DNA of 45,051 nt from NCBI GenBank assembly GCA_038040445.1, contig JBBPIG010000030.1, positions 1-45,051 of the forward strand, read 5' to 3'. Below the pieces are notes generated by a model that saw only the letters and a program-made list of their open reading frames with translations, was not told the origin of the DNA and made no database searches. This stretch comes from Acidobacteriota bacterium (GTDB taxonomy: Bacteria; Acidobacteriota; Blastocatellia; UBA7656). Made by a program: the position numbers and the translations under genes. Positions 1-45,051 of the stretch are shown in pieces; position 1 is the first letter of the stretch; the number at the start of each line of letters is the position of its first letter.

Positions 1-1040
1 GAGGCCAGTTGATAGCCGAGTACACATCTGGCACTCCGTCAGGCGGCGGAACAAGCTATTTGACAAGCGATCATCTCGGAAGCACGCGAGTGGTAACGGA
101 TTCGACCGGCGGCGTGAAGGCTCGGTACGACTACTTGCCCTTTGGCGAGGAGATCGGTTCAGATCACGGGAGTCGTTCGTTGGTGACGGGATACGGATCG
201 AGCGATAAGCCTCGACAGAAGTTCACCCAAAAAGAAAGAGATAGTGAGTCGGGTTTGGATTACTTCCTCGCGAGATACTACTCGTCAGCCCAGGGCAGGT
301 TCACCGGCACTGATCCTGAGATCATACCGAAAGACATAAGCAATCCTCAGGCTTGGAACAAGTACCCCTATACTTTTAACAATCCCCTCCGGTACGTGGA
401 CCCAGACGGCCAAGCACCGCAAGACTCGTTCGACAATAAAATCAATCAGCTGATACGGCAGCAGTTGAAGGGAGAGATCAGCGAAGGGGAGTATTGGGCG
501 AGCCTGAGGGCAGCAGGTTACGGGGGGCTAGCCGGCCTAGTCGTCGGTGGAGGAGGCGCACTGGCTGCGCGAACCCCGCAGATTGTACAAGCGCTCATAC
601 TATGGGCAACTCGGAATCCGGATACAGCACAGCAGGTCGTCCAAGACCTCGTGCAACTTTCTACTGGCAGTCCTGCACCCGGTCCGGCGGGGACGCTCAC
701 GATCTCAACAGGGACGCGTCTTACCGCGACTGAAATCAGCACTGGTGCTCGGCTGGCAAAACAAACGGGAACGGCGCTTACCGAGAGTGCCCATGTCGGC
801 GCGGAGTTCGTCAGCGCCGCTGGGAAGACAATTGATGCTATGGGCGGGGTAAAGGCATACGAGAACTTTGGCTCCGGCGCCAAATTCTTTAACGCCATTA
901 CGAAGCACGTGAACAAGTCGGTTGATCACGTCGCCATCGATTTGAAGGGAGCCTCGGGGGCCCAGATTAAGGCCGTCAAGGGATTCGTAAGCGGCCTGAC
1001 GAAGAAGCAGCAGGAAAAAATCATATACGTCAGCGAATAG
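1..1040 (+). CDS. RHS-repeat protein, C-terminal part with polymorphic toxin tip (5' end outside window)
   Basis: The reading frame is open from base 3, so the gene begins upstream and only its last ~345 residues are seen. They contain the RHS-associated core: DHLGSTRVVTD, YDYLPFGE, a RQKFTQKERDSESGLDYF stretch, ARYYSSAQGRFTGTDP, and NPLRYVDPDG, where the conserved cage ends. After it comes a variable region of ~200 residues with a glycine-rich hydrophobic stretch, then a last ~95 residues (AHVGAEFVSAAGKTIDAMGG ... DHVAIDLKGASGAQ ... KIIYVSE) resembling the C-terminal nuclease tips of CDI and RHS toxins. In this family the shell encloses the toxin, which is delivered to neighbouring cells. 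The exact toxin class is not certain. The next gene, 8 bases on, is the expected immunity gene. Confidence 0.88.
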   Translation, partial: GQLIAEYTSGTPSGGGTSYLTSDHLGSTRVVTDSTGGVKARYDYLPFGEEIGSDHGSRSLVTGYGSSDKPRQKFTQKERDSESGLDYFLARYYSSAQGRFTGTDPEIIPKDISNPQAWNKYPYTFNNPLRYVDPDGQAPQDSFDNKINQLIRQQLKGEISEGEYWASLRAAGYGGLAGLVVGGGGALAARTPQIVQALILWATRNPDTAQQVVQDLVQLSTGSPAPGPAGTLTISTGTRLTATEISTGARLAKQTGTALTESAHVGAEFVSAAGKTIDAMGGVKAYENFGSGAKFFNAITKHVNKSVDHVAIDLKGASGAQIKAVKGFVSGLTKKQQEKIIYVSE

Positions 1041-1048
1041 GAAACATC

Positions 1049-1387
1049 ATGGCGGTAATAGGGTTTTCAGACAGGCCCGAGGAAATTTGGTGTGTTGCAG
1101 GGTGGGCCTTCCGGCAAGTGCTGGACGACGTAATTTCCCAGTATCCGGAAGATTCGGAGATGGCCGACGAATTCGCCCTGTCAAAAACCCAGAGCGGCCT
1201 CAGTATCGATTTGCTGGGGCTCGAGCTTGCGGTCAGGGTCACGAACGCAATCAGGCAAGTGGCGACAGGCATCCTGTCTGGAGCGATCCGATCGGGCATT
1301 GTTGATCAGTCCTATGGCGACGCAAAGACCGTCGAACAGTACCAAGAGGGATTGCAACAACTGCTAGAAGCCATTCCCTCCGCTTGA
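1049..1387 (+). CDS. Probable immunity protein for the RHS toxin
   Basis: This encodes 112 residues, strongly acidic, without a signal peptide or membrane segment, beginning MAVIGFSDRPEEIW. It starts with ATG 8 bases after the RHS stop codon, with a short GGA just upstream, so it is very likely co-transcribed with the toxin. A small acidic cytoplasmic protein directly behind a variable RHS tip is the standard position and character of a cognate immunity protein, which binds and blocks the toxin in the producer and its siblings. I do not recognise its family; the role is inferred from position and composition. Confidence 0.7.
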   Translation: MAVIGFSDRPEEIWCVAGWAFRQVLDDVISQYPEDSEMADEFALSKTQSGLSIDLLGLELAVRVTNAIRQVATGILSGAIRSGIVDQSYGDAKTVEQYQEGLQQLLEAIPSA

Positions 1388-1443
1388 ACAGTGAAGCGTA
1401 GTCTGGAGCGAAGAGCGCCGGGCTGCGACAACCTTCCGCGCGA

Positions 1444-1462
1444 GCCCCCCTTCGAGGGGGGC
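1444..1462. repeat. GC-rich hairpin in a repetitive-looking intergenic segment
   Basis: GCCCCCC and GGGGGGC form a perfect 7-bp stem around TTCGA, extendable by one T-A pair. The surrounding 1405-1530 is very G/C biased, with CCGGAGTGGCGCGCAAGGGG-type sequence. It looks like a REP-type or terminator-like palindrome rather than coding DNA. There is no T-run after it. Confidence 0.5.
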
Positions 1463-1565
1463 GACCGGAGTGGCGCGCAAGGGGGGTGGGAGACCGGAGC
1501 GCGCGGCGGCGGTGTAGTTTCCGCCGCAAGCGCGAGGAGAATATCGGGGCGTACGATAACGCGCG

Positions 1566-1715
1566 ACGCTACTTCGCACGGCCACAAACAGCTACTATAA
1601 TCCAGCAACCACATCGTCATCGGGAAACGTCTATGCTAAACGCGATCTGACGACCGTGACGCCCTACGATGTTCTCGGGCGTATGACCCAGGTCGCGACC
1701 TTTAATGCGGCAACG
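1566..1715 (+). pseudogene. Orphan RHS-core fragment
   Basis: The frame through 1566-1715 reads NPATTSSSGNVYAKRDLTTV followed by TPYDVLGRMTQVATF, a typical RHS/YD-repeat stretch (YDxLGRxTQV). There is no start or further repeat around it, and after about 1715 the frame no longer looks like RHS. It is a displaced scrap of an RHS gene lying behind the toxin-immunity pair, as is common where RHS tips are exchanged by recombination. Confidence 0.6.
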
Positions 1716-2204
1716 AGACTCCTGCTAAGCGCCACTGATTTCTCCGATACTTGTATCGGAAGGCTTGAGGATAGACTCCTGATCCTTGCGCGGCAGGTTT
1801 GTTGCGTTCGATTCGGAGTTCAAGCTGTGAAGACGGGCCTGGCTTACTCGGTGAGTTTTGGCTCGCATCCGAGCAACTCGGCCACTAAGACTGTCAAGGA
1901 TCCCAACGACTCATTTCCGCGAATCAGTTCTCCCAAACAAATCTCTGCTTGACAAACAAATAGCATTGGAATAAAAGGGGCAGTAAGAGTTGGCCCCGTT
2001 TTGCGAGAAAGGGTAGCGGCGTGGCAGGTCGCGCTGCGTCAGGGTTATAATTTAACCGAGAGATTTCTCCATTCCGAAGCTTCATCCGCAGCCAAGGAAA
2101 GGTTGTTTGTAAGACAGGAAGGTCGGCCGCTAAAGCCGAAGGCGCTGCTTGCCTTGCGTCCGTGTGGCTTCGTCCATCCTGTTGTTAGTTTGGAGTAAAG
2201 CAAA
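1716..2204. other. Intergenic region without a convincing gene
   Basis: No reading frame here looks like a protein. A TTGACA at 1949-1954 is followed after 17 bases by TAAAAG, a weak promoter candidate. At 2043-2057 the dyad GGTTA-TAATT-TAACC overlaps a TATAAT (2046-2051), which could be an operator over a -10 box for the AAA ATPase gene; no good -35 is visible for it. Confidence 0.4.
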
Positions 2205-3389
2205 GTGGACGAGATTCGAGAACAATCGCACAATCGAGTGCCGCTAAACCCGGATATGAAGAGCCCGCGTGCTCAGGAGTTCGAGAGCAGGCTTGGTTCG
2301 CTGATCGTCGGGCAAGAGCGTGCGGTCCGCCGAATATCGGGGCTCTATCAAATATACCTGGCGGGCATGCAGAACCCGGGGCGGCCCATCGGGACGATGC
2401 TGTTTCTGGGGCCTACCGGTTCGGGCAAGACTCGGGTGGTGGAGGCTGCGGCCGAGGTACTGTTCGCTGAAACCAACGCCGTAGTCAAAATAGACTGCGC
2501 CGAGTTTCAGCACTCGCACGAGATCGCCAAACTTATTGGCTCGCCGCCGGGGTATCTTGGTCATCGCGAAACAGCACCGATGCTGACCCAGGAGAATCTC
2601 GACAAATATCATACCGAGCCGGACAAGCTGACCTTTGTTCTGTTCGATGAGATCGAGAAGGCGTCCGATGCGCTGTGGCAGTTGCTGCTGGGCATCCTCG
2701 ACAAGGCTACGCTGACGCTTGGAGACAACCGCAAGGTCGATTTCTCGCGATGCATGATATTCCTGACCTCCAATCTCGGCGCGAAGGAAATGAGCGAGCT
2801 GATCACCGGCTCAATCGGCTTTGCGCCAGCGCGCGGGAAGCGAATGCTGGAGGACGACGTCGATCAGAAGATCTATCGCACGGCTTCCGAAGCGGCGAAG
2901 CGGAAGTTCTCGCCTGAATTCATGAATCGAATCGACAAGGTGGTCGTGTTCCGCAGCCTCAAGGAGTATCACCTCAAGCAGATACTCGAGCTCGAGCTCG
3001 GCCAGGTTCAGAACCGCATCATGAGAGGCACCGGGGAGAAGTTTGTCTTCAAGTGCACTGAGGAAGCCAAACAGTTCCTCCTGGAAGAGGGCATCGACTT
3101 CAAGTACGGGGCGCGACACCTGAAGCGGGCGATCGAACGCTTCCTTGTGTACGCGATCTCGAACCTCGTAGCGACCCAGCAGGTGGCTACGGGCGACCTC
3201 GTAATCATTGACTATGATTCGCAGACCAAAAAACTCACGTTCACCAAGTCGGAAGGCGGCGCGCTGATCGATCCGTATCGCGAAGAATACGGAGAGATGT
3301 TCGATGACGACCACGAAGAGCGAGCGGTGGCGGCCGAAGCCAGCGAAGGCGGAATGACTACTGCTCCGCTCAAAGCGATTGAGAAGTAA
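2205..3389 (+). CDS. Single-AAA ClpB/ClpA-like ATPase
   Basis: The protein has 394 residues and corresponds to one AAA+ module of the Clp/Hsp100 type, specifically the second (AAA_2) domain plus the C-terminal ClpB D2-small domain. Walker A is GPTGSGKT at 69-76, Walker B FDEIEKA at 147-153, a GSPPGYLGH pore-loop-like motif at 112-120, sensor 1 TSNLG near 190, and sensor 2 in KYGARHLKRAIER. It lacks the N-terminal Clp repeats, the first ATPase domain and the coiled-coil M domain, so it is less than half the length of ClpB (~860 residues). The tail is acidic. The start is GTG with GGAG nine bases upstream. It presumably remodels or unfolds proteins; no protease partner lies nearby. Confidence 0.85.
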   Translation: MDEIREQSHNRVPLNPDMKSPRAQEFESRLGSLIVGQERAVRRISGLYQIYLAGMQNPGRPIGTMLFLGPTGSGKTRVVEAAAEVLFAETNAVVKIDCAEFQHSHEIAKLIGSPPGYLGHRETAPMLTQENLDKYHTEPDKLTFVLFDEIEKASDALWQLLLGILDKATLTLGDNRKVDFSRCMIFLTSNLGAKEMSELITGSIGFAPARGKRMLEDDVDQKIYRTASEAAKRKFSPEFMNRIDKVVVFRSLKEYHLKQILELELGQVQNRIMRGTGEKFVFKCTEEAKQFLLEEGIDFKYGARHLKRAIERFLVYAISNLVATQQVATGDLVIIDYDSQTKKLTFTKSEGGALIDPYREEYGEMFDDDHEERAVAAEASEGGMTTAPLKAIEK

Positions 3390-3416
3390 CACGAGTTCAG
3401 ATACTATTTCGCAACC

Positions 3417-3452
3417 AGCAAGCCCGGCGAGATAATCTCCGCCGGGCTTGCT
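3417..3452 (+). terminator. Hairpin terminator after the AAA ATPase gene
   Basis: AGCAAGCCCGGCG (3417-3429) and CGCCGGGCTTGCT (3440-3452) form a perfect 13-bp stem around a 10-base loop that can pair further (AGAT/ATCT). It lies 27 bases after the ATPase stop and just before the SpoIID gene. The T-run that normally follows is poor (TGTCTATC). Confidence 0.7.
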
Positions 3453-3466
3453 TGTCTATCGAAGCG

Positions 3467-4678
3467 ATGAACGTCCTCGCAACCTTAGCGCTGCTTTCTC
3501 TTACCGCCTTGCCGCACGCCGCGCCGGATACCGTTCGCATAGGCCTGTTCACTCTGTTCAAGCCGGAAACGCTCCACGTGCGGCTTGCCGCGGGCGAGGC
3601 CGCCAGTCTCGACGCCACCGGAATTGCGAGTAGCGGATCTATAGCCCGCGGCGAGCTGATTCGAATTCGACTCTCCGGCGATCGCCTTCACATTGTTGTG
3701 ACCGGTCCGCGCACGGGAGTTAAGCGACCGGCGGCCGCAACCGAAGCGCGAATCGTGCCAGCGGCTGGCGCAACGCTCGAACTGGTCCTGCCCGGGAGGA
3801 TCAAGCGAGAAGTACGCGGCCAGGTATCGGTTGACGCCGGAGAGGGCGGGCGCGGGCCTCTTCGAATAGTGCTGGTGACTGACCGCGAGTCCGCGGTTGC
3901 CTCTGTGGTTGCCGCGGAGACTAGCCGTCGCGAGACAGAAGCGCTCAAGGCGCTTGGAGTAGTTGTGCGAACCTATATGCTCTCGCACTCCGGCCGCCAC
4001 TCGAGCCAGGGTTTTGACTTCTGCGATACGACGCACTGCCAGCTCTACCGGGGCGAACAGGATCTCTCCGATCGAGCTGCTTCGCCGGCGGTGACAAATG
4101 CGATCGCTCTGACGGCGGGGCAAGTGATGACCTTCGAAGGCCGCCCGGTCGAGGGCTACTACACCGCGGCTTGCGGAGGCTTGTCGGCGACGCCGGCGAT
4201 GGTCTGGGGCGGCAGCAGCAGCTACCCGTACGGCCGAATCGTATGCCGCTGGTGCCGTGCCTCGCGATTCGAGAGATGGGAGCGTTCGGCAACCGCGGCG
4301 GCCGTCCTTAACGCGCTTTCATCGTTCCTCGCGTCCAGGGTGTCCTCGGCAGCAGAATTGATCGCCGACTGTGATCAACCGAGCGGATTCGTCCGATCGA
4401 TCACAGTGCGTGATGGAAGCAAGCGGACTGTGTTGAGCACCGACGCGTTTCGCCGCGCAATCGGACTCAGGCTCGGATGGAATACAGTGTTGAGTCCGAC
4501 GTTCACCGTTGAGCGTCGAGCGTCGAGGTTCATCTTTCGGGGCCGAGGCTTCGGCAGTCAGGTCGGACTATGCGAAGCAGGCGCGGTAGCTCAGGCGGCC
4601 GCCGGGCGCAGCTACCACGAGATTCTGAGCTTCTATTATCCGGGTGCTGACATTAGTGAGCGGCCTGCGCATGAATGA
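3467..4678 (+). CDS. SpoIID/LytB-domain protein, exported
   Basis: The protein has 403 residues from ATG 3467; an upstream in-frame TTG at 3452 lies inside the terminator stem and is unlikely. It begins with a short signal peptide (MNVLATLALLSLTALPHAA). The SpoIID core is recognisable: VVRTYMLSHSGRH, GFDFCDTTHCQLYRG, then GYYTAACGG, and near the C terminus GFGSQVGLCEAGAVAQAAAG with SYHEILSFYYPGA. In sporulators SpoIID is a peptidoglycan lytic transglycosylase; in non-sporulating Gram-negatives these proteins (LytB-like, amidase enhancers) are thought to act on cell-wall glycan in the periplasm. It overlaps the next gene by 8 bases (ATGAATGA), indicating translational coupling. Confidence 0.85.
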   Translation: MNVLATLALLSLTALPHAAPDTVRIGLFTLFKPETLHVRLAAGEAASLDATGIASSGSIARGELIRIRLSGDRLHIVVTGPRTGVKRPAAATEARIVPAAGATLELVLPGRIKREVRGQVSVDAGEGGRGPLRIVLVTDRESAVASVVAAETSRRETEALKALGVVVRTYMLSHSGRHSSQGFDFCDTTHCQLYRGEQDLSDRAASPAVTNAIALTAGQVMTFEGRPVEGYYTAACGGLSATPAMVWGGSSSYPYGRIVCRWCRASRFERWERSATAAAVLNALSSFLASRVSSAAELIADCDQPSGFVRSITVRDGSKRTVLSTDAFRRAIGLRLGWNTVLSPTFTVERRASRFIFRGRGFGSQVGLCEAGAVAQAAAGRSYHEILSFYYPGADISERPAHE

Positions 4679-5342
4679 GGCGACTTTCATACTCTTCGGA
4701 ATAAAGAGCGGCCTTCAGAGTTTGCTCGAATGGCTCAAAGCTTTTGGCAGCCTGGGATTGTTTGGAATATCACTGGTCGACTCGTTGGGCGTCCCACTGC
4801 CCGGAGGGCCAGACGCCGTTATGATTTGGCTGAGCGCGAACACTCCGGCGCTGATGCCGGTGTACGCGCTGGCGGCGACAGCAGGTTCGGTGATCGGGTG
4901 TACGCTGTTGTATCTCATCGGGCGCCGCGCTGGTGTAGTCGCGCTCAAGCGCCTGACACCCGAAAGGCGCAATCGCATTGAGAATCTGCTGGGACGCTAT
5001 GACTTGATCGCCGTGATGGTGCCGGCCGTGTTGCCGCCTCCATTTCCGTTCAAGCCCTTCGTGCTTTGCGCCGGTGTGTTCAAACTGAAGACGTGGCGGT
5101 TCATCGCCGCGATCTTCATCGGCCGCGCGCTGCGATTCCTGATCGAAGGATGGCTGGCAATCCGATTTGGTGAGGACGCCCTCCGCATCATAAGACAGCA
5201 TGGATGGAAGGTCTTAATCGCGGTTGCCGTGGCGGCGACAGCCGGGCTCGCATTACGGTTTTTCCGCGCGCGCGTACGCCGCTCTCGTGAGTTGTCCGTC
5301 GATTCGATGTCACACGAGCACAAGCCGGCGGGCCCGAGGTGA
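4671..5342 (+). CDS. DedA/VTT-domain inner-membrane protein
   Basis: The protein has 223 residues with several hydrophobic segments and the VTT (SNARE-associated/DedA) signature: a re-entrant loop with SLGVPLPGGPDAVMIW, followed by GSVIGCTLLYLIGRRAG, and later FIGRALRFLIEGWLAIRFG. The family includes DedA/YqaA/TVP38 proteins, linked to membrane lipid and undecaprenyl-phosphate translocation. The start is the ATG inside the stop of the SpoIID gene (ATGAATGA); an earlier GTG at 4644 would overlap that gene by 35 bases. The C terminus is a basic cytoplasmic tail. Coupling to a peptidoglycan-active SpoIID protein fits a role at the cell envelope. Confidence 0.82.
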   Translation: MNEATFILFGIKSGLQSLLEWLKAFGSLGLFGISLVDSLGVPLPGGPDAVMIWLSANTPALMPVYALAATAGSVIGCTLLYLIGRRAGVVALKRLTPERRNRIENLLGRYDLIAVMVPAVLPPPFPFKPFVLCAGVFKLKTWRFIAAIFIGRALRFLIEGWLAIRFGEDALRIIRQHGWKVLIAVAVAATAGLALRFFRARVRRSRELSVDSMSHEHKPAGPR

Positions 5343-5529
5343 ATGTTGATGGAGGTTCTAGCGGTCGCAAGGAACGGGAGGAAGCGACCGGGATCTGGCT
5401 ATCGCGCCATAAGCAGGATGATCCGACTACGCACCGATGTCGGGCAGAGCCTGCGGGAAATGGAACTTTTCCACCTCAGCGGGCGTGTGGTAGCATTTAG
5501 CATGTTTCGGAGGAACAAATCTGCGTTAC

Positions 5530-6075
5530 ATGGGTAAGCTTGCCTTGATAATCGCGCTGCCCCTGCTGGTTCTGCCGGGTCTCGCGCAGTCGCGCAACTG
5601 TCTACGAGTCAATCCGATTGCAGAGTTGACGAGGCAGGCGATTCTGATCGCGCGTGTGAAAGTTCACCGGGTGGATAAGGCGAGATATCGGGGCGAGTTC
5701 AGTCAATTGGCGGTGCTGCATCCAATCGACGTAATCGACGGCGATTTCACGCTGAAGGAAATCAATGTACTGGCACGATCGAGCGTCCGATGCGCCGAGG
5801 ACAACTACACACGCGACGAAGAGATGCTGGTTTTCCTCGAGCCCGAGGATAGCTTGTTCCATACGGTGAACTATCAGTATGGGCAGTTTCCTATCGTCGG
5901 TGAGATCGTCAAAGGATGGCGAGACAAGGCGAACAAGCCGGTTGATAAACCCTACGAGGAGGTCCGGCGCGAGATCCAGGCTTGCGTCAGCGCTTCGCAT
6001 ACCCCAAAGCCCGAGGGCACACCGCCGCAAAAGCCCCCGCAACCGGTGAAGCCACCCGAGCCCCAGCCGCGATAG
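5530..6075 (+). CDS. Secreted hypothetical protein with proline-rich tail
   Basis: The protein has 181 residues, with a signal peptide (MGKLALIIALPLLVLPGLAQS), a body of about 130 residues (RQAILIARVKVHRV, RCAEDNYTRDEEMLVFLE, YQYGQFPIVGEIVKGW, DKPYEEVRREI) and a C-terminal run rich in P, K and E. The body has the feel of a small beta domain with two conserved cysteines. The strong ribosome site GGAGG (5509-5513) is 16 bases from the ATG but only 7 from an in-frame CTG at 5521, so a CTG start adding LRY is possible. No function can be assigned. It stands alone; 5343-5529 holds no convincing gene. Confidence 0.7.
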   Translation: MGKLALIIALPLLVLPGLAQSRNCLRVNPIAELTRQAILIARVKVHRVDKARYRGEFSQLAVLHPIDVIDGDFTLKEINVLARSSVRCAEDNYTRDEEMLVFLEPEDSLFHTVNYQYGQFPIVGEIVKGWRDKANKPVDKPYEEVRREIQACVSASHTPKPEGTPPQKPPQPVKPPEPQPR

Positions 6076-6183
6076 GGGTTTCAGCCCACCTGCTACTTCA
6101 TTGTTCGCCCGACGCAGAACGGTGACATGAAGAGGTCACTCTAACGAGATGGGTGGATGAGGGCAGATGATCGCGAGGGAGTA

Positions 6184-7413
6184 TCAATCAACGACTCCCG
6201 CAAGCGCAGCGATCAGGAGAAGCAATCGCTTCAATCCGAGTTCCCGGCCGGCGGGTTCGTACCATTCTGTAAGGCTGTGACAGTTGCTCGATATGCCGCC
6301 CACTCCCAGCGTTATTGCGGGAATGCCAAGGGAGATCGGTATGTTTGAATCAGTCGAGGAGCAATCAAGCCGCGGTTCGATCCCTAACGCGCGCGAGCAC
6401 TCGATAGCGGCTCTTACGATTCTCGAATCCACCGGCGTCTCGCCCGACGGGCGATCTCCAACCTGTTCAAATTCGTAGGTAAGATGCGTACCACTCATCG
6501 CTCGCTGCGAATTCTCTTCGCGCGCGGCGATTTCAACTACGCGTCTGAGATATGCTTCGAGTTTTTCGATCTCATCGCTCGAGACCGAACGTATGTCGAC
6601 GGCCATGCTTGCGCGTTCCGGAATCGCGTTGACCGAACTGCCGCCTTCGATTATCCCGACGCTGTAAGACGTTCGAGGCGCAAGCGGAGCCGGATAAGAT
6701 GCGAAGCGCGCTATGGCCCGCCCCAGCGCGTGCACCGGGTTGACGATTCCAAAGTCGCCCCACGAGTGACCGCCTGGACCGATCACCGTCACGCGATATC
6801 GACGCGACCCGAGCGCTCGCTGAGTAATGCGCTCGAGCCCCGGACCGTCGAGTGAAATGAACGCGTCAACGCCCGATCGAAATTCGCCTCCAGCGAAAAG
6901 CTGCCGCACGCCCCGAAGGTTTCCTTCCCCTTCCTCGCCGACCGTCGCGACGAAATGGACTGTGCCCTCGCTCTTGAGGCCCCCCGCGTCGAGCGCCCGG
7001 GCCAGAGCAATAAGGCTCACGATGCCACATGTGTTATCGCTGATCCCGGGCGCATGGAACCTTGCTCCGTCGCGCCTCACGCGTACGTTCGTGCCTTCGG
7101 GAAAAACTGTGTCGAGATGGGCGGAGACGATTACGCGCGGCTCAGGCGAAAGGCCCGGACGTTCCGCGATGACATTCCCTACCTCGTCGGATCGGACGCG
7201 CTGCAGACCGACCTCTTCGAACCGCCGCGCAATCTCGCGGGCGCGAGCTTCTTCCTTGAACGGAGGCGCGGGTATTTCGCAGATGCGCACCAGGTCTTCG
7301 TCAAGCTCGCCGCGCATCTCGTTTATGAATTGAAACGCCCGCTGAATCCGGGACGAGCTGAGCAAGCTTGCGATCGAGAGGCGTTCGTCTGTGCGCGGCG
7401 CGTAGTTTTGCAT
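6184..7413 (-). CDS. M20-family zinc peptidase (PepT-like)
   Basis: The 409-residue protein has the full set of M20 metal ligands: SAHLDTVFPEG with H99 and D101, GISDNTCG with the bridging D126, the catalytic VGEEGEG pair E160/E161, an ISLDGPG aspartate, and a C-terminal NCHSLTEW histidine. A dimerisation domain lies between (HSWGDFGIVNPVHALGR). This matches the tripeptidase T/carboxypeptidase G2 branch, di-zinc cytoplasmic enzymes that remove residues from short peptides or N-acylated amino acids. It follows the LeuA-like gene by 47 bases on the same strand and is probably in one transcript with it. No clear Shine-Dalgarno precedes the ATG. Confidence 0.87.
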   Translation of the reverse strand: MQNYAPRTDERLSIASLLSSSRIQRAFQFINEMRGELDEDLVRICEIPAPPFKEEARAREIARRFEEVGLQRVRSDEVGNVIAERPGLSPEPRVIVSAHLDTVFPEGTNVRVRRDGARFHAPGISDNTCGIVSLIALARALDAGGLKSEGTVHFVATVGEEGEGNLRGVRQLFAGGEFRSGVDAFISLDGPGLERITQRALGSRRYRVTVIGPGGHSWGDFGIVNPVHALGRAIARFASYPAPLAPRTSYSVGIIEGGSSVNAIPERASMAVDIRSVSSDEIEKLEAYLRRVVEIAAREENSQRAMSGTHLTYEFEQVGDRPSGETPVDSRIVRAAIECSRALGIEPRLDCSSTDSNIPISLGIPAITLGVGGISSNCHSLTEWYEPAGRELGLKRLLLLIAALAGVVD

Positions 7414-7460
7414 GGGAAGTTGGTTCTCGAATCCAGACCCGGGACTCCGGCGCTTTTCAG

Positions 7461-8678
7461 CTAGACCAGCAGCATTACCTCTTCGTCGGTGAGAATCGAG
7501 TCGCGTTGCTTCGCGCTATTGAATATTCGCTCGACGCGCTCGTTTGTAGCTTCGATGCCCTTACGCTCGAGCCAGAATATGACGTTGGATTTGCCGCTCA
7601 TAGGTCCGATCTCGATCGTCTGTTTGCGGTTGAGCATTTGTGCCGGCACGCCGGAGTAGACCATATCTGCAAGCCAATCATCGCCCTTGCGAAAAGCTTT
7701 TATCACCGCCGCCGCGTGGACGCCTGTCGCCGTCCGAAAAGCGTCGCGGCCCACGATAGGATACGATACCGGTATGGGCACGCCCGTAGACTGGCTGACC
7801 GTCTCGCAGTAGCTGGTCAGGTTTGACAGATCCCGGTCGATGTACCCCATCAGTTGAAGGTTCACCATGAGTTGGTCCATTGGCGTGTTGCCGACCCGCT
7901 CGCCGATGCCGAGACCGGTCGCGTGTAATCGGTCGGCGCCCGCTTCGTAGGCGGCAATCGAGTTAATAACACCTAGTCCGCGATCCTGATGGCCATGCCA
8001 ATCAATCTTGATGTCTTCGGTCAATCCCATTTCCTGAATGACTTCCCGAATGTAGCTGATCAGGGCCCGCACTCCGTCGGGCGTCGCGTGGCCAACGGTG
8101 TCGCATACGCAGATGCGCTTTGCTCCGGCTTCGATCGCAGCGCGGTAGAGCGCGCGTATGGTGGCCGGCCGCGCGCGGGTCGTATCTTCGGTCACGTACA
8201 TGACCGGGAGTCCGTGCGATGCGGCGAACTTTACTGCGTCCTCAGTCGCCGTGAGCATCATCTCCAACGACCAGCCTTCGGCGTATTGACGAATCGGACT
8301 CGACCCGATGAAAGTGCACACTTCGATCGGTATGCCGACCCTCTCCGAGATGTCTATGATTGGCTCGATGTCGGCGCGAACGGTTCGCGCAGCGCAGTTC
8401 GGGCGGATATCGAGCTTGCAATCGGCGATCTCTTTCGCCAGCCGGGTGACGTCGGCAGCAGCTCGCGGCCCCGCGCCTGGCAGCCCAATGTCGGCGGCGT
8501 CGATGCCCAGCGAGTCCATCAGGTGAAGGATCTCGATTTTCTTGTCAATTGGCGGGTCGATGACCGAAGGCGACTGCAGCCCGTCTCGGAGCGTTTCGTC
8601 GTTTAACTCAAGCGCTCGCGGAGCGGTTTCCGCGCAGCCAACGTGGTTCCAATCGTAAATCAACTCGCTCTTATCCAT
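7461..8678 (-). CDS. Isopropylmalate/homocitrate/citramalate synthase family enzyme
   Basis: The protein has 405 residues from ATG 8678; the frame is open to 8726, but the extra 16 residues look non-native. It is an HMGL-like TIM barrel with the catalytic LNDETLRDGLQSP motif (25-37, R31/D32), metal-binding DWHGHQDRG (H228 and H230) and the loop GIGERVGNTPMDQL. These enzymes condense acetyl-CoA with a 2-keto acid. It is shorter than LeuA (~510 residues), with no room for the LeuA C-terminal leucine-binding domain, so either it is not leucine-regulated or its substrate differs (citramalate, homocitrate or Re-citrate types). No other leucine or lysine genes are nearby. It is transcribed divergently from the glycosyltransferase across ~130 bases. 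Confidence 0.82.
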   Translation of the reverse strand: MDKSELIYDWNHVGCAETAPRALELNDETLRDGLQSPSVIDPPIDKKIEILHLMDSLGIDAADIGLPGAGPRAAADVTRLAKEIADCKLDIRPNCAARTVRADIEPIIDISERVGIPIEVCTFIGSSPIRQYAEGWSLEMMLTATEDAVKFAASHGLPVMYVTEDTTRARPATIRALYRAAIEAGAKRICVCDTVGHATPDGVRALISYIREVIQEMGLTEDIKIDWHGHQDRGLGVINSIAAYEAGADRLHATGLGIGERVGNTPMDQLMVNLQLMGYIDRDLSNLTSYCETVSQSTGVPIPVSYPIVGRDAFRTATGVHAAAVIKAFRKGDDWLADMVYSGVPAQMLNRKQTIEIGPMSGKSNVIFWLERKGIEATNERVERIFNSAKQRDSILTDEEVMLLV

Positions 8679-8809
8679 TGTCCTTGTTCCGTTTCGATTA
8701 GAGCAAACACGCAAGGTTAGCGTCAAGAGAACGCACCCGACAAGCTATGCTGAGTGTCTGTGAGCGCGAGCGGGTTAATGTTACGATTCACAGTTCAACG
8801 AGGAGACGT

Positions 8810-10558
8810 GTGGTAACAAAGACGCATCCAGTGCCCAAGGCCGGCATGACGATCACCGCGAGTCAGTTGATGCTGGCGTTTGGCGCGCTCTTCGTATTGA
8901 ACCTCCTGCTGCGGGTGTTCTACATCCGGTACGACTTCGTGAATGGCGACGAAGGAGTGCGCGCATTGACGGCGACTCGAATGCTCGAAGGCGCGCGGCT
9001 GTACGCCGACGTGGTGACCGATAAGCCACCCGGCGCATCCTTGTTCTACGCGGCGGTCTTCGCGGTGTTTGGCCGCAGCATGAAGGCCGTGCACGCGGCA
9101 GCGATCGTTTGGAACTTCGCGACTTCCTTCGTTGTCTACCTGATAGCCGCGCGTTTCTACAATAAGCGAATAGGCCTTTGGGCAATGCTGTTTTTTGTCT
9201 ACTTCAGCACGAACTATTTCACGCAGGACATGATGGCCGCGAATACCGAGCTTCTGATGGCGCTCCCATATGCAGCCGCGTTCTACTTTTTCATTCTCGG
9301 CAATGCCAGGTACGTCGAGAAGGGAGAAAGCGCGAGCCTGGCGCCTTCTACTGCTGCTGCTTTGGTCGCCGCGGGATTGTTGAGTGGGCTCGCGGCAATG
9401 TTCAAGCAGATTGGAGTACTCAATCTTGGGTTCTTCGCGCTTTATCAGGGTGTCGCTGCTTGGAGAACGGTGCGAACTAACGAGGGTACTACCTCGTTGG
9501 GAGCTTTCTTCGGGCGTGTGTTTCTTCGTCTTTCGTTAGTCGGTGTTGGATTCGCGCTGGTGCTGGCGGCGTTGGTCGTGTGGCTCAAGTCAAGTGGAGC
9601 CCTCGGCGATTTCTGGCGGAACGGCATCGTTCTGAACATGTTTTACATAGACTCCGAACCGTTTGGTTTGTGGATGAAGTTCATGCTCGGCCGCGGCTTG
9701 GGCTACGTGTTCTTCAACGCGACGCTTTGGCTGCTTGCAGCCTGGGCGGTGTGGCGCTCAGCCAGGCAACTAACCAGGCGTGGAAAAGATGCGGGCTATG
9801 AAGCGGGGCTTGAGCGGTGCGATGTTACGGTAGCTGTCTGGGCTTTGGTGTCGCTGGTCGGGGTTGTAATGAGCGGGCGGTTTTACGGTCACTACTTCAT
9901 ACCGGCGCTGCCTGCGCTTTCGTTGCTCGCAGCGCGTGGATCGAATCTCCTCGCTGAAGCGCTGATCAGGCCAGCCCATAGACGAAAGACGCAGGCGGGA
10001 GTCGCTGCGTTGGCTCTGCTCTTCTTACCCGGCTTGTTCCGGTGTCATCACCGCACCGCCGTGCTGGCTTACGAAACCGTTACGGGAACACGCACACGCT
10101 GGAGCGGAAACTGGGGAATGACCAAGCGTGAGCAAGAAGCCGAGGTCGTCTCCGATTTTGTGCGCGCCGGAATCCCGGCTGGCGAACCGCTGTACATCTG
10201 GGGTTACGCACACGACGTTTTCTGGCGCACGGGCTGCCGGCCTGCATCGCGCTACCTGACGCCGTACTACATAGACGGCCGCTTCGCTGACGCCGAAGCC
10301 ACAGTGCCGGCATCGGGCCAGGAGTTTAGACGCGAGGCGGCAGCTAATCTGCTCGAGGACCTTCGCCGCAACAGGCCGCGTTTGATACTCGATGTTGAAG
10401 GCGGCTTCAAGGCGCTACCTCACGCTGAGCTGGTTGAGTTCATCGAGAAGAATTATCGCGATCAAGGAAGCGCCGGGCCTGATGCTTCGCGCCCGTTTCG
10501 GGTGTTGGAACTCAACGACGATGGGGAAAAGGATGAGGACGTGGAAGGACGGAGCTAG
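8810..10558 (+). CDS. GT39/ArnT-like membrane glycosyltransferase
   Basis: The protein has about 582 residues with many transmembrane segments. After TM1 comes YDFVNGDEGVRALTATRMLEG and then DKPPGASLFYAAVFAVFG, the pattern of GT39/PMT-type enzymes, with an acidic DE in the first periplasmic loop and a KPP motif. These transfer sugars from polyprenyl-phosphate donors onto lipids or proteins on the outer face of the inner membrane. The soluble C-terminal domain is short (WGYAHDVFWRTGCRP, YIDGRF). I chose GTG 8810 because GAGGAG lies four bases upstream; the open frame runs back to 8747, and ATG 8846 is an alternative. No lipid or polysaccharide cluster surrounds it. Confidence 0.78.
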   Translation: MVTKTHPVPKAGMTITASQLMLAFGALFVLNLLLRVFYIRYDFVNGDEGVRALTATRMLEGARLYADVVTDKPPGASLFYAAVFAVFGRSMKAVHAAAIVWNFATSFVVYLIAARFYNKRIGLWAMLFFVYFSTNYFTQDMMAANTELLMALPYAAAFYFFILGNARYVEKGESASLAPSTAAALVAAGLLSGLAAMFKQIGVLNLGFFALYQGVAAWRTVRTNEGTTSLGAFFGRVFLRLSLVGVGFALVLAALVVWLKSSGALGDFWRNGIVLNMFYIDSEPFGLWMKFMLGRGLGYVFFNATLWLLAAWAVWRSARQLTRRGKDAGYEAGLERCDVTVAVWALVSLVGVVMSGRFYGHYFIPALPALSLLAARGSNLLAEALIRPAHRRKTQAGVAALALLFLPGLFRCHHRTAVLAYETVTGTRTRWSGNWGMTKREQEAEVVSDFVRAGIPAGEPLYIWGYAHDVFWRTGCRPASRYLTPYYIDGRFADAEATVPASGQEFRREAAANLLEDLRRNRPRLILDVEGGFKALPHAELVEFIEKNYRDQGSAGPDASRPFRVLELNDDGEKDEDVEGRS

Positions 10559-10646
10559 GAAAAAGATCGCTGCCTGCCCGGAGCCCTCGAACCTGATTGG
10601 GAATCTAGGCGTGGGAGAACCGAGTTTAAGATCTCAGATTTCAAAT

Positions 10647-11342
10647 CTAAGAATTGGTCGTGCTGTTCAGTCTTTCGTTGATCCACTCGTCGATAACTGG
10701 CAGTGACTCGCGAGGGAAGACGTGTCCTACCTGAAAACTTCGATACTCTACTGAATGAGCCCGCCTCGCCATCGCATCCTTGAACGTACGCGTGCGTTCA
10801 AGGGGATAGAACTCATCGGTCTCGCCCGCGATTATCAACACGTCGGTGCCGCTCTTGCGATACTTATCCTGGTCCCAGTCGCCGGGAATGCCGCCGCATA
10901 CGGCAATCACACCTCGAATGAACCCCGGATGAGTGAACGCGAAGCGGTAGATCAGCGAGACTGACTGCGAAAATCCGAGCAAGAAGACGGCCCGACGGTC
11001 GATTGCGTGCTCGGCGGCAGCGTCTTCGATGACCGACAGTAGCGTCTGATGATGAAGCTTGATGGTTTCCTCGGCTTTGTACTGCATCATCCATCCGAAC
11101 CCGATCTTCGGCCTGGCCGGTTCACTTTCCGATCGCACAAAGAACGCATTGGGACTCTGCACGGAGGCGATGATCAAATCGCTGGAGTTGATCTTCCGGG
11201 CCAGGGCCATCATCGACTCCTTGTTACCTTCGTAGCCGTGAAACGCGATGAGCATCGGCCTGGGTGTGGCCGCGCCGGCGTCCGGCACGTACAGGTCATA
11301 GTGAAGATTAATACGTTGCTCGGTTGCTTTTTCTATGATCAT
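10647..11342 (-). CDS. Alpha/beta-hydrolase, phospholipase/carboxylesterase-like
   Basis: This 231-residue single-domain hydrolase has the oxyanion strand FHGYEGN, the nucleophile elbow GFSQS (S125), an acid residue in IAGETDEFYP (D176) and the histidine in VGHVFP (H207). The spacing matches the YpfH/phospholipase-carboxylesterase group, cytoplasmic serine esterases of broad substrate range. No signal peptide is present. It is divergent from the ketopantoate-reductase-like gene with ~60 bases between their starts. The ribosome site is weak: GGAG is about 16 bases from the ATG, with only CAGG directly before it. Confidence 0.8.
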   Translation of the reverse strand: MIIEKATEQRINLHYDLYVPDAGAATPRPMLIAFHGYEGNKESMMALARKINSSDLIIASVQSPNAFFVRSESEPARPKIGFGWMMQYKAEETIKLHHQTLLSVIEDAAAEHAIDRRAVFLLGFSQSVSLIYRFAFTHPGFIRGVIAVCGGIPGDWDQDKYRKSGTDVLIIAGETDEFYPLERTRTFKDAMARRAHSVEYRSFQVGHVFPRESLPVIDEWINERLNSTTNS

Positions 11343-11402
11343 CCTGGGCGCCCTCGTCTCCTTTGCTTTGGCCGCGTAAGCAATGCGATATTATCTGAGC
11401 CT

Positions 11403-12461
11403 ATGAGCATTGAAAAGTCGAGGAGATATGTGGTCTACGGCGCCGGGGCGATCGGTAGCGCAATCGGAGGGTTGCTGACCCGTGCAGGATCTCGCGTCGT
11501 CTGCGTAGCGAGACCTGCCCATGCTGAGGCGCTGAGGCGAGGAATCGTCATCAAGAAAGAAGACGGCGAAGACCTGATGGTGAGAGCCGATGCCGTGACT
11601 GCGGCAACCGATCTTTCGCCCGAAGACGGCGACATCGCGATCCTCACAACCAAGTCTCAAGGTACCGAATCAGCGGTCAAAGAACTCTTCGAGCAATATG
11701 GCGCAGCTCTGCCGATCGTTTGTCTGCAGAACGGCATTCGCAACGAAAATATCGCCGCGCGCCGCTTCGACAAGGTTTATGCCGGGTTGGTTTTTCTAAG
11801 CGCAGTCCAGCTTGAGCCCTCGGTGATAGCGCTACCGCAAGGCGGCACGGTTTCAATCGGCTGTTATCCCTTAGGGCTCGATGATGTGTGTCGAGAACTG
11901 TGTGTTGACCTATGCCGCGCAGGGCTTGAAGCAAGCGCGTCGGCTTACGTAATGGCAATGAAGTGGGGCAAGCTCGTCGCGAACCTTAACAATGCGACCA
12001 CCGCCATAACCGGCTATTGGCTGGAACAAGCGATGTTGGACGCGGACATGCGTAAGCTGATGCTTGAAGTACGCGAGGAAGGCTTGGGGGTGCTGGACGC
12101 AGCAGGGATTGCTGTAGAGCCGCCCGCCGACGTGCCCTCGCCGATAAGAATACGCGAGATGACTGAGAAACTGAGACACCCTCCTCGCCATTCCAACGAT
12201 TCGGCCAACCTTCCAGAAGAACGTCGCACCTATTCGTCGATGTGGCAGGATCTCTACGTGGGCCGGAAGACAGGCGAAGCCGAATTCCTGAATGGCGAGA
12301 TCGTGGCCCTAGGCGAGAAGCTCGCCATTCCTACCCCTTACAACTCGACGTTGTTAAAGATCGTCAGTGGCATGTTCGAAGAAGGTCTCAAGCCGGGCAT
12401 TTACCGTCCATGTGAGCTTAACGACCTCATTCGAGCTCGATCGGGCCGGCGGATCGCGTGA
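11403..12461 (+). CDS. Ketopantoate reductase family (PanE/ApbA) oxidoreductase
   Basis: The protein has 352 residues from ATG 11403. The frame is open upstream to 11049, but that part lies over the start of the divergent hydrolase and does not look native. The NADP-binding motif GAGAIG is at 13-18, followed by the Rossmann fold (VVCVARPAHAEALRRG), the LTTKSQGTESAV region, CLQNGIRNE, and a C-terminal helical domain with KWGKLVANLNNATTAITGY and NSTLLKIV. PanE reduces 2-dehydropantoate to pantoate for coenzyme A; many ApbA-domain paralogs have other 2-keto substrates. At ~350 residues it is longer than E. coli PanE (303), so the pantothenate role is only probable. Confidence 0.78.
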   Translation: MSIEKSRRYVVYGAGAIGSAIGGLLTRAGSRVVCVARPAHAEALRRGIVIKKEDGEDLMVRADAVTAATDLSPEDGDIAILTTKSQGTESAVKELFEQYGAALPIVCLQNGIRNENIAARRFDKVYAGLVFLSAVQLEPSVIALPQGGTVSIGCYPLGLDDVCRELCVDLCRAGLEASASAYVMAMKWGKLVANLNNATTAITGYWLEQAMLDADMRKLMLEVREEGLGVLDAAGIAVEPPADVPSPIRIREMTEKLRHPPRHSNDSANLPEERRTYSSMWQDLYVGRKTGEAEFLNGEIVALGEKLAIPTPYNSTLLKIVSGMFEEGLKPGIYRPCELNDLIRARSGRRIA

Positions 12462-12567
12462 GAGCGACAGAAGGAAGCCAGGAGTTCGGTTAACACGCTT
12501 CAGGACCCTACGGAGCAACGCGATGCCGCCGGAGAACTGGCCGCTAGTTCGCAACAAATTCACAATC

Positions 12568-12595
12568 TTGACTTCGGTTGGTTTGCTGCTATATT
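12568..12595 (+). promoter_or_regulatory. Sigma70-type promoter for the secreted protein gene at 12719
   Basis: TTGACT (12568-12573) and TATATT (12590-12595) are separated by 16 bases. Transcription would begin near 12602, leaving a leader of about 115 bases before ATG 12719. Confidence 0.55.
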
Positions 12596-12718
12596 GGACG
12601 CCATCAGCAGAACAGTCGGCCCCTAAAGAAACTAACCGACAAGCTTGATAGGTTCATTGTTGCGCGCCCAGTTGGTCCATTACCCAAGCCGCTGTGCGCC
12701 TTGCTAGAGGTGGGAGCA

Positions 12719-13309
12719 ATGTTACAAGCGAATAAGGTGGCGGCAAGCATCGTGACGTTGATGCTTGTTTTGGTGATCCCGTGTTCAAATGGTTTCGGGC
12801 AGAACAAAGATGTCAGGCAGACCGAGCCTTTTGATCCGGTCGCATTCATCAAGTGTTTTCGAATAGGCATGAGCTACGTTGAGGTTCAAGCGCTGCTGCC
12901 CAAGTCCGCCGAGCAGGACGCACTCGCCTACGTGCCCAGCGAGGAGGCGTTCTTGTTGGGCGTCGACATACGGGGGCAGGCCACGTGGAGCGCTACTTTC
13001 AAGTTCGATACTCTTGACACACCCGCCCGCCGGCCGGAGGTGCTTATCGAGTTCAGTTGTAGCGCGGGGCTATCAACCCGAAGCGAATCCTTTGAAACAA
13101 TAGTTCGAAAAGTTACCGCGGCTTTTGGGGACCCGGTCGAGCTAAACCGCTCGCAGGAGCGGTTTCAGCAAGCGGGGTGGAGGGTGTCGGGCGGGTCAGT
13201 CCTGACTCTCGAGTATTCCAAGATGCCGGCTGCGAGCAACGTCACCATCGATTTCGTGATCAAGAAGAACCGGCGTCGCGATGCGCCCGATAGTAAGGCG
13301 GTCGCGTAG
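12719..13309 (+). CDS. Secreted hypothetical protein
   Basis: The protein has 196 residues from ATG 12719, with AGAGG eight bases upstream. The frame is open back to 12578, but the preceding part is not signal-like, whereas MLQANKVAASIVTLMLVLVI is a good signal sequence. The mature part has IKCFRIGMSYVEVQALLPKS and ATWSATFKFD, IEFSCSAGLS, KVTAAFGDPVE, GWRVSGGSVLTLEYS, suggesting a small beta-rich domain resembling lipoprotein folds of the SmpA/BamE sort (G-M-S-x-x-E-V). That resemblance is weak and the function is unknown. An intrinsic terminator overlaps the stop codon. Confidence 0.68.
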   Translation: MLQANKVAASIVTLMLVLVIPCSNGFGQNKDVRQTEPFDPVAFIKCFRIGMSYVEVQALLPKSAEQDALAYVPSEEAFLLGVDIRGQATWSATFKFDTLDTPARRPEVLIEFSCSAGLSTRSESFETIVRKVTAAFGDPVELNRSQERFQQAGWRVSGGSVLTLEYSKMPAASNVTIDFVIKKNRRRDAPDSKAVA

Positions 13310-13329
13310 CCGCCGTTCTCGGCTTTTTT
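13308..13329 (+). terminator. Intrinsic terminator
   Basis: AGCCG (13308-13312) pairs with CGGCT (13320-13324) around CCGTTCT and is followed by five more T residues. It overlaps the TAG stop of the upstream gene. The stem is short but the T-run is good. Confidence 0.6.
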
Positions 13330-13444
13330 CAAGCGGCCCGGACCGCCCATGGATGGCCTCTTCAATTTATCTTCTTCTTAAATCTAGGGTTCTCCGCGCG
13401 TGAAAACCCCCGGTCCGTCGCGGCTACGCCTTCGGGTCGGGCGT

Positions 13445-13525
13445 TGCCCAAAAAGTATGCCACAAGTTTCATTTGGTGTCACTTCAAATCGACATTTTGG
13501 GCAAACGCCCATTCTGCCCAAAAAG
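13445..13525. repeat. Three copies of the TGCCCAAAAAG-type repeat at the left edge of the island
   Basis: TGCCCAAAAAG occurs at 13445-13455 and 13515-13525, with an inverted variant (TTTTGGGCA) at 13494-13502. The same unit, as CTTTTTGGGC, occurs seven times at 22574-22764. Both clusters also lie next to GCCTTCGGGTCG (13428-13439 and ~22762-22773). The last copy here touches the stop codon of the AraC-type gene. Confidence 0.6.
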
Positions 13526-14635
13526 TCAGTAGCGGCGCGACCTGCCGAGAGCACGTTTTCTATATGCCGAGGGTGTGAGGTCAAAGCGCCTCTTGAAGTG
13601 CTGTAGAAAGGTTTGCCTGTCCGAGTACCCCACTGTTGCCATAACTTGCTTGATGCTTAGAAAAGTCGTTGCTAAAAGGTGACTGGCTTTTTCTATTCTG
13701 AGTCTTATCAAATATTCAATTGGCGAGACGCCGATTTGCGTTTTGAACACGCTCGAAAAATGTGAAGGTGACAAGTTGACCAACTCCGATAACTCAAGCA
13801 ACGTAATGCTCCGATGAAGATTTGTTCTCATGAAGTCAATCGCAGCTTGGGCTCTCGCCTCGTGAAGCGGGTTATCTGGCACCTCTGATTCAATCTCATA
13901 TTCTTGTACAGTCCGGGGCCGAGTGATCGTAACAGCGGAGCGTCGCTTTTGCCTCGATCTGACATCCGCCAGCGTATTTCGCCATTCAGGATCGAACGGG
14001 CCAAGCGGAGACGATACCGCTACGAGCACCGCGTTTTCAGCTTCCGACAGTCTATTAGCCTCGATCAGTTCCGTTGCATAGGAATTCATCGTCTGGAAAT
14101 AAGTTAATGGCTCAGCGTAACGCGCCAGAGGAAGCAAGTTTTCAATATCACTCAAGGCTGACGCATGATAGCCTTCTATCGCTTTCACGGTGGCAATGCC
14201 CGTTGACGCTTTGATGAAGTCTGAGACTGTAGGATTAGGCTTTAAGGCTTCAGTGTAGAAGTACAGGGCACGCTCAGGGCTGCCTTGATAAACCTCGAAC
14301 GCTCCCCTTGATATGAGCGCCTTAGCCTTATACGTCTGGGATTGTTCAGCAATCCGCTCTAAAAGTTCAGATTGATACTCCCGCTCTCTGCACTTACACC
14401 AAACGAGATAATATTGCCCGATTAGTTGGTATTCTCTGACGGGAATATTGACTAGCATTCGCGCTAGTTCTCTGACGCGCTCCGTTTGGTTGAAAGCGTG
14501 AGCCGTCCTTATCTTTTCGTGAATCCGGTTTCCTAGTTCTTGGTAGGTAGTAATTCCACTGAGTAGCTGCTGATAGAATTTGGTTCGCTCAAAAGGAGAG
14601 ACGATGAAAAGACTGCTCTCTGTCTGTTTGCTCAT
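13526..14635 (-). CDS. TPR-containing AraC-family transcription regulator
   Basis: The protein has about 369 residues. The C-terminal ~100 residues form a double helix-turn-helix AraC domain (ARAQAAIDFMRTNLHRSITL, LSELVNLSPSHFSSVFKTQ, GVSPIEYLIRLRIEKASHLL, IKQVMATVGYSDRQTFLQHF). The N-terminal ~250 residues are all-helical repeats of TPR character (AYNSA-like turns, KALISRGAFEVYQGSPERAL, DIENLLPLARYAEPLTYF) in place of the usual AraC cupin domain. The start is uncertain: ATG 14635 has no clear ribosome site, and it overlaps the divergent small gene by 32 bases; an open frame reaches 14824. Such repeat domains bind peptides or proteins in other regulators. The sequence is A+T richer than the flanking core genes. 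Confidence 0.8.
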   Translation of the reverse strand: MSKQTESSLFIVSPFERTKFYQQLLSGITTYQELGNRIHEKIRTAHAFNQTERVRELARMLVNIPVREYQLIGQYYLVWCKCREREYQSELLERIAEQSQTYKAKALISRGAFEVYQGSPERALYFYTEALKPNPTVSDFIKASTGIATVKAIEGYHASALSDIENLLPLARYAEPLTYFQTMNSYATELIEANRLSEAENAVLVAVSSPLGPFDPEWRNTLADVRSRQKRRSAVTITRPRTVQEYEIESEVPDNPLHEARAQAAIDFMRTNLHRSITLLELSELVNLSPSHFSSVFKTQIGVSPIEYLIRLRIEKASHLLATTFLSIKQVMATVGYSDRQTFLQHFKRRFDLTPSAYRKRALGRSRRY

Positions 14636-14831
14636 GTCGTGTCTGTGCTTACCAGTCTTCGCAGGACACAATGTAATCGGCGGCTGGTGCGAATGCAGCA
14701 CACCGGGTTGTATTTGCGAACCCGATGAGAACCGGGCCACTGCACCGAAAGAGTCCGAGCCTCGCGATCTAGGCCCAGAGGTTCTCTTGGTATTTGCGGT
14801 GCTGCTTCTGGCACTCAGATACAAGGCTTGA
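14604..14831 (+). CDS. Small secreted cysteine-rich protein
   Basis: This 75-residue protein starts at ATG 14604 behind a strong AAAAGGAG (14591-14598), which sets the start against an upstream GTG at 14580. It has a signal peptide (MKRLLSVCLLMSCLCLPVFA), a short mature segment GGWCECSTPGCICEPDE with four closely spaced cysteines, an acidic linker, and a C-terminal hydrophobic stretch GPEVLLVFAVLLLALRYKA that could hold it in a membrane. Its 5' end overlaps the 5' end of the divergent TPR-AraC gene by 32 bases, so each gene's start region is antisense to the other. No function is known; four cysteines in ten residues suggest disulfides or metal binding. Confidence 0.7.
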   Translation: MKRLLSVCLLMSCLCLPVFAGHNVIGGWCECSTPGCICEPDENRATAPKESEPRDLGPEVLLVFAVLLLALRYKA

Positions 14832-15427
14832 GCAAATAAACAATCCGTTACATCGGGCCGCTCTTGTGGCGGCTAACTATTTGTCTGCCCGGGGCAGTGT
14901 ATCACAGGACACAGAAGACTCAAGCGGAAGGCATGTATGCGATTTGGCTAATAGGTAGGTTATGTCCCGATTGAGCCTCGAAACCCTAACCCCTGCTCAC
15001 TTGGTAGCTTTCTCTTTCGGACTGTGCTTGAAATGGATAATTCCTTGTCGGTCGGGCGAGCTATTTCCCCCTGGCTCGAAATGGGCTCCTACGAATCCAG
15101 GCAGCCTTGACACGCTGCCTGACGATTGAATATAGTACGGCCCACCTGGGGAATATTCAGTTTACGCGTAGGCCAATGCTCAAGCTAGTAGAGCGGGGTG
15201 AAGTCGCCCTCAACCAGACGGAGACTCCTTGAAGTTGTCGTCAAGACCGTAACTGCAAGAAAGAATCACGGATGAAGAAGTCGCGCGGATATGCACCGTC
15301 TATGGTGAGACGGTTGTACAGGAATTCTCTTCGGTAGCAGTCAGTCGCGTTTTTGCCCGAGAAGTCAGTTGAAATTCTTTCGCGCTGCTAGGCTTTGAAT
15401 GGGACTCCCTGAAAATAGGAGGGTGGA
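14832..15427. other. Intergenic region of ~600 bases with a promoter and a hairpin
   Basis: No protein-like frame is visible. AGGCAGC (15099-15105) and GCTGCCT (15114-15120) form a perfect 7-bp hairpin whose loop contains the -35 box of the promoter listed at 15107. The rest, including the ~285-base leader of the next gene, shows no structure I can name. Confidence 0.5.
15107..15136 (+). promoter_or_regulatory. Sigma70-type promoter with -35 box inside a hairpin
   Basis: TTGACA (15107-15112) and TATAGT (15131-15136) are separated by 18 bases. The -35 box lies in the loop of the inverted repeat AGGCAGC/GCTGCCT, which would suit an operator. It reads towards the gene at 15428. Confidence 0.5.
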
Positions 15428-15868
15428 ATGAAACGACTTCTGACCGTGAGCCTGTTTTTGCTCTTCACCTTACCGACCAGCGCGAAGCCGCTTTGCACGG
15501 ACGCAGCGCTTAATCGACTTACGCGCGGCCTCACGTTCGCGACGATGCTTGAAAAGCACGTGCGCCCATTTATGCTGCGCGGCAAAGCAGCGGAGAGATT
15601 CATGCGGCGCGTTCGGGCTCTTGATGACCGAGAGTGTCAGCCTTCAATAACGTTCGAGCAAAAGGCCGCGTACATGATCGACGCCTCTACGGACCCTGAT
15701 AACAGACCCCAAGCGAGGCGCCTCAAGTCTCTGCTCGACTACATGCGAGCGAACCTTGCGAACCTTCAGGTTGCCTACTTCGGCGAAGAGCCAGAGTGGG
15801 ACGTATGTATTTTTGGCCGCGACAGATGTGGAAACATCGTTGGCGTGCGAGTGGTCGAAGTAACGTAA
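15428..15868 (+). CDS. Secreted protein, possibly NuiA-like
   Basis: The protein has 146 residues from ATG 15428, with AGGAGGG four bases upstream. It has a signal peptide (MKRLLTVSLFLLFTLPTSA) whose first residues match the neighbouring small gene at 14604. The mature part has paired cysteines (LCTDAALN, DDRECQPS, WDVCIFGRDRCGNIVGVRVV). The final CIFGRDRCGNIVGVRVVEVT recalls the C terminus of the nuclease A inhibitor (NuiA) family, but I rate that as weak. It is convergent with the broken DUF3761 gene 20 bases downstream. The role is unknown. Confidence 0.65.
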   Translation: MKRLLTVSLFLLFTLPTSAKPLCTDAALNRLTRGLTFATMLEKHVRPFMLRGKAAERFMRRVRALDDRECQPSITFEQKAAYMIDASTDPDNRPQARRLKSLLDYMRANLANLQVAYFGEEPEWDVCIFGRDRCGNIVGVRVVEVT

Positions 15869-15888
15869 ACTTTCCCCTAAAGCACCCG

Positions 15889-16160
15889 CTATCTGAGCCA
15901 GCGGACCCCGTCGTGATGTGAACATGTTTCCTCGTCGGTTTTGGCTATAGCCGTACGACCCATCACTGCATTCGGCGGTTGCGCCCGCCGGCGCTTGGCC
16001 CGTCTTTGATTCCGCAGGCGGCTTCTTTGCCTTGCTCTTGTCACTATTGACGACCGGGTTCTTGACCGTCACGCCAGCCGCGCTTACGGGCACCGTGATC
16101 GAGGCAAGGCCGAGCACAAGCAGCAATGATGAGCGATGCTAGAACGTGCTTTCTGTTCAT
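15889..16160 (-). pseudogene. DUF3761-type secreted protein gene with two frameshifts
   Basis: A good ribosome site (AAGGAGG, 16171-16177) precedes ATG 16160. The frame opens as MNRKHVLASLII and then runs out of register; one base later the next frame continues the signal peptide (LLLVLGLASITVPVSA) and the body AECSDGSYGYSQNRRG. Near 15925 another single extra A shifts register again: the third frame gives TCSHHDGVRWLR and TAG at 15889-15891. The DUF3761 signature is C-x-DG-x-YSxS-x-x-RxGTCSHHxGVxxWL, so all three pieces belong to one ~89-residue protein. Two single-base insertions, or assembly errors, break the gene. If left unread, the middle frame runs on to about 15644 with no homology. 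Confidence 0.72.
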
Positions 16161-16181
16161 CTGAGATCATCCTCCTTATCT

Positions 16182-16946
16182 TCAAGGCAGAGCGTCCAGT
16201 GATTTCCATCCAGCATCACTGTTGACGCTGCACTTATCGCCAGTCTCACAAAACTCTAGTTTGAGAACCGGGTGAATCTCCCAGTTATTCACGCGAACAA
16301 GGTGGTGCCTGATGAAATGCTCTGAGTCAAACATAAGAAGGCCGGTGACCCGAACTCGAAGCGCCTTTTTCGGCCTTTTCTCTATCAATGGCTGTAATTG
16401 CTCCCGCGTGAAGTTGGGATGATCAAGTCTTACGCGCGGCGTAAATTCTGCCGTTATTGATTCCAATTCGCGAGAGTGGAAAACCGTTTTGTTCGTGGTC
16501 GCGTTGTTAGACACTGGGAATTTGTCAACTGTGGCTTTCGAGACCAAGACTAAGTGGTTATCCGTGTCCGCTTTACTCGTAAGCCCACAATTGCAGGACT
16601 CGGCACCTTCCGCCTTTGCTACAAGCAAGAAAGCGGTAACGGTGACCTTTTGCCCTTCTCCTAGGGCGGTCAACTCCTCGCGGGTGTCGCCTAGAGAAAA
16701 ACTCTCCGGGTCATCAAGCTTCTTTATAGAAGCTAGACTGCGCACGGTAGCGGTTTGACTATCGGAACGGATATTCTTGCGCCGGTTCAGATTCCCGTCG
16801 AAGCTGGTACCGCATCCTTCGTCTGGACAAGCTGCAAGATTAGGCTTGCACGGAGGTTTTTTCTGGGCGTAGGTGGTCGGCGAGATCGGCAGAGAGACGA
16901 GCGCTAACAATACCAACAGCGCCCCTATGCTCATTCTTTTTTTCAT
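16182..16946 (-). CDS. Secreted hypothetical protein, possible OB-like domain
   Basis: The 254-residue protein starts at ATG 16946 with AAAGGAGAAAGA just upstream. The signal peptide is MKKRMSIGALLVLLALVSLP with a YAQ cleavage site. A cysteine cluster follows (PPCKPNLAACPDEGCGTSFD), then DGNLNRRKNIRSD, and a beta-rich domain: LGEGQKVTVTAFLLVAKAEG, SCNCGLTSKADTDNHLVLV, EFTPRVRLDHPNFTREQLQP, ALRVRVTGLLMFDSEHF, VNNWEIHPVLKLEFC. The last motifs (RVTGLLMFDSEH ... WEIHPV) occur in a widespread family of secreted proteins with an OB-like look. The substrate is unknown. No antisense or operon partner is evident apart from neighbouring secreted proteins. Confidence 0.72.
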   Translation of the reverse strand: MKKRMSIGALLVLLALVSLPISPTTYAQKKPPCKPNLAACPDEGCGTSFDGNLNRRKNIRSDSQTATVRSLASIKKLDDPESFSLGDTREELTALGEGQKVTVTAFLLVAKAEGAESCNCGLTSKADTDNHLVLVSKATVDKFPVSNNATTNKTVFHSRELESITAEFTPRVRLDHPNFTREQLQPLIEKRPKKALRVRVTGLLMFDSEHFIRHHLVRVNNWEIHPVLKLEFCETGDKCSVNSDAGWKSLDALP

Positions 16947-17130
16947 GGGGTCTTTCTCCTTTTGATTAGCGACTCAAAACAGGTAGGGCGCTATTGTACT
17001 AGAACACACACTAAAGGGCCGGGCAGCGGCCACCTCCACGCGGGAAGCGAACCGGCGAGACAGGTATTATCAAGACAACATCATGCGCGAGATCACGTGT
17101 GTTTGGGCAACAGTGCGCCGTCAGTGCTCC

Positions 17131-17817
17131 TTATTGTATTTGCCAAGTTATGGTCTTTCGTGACTGCTTCTGTGCAGAGGTAGTCGCTTGCGGTCCGACT
17201 TGTATTTCCAACAAGGAGTATGCCGAATCGCCAGATAAAGAGGTAATCGTTTGGCCTCGAACCTGCATTTTTATTAACCAGGCATCCTCGTCGGTACGGT
17301 TGACTGAAACAGCGTAAACAATATCGGAGAGCTCGCCCGTCTTAACAAGTCGATTCAGCCTTCGGGCTTCGTTATCGTAACGCTTAAAGAAGCGACTGTG
17401 ATCTCCTTTGTTCAAGAAGGCCTCTACGTCGGGCGACGCTAGCGCAACCGGCGTCCAAAAGATCCGATGTTCGCCAGGAGAGATCCCGTAGACGTTCATT
17501 TCAGCCAGAGTTATAGCGAATCGGGGATGCTTGAGACTTATCTCCCTGATTAATTCATTAGGGAGTTTTAGAGGTCGCCTATTGCGTGGGGCCAACGAGC
17601 TTACGCTTAAAAGGAGATCACAGGTTCCGCTCTCCGCGCACGCACCACAATTGAAGGTCCGGCAATAGGATGAGTCACCTCCCACGCAGGCCTTACAGTC
17701 GTCCTGCACGCCGCATCCAACACATTGCGGTTTGGGATCGCTCTTCGCGATAATCGTTAGAGGCAAACATAGCGCAACGATAAAAACTACAATTGCCCGC
17801 ACGTAACGTTGTTCCAT
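17131..17817 (-). CDS. Secreted cysteine-rich hypothetical protein
   Basis: The protein has 228 residues from ATG 17817, with AGGAGG six bases upstream; the open frame extends to 17877, but the ribosome site fixes the start. A signal peptide (RAIVVFIVALCLPLTIIA) is followed by nine cysteines within about 50 residues (CVGCGVQDDCKACVGG, YCRTFNCGACAESGTCD), then a globular region without cysteines (PNELIREISLKHPRFAITLA, YGISPGEHRIFWTPVALASP, LVKTGELSDIVYAVSVNRTD). The cysteine region looks disulfide-bonded or metal-binding. I do not recognise the family. It is one of a run of secreted cysteine-bearing proteins in this island. Confidence 0.66.
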   Translation of the reverse strand: MEQRYVRAIVVFIVALCLPLTIIAKSDPKPQCVGCGVQDDCKACVGGDSSYCRTFNCGACAESGTCDLLLSVSSLAPRNRRPLKLPNELIREISLKHPRFAITLAEMNVYGISPGEHRIFWTPVALASPDVEAFLNKGDHSRFFKRYDNEARRLNRLVKTGELSDIVYAVSVNRTDEDAWLIKMQVRGQTITSLSGDSAYSLLEIQVGPQATTSAQKQSRKTITWQIQ

Positions 17818-18241
17818 CGGATTCCTCCTGTTCGGCCAAGGTTTGCAATCCGCAAAGGGAGATCTGAGGGCTTTCAAGAGCCAAGCAGGAACTCACTTCT
17901 GCTTTGAAAGACGCTCCTTCTGCGGTAATCTAAGTGTCGCGACTTCAGAAAATGGCGAAGTACTTCCTTATGAAAAACATTACTCTACAGCGGTGCTTCT
18001 ACTGCAAGGCAGGGAGTCGGTTGGGCTTTACTCCCTCGATATAGATGACGGATTCGCTTATCGCTATAATGCTGATTGACAAACTTTTTTTGCAGCATTG
18101 AACTGGCTTTGGGCCGACAAGAACTAAACATTGCAATGGCGAGCCTTACGGCTCCGCAAGCGATGCTTCTAGGATCTAATTCCGTAACAGAGGGCACATT
18201 GTATAACAGAAGGGACTAATGTCAAAGGAGTTTTGAAGGAG
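17818..18241. other. Intergenic region without a convincing gene
   Basis: The frames here (for example 17843-18079) do not look like proteins. A TATAAT at 18064-18069 and a TTGACA at 18076-18081 occur, but neither has a partner at proper spacing. The palindrome at 18242 and the channel gene follow. Confidence 0.4.
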
Positions 18242-18264
18242 TAGTGGGGTATAATACCCCACTA
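18242..18264. promoter_or_regulatory. 23-bp perfect palindrome enclosing a TATAAT box
   Basis: TAGTGGGGTAT-A-ATACCCCACTA is a perfect dyad with 11-base arms and one central base. It contains TATAAT at 18250-18255. No good -35 is spaced to it (TTGAAG at 18233 is too close). A one-base centre is poor for a hairpin but typical of an operator, so a dimeric repressor or activator controlling the K+ channel gene 129 bases downstream is likely. Confidence 0.55.
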
Positions 18265-18392
18265 TCAACAGGGCTGTTCTTTCTGCGCGGTTCCCAAGCC
18301 GCGGTCAACGTCCATCTCTTGTCAGGATGCCATAGCCCAGGTACGTCACATTGAACTTCGAGAGTAATGAGCTACACAGAAAGGATACGACA

Positions 18393-19223
18393 ATGAAGCT
18401 TGGAATCAACCGCTCTATCGCCAGCGTGCTTAGCCCATTGTTCAGGCTGCCTATCAAGTGGTATGCGATAGCTTATTTTGTACTCATCCCCCTCTTCGCC
18501 TTCTTCTATTGGCTGCTCCCGGGTGAGTTCTATCACGCGAACGTCGCTCGCGAGCCCTCGGTGCTTGAAGATCAACGGCGCATCGGCAAGCAGTTAGAGC
18601 AGGAGATTGTACAGGCCCTCAACGCTCGTCATGATAATAGTACAGTCACCGTGGGCGATTGGAGCATAAACTCCAACTCCTTTTCAGTACGCTCACTGAC
18701 GACGACCGGTGAGGAGGTGAGTTTTCTTCTAGATCTGAAACTCACAAACCCGCATCAGCCACTAAAACATTCTATCGCTCTCACAGTTACAATGCCCGTT
18801 AAAGGGGTGGCTGGAAGTAGGTCAATAGGTGAACCGGAGATGCCACTCTTCAAACCGGTGACGGTTAGCATCCCAGATTTCCCACTTCGCTCGAATGAGC
18901 AATGGAGTATTAGTTTTGTAAGAGAGTTATTTCCGGCAGATGATGCGGCCGCTTCGGGGACTTATTTGCGCATCTCACCGTCGCTACATAGACATATTCT
19001 TAGCTTGGCAAAAGGCATCAAGGGTGATCCGTCAGAACTCAGCGGCCATTGGCCGAGAATGGTGTATTTGAGCGCTGTAACAATCACGACACTTGGTTAC
19101 GGTGACATTGCACCCTTAACCAATACAGCCCGCGGACTCATTACCGCAGAAGCAGTAGCCGGCATAATTGTTGTTGGCCTATTTTTGAACGCCGTGGCAG
19201 GCGAGCGGGCTAAAGAGAAATAA
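18393..19223 (+). CDS. Potassium channel with a large extracytoplasmic domain
   Basis: The protein has 276 residues from ATG 18393 (AAAGGA upstream; the frame is open back to 18351). TM1 spans about residues 23-43. About 165 residues of soluble, beta-looking sequence follow (TVTVGDWSINSNSFSVRSLT, VSFLLDLKLTNPHQPLKHS). Then comes a pore helix with the K+ selectivity filter TLGYGD at 233-238, and TM2 at about 245-268, ending shortly after. This is a two-TM channel in which a domain has been inserted before the pore helix on the outer side, and there is no cytoplasmic RCK domain. K+-selective conduction across the inner membrane is well supported by the filter; the gating signal is unknown but may be sensed in the periplasm. 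Confidence 0.82.
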   Translation: MKLGINRSIASVLSPLFRLPIKWYAIAYFVLIPLFAFFYWLLPGEFYHANVAREPSVLEDQRRIGKQLEQEIVQALNARHDNSTVTVGDWSINSNSFSVRSLTTTGEEVSFLLDLKLTNPHQPLKHSIALTVTMPVKGVAGSRSIGEPEMPLFKPVTVSIPDFPLRSNEQWSISFVRELFPADDAAASGTYLRISPSLHRHILSLAKGIKGDPSELSGHWPRMVYLSAVTITTLGYGDIAPLTNTARGLITAEAVAGIIVVGLFLNAVAGERAKEK

Positions 19224-19305
19224 TAGTTTGTCCCCGTGCTTTATTGGACGGCGTTCTGTGCTGTATAAGAGACGTGAGTTTGTCAGCACGTTAGGAAGAC
19301 TACAG

Positions 19306-19334
19306 TTGACATGCGAGAAGATTGAGTGTTTAAT
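19306..19334 (+). promoter_or_regulatory. Sigma70-type promoter
   Basis: TTGACA (19306-19311), a 17-base spacer and TTTAAT (19329-19334). It reads towards the secreted protein gene at 19485, leaving a leader of ~140 bases. Confidence 0.55.
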
Positions 19335-19484
19335 GGAGCGGCGCGGCAATCACGCCTTATCTTAGATCCCCTTGAAGGGCGTCATCCCCAACTGGGGAGT
19401 GTTCTGGCGGGTTGCTTTTGTGGCGACCGGCGTTGATGATTTGGTGGTCTATCTGCACGGTGCGGGAAACCTCGTGAGGGGCGG

Positions 19485-19967
19485 ATGGTGACGAGACATA
19501 CCATGATCGCAAGAGTTTTGGTCCTCTGTTTATTTCCGCTTGTACAACCTTGGGCGCAGGCGACAGTTGCACTGGAATTTAGTCCGAGCGTTGAGGTCCT
19601 AATCCCTCAAGGGATGCCTATCAAAATGGATGTGCAGCGCGATCAACGAACACCTAAGATCGTAAAGTATGTCATCAAGAGGATAGTGCCCAAAAATGCA
19701 AGCCGCGCAAGCATTATCGCAGTTTTGGTCGACAAGGACGGAGTGATCAAAATTATCGACCCAATGGTAGGAGATCACCTTACCGATCCTATGACCATTG
19801 CTACGGCAGATAAGAGCATTGCGCGCATTCTCCTTATTGTTGAATGGTTGGAAATGAACAATGGCAAATGGGTGATAGATACTAAGGCTGACGAATTGGA
19901 CATTGAATCTCTAGTCAAACGCGGCGCTAAGGCGCTGCCGTGTGCAAAGTTTGTCGGACGGAAGTGA
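19485..19967 (+). CDS. Secreted hypothetical protein
   Basis: The protein has 160 residues from ATG 19485 (AGGGG just upstream); ATG 19503 is an alternative that keeps the signal peptide (MIARVLVLCLFPLVQPWAQA). The mature part carries LEFSPSVEVLIPQGMPIKMD, TPKIVKYVIKRIVPKNASRA, IAVLVDKDGVIKIIDP and LLIVEWLEMNNGKWVID, consistent with a small beta-rich domain. No family is recognised. The gene lies between the channel and the insertion sequence in the A+T-rich island. Confidence 0.62.
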   Translation: MVTRHTMIARVLVLCLFPLVQPWAQATVALEFSPSVEVLIPQGMPIKMDVQRDQRTPKIVKYVIKRIVPKNASRASIIAVLVDKDGVIKIIDPMVGDHLTDPMTIATADKSIARILLIVEWLEMNNGKWVIDTKADELDIESLVKRGAKALPCAKFVGRK

Positions 19968-19980
19968 CAGTGGAGTTTTG

Positions 19981-21336
19981 GTAGAGCCAGGCTCCATTTG
20001 GCTGTGTTTCACCCCAGACTGCTCCTGCTCAGTCCAACTCGTTCCAAAATGTCGCTTCAGTTCCTAGCTCATAGGCTGACTGTATGAGGCAGCAGAGATT
20101 GTGACAGAGGATTTTGCAAAGCGCTTCGTTCGCCTGCGCCGTGAACGTCTTGCTTCTGAGATACCCGCCAAACTTCGCCTTGATCATGCTGAACGTAGAT
20201 TCCACGTTTGAGCGTTTGTGATAGTGCTGATAGAACTCGCCCTGATTCATTTGATAGTAGTGAAACATTCTATGCCATATATCAACTTTGCCCGTTGGCT
20301 TCGTGTTTTTCTTAAAGTCGATGTAAGGCTTGATCCCTTTGTTTTCCGCCACCGTGAGATTTGCCCTGCTTGAATACGCTTTGTCCGCTGAGACTTCCTC
20401 AACATCGAAATGTTTAGCGGTTGTGTTGACGAGGGGCGCAAACATATTCGTGTCGTGAACGTTCGCGCCAGTGATCTCAACCGAAGTTACGATGTTAGTC
20501 TTCACGCCGCACATCAGATGAACTTTGATCCAGTCGTGCTGATCCATTTCCTTTCCGTACTTCGCAGAAAACCAGCGTGAATAAGTTGCTGTTGAGAAGC
20601 CGGACGCATCAACGGCGAAGTCGGTTTCAATTGTCTTTAGCGGAAGGCTGCTTTCTTCGATGAGCCGCTTTAGATATGAAGTCAATTCCGGCTTCTCAAG
20701 ATAGCCGATGATCGAGTTGTAGTGAGGAAGCCTGGCGAGATAGTGCCTCGCGTAAGCGTCCTTGAGATCGGTTATGAAGCGCCGCGAGGACACCGTAGAG
20801 TAGACCTTGTACGTCGAAGCAAAGATCATGTCGGCCATCGACAATCGCGGTCTGCCCATCGTTTGAATCGGTTCGTCTATGCCAGAGCAAAGCTCATAGA
20901 GCAGCGACAGGAGTCTAGCCTTTTCGTTCGTCTGAGCGCTGTTGTAAGCCGGCCATACCTGTTTGTATCTTAGCTTGACTGTCTCAGTGACGATTGTAGT
21001 AATCGTTTGGCCGTCATTCGTTGCCGTGACACTTCTTTCTCGCTCGACAACGATCACAGTTGCAAGAATATGCTTGCAGGGAAGCTGGCGCTTAACGTAA
21101 TCGGGGCAGGTGCAATGCTGCAAATCCGAATCAACTCCGTAGTGGCCACGATTGGTCTGAGAAGGAACGAGCCAAATGTCGCCCTTCTTCGCGAGGTTAC
21201 TTCTCGCTGCGATGACTAATGCTCTCTGTTCTCTTTCACTCATTGTGAACCTTGCCTTTCTTTGGCGACCGGCTCACAATGACTTTGCTTGGAATCAACG
21301 TGAGCAATCGCGTTTGGTTTTCAAAAGAGGCTCTAG
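19981..21336 (-). mobile_element. Insertion sequence with DDE transposase (ends tentative)
   Basis: A transposase gene fills the element. Short inverted sequences flank it: GTAGAGCC at 19981-19988 and GGCTCTAG at 21329-21336 (reverse complement CTAGAGCC, 7 of 8 matching). This would make a ~1.36-kb element, a usual IS size. No target duplication was found, so the ends are provisional. Confidence 0.45.
20029..21243 (-). CDS. DDE transposase with N-terminal SWIM zinc finger
   Basis: The 404-residue protein has an N-terminal SWIM-type finger HCTCPDYVKRQLPCKHI (C44, C46, C56, H58) followed by an RNase H-like transposase domain. Candidate catalytic residues are D212 (FAVDASGFST), D287 (SADKAYSSRANL) and E348 (RSNVESTFSMIKAKFGG, the Y-x2-R-x3-E-type helix). 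It belongs to the IS4/IS5/IS1182-like cut-and-paste group (DDE_Tnp_1). The frame is intact, so the element may still be active. Start ATG 21243. Confidence 0.85.
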   Translation of the reverse strand: MSEREQRALVIAARSNLAKKGDIWLVPSQTNRGHYGVDSDLQHCTCPDYVKRQLPCKHILATVIVVERERSVTATNDGQTITTIVTETVKLRYKQVWPAYNSAQTNEKARLLSLLYELCSGIDEPIQTMGRPRLSMADMIFASTYKVYSTVSSRRFITDLKDAYARHYLARLPHYNSIIGYLEKPELTSYLKRLIEESSLPLKTIETDFAVDASGFSTATYSRWFSAKYGKEMDQHDWIKVHLMCGVKTNIVTSVEITGANVHDTNMFAPLVNTTAKHFDVEEVSADKAYSSRANLTVAENKGIKPYIDFKKNTKPTGKVDIWHRMFHYYQMNQGEFYQHYHKRSNVESTFSMIKAKFGGYLRSKTFTAQANEALCKILCHNLCCLIQSAYELGTEATFWNELD

Positions 21337-21412
21337 CGGTTCGCGCCGTTAGGGCCTTGTTGCTATGCGTGAATTATACGTGCGCGGGTACGTAGAAGTC
21401 AAGCAAATAGGG

Positions 21413-21441
21413 TTGACTATACGAGGCCGGGCACGTATACT
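21413..21441 (+). promoter_or_regulatory. Near-consensus promoter for a probably leaderless gene
   Basis: TTGACT (21413-21418), a 17-base spacer and TATACT (21436-21441). ATG 21449 begins only seven bases after the -10 box, where transcription itself should start, so the mRNA should have little or no leader. Confidence 0.65.
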
Positions 21442-21448
21442 CTCAGCC

Positions 21449-21625
21449 ATGCCAAGACAAAAGAAAAAGAATGCAGCGGCGGTCGCTTTGGGGCGTAAAG
21501 GCGCTAGGAAAGGCGGCCTTGCTCGCGCAGCGAGTATGACGGCAAAAGAGCGCAGCGAGAGCGCGAGACAGGCTGTAGTGGCTCGGTGGAAACGCTATAG
21601 AGAGAAGATGGCCGGGAAGAACTAA
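21449..21625 (+). CDS. Small basic protein, probably translated from a leaderless mRNA
   Basis: The protein has 58 residues, highly basic: MPRQKKKNAAAVALGRKGAR then KGGLARAASMTAKERSESAR and QAVVARWKRYREKMAGKN. The pattern ALGRKGxxKGGxARAxxMTxxERSExARxAxxARW is that of short plasmid- and island-borne proteins of unknown function, possibly DNA- or RNA-binding. The frame is open upstream to 21365, but a strong promoter lies between, so ATG 21449 is the only credible start; there is no Shine-Dalgarno. The stop overlaps by four bases the stop of the convergent Ntn-hydrolase-like gene (CTAA). Confidence 0.7.
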   Translation: MPRQKKKNAAAVALGRKGARKGGLARAASMTAKERSESARQAVVARWKRYREKMAGKN

Positions 21626-22467
21626 GGCTTAGTCTCTGCGGAGTCCTCTAGATACCAGTAAAAATCCTCACTCAAAACGGGCACCCTGGTTAGAGGCTTT
21701 GGCCCGTACTGGCCGAAAAACAATTCAAGTTGCTCGACAAACTCTGATTTCACGGCGCGGGCTCTGATATTGGTGCGATCCGCAGTCGGTTCCAGTACCA
21801 GAAACCTGTTGATTTTCCCCACACCCGGAGCGCCGCTCAGATAGGCCACCCTGCTCGCTTCATAGACGTGGTACAGGGTCGTGTTCACATCAAGAATGCT
21901 GTCTTGATGGCGCTGATAAAGGACCGATTCGGCTACCGTGCCGCCTGAGCCGATAGCGGCGAAATTCTGACGGTGAGTTACTTCGCCAGAACCGTCAATA
22001 GTGAAGATGTAGGGGAAGTGCATCTCTTTTAGAAAGCCATAAGTCAGAATCGTGCAGCCGAAGTCAATTTCCTCTAGCTCATAGAGCATTCGGTTTCTGA
22101 CTTCCAGCGTTAGCTCGTGCTCGCCATTCTCTAAAAACCTCTTGAACGAAATACCAAGGCGGCGGTTGACCGTCTGATCACAGAGAAGCGTCTTATGAGC
22201 ATTTGAGGCTTCGTTTAGCTTGTCAAAAATGCTGTCCACGTTAAGATCGGACGACCGCAAAAGTGTCCGAAACGTCGCTACCATTTCTTCGGCTTTGGAT
22301 AGCTGACCGGACATCAAAGCTTGCCAGCCGGGCCGGACTAACCAGTCAAACTTGAGAGCAACGTCGCCGCCAGCCGTACCCGTTTCGGCTCTGGCGTCCG
22401 TGCAAGCGACTATCCGAGGTTCCTTAGTGTCTTTTTCTCGACAGGCAGCGGCAATGCAAAGAGTCAT
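21622..22467 (-). CDS. Ntn-hydrolase/proteasome-beta-like protein
   Basis: The protein has 281 residues from ATG 22467. The frame is open to 22668, but that part runs through the CTTTTTGGGC repeats and is not native. It opens MTLCIAAACREKD, then RIVACTDARAETG, GGDVALKFDWL and WQALMSGQLSKAEEM, the layout of proteasome-like Ntn proteins in which a residue near the N terminus (T2 or C4 here) may be the nucleophile. A later GSGGTVAESVLYQR resembles the G-S-G strand of the beta-subunit fold. It may be a self-assembling peptidase or an inactive relative; no ATPase partner is adjacent. The function is unproven. Confidence 0.6.
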   Translation of the reverse strand: MTLCIAAACREKDTKEPRIVACTDARAETGTAGGDVALKFDWLVRPGWQALMSGQLSKAEEMVATFRTLLRSSDLNVDSIFDKLNEASNAHKTLLCDQTVNRRLGISFKRFLENGEHELTLEVRNRMLYELEEIDFGCTILTYGFLKEMHFPYIFTIDGSGEVTHRQNFAAIGSGGTVAESVLYQRHQDSILDVNTTLYHVYEASRVAYLSGAPGVGKINRFLVLEPTADRTNIRARAVKSEFVEQLELFFGQYGPKPLTRVPVLSEDFYWYLEDSAETKP

Positions 22468-22573
22468 GTCGGTTTCCCAAGGCGGCGTCGGCTCTTTCTT
22501 CCTACGTTTCGGATATTGTAGACTGTCCTGATTCCTTTTTCGAGAGAAAACCGATTTATGAGGCAGGAGCCGT

Positions 22574-22764
22574 CTTTTTGAGGCAGACGCAGTTTCTAAG
22601 GTAAAGCTGTCTTGAGCCCTGAAATTAAGACACCGCCTTTTTGTGCAGACCGCCGACTTTTTGTGCAAAGTCCTTATCTGGATAGAGCAGGACTCGCCGA
22701 CTTTTTGGGCAAGTCGCCTACTTTTTGGGCAGGATACTTTTTGGTTGGCTTTTTGGGCAAAGCC
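22574..22764. repeat. Cluster of seven CTTTTTGNGC-type repeats at the right edge of the island
   Basis: CTTTTTG occurs at 22574, 22637, 22657, 22701, 22721, 22737 and 22749, usually followed by GGGCA or TGCA and often preceded by GCCGA or GCCTA. Spacings are 63, 20, 44, 20, 16 and 12 bases. The unit recurs in inverse orientation at 13445-13525. There is no uniform spacer, so it is not a CRISPR. Confidence 0.6.
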
Positions 22765-22809
22765 TTCGGGTCGCTATCCTCTTGAACCACAATATATTGT
22801 ACTTTTCGA

Positions 22810-22838
22810 TTGACACGTGCCTAGGTATAGAGTACACT
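22810..22838 (+). promoter_or_regulatory. Sigma70-type promoter for nrdJ
   Basis: TTGACA (22810-22815), a 17-base spacer and TACACT (22833-22838). Transcription should begin near 22845, leaving a leader of about 325 bases before nrdJ. Confidence 0.65.
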
Positions 22839-22844
22839 CCGAAA

Positions 22845-23169
22845 CCGCTACGGAAGAGACAATAGATCAAAAGATAGGGCTACACGTTGTAGTTAGCCGG
22901 TCCTGGGCGTTATCATGGGACTTCAGTTAGGGCCGGGATAGGAGCAGGCAGCGAGCATCACGTGACGATTTGAGCACTCACGCCTCGGAGCAGCCCGGCC
23001 AGGCAGGAAGTCGACTGGCTGAGTTGTAAAAGACAAACCAGTTAGGCAGCAAATCAGAAAGTCCCCAACTTGACCCCGCGACTTGCTGGGTATCGGTTGA
23101 TCTCTCTTCAGCGAGCAAGATCGGCAGTTACGTTGAAACCATGGATGGCACACTAAGGAGACACTAGAA
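22845..23169 (+). promoter_or_regulatory. Long, structured nrdJ leader
   Basis: Several perfect stems are visible: CTACA-CGT-TGTAG (22880-22892); GGCCGGG (22931-22937) with CCCGGCC (22994-23000), closing a 70-base domain; and ACTGG...CCAGT around TTGT-AAAAG-ACAA, near 23025-23055. The cobalamin riboswitch core (GCCACTG box and its GCCGGTG-type partner) is not present. AAGGAG lies about nine bases before the ATG. It could be a regulatory RNA of another type. Confidence 0.45.
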
Positions 23170-25911
23170 ATGTCCACCCGATCTGTCGGCGATATACAGA
23201 AGTCAAATGGGCAGACCTCAGTCGACGACTCGATTACGCCTATTGTCCCTCACGCGGATGTGCGCAAGTCCGGGGCAGTCGCCGAAAGCAACCAGCTCAG
23301 TCAACTTGGACAAAAGATTTTCCTCGATCGGTATGCGATGAAAGACATGAGCAAGAGAACGCTCACGCCAGACGATATGGTGATCGTCTGTGTCGACGCA
23401 AAGACCGGCCAGCGCGAGATCGGCGTCGTTACCGAAATGGATGAAACGGCGGCCGGCGGCGGCGGGCGGGTTACGGTCGAACTCCAGGATGGGACGAAGA
23501 TTGAATGCTTATCTGAGCACGTATCGAAGCCGATCGAGACTGATCCCGAGCAAATGATGGAACGAGTCGCCCGCGGGATTGCGGCCGTGGAAGGCGAGCG
23601 GGCCGACGAGTGGTACCAGAATTTTCGATGGCTTCTGAACGGATGGAAGTTCGTGCCCGCCGGGCGAATCCTCACAGCCGCGGGCACCGATCAACAGCTG
23701 ACTTTTTACAATTGCTACGTCGTACCCTCTCCGAAAGACTCGCGACGGGGCATCGTCGACACGCTTTCGCAAATGATGGAGATCATGTCCCGGGGAGGCG
23801 GTGTTGGAATCAACGTCAGCAGCTTGCGGCCTCGCCATTCCTACGTAAAAGGCGTGAATGGGCGCTCGTCGGGGTCCGTGTCGTGGGGCGCGCTGTATTC
23901 GTTTGTAACCGGCTTGATAGAGCAGGGCGGATCGCGGCGCGGCGCGTTGATGCTGATACTGAACTGCTGGCATCCCGATGTGGTCGAGTTCATCACGTCC
24001 AAACGCGAGATGGGAAAGATCACCAATGCAAACATCTCGATAGGGATCACCGACAAGTTCATGGATGCCGTCCACGCAAACGCCGATTGGGACCTGGTGT
24101 TTCCTGATACATCCGATCCCGACTATGGCCAGATGTGGGATGGCAACATCGACAAGTGGCTTGCCGCCGGTAAGCGCGTGATCGTGCACAAGACGGTTAA
24201 GGCGCGCGCCATCTGGGATTCGATCATCGAGTCGGCATGGGCTTCGGCAGAACCAGGCGTGTTCTTTATCGAACGCTCGAACAAAATGTCTAACTCGTGG
24301 TACTACGATGCGGGTTATCTTGGTTGCACCAATCCTTGCGGCGAGCAGCCTCTGCCGGGCTTTGGCGTATGCAATCTGGGCGCGATCAGCCTGTCGAGGT
24401 TTGTAAGCGAAGGCGACGTCGCGTGGGATGATTTGGGCAAGGCGGTGCGCTATGCGGTCCGTTTTCTCGACAATGTAATCGACGCAACCCCCTACTTCTT
24501 CGACGAGAATTATGCTCAACAAAAAGCGGAGCGGCGCGTGGGCTTGAACACGATGGGTCTGGCCGAGATGCTGATCCGGCTGGGCATTCGTTACGGCTCA
24601 GAAGAATCGGTGCAGTTCATAGACCGGCTGTATCGCTTTATCTCCGGGGAGGCTTATCATGCTTCGGCGGAGATAGCGTCGGAGAAGGGACCCTTCCCGA
24701 TGTTTGACGCAGAGAAGTTCCTGGAGTCAGGCTATATGCAGAAGATGCCCGACGACGTTCGCGAAGAAGTACGCGAGAAGGGTGTGCGCAATGTGACGTT
24801 GTTGACTCAGGCGCCGAACGGCACAATAGGCACCATGGTCGGTACTTCGACCGGCATCGAGCCGTTCTACTTCTGGAACTACTTCCGCAAGTCGCGGCTT
24901 GGCAAGCACGAGGAGCGAGTGAAGGTCCTGGAAGAATGGCAGCAAGCTCACCCTGGAGAACCACTGCCCGGTTACTTCGTGACTGCGATGGACCTCGCCC
25001 CCGAAGAGCACGTCAAGGTGCAAGCCGCGATTCAGCGTTGGGTCGACTCGTCGATTTCGAAGACCTGCAACCTCCCGGCTTCCTACACTCCTCAGCAGAC
25101 GCGCGAGATATACGAACTGCTCTACCGGTCCGGGTGCAAGGGCGGGACGGTATATCGCGACGGCTCTCGCGATGTGCAGGTGCTCAATTTGAAAGAAGAA
25201 GACAAGCGGGTGAGCGAGCCGGCGCCGGACACGTCGAAGGGCGCTATGGTTGCGCTTGCCGGCGAGCAGCGGCCTCAAGCTGCATCGGTGGCTACACCGG
25301 TTGAAGGCGAATCTGAGGCTTCTTCCTCGAGCGAGCTCGTTCAGAGCGACGGGGGCTGGCAGCCAAAAGTTCGTCCGCGCCCTTACAAGCGCCGCGGCTA
25401 CACAGTCAGCAAGGCCACTCCGTCGGGCACCGCACATATCACTATGAACGAGGACGAGGAAGGTCATCCGTTCGAAGTCTTTCTCGAAATCGGCAAAGCG
25501 GGTTCGGACATCAAGGCGATGGCTGAGGCTATGGGGAGATTGATGTCGCTGATCCTGAGAATGGCATCGCCGGTTTCGCCACTCGAGCGCGTTCGCGAAA
25601 TTGTGAAACAGATTTCCGGCATCGGAGGCGCGCGCTCCTACGGATTTGGCAAGCGGCGAGTGCTTTCGTTGCCTGACGCAGTAGGACAGGCGCTTGCCGA
25701 GAACTATCTGAACATAAGCCACGGAACCGAGGGCGACGGTCAGGGCGCGGAAATGGGGGTCGATGGTTCGGTCATTGCGGCATCCTCGGTTCACAAGGCT
25801 TCCGCCGTGACCTCTGGCTCTATGGACCTCTGCCCGACTTGTGGCGACTCTACATTCGCGCGAGTCGAAGGGTGCCAGACTTGCTACGCTTGTGGTTACT
25901 CCGAGTGCTGA
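23170..25911 (+). CDS. nrdJ: Adenosylcobalamin-dependent (class II) ribonucleoside-diphosphate reductase
   Basis: The 913-residue NrdJ makes deoxyribonucleotides using a B12-generated thiyl radical, so it works with or without oxygen. The redox pair is C182 (FYNCYVVPSP) and C401 (GFGVCNLGAI); the active-site motif is NPCGEQPLPG with N388, C390 (thiyl) and E392. APNGTIGTMVGTSTGIEP is the second substrate loop. The C-terminal part has a TSCPD-type domain (FEVFLEIGKAGSDIKAMAEA) and a zinc finger LCPTCGDSTFARVEGCQTC...CGYSEC. Near residues 63-110 a small beta-like insert (DDMVIVCVDAKTGQREIGVV ... VTVELQDGTKIECL) lies between FLDRYAMKD and the ATP-cone-like helix. It is monocistronic, with its own promoter and terminator. 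Confidence 0.95.
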   Translation: MSTRSVGDIQKSNGQTSVDDSITPIVPHADVRKSGAVAESNQLSQLGQKIFLDRYAMKDMSKRTLTPDDMVIVCVDAKTGQREIGVVTEMDETAAGGGGRVTVELQDGTKIECLSEHVSKPIETDPEQMMERVARGIAAVEGERADEWYQNFRWLLNGWKFVPAGRILTAAGTDQQLTFYNCYVVPSPKDSRRGIVDTLSQMMEIMSRGGGVGINVSSLRPRHSYVKGVNGRSSGSVSWGALYSFVTGLIEQGGSRRGALMLILNCWHPDVVEFITSKREMGKITNANISIGITDKFMDAVHANADWDLVFPDTSDPDYGQMWDGNIDKWLAAGKRVIVHKTVKARAIWDSIIESAWASAEPGVFFIERSNKMSNSWYYDAGYLGCTNPCGEQPLPGFGVCNLGAISLSRFVSEGDVAWDDLGKAVRYAVRFLDNVIDATPYFFDENYAQQKAERRVGLNTMGLAEMLIRLGIRYGSEESVQFIDRLYRFISGEAYHASAEIASEKGPFPMFDAEKFLESGYMQKMPDDVREEVREKGVRNVTLLTQAPNGTIGTMVGTSTGIEPFYFWNYFRKSRLGKHEERVKVLEEWQQAHPGEPLPGYFVTAMDLAPEEHVKVQAAIQRWVDSSISKTCNLPASYTPQQTREIYELLYRSGCKGGTVYRDGSRDVQVLNLKEEDKRVSEPAPDTSKGAMVALAGEQRPQAASVATPVEGESEASSSSELVQSDGGWQPKVRPRPYKRRGYTVSKATPSGTAHITMNEDEEGHPFEVFLEIGKAGSDIKAMAEAMGRLMSLILRMASPVSPLERVREIVKQISGIGGARSYGFGKRRVLSLPDAVGQALAENYLNISHGTEGDGQGAEMGVDGSVIAASSVHKASAVTSGSMDLCPTCGDSTFARVEGCQTCYACGYSEC

Positions 25912-25942
25912 TTTAGAACGGGTGCTTCTCTCAGTTAGAGAA

Positions 25943-25984
25943 AGGCGAGCCGCAAGGTTGCTTTGCAGGCTCGCCTGATTTTTT
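25943..25984 (+). terminator. Intrinsic terminator after nrdJ
   Basis: AGGCGAGCC (25943-25951) pairs perfectly with GGCTCGCCT (25968-25976), and six T residues follow at 25979-25984. Confidence 0.88.
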
Positions 25985-26011
25985 GAAGCGGCTCGCGCGG
26001 ACGCGCGAGCT

Positions 26012-26170
26012 TCAGATCACTGGCGTGTAAGACGGATACGTCTTTCGGATCTTGCCTTCGATCTTCTGTCGCTCAGACTCTGCGGTGGTTGCTGCAAGCT
26101 GTTGACGAAGTCTCTTGCGCTTCTGATAGCGCTGGCGGCGGCGTTTTATCTCGCGGTCACGTTCTCTCAT
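26012..26170 (-). CDS. Small basic helical protein
   Basis: The protein has 52 residues from ATG 26170: MRERDREIKRRRQRYQKRKR then LRQQLAATTAESERQKIEGK and IRKTYPSYTPVI. It is highly charged and probably one or two long helices, similar in style to small conserved proteins of unknown function (DUF6800-like). The frame is open upstream to 26275, but that part is less regular. A GGAGG lies 25-30 bases before the ATG, too far for a normal start. It is convergent with nrdJ behind the terminator. Confidence 0.55.
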   Translation of the reverse strand: MRERDREIKRRRQRYQKRKRLRQQLAATTAESERQKIEGKIRKTYPSYTPVI

Positions 26171-26286
26171 TGTTGTGTGTGATTCTCGCTTTCTAGTCCT
26201 CCGACTTTGGGCGTCAGTCGGGTTCGGCATCCATGAACCTTGGCCGATTAACGCGCTGATTCTAGCCCTTCGCATCTAACCCGGTC

Positions 26287-26331
26287 AACTGCGCCGATCA
26301 GAACTGCGCCGATCAGATCTCTACCGATCAG
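26287..26331. repeat. Three tandem 15-bp repeats upstream of the kinase gene
   Basis: AACTGCGCCGATCAG occurs twice in tandem (26287-26301 and 26302-26316), followed by the variant ATCTCTACCGATCAG (26317-26331). They share CCGATCAG every 15 bases and could be stacked protein-binding sites, about 80 bases upstream of the kinase promoter. Confidence 0.65.
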
Positions 26332-26411
26332 ATCGAGCTTGAGTCAATGGGTGGTCTGAAACACCGGAAGAATCGGTACTTCGTGGGTATTGAGACTCGA
26401 AAAAAACTGAC

Positions 26412-26439
26412 TTGTAGCAAATCTCAGCGATGTTATAAT
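26412..26439 (+). promoter_or_regulatory. Sigma70-type promoter for the kinase gene
   Basis: TTGTAG (26412-26417), a 16-base spacer and consensus TATAAT (26434-26439), 62 bases before ATG 26502. Confidence 0.6.
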
Positions 26440-26501
26440 CCGGTCATCAAAGGTGAAACGCCCTCAGGACAGAACCGCAATCTATTCAAAGGTTATCGAG
26501 T

Positions 26502-28571
26502 ATGGGCACAAGTAACGCTGGCTCCGGTTTTCCACTAAGCAATCAGATCACCCGCGACTACAGGATCATTCAGTTGCTCGGCAAAGGCGGAATGGGCGAG
26601 GTCTATTTGGCAGAGCAACTGCGCGTCGGACGCCGGCGTGTAGCTCTGAAGGTGCTCAGTCGCGCCTGTTCGGAAGATCCCGAGATTATTAAGCGGTTCG
26701 AGAATGAAGCGGCTTCTGCGGGGCGCATTCATCACCGCAACGTCGTGATGATTTACGAGAGCCGCGTGACCGATGACGGCCAGATCTATGTGGTGATGGA
26801 GTACGTAGAAGGCAACAGCCTGGGGCATGAGATCGCCGAACGTGGAGCGCTGCCCCTGGCAGAGATTGTTGAGATTGCGAAGCAGGTCTGTGCAGGGCTG
26901 AGCACCGCACATAAACTGGGAATCGTTCACCGCGACATAAAGCCAGACAACCTCATGCTAGCCCGAGATGAAGAAGGTGCGTTGTTCGTGAAAGTGCTGG
27001 ACTTCGGAATAGCGAGACTCCTGGAACCGGGAGAGGGCGGTGCCCAAACGAAGACCGGCGTCATCATGGGCACTCCTTTCTATATGTCTCCGGAGCAGGC
27101 GTTGGGGAACACCGGTGATAAGATTGACGCCCGTTCCGACATTTATTCGCTCGGCATGGTGGTCTATCAGATGCTCACAGGCCGGGTGGCTTTCGAATCT
27201 GATTCGTGGATGCGCGTGATGTACAAACACATACACGAGGAGCCACTGGCCCCTAGCCAATTGAGACCGGAGCTCGCCTCGTTTGAAGAAGTTGAACGCG
27301 TATTGCTGAAATCGCTCGAGAAGGACCGCGAGAATCGACACTCATCCGTCACCGAATTCGCGACTGAGTTGGAAAAGGCCTACAATCGTGCGAGAGTCGC
27401 TAATCCGGACGCAGTGACCCTGGCTTATGGCCCGACGGTTCTCACCGAGGGCTTGCCTTTCGCTCCTACTGGGAGCCCGACTGCCCCAAGTGCGACGATT
27501 CGCGATGCAGTTACACCCTCAACCGAAGCCGAGCCGGTGGCAGCGGCTGCAGTAGCTGTTCCCAAAACCTTCTGGACACGGAGAAACACGATTGCCGCGC
27601 TTGTTGTTGTTGTGCTTGTCGTGGCGGGGCTTGTGCGATTTGTCTTCATTCCGGGAACGGAGCCGGTCAAGTCAGAGACAGCAACCTCCGCGCCTTCGAT
27701 TCGGCCCAGCCCTATGCCCGTGATTGAGACATTCAATTACACCGTGCTGAACGTCAGCCCAACTGGACAGCTTGCAGAACCGCACAGGCGAGAGGCTCGA
27801 TATTTTAATGAGGATCTCGGCAGTCCGTTGACGATCGAGATGGTTGAAATACCAGAAGGCACTTACCTGATCGGTGCGCCGGCAGAAACGCAAAAGGACC
27901 GCCACCCAAATGAGCGCCCACAGCATACGGTGACCCTGCCGATGTTTTATATGAGCCGGACGGAAGTAACACAAGCGCAGTGGCTAGCGGTGAGTAAACT
28001 TCCGAAGGTGAGCCGAGAGATTGATCTAAATCCGTCGGGGTTCAAGGGCGATGCGAAGCTTCCCGTGCAAAACGTGTCGTGGTGGGAAGGAGTTGAATTC
28101 TGCGAGCGGTTATCGAAGGCGACGGGGCGAACATACCGTTTGCCTACGGAGGCGGAATGGGAATACGCCTGCCGGGCCGGTACCACAACGCCTTTCCATT
28201 TTGGCGACACGATAACCGCGGAGATCGTCAACTACGATGCCAACTATCCGTTTGGCGCCGGGCCCAAAGGAGTGACCCGGAAACAACCCGTCCCAGCCGG
28301 CAACACCGGAGCGCCGAATGCATTCGGGTTGAACAACATGCATGGGAACATGGCCGAGTGGTGCCTCGACCCCTGGCACGACAATTATATCGGAGCACCG
28401 ACAGACGGCATAAGTTGGGAAGACGGAGGCAATCAGAGCCTGCGGGTGTTTCGAGGCGGCTCGTGGTATGACGGCGGCGATAACTGCCGCTCTGCTTTCC
28501 GCAACAGCTACGCTCCCGATGTGAAGCTCAGCTTCATCGGCTTACGCATTGTGATGGTCCCGCAGAAGTAG
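26502..28571 (+). CDS. Ser/Thr protein kinase fused to a SUMF1-like extracytoplasmic domain
   Basis: The 689-residue protein has an N-terminal Hanks-type kinase: glycine loop GKGGMGEVYLA (27-37), K50 in VALKVL, HRDIKPDN (143-150), DFG (167-169), MSPEQ. A Pro/Ala/Thr linker leads to one TM at about 364-385 (IAALVVVVLVVAGLVRFVFI). Residues ~440-689 form an FGE/SUMF1-type domain (VEIPEGTYLIGAP, RTEVTQAQWLAV, YRLPTEAEWEYACRAG, NNMHGNMAEWCLDPW, VFRGGSWYDGGDNCRSAFRN). Genuine formylglycine-generating enzymes carry two cysteines near this last motif; here one is absent, so the domain is more likely a ligand-sensing relative than an enzyme. Signal would pass from the periplasm to the cytoplasmic kinase. 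It is monocistronic with its own promoter. Confidence 0.9.
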   Translation: MGTSNAGSGFPLSNQITRDYRIIQLLGKGGMGEVYLAEQLRVGRRRVALKVLSRACSEDPEIIKRFENEAASAGRIHHRNVVMIYESRVTDDGQIYVVMEYVEGNSLGHEIAERGALPLAEIVEIAKQVCAGLSTAHKLGIVHRDIKPDNLMLARDEEGALFVKVLDFGIARLLEPGEGGAQTKTGVIMGTPFYMSPEQALGNTGDKIDARSDIYSLGMVVYQMLTGRVAFESDSWMRVMYKHIHEEPLAPSQLRPELASFEEVERVLLKSLEKDRENRHSSVTEFATELEKAYNRARVANPDAVTLAYGPTVLTEGLPFAPTGSPTAPSATIRDAVTPSTEAEPVAAAAVAVPKTFWTRRNTIAALVVVVLVVAGLVRFVFIPGTEPVKSETATSAPSIRPSPMPVIETFNYTVLNVSPTGQLAEPHRREARYFNEDLGSPLTIEMVEIPEGTYLIGAPAETQKDRHPNERPQHTVTLPMFYMSRTEVTQAQWLAVSKLPKVSREIDLNPSGFKGDAKLPVQNVSWWEGVEFCERLSKATGRTYRLPTEAEWEYACRAGTTTPFHFGDTITAEIVNYDANYPFGAGPKGVTRKQPVPAGNTGAPNAFGLNNMHGNMAEWCLDPWHDNYIGAPTDGISWEDGGNQSLRVFRGGSWYDGGDNCRSAFRNSYAPDVKLSFIGLRIVMVPQK

Positions 28572-28624
28572 GCTTAAAGTAAGGGTTGGAGTTGTTCGAC
28601 AGTCGGCCGCGAGCTTCGATTTAG

Positions 28625-28798
28625 CCGAACGCGCTGAACGCTGCCAAGCTTGCAGCAGAGCTGTTCGAGCGGATCGATCAACCCGCGGCTGAGGGGGGCA
28701 CGGCTTTGCTTTGCAGAATTGTCGCGCAATCGACTGACTTCGTGCTGCTGTTTATGACCAAGAACGGAATTGACAGAGTGCTTTCGGATAAGAGGTAA
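28625..28798 (+). pseudogene. Possible gene remnant downstream of the kinase gene
   Basis: In the 365-base gap, one plus frame from after a stop at 28624 to TAA 28796-28798 reads AKLAAELFERIDQPAAEGGT and ALLCRIVAQSTDFVLLFMTK then NGIDRVLSDKR. This has normal codon use and a protein-like pattern, but no start codon or ribosome site. It may be the 3' scrap of a lost gene. I do not recognise the family. Confidence 0.3.
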
Positions 28799-28936
28799 GG
28801 TGACCGCTAAGATCCGCACGGGGAGGCCTTTGAATCTGCGGCTTGCACAAGACGGCTCATGCTAGAATAATCCAGACTTTAGCGCTTTCTGGGTGGTCTA
28901 AAACCTTGGCAAAGAGTATCCGTGAGTGATGCACAT

Positions 28937-29569
28937 ATGAAGAAGCTTCAAACAGCCCCGTTCTTGCTTGCGCTTGCACTGGTGATGACCTCATTTGAAG
29001 TTTCAGCGCAGGGCCAGGTGCGCCGAAATAATCGCCTGCCTCCTGGTCAGCGCGGAATCAATCGGCCGCCTTTCGGTATTCCGCAGCTAGGCCGCAATCG
29101 CCCGGGCAATCCCAATCAGCTAAAGAAGCAGCAATTGCAACAGCGGGTAATGCAGGCGATTGGTCTCAGGCCCGAACAGCGACTGCGAATGCAGGAGATC
29201 CGTCGCAGCCATGACGACGAACTCATCGGCGCCGGCCGTCGTCTAAGGCAGGCTCGTCAGGCGCTCGACCGCGCGATCATGAGCGAGCCGTTTAGCGAAG
29301 CGGAAGTGCGCGGGGCCACAGAGGCCTTGGCGTCGGCGCAGGCGGATAAGATCAGACTGGACGCAAGTGTTCGAGCCCAGGTGCGCGGCGTTCTCACTCC
29401 CGATCAGGTTCAGCGCTTCCATCAGCTTCAACGCGAGATGCGTCGCGGGATGAAAGAACAACAAAGGGACCAGGAAAAGGAGATGGGCCCGCAGGGGGTA
29501 AACAATGCTCCGGAGCGGGAAGAACTCGACCTCTTGTTTCTGTTTTCTGAAGGAAAGATCGGAACCTGA
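28937..29569 (+). CDS. Spy/CpxP-like periplasmic protein (heavy-metal sensor type)
   Basis: The protein has 210 residues from ATG 28937 (a GTG at 28922 would add five residues). The signal peptide (KKLQTAPFLLALALVMTSFE) ends near VSAQG. A basic, proline/asparagine-rich stretch follows, then an all-helical domain typical of the CpxP/Spy/ZraP fold: LKKQQLQQRVMQAIGLRPEQ, RRSHDDELIGAGRRLRQARQ, ALASAQADKIRLDASVRAQV, RGVLTPDQVQRFHQLQREMR. Relatives are periplasmic chaperones or metal-binding stress sensors. It lacks the usual LTxxQ duplication but keeps LxPEQ and LTPDQ. No two-component partner is adjacent. The kinase upstream is the nearest signalling gene. Confidence 0.72.
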   Translation: MKKLQTAPFLLALALVMTSFEVSAQGQVRRNNRLPPGQRGINRPPFGIPQLGRNRPGNPNQLKKQQLQQRVMQAIGLRPEQRLRMQEIRRSHDDELIGAGRRLRQARQALDRAIMSEPFSEAEVRGATEALASAQADKIRLDASVRAQVRGVLTPDQVQRFHQLQREMRRGMKEQQRDQEKEMGPQGVNNAPEREELDLLFLFSEGKIGT

Positions 29570-29642
29570 CCTGCGAAGACTGCCCGAAAAGCCGCTCTGT
29601 TACTACTCAGCGTTGTTCAGTCATCGATCTTAACGATTTCAC

Positions 29643-30167
29643 TCAGGGTGATACGACTCCCTTGACGTACTTTGAAACGATCCCGAGCCCGATTGCCGAG
29701 AGCAACGGATAGAGCCCATCCATCAGACTCCAGCCAATGATATAAGCAAGATTGCCCTGAATGAAGAAGAAGTGGTCCATCTCCCAGGTGCCCAGTATTT
29801 CGTGCTCGGCCCACTTCACCAGGAAGCTGAAGATCGCGAATAACGCGAACTGCTCCCAGAAAGGCTTTCGGTAGGTTCCTGCGTACAGAAAGCCCAAGCA
29901 TAATCCTATCCACACGAAGGTATGAAGAAAGTTATTCAGCCAAGGCAGGAAGCTCATAATGCCGGCACGAAAGAAGACGTAGTTGCCAACAAACACGCCG
30001 ACGGACCAGCCGAAGAAGAGTATCCAAAATGACCTTCGGAAGTTGAGCTCGACCGTTGCGTTCGCGTGCCGCATCAGGATGAACATCGCGCCGTATACGG
30101 CAAGCACAGCCACATAATCCACGACGCTATTCCGCGGGCCTAATAATTCATTTGTGAATGACTCCAC
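29643..30167 (-). CDS. Small integral membrane protein downstream of the GMC oxidoreductase
   Basis: The protein has 174 residues from GTG 30167, with AAAGGAG six bases upstream; the frame is open to 30206 but lacks a better site. Four or five hydrophobic segments are seen (VVDYVAVLAVYGAMFILM, FWILFFGWSVGVFVGNYVFF, WLNNFLHTFVWIGLCLGFLY, FALFAIFSFLVKWAEHEIL). Histidines H110 and H145-like positions could bind a cofactor. It follows the GMC oxidoreductase by 52 bases on the same strand, so it may be its membrane partner or electron acceptor, but the family is not recognised. Confidence 0.6.
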   Translation of the reverse strand: MESFTNELLGPRNSVVDYVAVLAVYGAMFILMRHANATVELNFRRSFWILFFGWSVGVFVGNYVFFRAGIMSFLPWLNNFLHTFVWIGLCLGFLYAGTYRKPFWEQFALFAIFSFLVKWAEHEILGTWEMDHFFFIQGNLAYIIGWSLMDGLYPLLSAIGLGIVSKYVKGVVSP

Positions 30168-30219
30168 GTGAACTCCTTTCAGGATGATCGCGCGCGCGCT
30201 CAGCAAGAATCGCCGGGGG

Positions 30220-32640
30220 CTACTTCGACTCGGCGACGAAAGGCGCAGCGTAATCCGCCAGCGCCATCACCGTAAGCTGAGGGTTGACGCCCAGGCTGCT
30301 GGGGAACACGCTCGCATCACAGACGAACAGATTGTCATAGCCGTAGGCCTTGAACTGCGAATCGACAACCCCCAGGTCGGGATTTGCGCTAAGCACGTTC
30401 CCGCCCTGCGGGTGCCCGGTACCGATTGTGATATCGCTCGAGTCTTTGACCTTATCGTACAGTTCCAGGAGTTGATCGGCGCTTCGAAACTCGTGATAAG
30501 CGAATGTGTTCGGAATGACGCATTCGGCATGGTCTTTAAAAAAGGCCTGCCCGCAAAGCACGAGCCCGTCGAGAAGCTTCCTCAAGTCGGCATCAGTCGG
30601 AACGTAGTTGATCTCGCGGCCTATCAGTCCTGCCCGGCGAACCTCGCCGTTGGATTCAGTGCCGACCAGCACCCCAGTACAGGTCATGCGGTTGTATCGG
30701 AGCATGTTGTTGAAGTGATCATCAAACCAGCCCGGCATGGTGAGCGCTTGAGAAACCGGTGGATTGAACCACGTCTCGATTACGTAGCCACGACTTGGAG
30801 AAGGCTTCAGGTAATGAGAAATCTGCAACCCACGATACGCGTTGATCTCCCTGTTGAACACCGCGGTCATCGGTGACCCCATGTTAAACGAGAGATGTTT
30901 TCCGGTTCGGCTCCCCCCGATGCCCGAACGGAGCAGGACTATGCTCGATGAAACTGCGCCTGCCGAGAGGACGAAAGTATTCGCCCGCACTTCAATTCGT
31001 CTGCCATCCTTTAGGGTGCAGGTGACGCCGGTGATTTGTTTCCCACGCGCGCTGAACTTCTGCGCTTCGCAACCAGCTAGAATTCGAAGAGCCTCTTTGC
31101 CGACATCTCTCTGGGTCATCGGCAAAATCGTGTCCAGCATCGAGAGTTTCTTGCCGTATTTGCATCCGATATTGCAGTATCCGCACCCGAGGCAATCGTG
31201 AATGTTGGCTTCGACAACCGAGTGCTTATTGGGCAGCTTGTCGAGCCCAAGCGCGACAACTCCCCTGTTAAAGAATTCCGCCCCCTCGTTCAGGTTCTTG
31301 TTCTGAAATTCCACTCCAATCAGTTTTCTGACGGCTTCGAACGAATCCCATATTCGCTTTTCGTCCAGGCCGGCATTGAGCGAGCCGGGATCGTTCCACC
31401 TGGCGAGAACTTCCTTCGGCATACAAAAACACACCGCGTTGTTGACGACAGTCGAGCCGCCAACGCAACTGCCTTGCAGCACCTGAAACCGAAAGTCGCG
31501 GCTGAGTTGCAACGCCCCGTCGCCGTAGAGCCTGGTCAACATATCGGCTTCATCTTCGGTAAACGTCTCCGGGACTTCGTGGTCTCCTCGCTCCAACATC
31601 AAGACCTGTCTGCCGGCGCGCGTCAGTTGGTGAGCCAGAATCGACGCAGCCGCGCCGGAGCCTATTATTGCTACATCGGCCGTCAACCTTTCCGTAGTAA
31701 TCTCGGATGGGCTTTGGACGTAGAGGGGTATTCGCTTCGGGGGTTCTTGGTAAGCCAGCTTCTTGGGCGTGTCCTCGCGCTCTGTGAATCGGACGTAGCC
31801 TACCGATTCGAAGGTGCGTTGGTCGTTGTAGTAACCGAGATAAGAAAGCTGTTTGCCCATTCGGATCATGCCCTGAACGATTTGTCGCCAGAACTCGGGC
31901 ACCAGCCTGCGGGTGACGTCTTGATAGAACCGCTTTCTAAGGAACTCGAGCCGGTCCTGAGGTGCAAGGTGCGACAACGGTGGCTTCAGCGAAAGCAAGG
32001 GATACGCTTCAATACCAAGCAGCACAAGCTTGGTGATCCATTTCGACTGGGCTTTGAAGCGAGACAGGTAGTTATCGACGTTGCTCGCCACTTCATCGGG
32101 GGTGATGACTCGGGTCTTCCCCGTGACCACGACGTCCGCGAGTGCCGACAGAGCGCGATACTGCGTCGGTGACAGATAAGCCAGGCCGTAGTACGAACGG
32201 TCGGCCGCCAGGTAAAACCAAACTAGAAGAATAATTATGACCCCGTCGAGAACCATTGATCCGAAGAGCAACGTTTCGATGGGCATCCGGGTCGCCGACG
32301 ACTCGAACGTAAGAAAGAGTATGAGCGAGCCACGGGTGTCGCCCCACAAAAGCACGGCGGCCACCGCGATCTCGGATAGGACGTGCCCCACTATGACAAG
32401 GACAGTCAGCAGGCGATACCGGCGCACGTCGCCGGAAGCAAAGAAGGCGAGCAGGCCCAGAACGCCGACCTTGACAACCGAGTTGGTAACGAACGGAAGC
32501 TGAATGAAAGCAGCTTTGTTCGGGCCGGCGAGCGCGGGCAGCAGGTAAGCAAAGACGGCGAGTCCGAATAGCAAAGCAAGGATCCTCAGCAGCCATCGGA
32601 GCCGTCGCTCCTGAGGAGTAAGTGGTTTCGCTGTGGACAT
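30220..32640 (-). CDS. Membrane-anchored GMC-family oxidoreductase
   Basis: The 806-residue protein starts at ATG 32640 with GAAAGGAG upstream. Residues ~15-145 form about four TM segments. Residues ~155-290 are helical and resemble the small subunit of gluconate 2-dehydrogenase (SPTQYRALSALADVVVTG). From ~320 comes an FAD-binding GMC domain: DVAIIGSGAAASILAHQLTR (GSG 327-329), LQGSCVGGSTVVNNAVC, and C-terminal NLFVCDASVFPSSLGVNPQL with HPQGG. A CxxCxxCxxxC cluster, C483-C486-C489-C493 (HDCLGCGYCNIGCKYGKK), could bind an iron-sulfur centre. FAD-dependent oxidation of an alcohol or sterol-like substrate, with electrons passed to the membrane, is the likely role. The substrate is unknown. Confidence 0.82.
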   Translation of the reverse strand: MSTAKPLTPQERRLRWLLRILALLFGLAVFAYLLPALAGPNKAAFIQLPFVTNSVVKVGVLGLLAFFASGDVRRYRLLTVLVIVGHVLSEIAVAAVLLWGDTRGSLILFLTFESSATRMPIETLLFGSMVLDGVIIILLVWFYLAADRSYYGLAYLSPTQYRALSALADVVVTGKTRVITPDEVASNVDNYLSRFKAQSKWITKLVLLGIEAYPLLSLKPPLSHLAPQDRLEFLRKRFYQDVTRRLVPEFWRQIVQGMIRMGKQLSYLGYYNDQRTFESVGYVRFTEREDTPKKLAYQEPPKRIPLYVQSPSEITTERLTADVAIIGSGAAASILAHQLTRAGRQVLMLERGDHEVPETFTEDEADMLTRLYGDGALQLSRDFRFQVLQGSCVGGSTVVNNAVCFCMPKEVLARWNDPGSLNAGLDEKRIWDSFEAVRKLIGVEFQNKNLNEGAEFFNRGVVALGLDKLPNKHSVVEANIHDCLGCGYCNIGCKYGKKLSMLDTILPMTQRDVGKEALRILAGCEAQKFSARGKQITGVTCTLKDGRRIEVRANTFVLSAGAVSSSIVLLRSGIGGSRTGKHLSFNMGSPMTAVFNREINAYRGLQISHYLKPSPSRGYVIETWFNPPVSQALTMPGWFDDHFNNMLRYNRMTCTGVLVGTESNGEVRRAGLIGREINYVPTDADLRKLLDGLVLCGQAFFKDHAECVIPNTFAYHEFRSADQLLELYDKVKDSSDITIGTGHPQGGNVLSANPDLGVVDSQFKAYGYDNLFVCDASVFPSSLGVNPQLTVMALADYAAPFVAESK

Positions 32641-32675
32641 GATTTCTCCTTTCGCTCGTTGCTACCTGAGTTCTC

Positions 32676-32703
32676 GCCAACAGACTCTCCAGAGTCTGTT
32701 GGC
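32676..32703. promoter_or_regulatory. Perfect 13-bp-arm palindrome between divergent genes
   Basis: GCCAACAGACTCT-CC-AGAGTCTGTTGGC is a perfect inverted repeat with a two-base centre, 35 bases before the GMC start. It could be an operator or a hairpin in a repeated intergenic sequence. The remaining 32704-32880 shows nothing else I can name. Confidence 0.5.
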
Positions 32704-32882
32704 CGGCGGCGGTGCTTTACCTGTGTGCCGCAGGCTACGCCAAACACGGTCGATATGCAACCCTGAGGGAACCAAAAGCGCCCCGCGCCCACAAATACAT
32801 GACGCCAAAACAAAAGGAGGACGCTGCAGGAATAATGTGCGGCAAGCTGGTGGTTTCCTAGAAGCGGGACAGGCTACTCACT

Positions 32883-32912
32883 TTGACAGAGCCAAATCGC
32901 GACCGTTAGAAT
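32883..32912 (+). promoter_or_regulatory. Sigma70-type promoter
   Basis: TTGACA (32883-32888), an 18-base spacer and TAGAAT (32907-32912), giving a leader of ~33 bases before ATG 32953. Confidence 0.6.
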
Positions 32913-32952
32913 CAACCACACCTTTGATGGAACCTATTCTTGGGAGGATTTG

Positions 32953-33174
32953 ATGGCTGAGAATGAAACTAAATATCACGCGGTCGAGAAGGACGGCGTG
33001 GTTACGGCGATTTGGGAAATGCAGGGGAGAAAACACCTGCGGACGATTGATCCGCGCAGCGAGGAAGGACGACGCATCCTCGGCTCGTATACCATAGATG
33101 AAGGCGCCGAGCATGCTCACGCCGAAGCTGCCGGTCAATCCGCACAGCCAGGTGAGCCTCAGCCTAGCTCGTGA
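32953..33174 (+). CDS. Small hypothetical protein
   Basis: The protein has 73 residues, starting at ATG 32953 behind GGGAGGA (32941-32947). The N-terminal half looks like a small folded unit (MAENETKYHAVEKDGVVTAI, WEMQGRKHLRTIDPRSEEGR); the second half is acidic with histidines, glutamines and prolines (EGAEHAHAEAAGQSAQ) and probably disordered. No signal peptide or membrane segment is present. It has its own promoter and is convergent with mqnA 69 bases away. The family is not recognised. Confidence 0.6.
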   Translation: MAENETKYHAVEKDGVVTAIWEMQGRKHLRTIDPRSEEGRRILGSYTIDEGAEHAHAEAAGQSAQPGEPQPSS

Positions 33175-33243
33175 TCGCGCGCCGATGCCTCGCGATGATT
33201 CGTATTCCATCTGGCGAGGCGCTCGCGGCCGACAGCTCTCCAC

Positions 33244-34068
33244 TTAGTGCAGGAACGCAATGTCGCGTGCTTCCTGGATCAGGCCACACTTACCAGCAAG
33301 CTCATAGTAGAGTCTCAAGCCTTGCAGGCTCTTCTCATCAAGATCGTAGCTGATGGCTTCGGTCAAGTAGCTGAACAGATCGCCGCGAGGCAAGCCGAGG
33401 CGCTCGGCGTAGATATCCGCCAGCTCATTTGCGTGCGCCATCCCTTCAACCTTTGCAGTCACGAAGTTGACCCTTCTGTCAGGCGGCAGATCGCCGCCAA
33501 ACCACGCTGTTGAATCGGCGCGGATTGCCCAGAACGCGAACACGAACGGCAGCCCGGTGTGCTTTTGCCATTCTTCGGCAAGGTCGTAAACGTGAAGAGT
33601 CGACCGATCAATCAACATTGCCGGGTCGCCGATCATTAGCGCAGCATCGTTTGACTCGAGCATGTCCTCGAGCTTAGGCGGGGACGCGGAATAAGAAGCA
33701 ATGACGTTGTAGAAGTGTTTGAGAATTATTTGGATCAGCGCAGCGGAAGTGCGCGACGAGGTGTCGAGCGCAACGGACCGTATCTGAGTTATTGGCACTC
33801 GCGATGCCAAGAGCACGCTTCTCACGCTCCTCTTGGAGGCCACACAGGCCCCGGGAGCGACCTTGAGTCCCGGAATGCGCTGATACTCGATGACTGGTAT
33901 CAAGGCCGCATCGGCGCGCCCTTCCGCCAGCAACTCCGCGCATCGGGCGGGCGCTGCGTCGGACAGAAACTCACAGCGGTCCTGTTGCCCTCCATAGACA
34001 AAGCTATAACAGAGAGGGGCAGCGTTGAGGTAACTCGATGCTGCGATGTAGGGCTTGTCATTGGTCAT
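33244..34068 (-). CDS. mqnA: Chorismate dehydratase MqnA (menaquinone, futalosine pathway)
   Basis: The 274-residue protein is a periplasmic-binding-protein-like MqnA/MqnD fold lacking a signal peptide. Typical pieces are AASSYLNAAPLCYSF (substrate-loop SYLNA-P), LLAEGRADAALIPVIEYQRI, VRSVLLASRVPITQIRSVAL with DTSSRTSAALIQIIL, DAALMIGDPAMLI and the later TGLPFVFAFWAIR. MqnA dehydrates chorismate to 3-enolpyruvylbenzoate, the first step of the futalosine route to menaquinone, used by many anaerobic-respiring and acidobacterial lineages. No other mqn gene is in the window. Start ATG 34068; the ribosome site is weak. An upstream promoter candidate exists at 34223. Confidence 0.87.
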   Translation of the reverse strand: MTNDKPYIAASSYLNAAPLCYSFVYGGQQDRCEFLSDAAPARCAELLAEGRADAALIPVIEYQRIPGLKVAPGACVASKRSVRSVLLASRVPITQIRSVALDTSSRTSAALIQIILKHFYNVIASYSASPPKLEDMLESNDAALMIGDPAMLIDRSTLHVYDLAEEWQKHTGLPFVFAFWAIRADSTAWFGGDLPPDRRVNFVTAKVEGMAHANELADIYAERLGLPRGDLFSYLTEAISYDLDEKSLQGLRLYYELAGKCGLIQEARDIAFLH

Positions 34069-34144
34069 TGGTTACTTGGGGTCATTCTTGGGTCATTCTT
34101 GGCTTGATCGATATTGATAGAACCTAGCGCCTCAAATCGCGCGG

Positions 34145-34187
34145 AGGGTTTTCAACACAATCTGTGGAAAACCCTGTTGAAAACCCT
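34145..34187. repeat. Inverted repeat cluster AGGGTTTTCAACA/TGTGGAAAA upstream of mqnA
   Basis: AGGGTTTTCAACA (34145-34157) and TGTTGAAAACCCT (34175-34187) are perfect 13-base inverted copies 17 bases apart; between them lies TGTGGAAAACCCT (34163-34175), a third related copy. TGTGGAAAA differs by one base from a DnaA box (TGTGGATAA). It lies in the ~355-base gap between ftsK and mqnA. Confidence 0.65.
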
Positions 34188-34222
34188 ACCTTGGCGAACG
34201 CAAAGTTCTGAGATTCGCGGAC

Positions 34223-34251
34223 TTTTAGCACATTGCACACATTTTGTTCAA
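34223..34251 (-). promoter_or_regulatory. Possible promoter for mqnA
   Basis: On the minus strand TTGAAC (34246-34251), a 17-base spacer and CTAAAA (34223-34228), or TAAAAG with 18. The -10 box is weak. The mqnA leader would be ~150 bases and include the inverted repeat cluster at 34145. Nothing else is seen in 34252-34423. Confidence 0.4.
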
Positions 34252-34423
34252 ACTTGTTACGCACCTTGAAGTCCTTTTATTTATTCAATTGCCGCGATAG
34301 GCCTTCAATTCGTTGGGATTTCTTGATGTGTTTTCAATCTGCACTGGAGAATTGCTGAAAAGCTGTGCAAAACTTAGCGGGATTTTCCGGCAAGTGCGGA
34401 CTGTCAGCCCAACTCGCCTGGCT

Positions 34424-37078
<2,655 letters not shown>

Positions 37079-37226
37079 TCCGGTTGCTCGGCAGAACATT
37101 ACCAGAATAACGATGCGGTTTCCACAACCTTTCGAGCTTGCAGCGCTTCTTTGTGCCGGGTAGGGGAATCATGCCGGCGAAAATTTCCGGACTCGCAAAA
37201 GAGAGTTTAGCGTCCGGCGAATTTGC

Positions 37227-37658
37227 TCAAACCATGACGCGTCGTTTTGGTGACCTTTGACCAAAAGACAAGAGAACGCCGACTATGTAAAGAAGCGCGA
37301 CACTGATACCAAACCCCAGCAAAACCCATCTAATCGTCGCTACTGGGAATGGATAGAGGACTTGATATGACGCGTTTATGATCCAGAAGATTCCCATGCC
37401 AGAAAAGATAAAGTAGCTGAGCAAACCGCTATCCTTATCCTTGAGCGTTGTGATGATGGTGATAAGTCCGCCCCAAAGGAGCAGAGAACTGAAGAAAACG
37501 TTGATCGAAAATAATCCCCATCTAATTGGTGGGGGGATATCGTCAACGAATCGTGCCCAGCCAAAGACGTGTGGAAGCACAAAATGAAAGGCGGACATCG
37601 CGCAAGAAGCAATTCCGCCGATCAGAAGGCAGGTCTTACGAAGCTTTTCGGGTCCCAT
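37227..37658 (-). CDS. Small four-TM membrane protein
   Basis: The 143-residue protein has four hydrophobic segments (TCLLIGGIASCAMSAFHFVL, WGLFSINVFFSSLLLWGGLI, LLSYFIFSGMGIFWIINASY, WVLLGFGISVALLYIVGVLL) and short charged loops (LKDKDSG), with a basic C-terminal end (GQRSPKRRVMV). GAGG lies about nine bases before the ATG. It is A+T richer than its neighbours, suggesting later arrival. I do not recognise a family with confidence. Confidence 0.65.
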   Translation of the reverse strand: MGPEKLRKTCLLIGGIASCAMSAFHFVLPHVFGWARFVDDIPPPIRWGLFSINVFFSSLLLWGGLITIITTLKDKDSGLLSYFIFSGMGIFWIINASYQVLYPFPVATIRWVLLGFGISVALLYIVGVLLSFGQRSPKRRVMV

Positions 37659-37750
37659 GCTGAGTGCCTCGACAGCTTTCTAACGTTTTACTTCTCGCAA
37701 ATGTTCTCCCAAGGCAGCGAACCCCGTAGCCCGATGAAGATCCTTTGACG

Positions 37751-38539
37751 TTACTTCTTCTTCTGCTCCAGACGCCGCTTCACATAAGCTTTCCGAGCCT
37801 GCAGGGATTCCGGTGACGACAACGCACTAAGCAGCACCTCGCCGTCGGCGTAGGAAGTGTGACTAGCCATCGCGCGGGTAACGGCGTTGACGTGTTCCTT
37901 AGTGATCGCAACCGGGACTGCGGGCATCGCGGCGATTTCTTGGGCCAGCTTGGCAGTCTCCTGCTCGAGTTCGTCCGGCGTCACCACTCGATTAACAAAC
38001 CCCATCGCTTTCGCTTCTTGAGGTGTGAACTGGCGACAGGTCATCACGAGTTCTTTGGTCATTGCCGGGCCGATCTCGCGGACGAGGCGGGGAATGCCGC
38101 CCCAGGCTAATGGAATCCCAAGTTCGACTTCCGGAATTGAGAAGCGGGCGTTTTCCGCCGCCACTCGCAAATCGCAAGCGGCCGCCAGCAATACAGCGCC
38201 TCCTACTGCATAGCCGTGGATGCTCGCGATGGTGGTCGCGCTCATTTGTTCGATGGCGTCCATCATCCGCGATCCGGCTTGCGCAGCGGCGCGTCGAGTA
38301 AGCCAAGCACCGTCGGCGTCCGTTCTCGAAGGGTCCTTCAGATCGGCGCCTGCGGAGAAGGCTCGGCCGGCGCCGCGCACGATGACGACGCGCACCTCGG
38401 GCTGTGTATCGAACCACCGGGCGGCTTCGGCAAGTTCCCGGAGCATTGCGGAGTTCATCGCATTCAATCGTTCAGGACGATTCAAAGTGAGATGCCCGAT
38501 TGGACCGTTTGCATTGATATTCAGTGTCTCGAAGTCCAT
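37751..38539 (-). CDS. Enoyl-CoA hydratase/isomerase-family protein lacking one catalytic Glu
   Basis: This 262-residue crotonase-fold protein has LTLNRPERLNAMNSAM, the oxyanion-hole motifs FSAGADL (61-67) and HGYAVGGAV (108-116), and IPEVELGIPLAWGG. Aligned by eye with rat enoyl-CoA hydratase, the Glu of GGCELA (E144) is replaced by L117, while the second (E164, in PEI) is kept as E137. Such single-Glu members are often isomerases or have other acyl-CoA substrates, so a plain hydratase role is doubtful. It follows the M16 gene by 33 bases on the same strand, at the end of a likely prfB-M16-hydratase operon. Confidence 0.85.
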   Translation of the reverse strand: MDFETLNINANGPIGHLTLNRPERLNAMNSAMLRELAEAARWFDTQPEVRVVIVRGAGRAFSAGADLKDPSRTDADGAWLTRRAAAQAGSRMMDAIEQMSATTIASIHGYAVGGAVLLAAACDLRVAAENARFSIPEVELGIPLAWGGIPRLVREIGPAMTKELVMTCRQFTPQEAKAMGFVNRVVTPDELEQETAKLAQEIAAMPAVPVAITKEHVNAVTRAMASHTSYADGEVLLSALSSPESLQARKAYVKRRLEQKKK

Positions 38540-38572
38540 AGCTTACGCTCAAGTAGAGCGTGGCAACCAAAT

Positions 38573-41377
38573 CTATTTAGACGCTGCCTTCGCCCCTGCT
38601 TTAAAATCTCCCGCTTTGACGATCGTCAGCTTGGATACATCGATGTGGCGGCGCATCGCCGCTGCGATCTCGTCCGGCGTCAGAGCCGCGACTCTCTTTT
38701 CGAAGTCCGCGTCCCACGCCAGCGTGCGGTTCAAGAAGCGAAACGACGCGAGCCTCCGAGCCAGCTCCGCGTCTTGTGCGCGGCTTAGCTGCCGGGATTG
38801 CAGATAGCCCTTCTTCGCTGCTTCGACTTCATCAGCAGTGAAGCCGTCCTTCAGCGCGCGGGCGATCTCCTCCTTGATCGCCGCTTCGAGCTTGGTCACA
38901 TTCTGCGGCGCGTAGATTGCCGATGCGGTGAACTGCCCGTTCTTGTCCAGCGAGCTCGCGTTCAACGACGAGCCCACTCCATAACTGAGGCCCTCTTTTT
39001 GCCGTATGCGCACTGCCAGCCTTGAATTCAAGAACCCGCCGCCGAGCATGTAGTTCCCCAACACTAACGCCGGATAGTCCGCATCGTCATCGCGCAGGTT
39101 CAGCCGCGCGCCACCAATGAAGAAAGCGTTGGCTTTGTCGGGCGTTTCGACCTGTTGGTTGATTTGGGGAATCTCCCGATAAGTCGAGACCAATCGAGAG
39201 TAGGGATGCGGGTTCTTCCATCCGGCGAATGAATCAGCGACGAGTTTTTCTATCTCCTTCGCGTCGAAGTCCCCCACGACGGCAAGCTCCCCGGCAGACG
39301 CGCCGTAGACGTCCGAGTAGAACTTCTTCACATCATCCAGCGTCGCGGCTTTGACTTCAGCTATGTCTTCGTCAGGTGTCGAGACATATCGCACATCTCC
39401 CTTGGGGTAAGGATTCATATGCCGGCTAAAGACTACAAAGGCGGCGGCCTGCGGCTCGCTTCGCTGTGATTCGATGGAGGCCAGCTCCTCTTGTTTGAGT
39501 TGCTCAAACTCCGTTGGCGGGAACGACGGCTCGCGCAAGATCTCCGCTGCCAGCTTCAAGACGGCCGGAAGATTCTCGCGAATTGTTTCGATAGAGACGA
39601 ATGCGGACGTGGGACTGCCTCCAACAGAAGCGCGCGCCTTCAGTCTATCGAACTCATCCTGAATCTGCTGACGAGTGTGCTTCGATGTTCCGCGCATTAA
39701 CATATCGCCGGCGAGCGACCCGGCGGTCTGCCTGTTCATCAAGCTTTTCTCGTCGCCGAAGCGAAGCGTCATCGTAGCGACAACGGTTTTGCCACGCGTC
39801 TTCTTGGGCACCAGAGCCAGCTTGAGACCGCCTATGTCGATGCGGGTGGTGCGCGACTCGACGTTCGCCGGCGACGGGTCAAACGCTTCGCCCTCGGACA
39901 CCGCAGCCTCGCCCTTATAGTCTTTGACGATCGCAGCCACATCGAGCGGCGGCGGAATCTCGGACCGATCGGGTTTTTCGGTAGGCACGAACAATGCGAC
40001 CGTGCGATTACTTGTTTTCAAATAGGCGGCGGCCACTCGCTGAACATCGGCCGGGGTGACTTTCTTGAGCCGATCCCGATTGATGAAGAGCAACCGCCAA
40101 TCTCCTATCGCGATCCATTCGCTCATCTCGAGGCCAACACGATCCGTTGAATTCAGCGTCAGGTCGATGTTCTTCAGCAGCGCAGTGCGCGCGCGGTCCA
40201 CCTCTTCCGCGGTTGGCGCCTTGCTGGCCAGCTCTTCGATTGTCTGGACCAGTGTGTCGCGCGCAACGTCCAGTGAATTCTCTTTGCGCACTTCGGCAAA
40301 AAACAGCGCCTCGCCGGGGTCGTGCAGTTGAAGATCGAAGGCGCCTATCGACGCGGCTTTTTTCGCCTCGACCAGCGACTTGTGCAACCGCCCCGAAGGC
40401 GTGTCCCCGAGCACCTGCGAGAGTATGTCAATGGCCGCGAAGTCCGGATGGGAGCCGCTGGGAATATGATAGCCGGCCATCACCAACTGTGTGTCGCCGG
40501 TTCGCCTCACGGTGACTGTGCGCTCGCCGTCCTGAGTTGGTTCGAGCGTGTAGATCGGTTGAAGCACTCGCGTCGGCCGTGGTATCGGGCCGAAGTTGTC
40601 GGCGATAAGCTGTAGCGTCTTGGCCGGTTCGAATTTGCCTGCGACCAGCAGCACCGCGTTGTCAGGCTGATAGTACTTGCGGTAGAACGCCTGCAGGCGA
40701 TCGATGGGAACGTTCTCGATGTCGCTGCGGTTTCCAATGGGTAGCTTGGCATAGTTGTGCCAATCGTACGCAGCGCCCATCAGGCGTTTGACGACGGCGC
40801 CGAACGGGGAGTTTTCGCCCGATTCGAACTCATTGCGCACCACGGTCATCTCGCTGTCGAGGTCTTTCTTGGCGACGAACGAGTTGACCATGCGGTCCGA
40901 TTCAAGCTTGATCGCCCATTCCAGGTTGACGTCGGTTGCCGAGAAGGTTTCGAAATAGTTCGTGCGGTCCCAGCTCGTCGAACCGTTCGGACGCGAGCCG
41001 TGTTCGGTAAGCTCCTGGGGAATGTTGGTGTGTCCGGGGGAACCCTTGAACAGCATGTGCTCGAGCAGGTGGGCCATGCCAGTCTCGCCGTAGTTCTCAT
41101 GCCGCGAGCCGACCAGGTAGGTGACGTTCACGGTTGCGGTCTGCTTCGACTGGTCTGGAAACAGCAGCACTCGCAGTCCGTTGGCCAACCGGTACTCGGT
41201 GATGCCTTCGACGGAGGTGACCCGCTCCACGCCTTTTGGTAGCGCGGGCGACGCGGTTTGTTGAACACCGGCGACACCGCGCGCTGCTACTGTGAACGCT
41301 GGCGATGCGCCCGACACGCATGCGGCCAGCACAACAACAAGAAGCAGAGAACGAAACCTTGCAAAGTTTGTTGACAT
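38573..41377 (-). CDS. M16-family (insulinase/pitrilysin) zinc protease, exported, two-repeat
   Basis: The 934-residue protein starts at ATG 41377 with AAAAGGAG upstream. It has an N-terminal signal-like segment (SLLLVVVLAACVSGASPAFT), with a cysteine in an LAAC-like context that could make it a lipoprotein. The first M16 repeat carries the inverted zinc motif HLLEH at 103-107 (GMAHLLEHMLFKGSPG), with the distal Glu further on (DLDSEMTVVRNEFESGENSP). The second M16 half (from about 470) lacks HxxEH, as in pitrilysin-type two-domain enzymes, and supplies the closing half of the chamber (YGASAGELAVVGDFDAKEIE, RQKEGLSYGVGSSLNASSLD). It degrades peptides in the periplasm. It begins 21 bases after prfB and is probably co-transcribed. 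Confidence 0.92.
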   Translation of the reverse strand: MSTNFARFRSLLLVVVLAACVSGASPAFTVAARGVAGVQQTASPALPKGVERVTSVEGITEYRLANGLRVLLFPDQSKQTATVNVTYLVGSRHENYGETGMAHLLEHMLFKGSPGHTNIPQELTEHGSRPNGSTSWDRTNYFETFSATDVNLEWAIKLESDRMVNSFVAKKDLDSEMTVVRNEFESGENSPFGAVVKRLMGAAYDWHNYAKLPIGNRSDIENVPIDRLQAFYRKYYQPDNAVLLVAGKFEPAKTLQLIADNFGPIPRPTRVLQPIYTLEPTQDGERTVTVRRTGDTQLVMAGYHIPSGSHPDFAAIDILSQVLGDTPSGRLHKSLVEAKKAASIGAFDLQLHDPGEALFFAEVRKENSLDVARDTLVQTIEELASKAPTAEEVDRARTALLKNIDLTLNSTDRVGLEMSEWIAIGDWRLLFINRDRLKKVTPADVQRVAAAYLKTSNRTVALFVPTEKPDRSEIPPPLDVAAIVKDYKGEAAVSEGEAFDPSPANVESRTTRIDIGGLKLALVPKKTRGKTVVATMTLRFGDEKSLMNRQTAGSLAGDMLMRGTSKHTRQQIQDEFDRLKARASVGGSPTSAFVSIETIRENLPAVLKLAAEILREPSFPPTEFEQLKQEELASIESQRSEPQAAAFVVFSRHMNPYPKGDVRYVSTPDEDIAEVKAATLDDVKKFYSDVYGASAGELAVVGDFDAKEIEKLVADSFAGWKNPHPYSRLVSTYREIPQINQQVETPDKANAFFIGGARLNLRDDDADYPALVLGNYMLGGGFLNSRLAVRIRQKEGLSYGVGSSLNASSLDKNGQFTASAIYAPQNVTKLEAAIKEEIARALKDGFTADEVEAAKKGYLQSRQLSRAQDAELARRLASFRFLNRTLAWDADFEKRVAALTPDEIAAAMRRHIDVSKLTIVKAGDFKAGAKAASK

Positions 41378-41398
41378 GTTTTCTCCTTTTCTCACGAC

Positions 41399-42539
41399 TT
41401 ACTGGGCCGGTGTATTGGCAGCGTCCGGCGAAGTCGCCTCTCGCGCCGCCTGAGACTTTAACACTAGATACTGTTTGATGAACTCGTCAATGTCGCCGTC
41501 AAGCACCGCGTCAACATCCGCAGTCTCGTGCTTGGTGCGCACGTCTTTGGCCAGTCGATACGGGTGGAGCACGTAGTTTCGAATCTGCGAGCCGAACGAG
41601 ATGTCGCGCTTTGTCTCTTCGAGCTGCGCCGTCTCCGCACGCTTCTTCTCCAACTCGAGCTCGTACAGCCGGGACTTCAAAATGTGCATCGCGACTTCGC
41701 GGTTCTGATGTTGGGAACGCTGATTCTGACACGTCACCACGATCCCAGTTGGAAGGTGAGTGATTCGAACGGCCGAGTCGGTGACGTTGACGTGCTGGCC
41801 TCCCGCGCCTGATGAGCGATAGGTGTCCACGCGCAGGTCCTTCTCATTCACTTCGATCTCGACGTCCTCTTCGATCTCCGGATAAACGAAAACCGATGCA
41901 AAGCTTGTCTCGCGGCTCGATCCGGCGTTGAACGGGCTGAGCCTCACAAGCCGATGGACGCCGGCCTCCGCCGAAAGCAACCCGTAAGCGTACTCGCCGG
42001 CTACGGTGAACGTCGCGCCCTTTATGCCGGCCTCTTTGCCAGGCTGCTCGTCGATTAGGTCAGTCTTGAATCCGTGGCGCTCGGCCCAGCGCAGATACAT
42101 CCTCAGCAGCATCCCGGCCCAATCCTGAGCGTCGGTTCCGCCGGCCCCCGCGTTGATGGTTACTATTGCGTCGCGCGCGTCGTTGAATCCGGACAGCAGC
42201 ATCTCGGTCTCGGCTTCTTCGACTTCGCGCTCGAGCCGTTCGATGACGGTTTGCAGTTCGTTAAGCGAGGCTTCATCCTGGGCCGCGAATTCTAAGAGGA
42301 CGACGGCGTCATCAACGTTGCGTTGGAATTGATCTGCTTTGTCGATTGCCGCCTGCAAGCGGCTACGTTGCTTGAGGACCTTTTGGGCGCGGTCCTGATC
42401 GTTCCAGAAGTCTGGTTTACCAATCTCTGCTTCTGACTTTTGGAGCTCGGACGCTTTCCGTTGCGGGTCAAAGAAACCTCCGCAGCTCCGCCACGCGAGC
42501 CGCGAGGTCGTCGAACTTTTGTCGCAGTTCTTCAATCAT
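41399..42539 (-). CDS. prfB: Peptide chain release factor 2, with programmed +1 frameshift
   Basis: RF2 recognises UGA and UAA stops and releases the peptide. The gene begins ATG 42539 and encodes 23 residues (MIEELRQKFDDLAARVAELR, then RFL) before an in-frame TGA at 42468-42470. The site reads GGAGG-TTT-CTT-TGA-C: the SD-like GGAGG (42477-42481) and CTT.TGAC are the classic RF2 autoregulatory slip site. After a +1 shift the frame continues DPQRKASELQ... to 41399, total ~379 residues. SPF (201-203, stop-codon recognition) and GGQ (246-248, peptide release) are intact. A naive start at 42535 in the downstream frame would give a wrong N terminus. It heads a likely operon with the M16 and hydratase-like genes. 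Confidence 0.95.
42467..42481 (-). promoter_or_regulatory. RF2 programmed frameshift site
   Basis: GGAGG-TTT-CTT-TGA-C on the minus strand: the internal Shine-Dalgarno-like GGAGG and slippery CTT precede the in-frame UGA. When RF2 is scarce the ribosome slips +1 to read GAC. Confidence 0.92.
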
Positions 42540-42695
42540 GTTTTAAGCCTCAGGGGAACAGTTGCGGGCCTCGCCTGCCACTCGTCCTTTTACAAGAGAT
42601 GATTACTCGATGGGCCGAATTGTATCATGCGACCGAAGCCTCAGCCACGTTTGAGACTCTGTGAGTGAAACCCGATGCCGCACCGGCGGCGTTGT

Positions 42696-42969
42696 CTAGC
42701 AGGCTGCTGAAAAAGTCTCTTTTCAGGACGGGCGCATATTTGGACTGCGGCGGCGTCTTTTCTTTGCCGCCGCTTTTGCTGTTTGATCGGACGACAGAAA
42801 GCGCCGCCGACGCACTGAGGGCGGCGCAGCCCAAATAAACGCGCTTCGGAGATCATCCCAGGCGTAAACGCGCTGGGCTAGTGAAAAAGCGAATCGAAAT
42901 GGCCGGCCACTCGAAGGCTCCAATACGCTCGCAACAGCATGCGCGTTTAGTCTTTCAGCAGCCTGCTAG
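42696..42969. mobile_element. MITE-like element with 17-bp inverted ends between lnt and prfB
   Basis: CTAGCAGGCTGCTGAAA (42696-42712) and its exact reverse complement TTTCAGCAGCCTGCTAG (42953-42969) bound a 274-base segment without a gene. If the outer CTAG is a 4-bp target duplication, the inverted end proper is CAGGCTGCTGAAA; CTAG-type targets and CAGGCTG-type ends resemble those of IS5-like elements. The interior has a GCGGCGG...CCGCCGC stem near 42747-42775. The right CTAG supplies the lnt stop codon. Between prfB and the element (42540-42695) only a weak TACAAT-type -10 box is seen. Confidence 0.75.
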
Positions 42970-44828
42970 GAGTCAATCCTGAGCTTGCTCTTTCTCTTCC
43001 GCCACGCGTCCCCAATCGCTGCGACCAACAGCAACGCGCTCAGCACAGCGCAAGCGATCACGAACACGTCACCATGACGAGTGTAGAAAGTTGAACCGTC
43101 GCCGCGCGCTTCATTCTCGGTTTTGATCTTCCAGGTTCGAGTCGCAGTCTCGAACATCGGGGTCTCACCGTGCACGATGCCGTAGCGATCCACTCGCGCC
43201 GAAACCCCGGAGTTCGTTGCGCGAATCAACTCGACGTTGTTCTCGACCGCGCGAAATATCGCTGTCGTCAGCATCTGCTTCGGAGCCGACGTAGGACCAA
43301 ACCACGCCTCGTTGGACATCTGCACAAGCGCCGCCGCGCCGCCGCTTCGCATCCTCCGCGCCAGGTCCGGCCTGGTAGTCTCGAAGCAAATCAACGTTCC
43401 CAGCTTCGCGCCCGCGGCTTCGGCCAGGGTCACGCTATTGCCCGGAGTTAGATCGCCAACCAGAGCCTTGACGTGACGCATGAACGGAATCCACTTTCGC
43501 GCGGGTATGTACTCGCCGAACGGAACCAGCGCGTTCTTGTGGTACTCGGTGATCTTTTCTCCCGTTGGTGATATGAGCAGCGCGCTGTTGTATTGGGCTT
43601 CATTCGGCCCCGCGGTTTCGGAGAAGCCCCACGCGTTCATCAGCAGATAGACTCGGTTGCGCCGGGTGAACTCCGCGAGCCTGTGCTGAAGAGCCAGGTC
43701 GCGGTCGTACTCGAAGCTCATAGTCGACTCGGGCCAGATTACCAGATCGATGCTGGTGGCTTTCTCGGTTGCAGAACCGGGAGCGCCGTTCGAAGCCGCG
43801 TCTTTGGTGTTTGCCTGAATCGCTTGTTCGGAGAGGGAGATGTGGCGCAGTAACATCTGCTCCACAAACTTCGGATCGTCCCATGGGCCATCGACTGGAA
43901 CGTTCGGCTGTACGACCGCAACTGAAACCGACCCCGTTTCCTCGACCGCCGGCCGCAACGATTCGCCGTACAACACTGCCGCTATCGCGATCACGCCCCC
44001 GGCGGTGAGCACGATGATCCCACGCCTGCGCTCGAGGTAAACCACCGCGTACACCAACGCGGTGCTTGCAGCCGCCATGATCGCGCTCACCAGGTAGACG
44101 CCGCCCAGTCGAGCCACCTGGATCACTGCCGGTTGGAACGCCTGCGAGTAACCGAGCGGGTTCCAACCCATACCTGTCACCTGAAGCCGCAGCCATTCAC
44201 TCGCCGCCCACAACACGGGGGCGGCCAATAACGACCAGCCGCCGAAACGCTTGATCGTGAGCGCCAGCGTTGCCGCAAACACGCCGGTGAACAAACCCAC
44301 CGTCGCCGAGAAGAGAATCAGAATCAGGTAGCACAGCCACAGCGGTATTTCCCCGTAGTTGTGCATCGAGTAGGTCACCCAGTGCGACGAGCCGGCGTAG
44401 AAGATCGTTCCGGTCACCGAGCCGAGAAGCAGCGAACGCCAGAACCTTCGCTCGCGCACGACTGCCATGATCAGCGGTGCGGTCCCCACCCAGCCCAGCG
44501 ACCACAGGTTCCAATCCGGAAATGCCAATACCAGGAGCAGTCCCGAGAAGATTGCTAGCGACAGGTTGCTGATGAAAGGAGCTGATTGCTGGTAGGGAAG
44601 TACCTTTGCAACTCGATAGCGCGCGGCGAGCAGGTCCTCGCGTGCGTAGACGGGAGGAACGGCTTCTTCGGAATGGCGAACGCGGGAAAAGGTCGAGGAT
44701 CGAGGATCGAGGATCGAAGATCGAGGATCGAGGATTGAGGATCGAGGATCGAAGATCGAGGACAAAGGATCCAGGATCGAGGATCGCCGACTGAGAATCG
44801 AGGATCGAAACGCCTGGTGTGGATTCAT
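42966..44828 (-). CDS. lnt: Apolipoprotein N-acyltransferase
   Basis: The ~620-residue inner-membrane enzyme adds the third acyl chain to lipoproteins. About six N-terminal TM segments (ISNLSLAIFSGLLLVLAFPD onwards, WLRLQVTGMGWNPLGYSQAF) precede a periplasmic nitrilase domain with triad E367 (VIWPESTMS), K431 (YHKNALVPFGEYIP) and C481 (LICFETTRP), ending with a last TM and basic tail. It is ~100 residues longer than E. coli Lnt. The extra N terminus, from ATG 44828 (AAGGA upstream), is a repeated SSILDPR peptide encoded by a heptanucleotide array; no later ATG, GTG or TTG exists in frame before TM1. The TAG stop lies in the border of the MITE. Confidence 0.88.
   Translation of the reverse strand: MNPHQAFRSSILSRRSSILDPLSSIFDPRSSILDPRSSILDPRSSTFSRVRHSEEAVPPVYAREDLLAARYRVAKVLPYQQSAPFISNLSLAIFSGLLLVLAFPDWNLWSLGWVGTAPLIMAVVRERRFWRSLLLGSVTGTIFYAGSSHWVTYSMHNYGEIPLWLCYLILILFSATVGLFTGVFAATLALTIKRFGGWSLLAAPVLWAASEWLRLQVTGMGWNPLGYSQAFQPAVIQVARLGGVYLVSAIMAAASTALVYAVVYLERRRGIIVLTAGGVIAIAAVLYGESLRPAVEETGSVSVAVVQPNVPVDGPWDDPKFVEQMLLRHISLSEQAIQANTKDAASNGAPGSATEKATSIDLVIWPESTMSFEYDRDLALQHRLAEFTRRNRVYLLMNAWGFSETAGPNEAQYNSALLISPTGEKITEYHKNALVPFGEYIPARKWIPFMRHVKALVGDLTPGNSVTLAEAAGAKLGTLICFETTRPDLARRMRSGGAAALVQMSNEAWFGPTSAPKQMLTTAIFRAVENNVELIRATNSGVSARVDRYGIVHGETPMFETATRTWKIKTENEARGDGSTFYTRHGDVFVIACAVLSALLLVAAIGDAWRKRKSKLRIDS
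44692..44806. repeat. Heptanucleotide tandem array inside the 5' end of lnt
   Basis: About 16 imperfect copies of a 7-base unit, on the plus strand GAGGATC with GAAGATC variants (coding strand GATCCTC). Because 7 is not a multiple of 3, three units make seven codons, encoding the repeating peptide SSILDPR in the N-terminal tail of Lnt. Confidence 0.85.
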
Positions 44829-44882
44829 CAGTTCCTTGTCAGTAGCGGCGGACGGATTCAAGCAACTGCTTTTGCTTATCAC

Positions 44883-45051
44883 GATCGATCTTCTATCCTC
44901 GAACTTCTATCCTCGAACTTCTATCCTCGATCTTCTATCCTCGATCTTCTATCCTCTATCCTCGATCTTCTATCCTCGATCCTCTATCCTCGATCTTCTA
45001 TCCTCGATCTTCTATCCTCGATCTTCTATCCTCGATCTTCTATCCTCGATC
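44883..45051. repeat. Heptanucleotide tandem array in inverse orientation upstream of lnt (runs off the window)
   Basis: About 24 copies of a related 7-base unit, alternating TATCCTC and GATCTTC (a 14-base higher-order unit), on the plus strand. It is the inverse complement type of the array at 44692-44806 and continues past the window end. The 76 bases between the two arrays contain the lnt start codon. Confidence 0.85.

Follow-up and report, generated by a model that had tools for sequence, protein, structure and literature searches.

The two heptamer arrays that flank the start codon of lnt probably make up a single copy, lacking a gene, of a dispersed selfish hairpin element with inverted arms, akin to the intervening sequences (IVS) of rRNA but lying outside rRNA. 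In fuller copies of this element, two opposed tandem arrays enclose a small gene for a 23S rRNA intervening-sequence protein (IVP/S23, PF05635). The arm unit is free in sequence and usually measures 7 bp, in some instances 8-9 bp; read along either strand, the G-rich arm precedes the other. Gene-less copies lie at gene junctions, are gained or lost between sister species and have units in common with IVP elements of their own genome. The lnt-type element would be a relative, outside rRNA, of the 23S rRNA IVS, and the data suggest one origin for heptamer repeats that were previously described separately. A reading centred on lnt is not the main story.

The window, that is the whole 45,051-nucleotide stretch that was analysed, is C30:1-45051 of an 82-kb contig of the source genome (G000). 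The following features lie at its right-hand end:

42966..44828, minus strand: lnt, apolipoprotein N-acyltransferase (620 aa when started at the loop ATG)
44692..44808, minus strand: C-rich 3' arm in the lnt sense, (GATCCTC)n, putative Lnt N-terminal tail RSSILDPRSSIL
44809..44884, minus strand: loop sequence of 76 bases with the Shine-Dalgarno AAGGA and the lnt ATG (44828)
44885..45051, minus strand: G-rich 5' arm in the lnt sense, (GAGGATAGAAGATC)n, extending past the window

TRF reports period 7 at 44693-44808 (16.6 copies, plus-strand unit GAGGATC) and period 14 (2x7) at 44885-45051, where the plus-strand unit TATCCTCGATCTTC reads as GAGGATAGAAGATC in the lnt sense; these are the top-scoring TRF arrays of the whole window. 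Units at lnt are GAGGATC, GAGGATA and GAAGATC, all free of the runs of at least three G expected in each unit of Xanthomonas-type G-quadruplex heptamers. Opposed heptamer arrays around the lnt ATG had been claimed in the original prediction and are confirmed: aligned to its reverse-complemented partner, one arm gives 91 identities, 20 mismatches and 0 gaps over 111 bp (82%), with 76 bases between the arms. Opposed arrays of units of about 7 bp with the G-rich arm first are also what surrounds the IVP genes described below. As terminal inverted repeats, the arms (91/111 bp complementary) form a predicted stem. In the predicted RNA fold, 123 pairs span the ATG, itself unpaired; for the portion of the lnt leader 3' of the assembly gap, the MFE is -209.1 as against -151.6 +/- 6.1 for 60 dinucleotide shuffles (z -9.5); the long imperfect hairpin with the ATG in its loop, also proposed earlier, thus stands as a folding prediction.

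The second array continues beyond 45051. Directly after the window come 100 N, a scaffold gap inside the second array (C30 45052-45151, identical to L012 1053-1152), past which the array resumes, reaches about 45275 and adjoins the lipA stop codon. Scaffold N gaps fall inside long arrays at C30 45052-45151, at L048 about 10309-10397 and in L013, so that array lengths in the source assembly are unreliable. Opposed GGGTTCA-type arrays are also present on the other side of lipA (L012 2177-2340).

The lnt gene itself is identified by matches to TIGR00546, PF20154 and PF00795. Four in-frame start codons precede the conserved part of Lnt: GTG 44882 (which, if used, would give 638 aa), TTG 44861, ATG 44828 and TTG 44765, the last within the array. 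Because no further in-frame start lies between TTG 44765 and the conserved RHSEEAV, translation of Lnt very probably runs through at least part of the C-rich arm, which is without stops in any of its three frames. Translation of this array as an N-terminal tail, part of the earlier reading, is accordingly rated very likely from the in-frame starts and from the Shine-Dalgarno and ATGAATC kept in the sister species. Its frame arithmetic was also correct: gain or loss of one or two heptamer units truncates Lnt to 88-212 aa, and a change of three units keeps the frame. As at phase-variable SSR loci, the repeat lies in the reading frame and the number of units shifts it.

These properties could be taken to mean a regulatory hairpin specific to lnt, combined with a heptamer contingency locus that phase-varies Lnt. 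The frame arithmetic and the predicted hairpin fit such an account, as does the start codon, which lies in the loop in G000 and in G001, a genome of the same genus, and by reading also in G004 and G002. It is rated very unlikely all the same. G001 has a GATC pair whose loop holds the Shine-Dalgarno and ATGAATC, and contig JADGNW010000213.1 (Blastocatellia MAG) has a lipA-lnt sequence identical to that of G001. Other genera have other units: G004 a GCGGATT pair, G002 the right arm with a degenerate left arm (an IVP element of this genome, L185, also has GCGGATT arms) and G006 GATGATT arms with the likely start 3' of them. Two of the seven family genomes, G005 and G003, have no array at this junction, and lnt is without inner stops in 7/7. 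The architecture is not particular to lnt either, since similar opposed pairs occur at many junctions and around IVP genes; an explanation of the arrangement through lnt is not supported.

Across the source genome, heptamer arrays are common. A 600-kb sample (the first 200 kb each of C1, C2 and C3) contains 39 segments of period 7 and one of all other periods from 4 to 13 together; periods 16, 18 and 24 give one segment each, multiples of 7 aside. A single shuffle of 400 kb of sequence, itself chosen in part for array hits, contained no segment with a period of 4 to 24. A family-blind detector finds 27 opposed pairs in the 600 kb (about 45 per Mb), and they lie at gene junctions. The units can be grouped into a dozen or so families, among them GAGGATC, GGGTTCA, GGTTTCT, GTCCGTA, GCCGATT, GTGATGC, GAGAATT, GGCAGAA, GGAAAAA and GACGGAC, a list drawn in part from stretches fetched for having hits. 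Polarity is nearly uniform: the left arm is G-rich in 55/60 gene-less pairs (24/27 in G000, 22/23 in G001, 6/6 in G004, 3/3 in G005 and 0/1 in G006), and the remaining 5/60, all of the CATTT type, form one T-rich family that opposes the rule. Same-family pairs stand in the library's plus-then-minus order in 42/43 instances, leaving aside two neighbours in the opposite order; these two were considered as pairs and rejected, as they belong to different families and flank tRNA genes (tRNA-SeC, tRNA-Thr). Heptamer pairs are also interspersed in a cluster of 26 tRNA genes (L015 1458-6902).

The link to IVP was evident at C1:34968-35515, an insertion present in G000 only, which encloses a PF05635 gene (E 1.1e-25) between GAGGATC/GAGGATA arms, the unit found at lnt. 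XCC0516 of Xanthomonas campestris (2GSC) is a solved homologue of IVP (E 2.6e-20). The seven family genomes hold 49 PF05635 matches, 46 of them above the cut-off, and 30 of the 49 were fetched, including one below it. Taking inverted arms as z > 6 in 320-base flanks, 28 of these 30 loci have them, and at 24 a heptamer array was detected on either side; runs of N lie in the frame of the two loci that fail. Matches occur in 78 of 149 genomes drawn across the phylum. Among 29 further loci from these (best hit per genome, best genomes first), 26 have inverted arms, of which 19 are a detected heptamer pair and most of the other seven have period 8 or 9. When both sets were rerun with uniform flanks, inverted arms were found at 54/59 loci, one locus dropping below z 6 and one rising above it; in 53 of these the G-rich arm is the left one, and one is a tie. 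Named plasmids gave 23 records matching IVP, and 10 of the 12 fetched have inverted arms (nine cyanobacterial plasmids and one of Azospirillum lipoferum). The locus on the Nostoc sp. HK-01 plasmid has no inverted arms, and that on the Picosynechococcus plasmid reaches z 5.0 with period 8. Some cyanobacterial plasmid IVP genes (L248, L250, L255) are flanked by cas6 and cas4 or by cas10 and a Cmr3-type gene.

Size-matched control genes of 90-220 aa have inverted arms in 6/288 instances: the C1 IVP gene, two nucleases of PF13366, two transposases of PF01797 and one further gene. When 1090 genes were screened, 14 had inverted flanks, and those whose flanks are not self-hairpins are four: IVP, two PF13366 genes and one PF01797 gene. 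None of 20 loci (of the 30 in the family) has an Rfam match at the gathering threshold, and a location in rRNA was found for none of these; the lnt copy is at the junction of lipA with lnt, not inside a 23S rRNA gene.

Fuller copies have an IVP/S23 ORF, and the 76-base lnt loop has none. One GATC pair in G001 encloses an internally deleted IVP, a remnant of 26 codons (IESFRDLDVYQLGLRE against IRSFRDLDVYRLALTE), which was seen in an alignment and then tested (0/2000 shuffles). By tblastn, IVP remnants were not found in loops other than as matches derived from the arms. The lnt loop has no reliable similarity to the interior of the GATC IVP element from which it might derive (p 0.036 at one end and 0.40 at the other, uncorrected; not significant when several tests are allowed for).

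Association of gene-less arms with IVP genes can be followed at the level of whole genomes. The five above-cut-off IVPs of G000 have five arm units (GGGTTCA, GAGGATC, GACG type, GAGAATT and GCCGATT), each of which is also a gene-less family in that genome; 73 of 178 gene-less arms match one of the five and 105 do not. Over G000, G001, G004 and G005, comparing gene-less arms with IVP arms gives a match in 119/1325 comparisons within a genome and in 112/6370 with foreign genomes (odds ratio 5.5; comparisons share arms, so that a p-value is not to be taken literally). Period-7 segments number 1 in 402 kb from 11 genomes without IVP and 27 in 526 kb from 13 with at least seven matches (p 0.0005 over genomes, kinship ignored); all sixteen sampled IVP genomes together have 91 in 1454 kb (p 0.0004, kinship ignored). 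Other periods differ less with IVP presence (7 vs 13, p 0.08). G002 has 5 IVP matches, yet no opposed pair in 80 kb. Similarity of IVP proteins tracks that of their arms (Mantel r 0.27, p 0.0002, n 51, with proteins cut to the Pfam stretch and leaving out five loci at z <= 6 as well as those with stops or short stretches). Loops resemble one another in 4/15 pairs of the GTCC family, 6/15 of GTTT and 3/21 of GTTC, where 0.3-0.4 would be expected; some copies, at least, therefore spread with arm, loop and arm together as a unit.

These results bear on another account, by which the arrays grew in place through polymerase slippage and gained an opposed partner via hairpin template-switching, with no mobile element involved and with IVP genes merely at similar places. 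Unit numbers do differ strongly between arms and species, different units are possible at one junction, GATC arms vary independently, and a length of 7 nt has been proposed to suit polymerase slippage (Mrazek 2007, as cited in the available part of PMC4679880). Slippage would nonetheless have to produce a polarity that is fixed in many families, loops that are similar within families, arms on both sides of an IVP gene of 300-400 bp and a dependence of arrays on the presence of IVP, and it is considered improbable.

Turnover between sister species bears on a further alternative. Thirty collinear gaps were compared between G000 and G001, and 13 have an array in one genome or both. The unit is common to both at some of the 13 (lnt, C1 22266, L013 3113), and at about half the array is in one species only. 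Both arms are in another unit at the C9 gap (GTCC vs GTGA), and a second such switch, GAAA vs GCAG, occurs at C1 38568, outside the list of 30. At C1:34968, the single clear presence/absence site, no target-site duplication was recognised by eye against G001. Elsewhere, the counterpart in G000 (C1 35989-36124) of a GATC pair of G001 is a hairpin made with CTTTGTG repeats, the right arm of which is read into a lipoprotein signal peptide. Further translated arms were noted by reading: the gene after the IVP element of G000 begins with MRSSILDPRSSVPRLYG, as against MNSRPRLYG in G001, and the signal peptide of a G001 lipoprotein runs through an arm.

Whatever their origin, the pairs could be kept by selection as intercistronic RNA hairpins that act in termination, RNase III processing or mRNA stability, as REP sequences do in operons. 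Array distribution among gaps of G000, with genes called by our own script, is compatible with this: arrays are present in 40/323 tandem, 6/58 convergent and 2/63 divergent gaps (2/63 divergent vs 46/381 tandem or convergent, one-sided p 0.02). Such depletion would also be expected if insertions harm promoters. At C1 68035 (L149), a GCAAATT pair in G000 has as its counterpart in G001 a long perfect palindrome, unrelated and without repeats, and lipA-lnt junctions with arms fold with a predicted z of -4.2 to -9.5 in five genomes. On the other hand, two relatives do without the lipA-lnt array, several pairs are in one sister species only, and base-level covariation of the arms is absent in two of the three families tested (GATC, 14 loci, p 0.59; GTCC, 7 loci, p 0.65), being present in GTTC (12 loci, p 0.002), where composite arms are mirrored. 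Selection for the hairpin is rated an unlikely explanation, and the preferred reading remains that of a dispersed element. Mirrored composite arms, with GGTTCAG outside and GGTTTCT inside, can be seen at L061 9397-9615, L063 10322-10479 and 15497-15648, and L014 521-755 and 6788-6972.

At lipA-lnt, the element would place its G-rich arm after the lipA stop, provide a Shine-Dalgarno and ATG from its loop and leave an open C-rich arm to become the Lnt tail. Insertion into an operon may be tolerated in this way, both neighbours staying readable, because several of the G-rich units put a stop into each frame, whereas this C-rich arm is open throughout: arrays of GAGGATA, GAGGATT and GAAGATA have stops in every frame, and (GATCCTC)n in none. 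This pattern cannot be the whole reason for tolerance, since other families, e.g. GGGTTCA, have their stops on the opposite strand (by reading). The IVP, or its RNA, may take part in spreading and recognise its own arm motif. IVP resembles the DGR protein Avd, and a route through RNA is therefore conceivable. The hairpin in the mRNA would be a likely substrate of RNase III, as expected from the IVS of Coxiella, for which cleavage by this enzyme in vitro is described in the available part of PMC4990558. Cutting of the stem in the lnt leader would part the ATG from lnt, so that the imperfect stem presumably either escapes cleavage or lowers lnt expression.

Several known systems are comparable. 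According to the available part of PMC4990558, 23S rRNA IVS with an S23/IVP ORF are known from Coxiella, Leptospira and others and have been called a selfish element, in the Coxiella IVS heptameric repeats were noted immediately ahead of the S23p ORF, and S23/IVP proteins have a solved structure and no known function. The elements described here likewise have terminal inverted repeats and, in fuller copies, an ORF of the IVP family in the loop that these enclose. Unlike the IVS, which lie inside 23S rRNA and are excised by RNase III, they are at junctions of protein genes, their arms are two-sided tandem arrays of many units and gene-less copies are abundant (compared with the IVS as described in the same part of PMC4990558). 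The available text of PMC4692102 reports convergent GGGAATC pairs for Xanthomonas (70 in Xcc, 75 in Xac) and, for Nostoc, repeats of GGGGA(T/C)T; they too are intergenic and convergent, with the G-rich strand first and position kept between species. They differ in having one unit per genome and were interpreted as G-quadruplex formers, and in that available text neither S23 nor XCC0516 nor intervening sequences are named, and no link to IVP is drawn. Heptamer repeats are also in print for Beggiatoaceae (TAACTGA) and cyanobacteria; the Maribeggiatoa genome has 169 direct sets of TAACTGA and one inverted repeat (PMC4679880, available part). Like the arrays described here, STRR and TAACTGA repeats are intergenic heptamer arrays near starts, with stops in all frames on one strand, but they are described as direct arrays (PMC4679880, same part).

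Taken further, the data may tentatively, and with somewhat less than even confidence, be read as defining a class of selfish elements whose ends are set by period (7, sometimes 8-9) and polarity, not by sequence. Each IVP lineage would have its own unit as an address, gene-less copies would be driven in trans, and members would include rRNA IVS, cyanobacterial STRR (which are heptamer repeats), the convergent heptamers of Xanthomonas and the lnt arrays; such an element would rewrite the ends of operon genes through new stops, new starts and translated arms. We know of no accepted cause for the excess of heptamer repeats in bacteria. A tie between IVP and heptamers makes both testable, through recognition of its own arms and spreading by IVP. 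Odd N-termini on conserved proteins, e.g. (RSSILDP)n, would be explained as translated arms of an element, which matters for gene annotation, and lnt would be a case of selfish DNA providing start and stop codons within operons. Within the open-licence literature, no paper was found to connect IVP with dispersed heptamer pairs, and none beyond that on the Coxiella IVS to link IVP or PF13366 with repeats.

Gene-less palindromic copies with a few gene-bearing ones at intergenic sites are also typical of REP/RAYT systems and MITEs, and the elements described here are similar in this respect. REP/RAYT systems combine a Y1 transposase, the RAYT, with a fixed palindrome, the REP, whereas the enclosed gene here is IVP and the arms are tandem arrays; the gene-bearing GATC copy encodes PF05635 and no Y1 transposase. 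Inverted arms are not exclusive to IVP, because PF13366 (PD-(D/E)XK) genes, which we take to be those of GxxExxY proteins, carry arms of their own at 16 of 24 tested loci from 27 matches (L188-L212, genomes G000 and G002-G006). Where measurable, these arms have period 8-9, e.g. with ACGCAGAG and GCGGATGCG units. Could PF13366 genes and their arms be a parallel type of element? Two PF01797 (IS200-like) genes with inverted or palindromic flanks, at L096 15941-16505 and L069 9977-10573, have arms that are not heptamer arrays and are probably RAYTs with REP-like palindromes.
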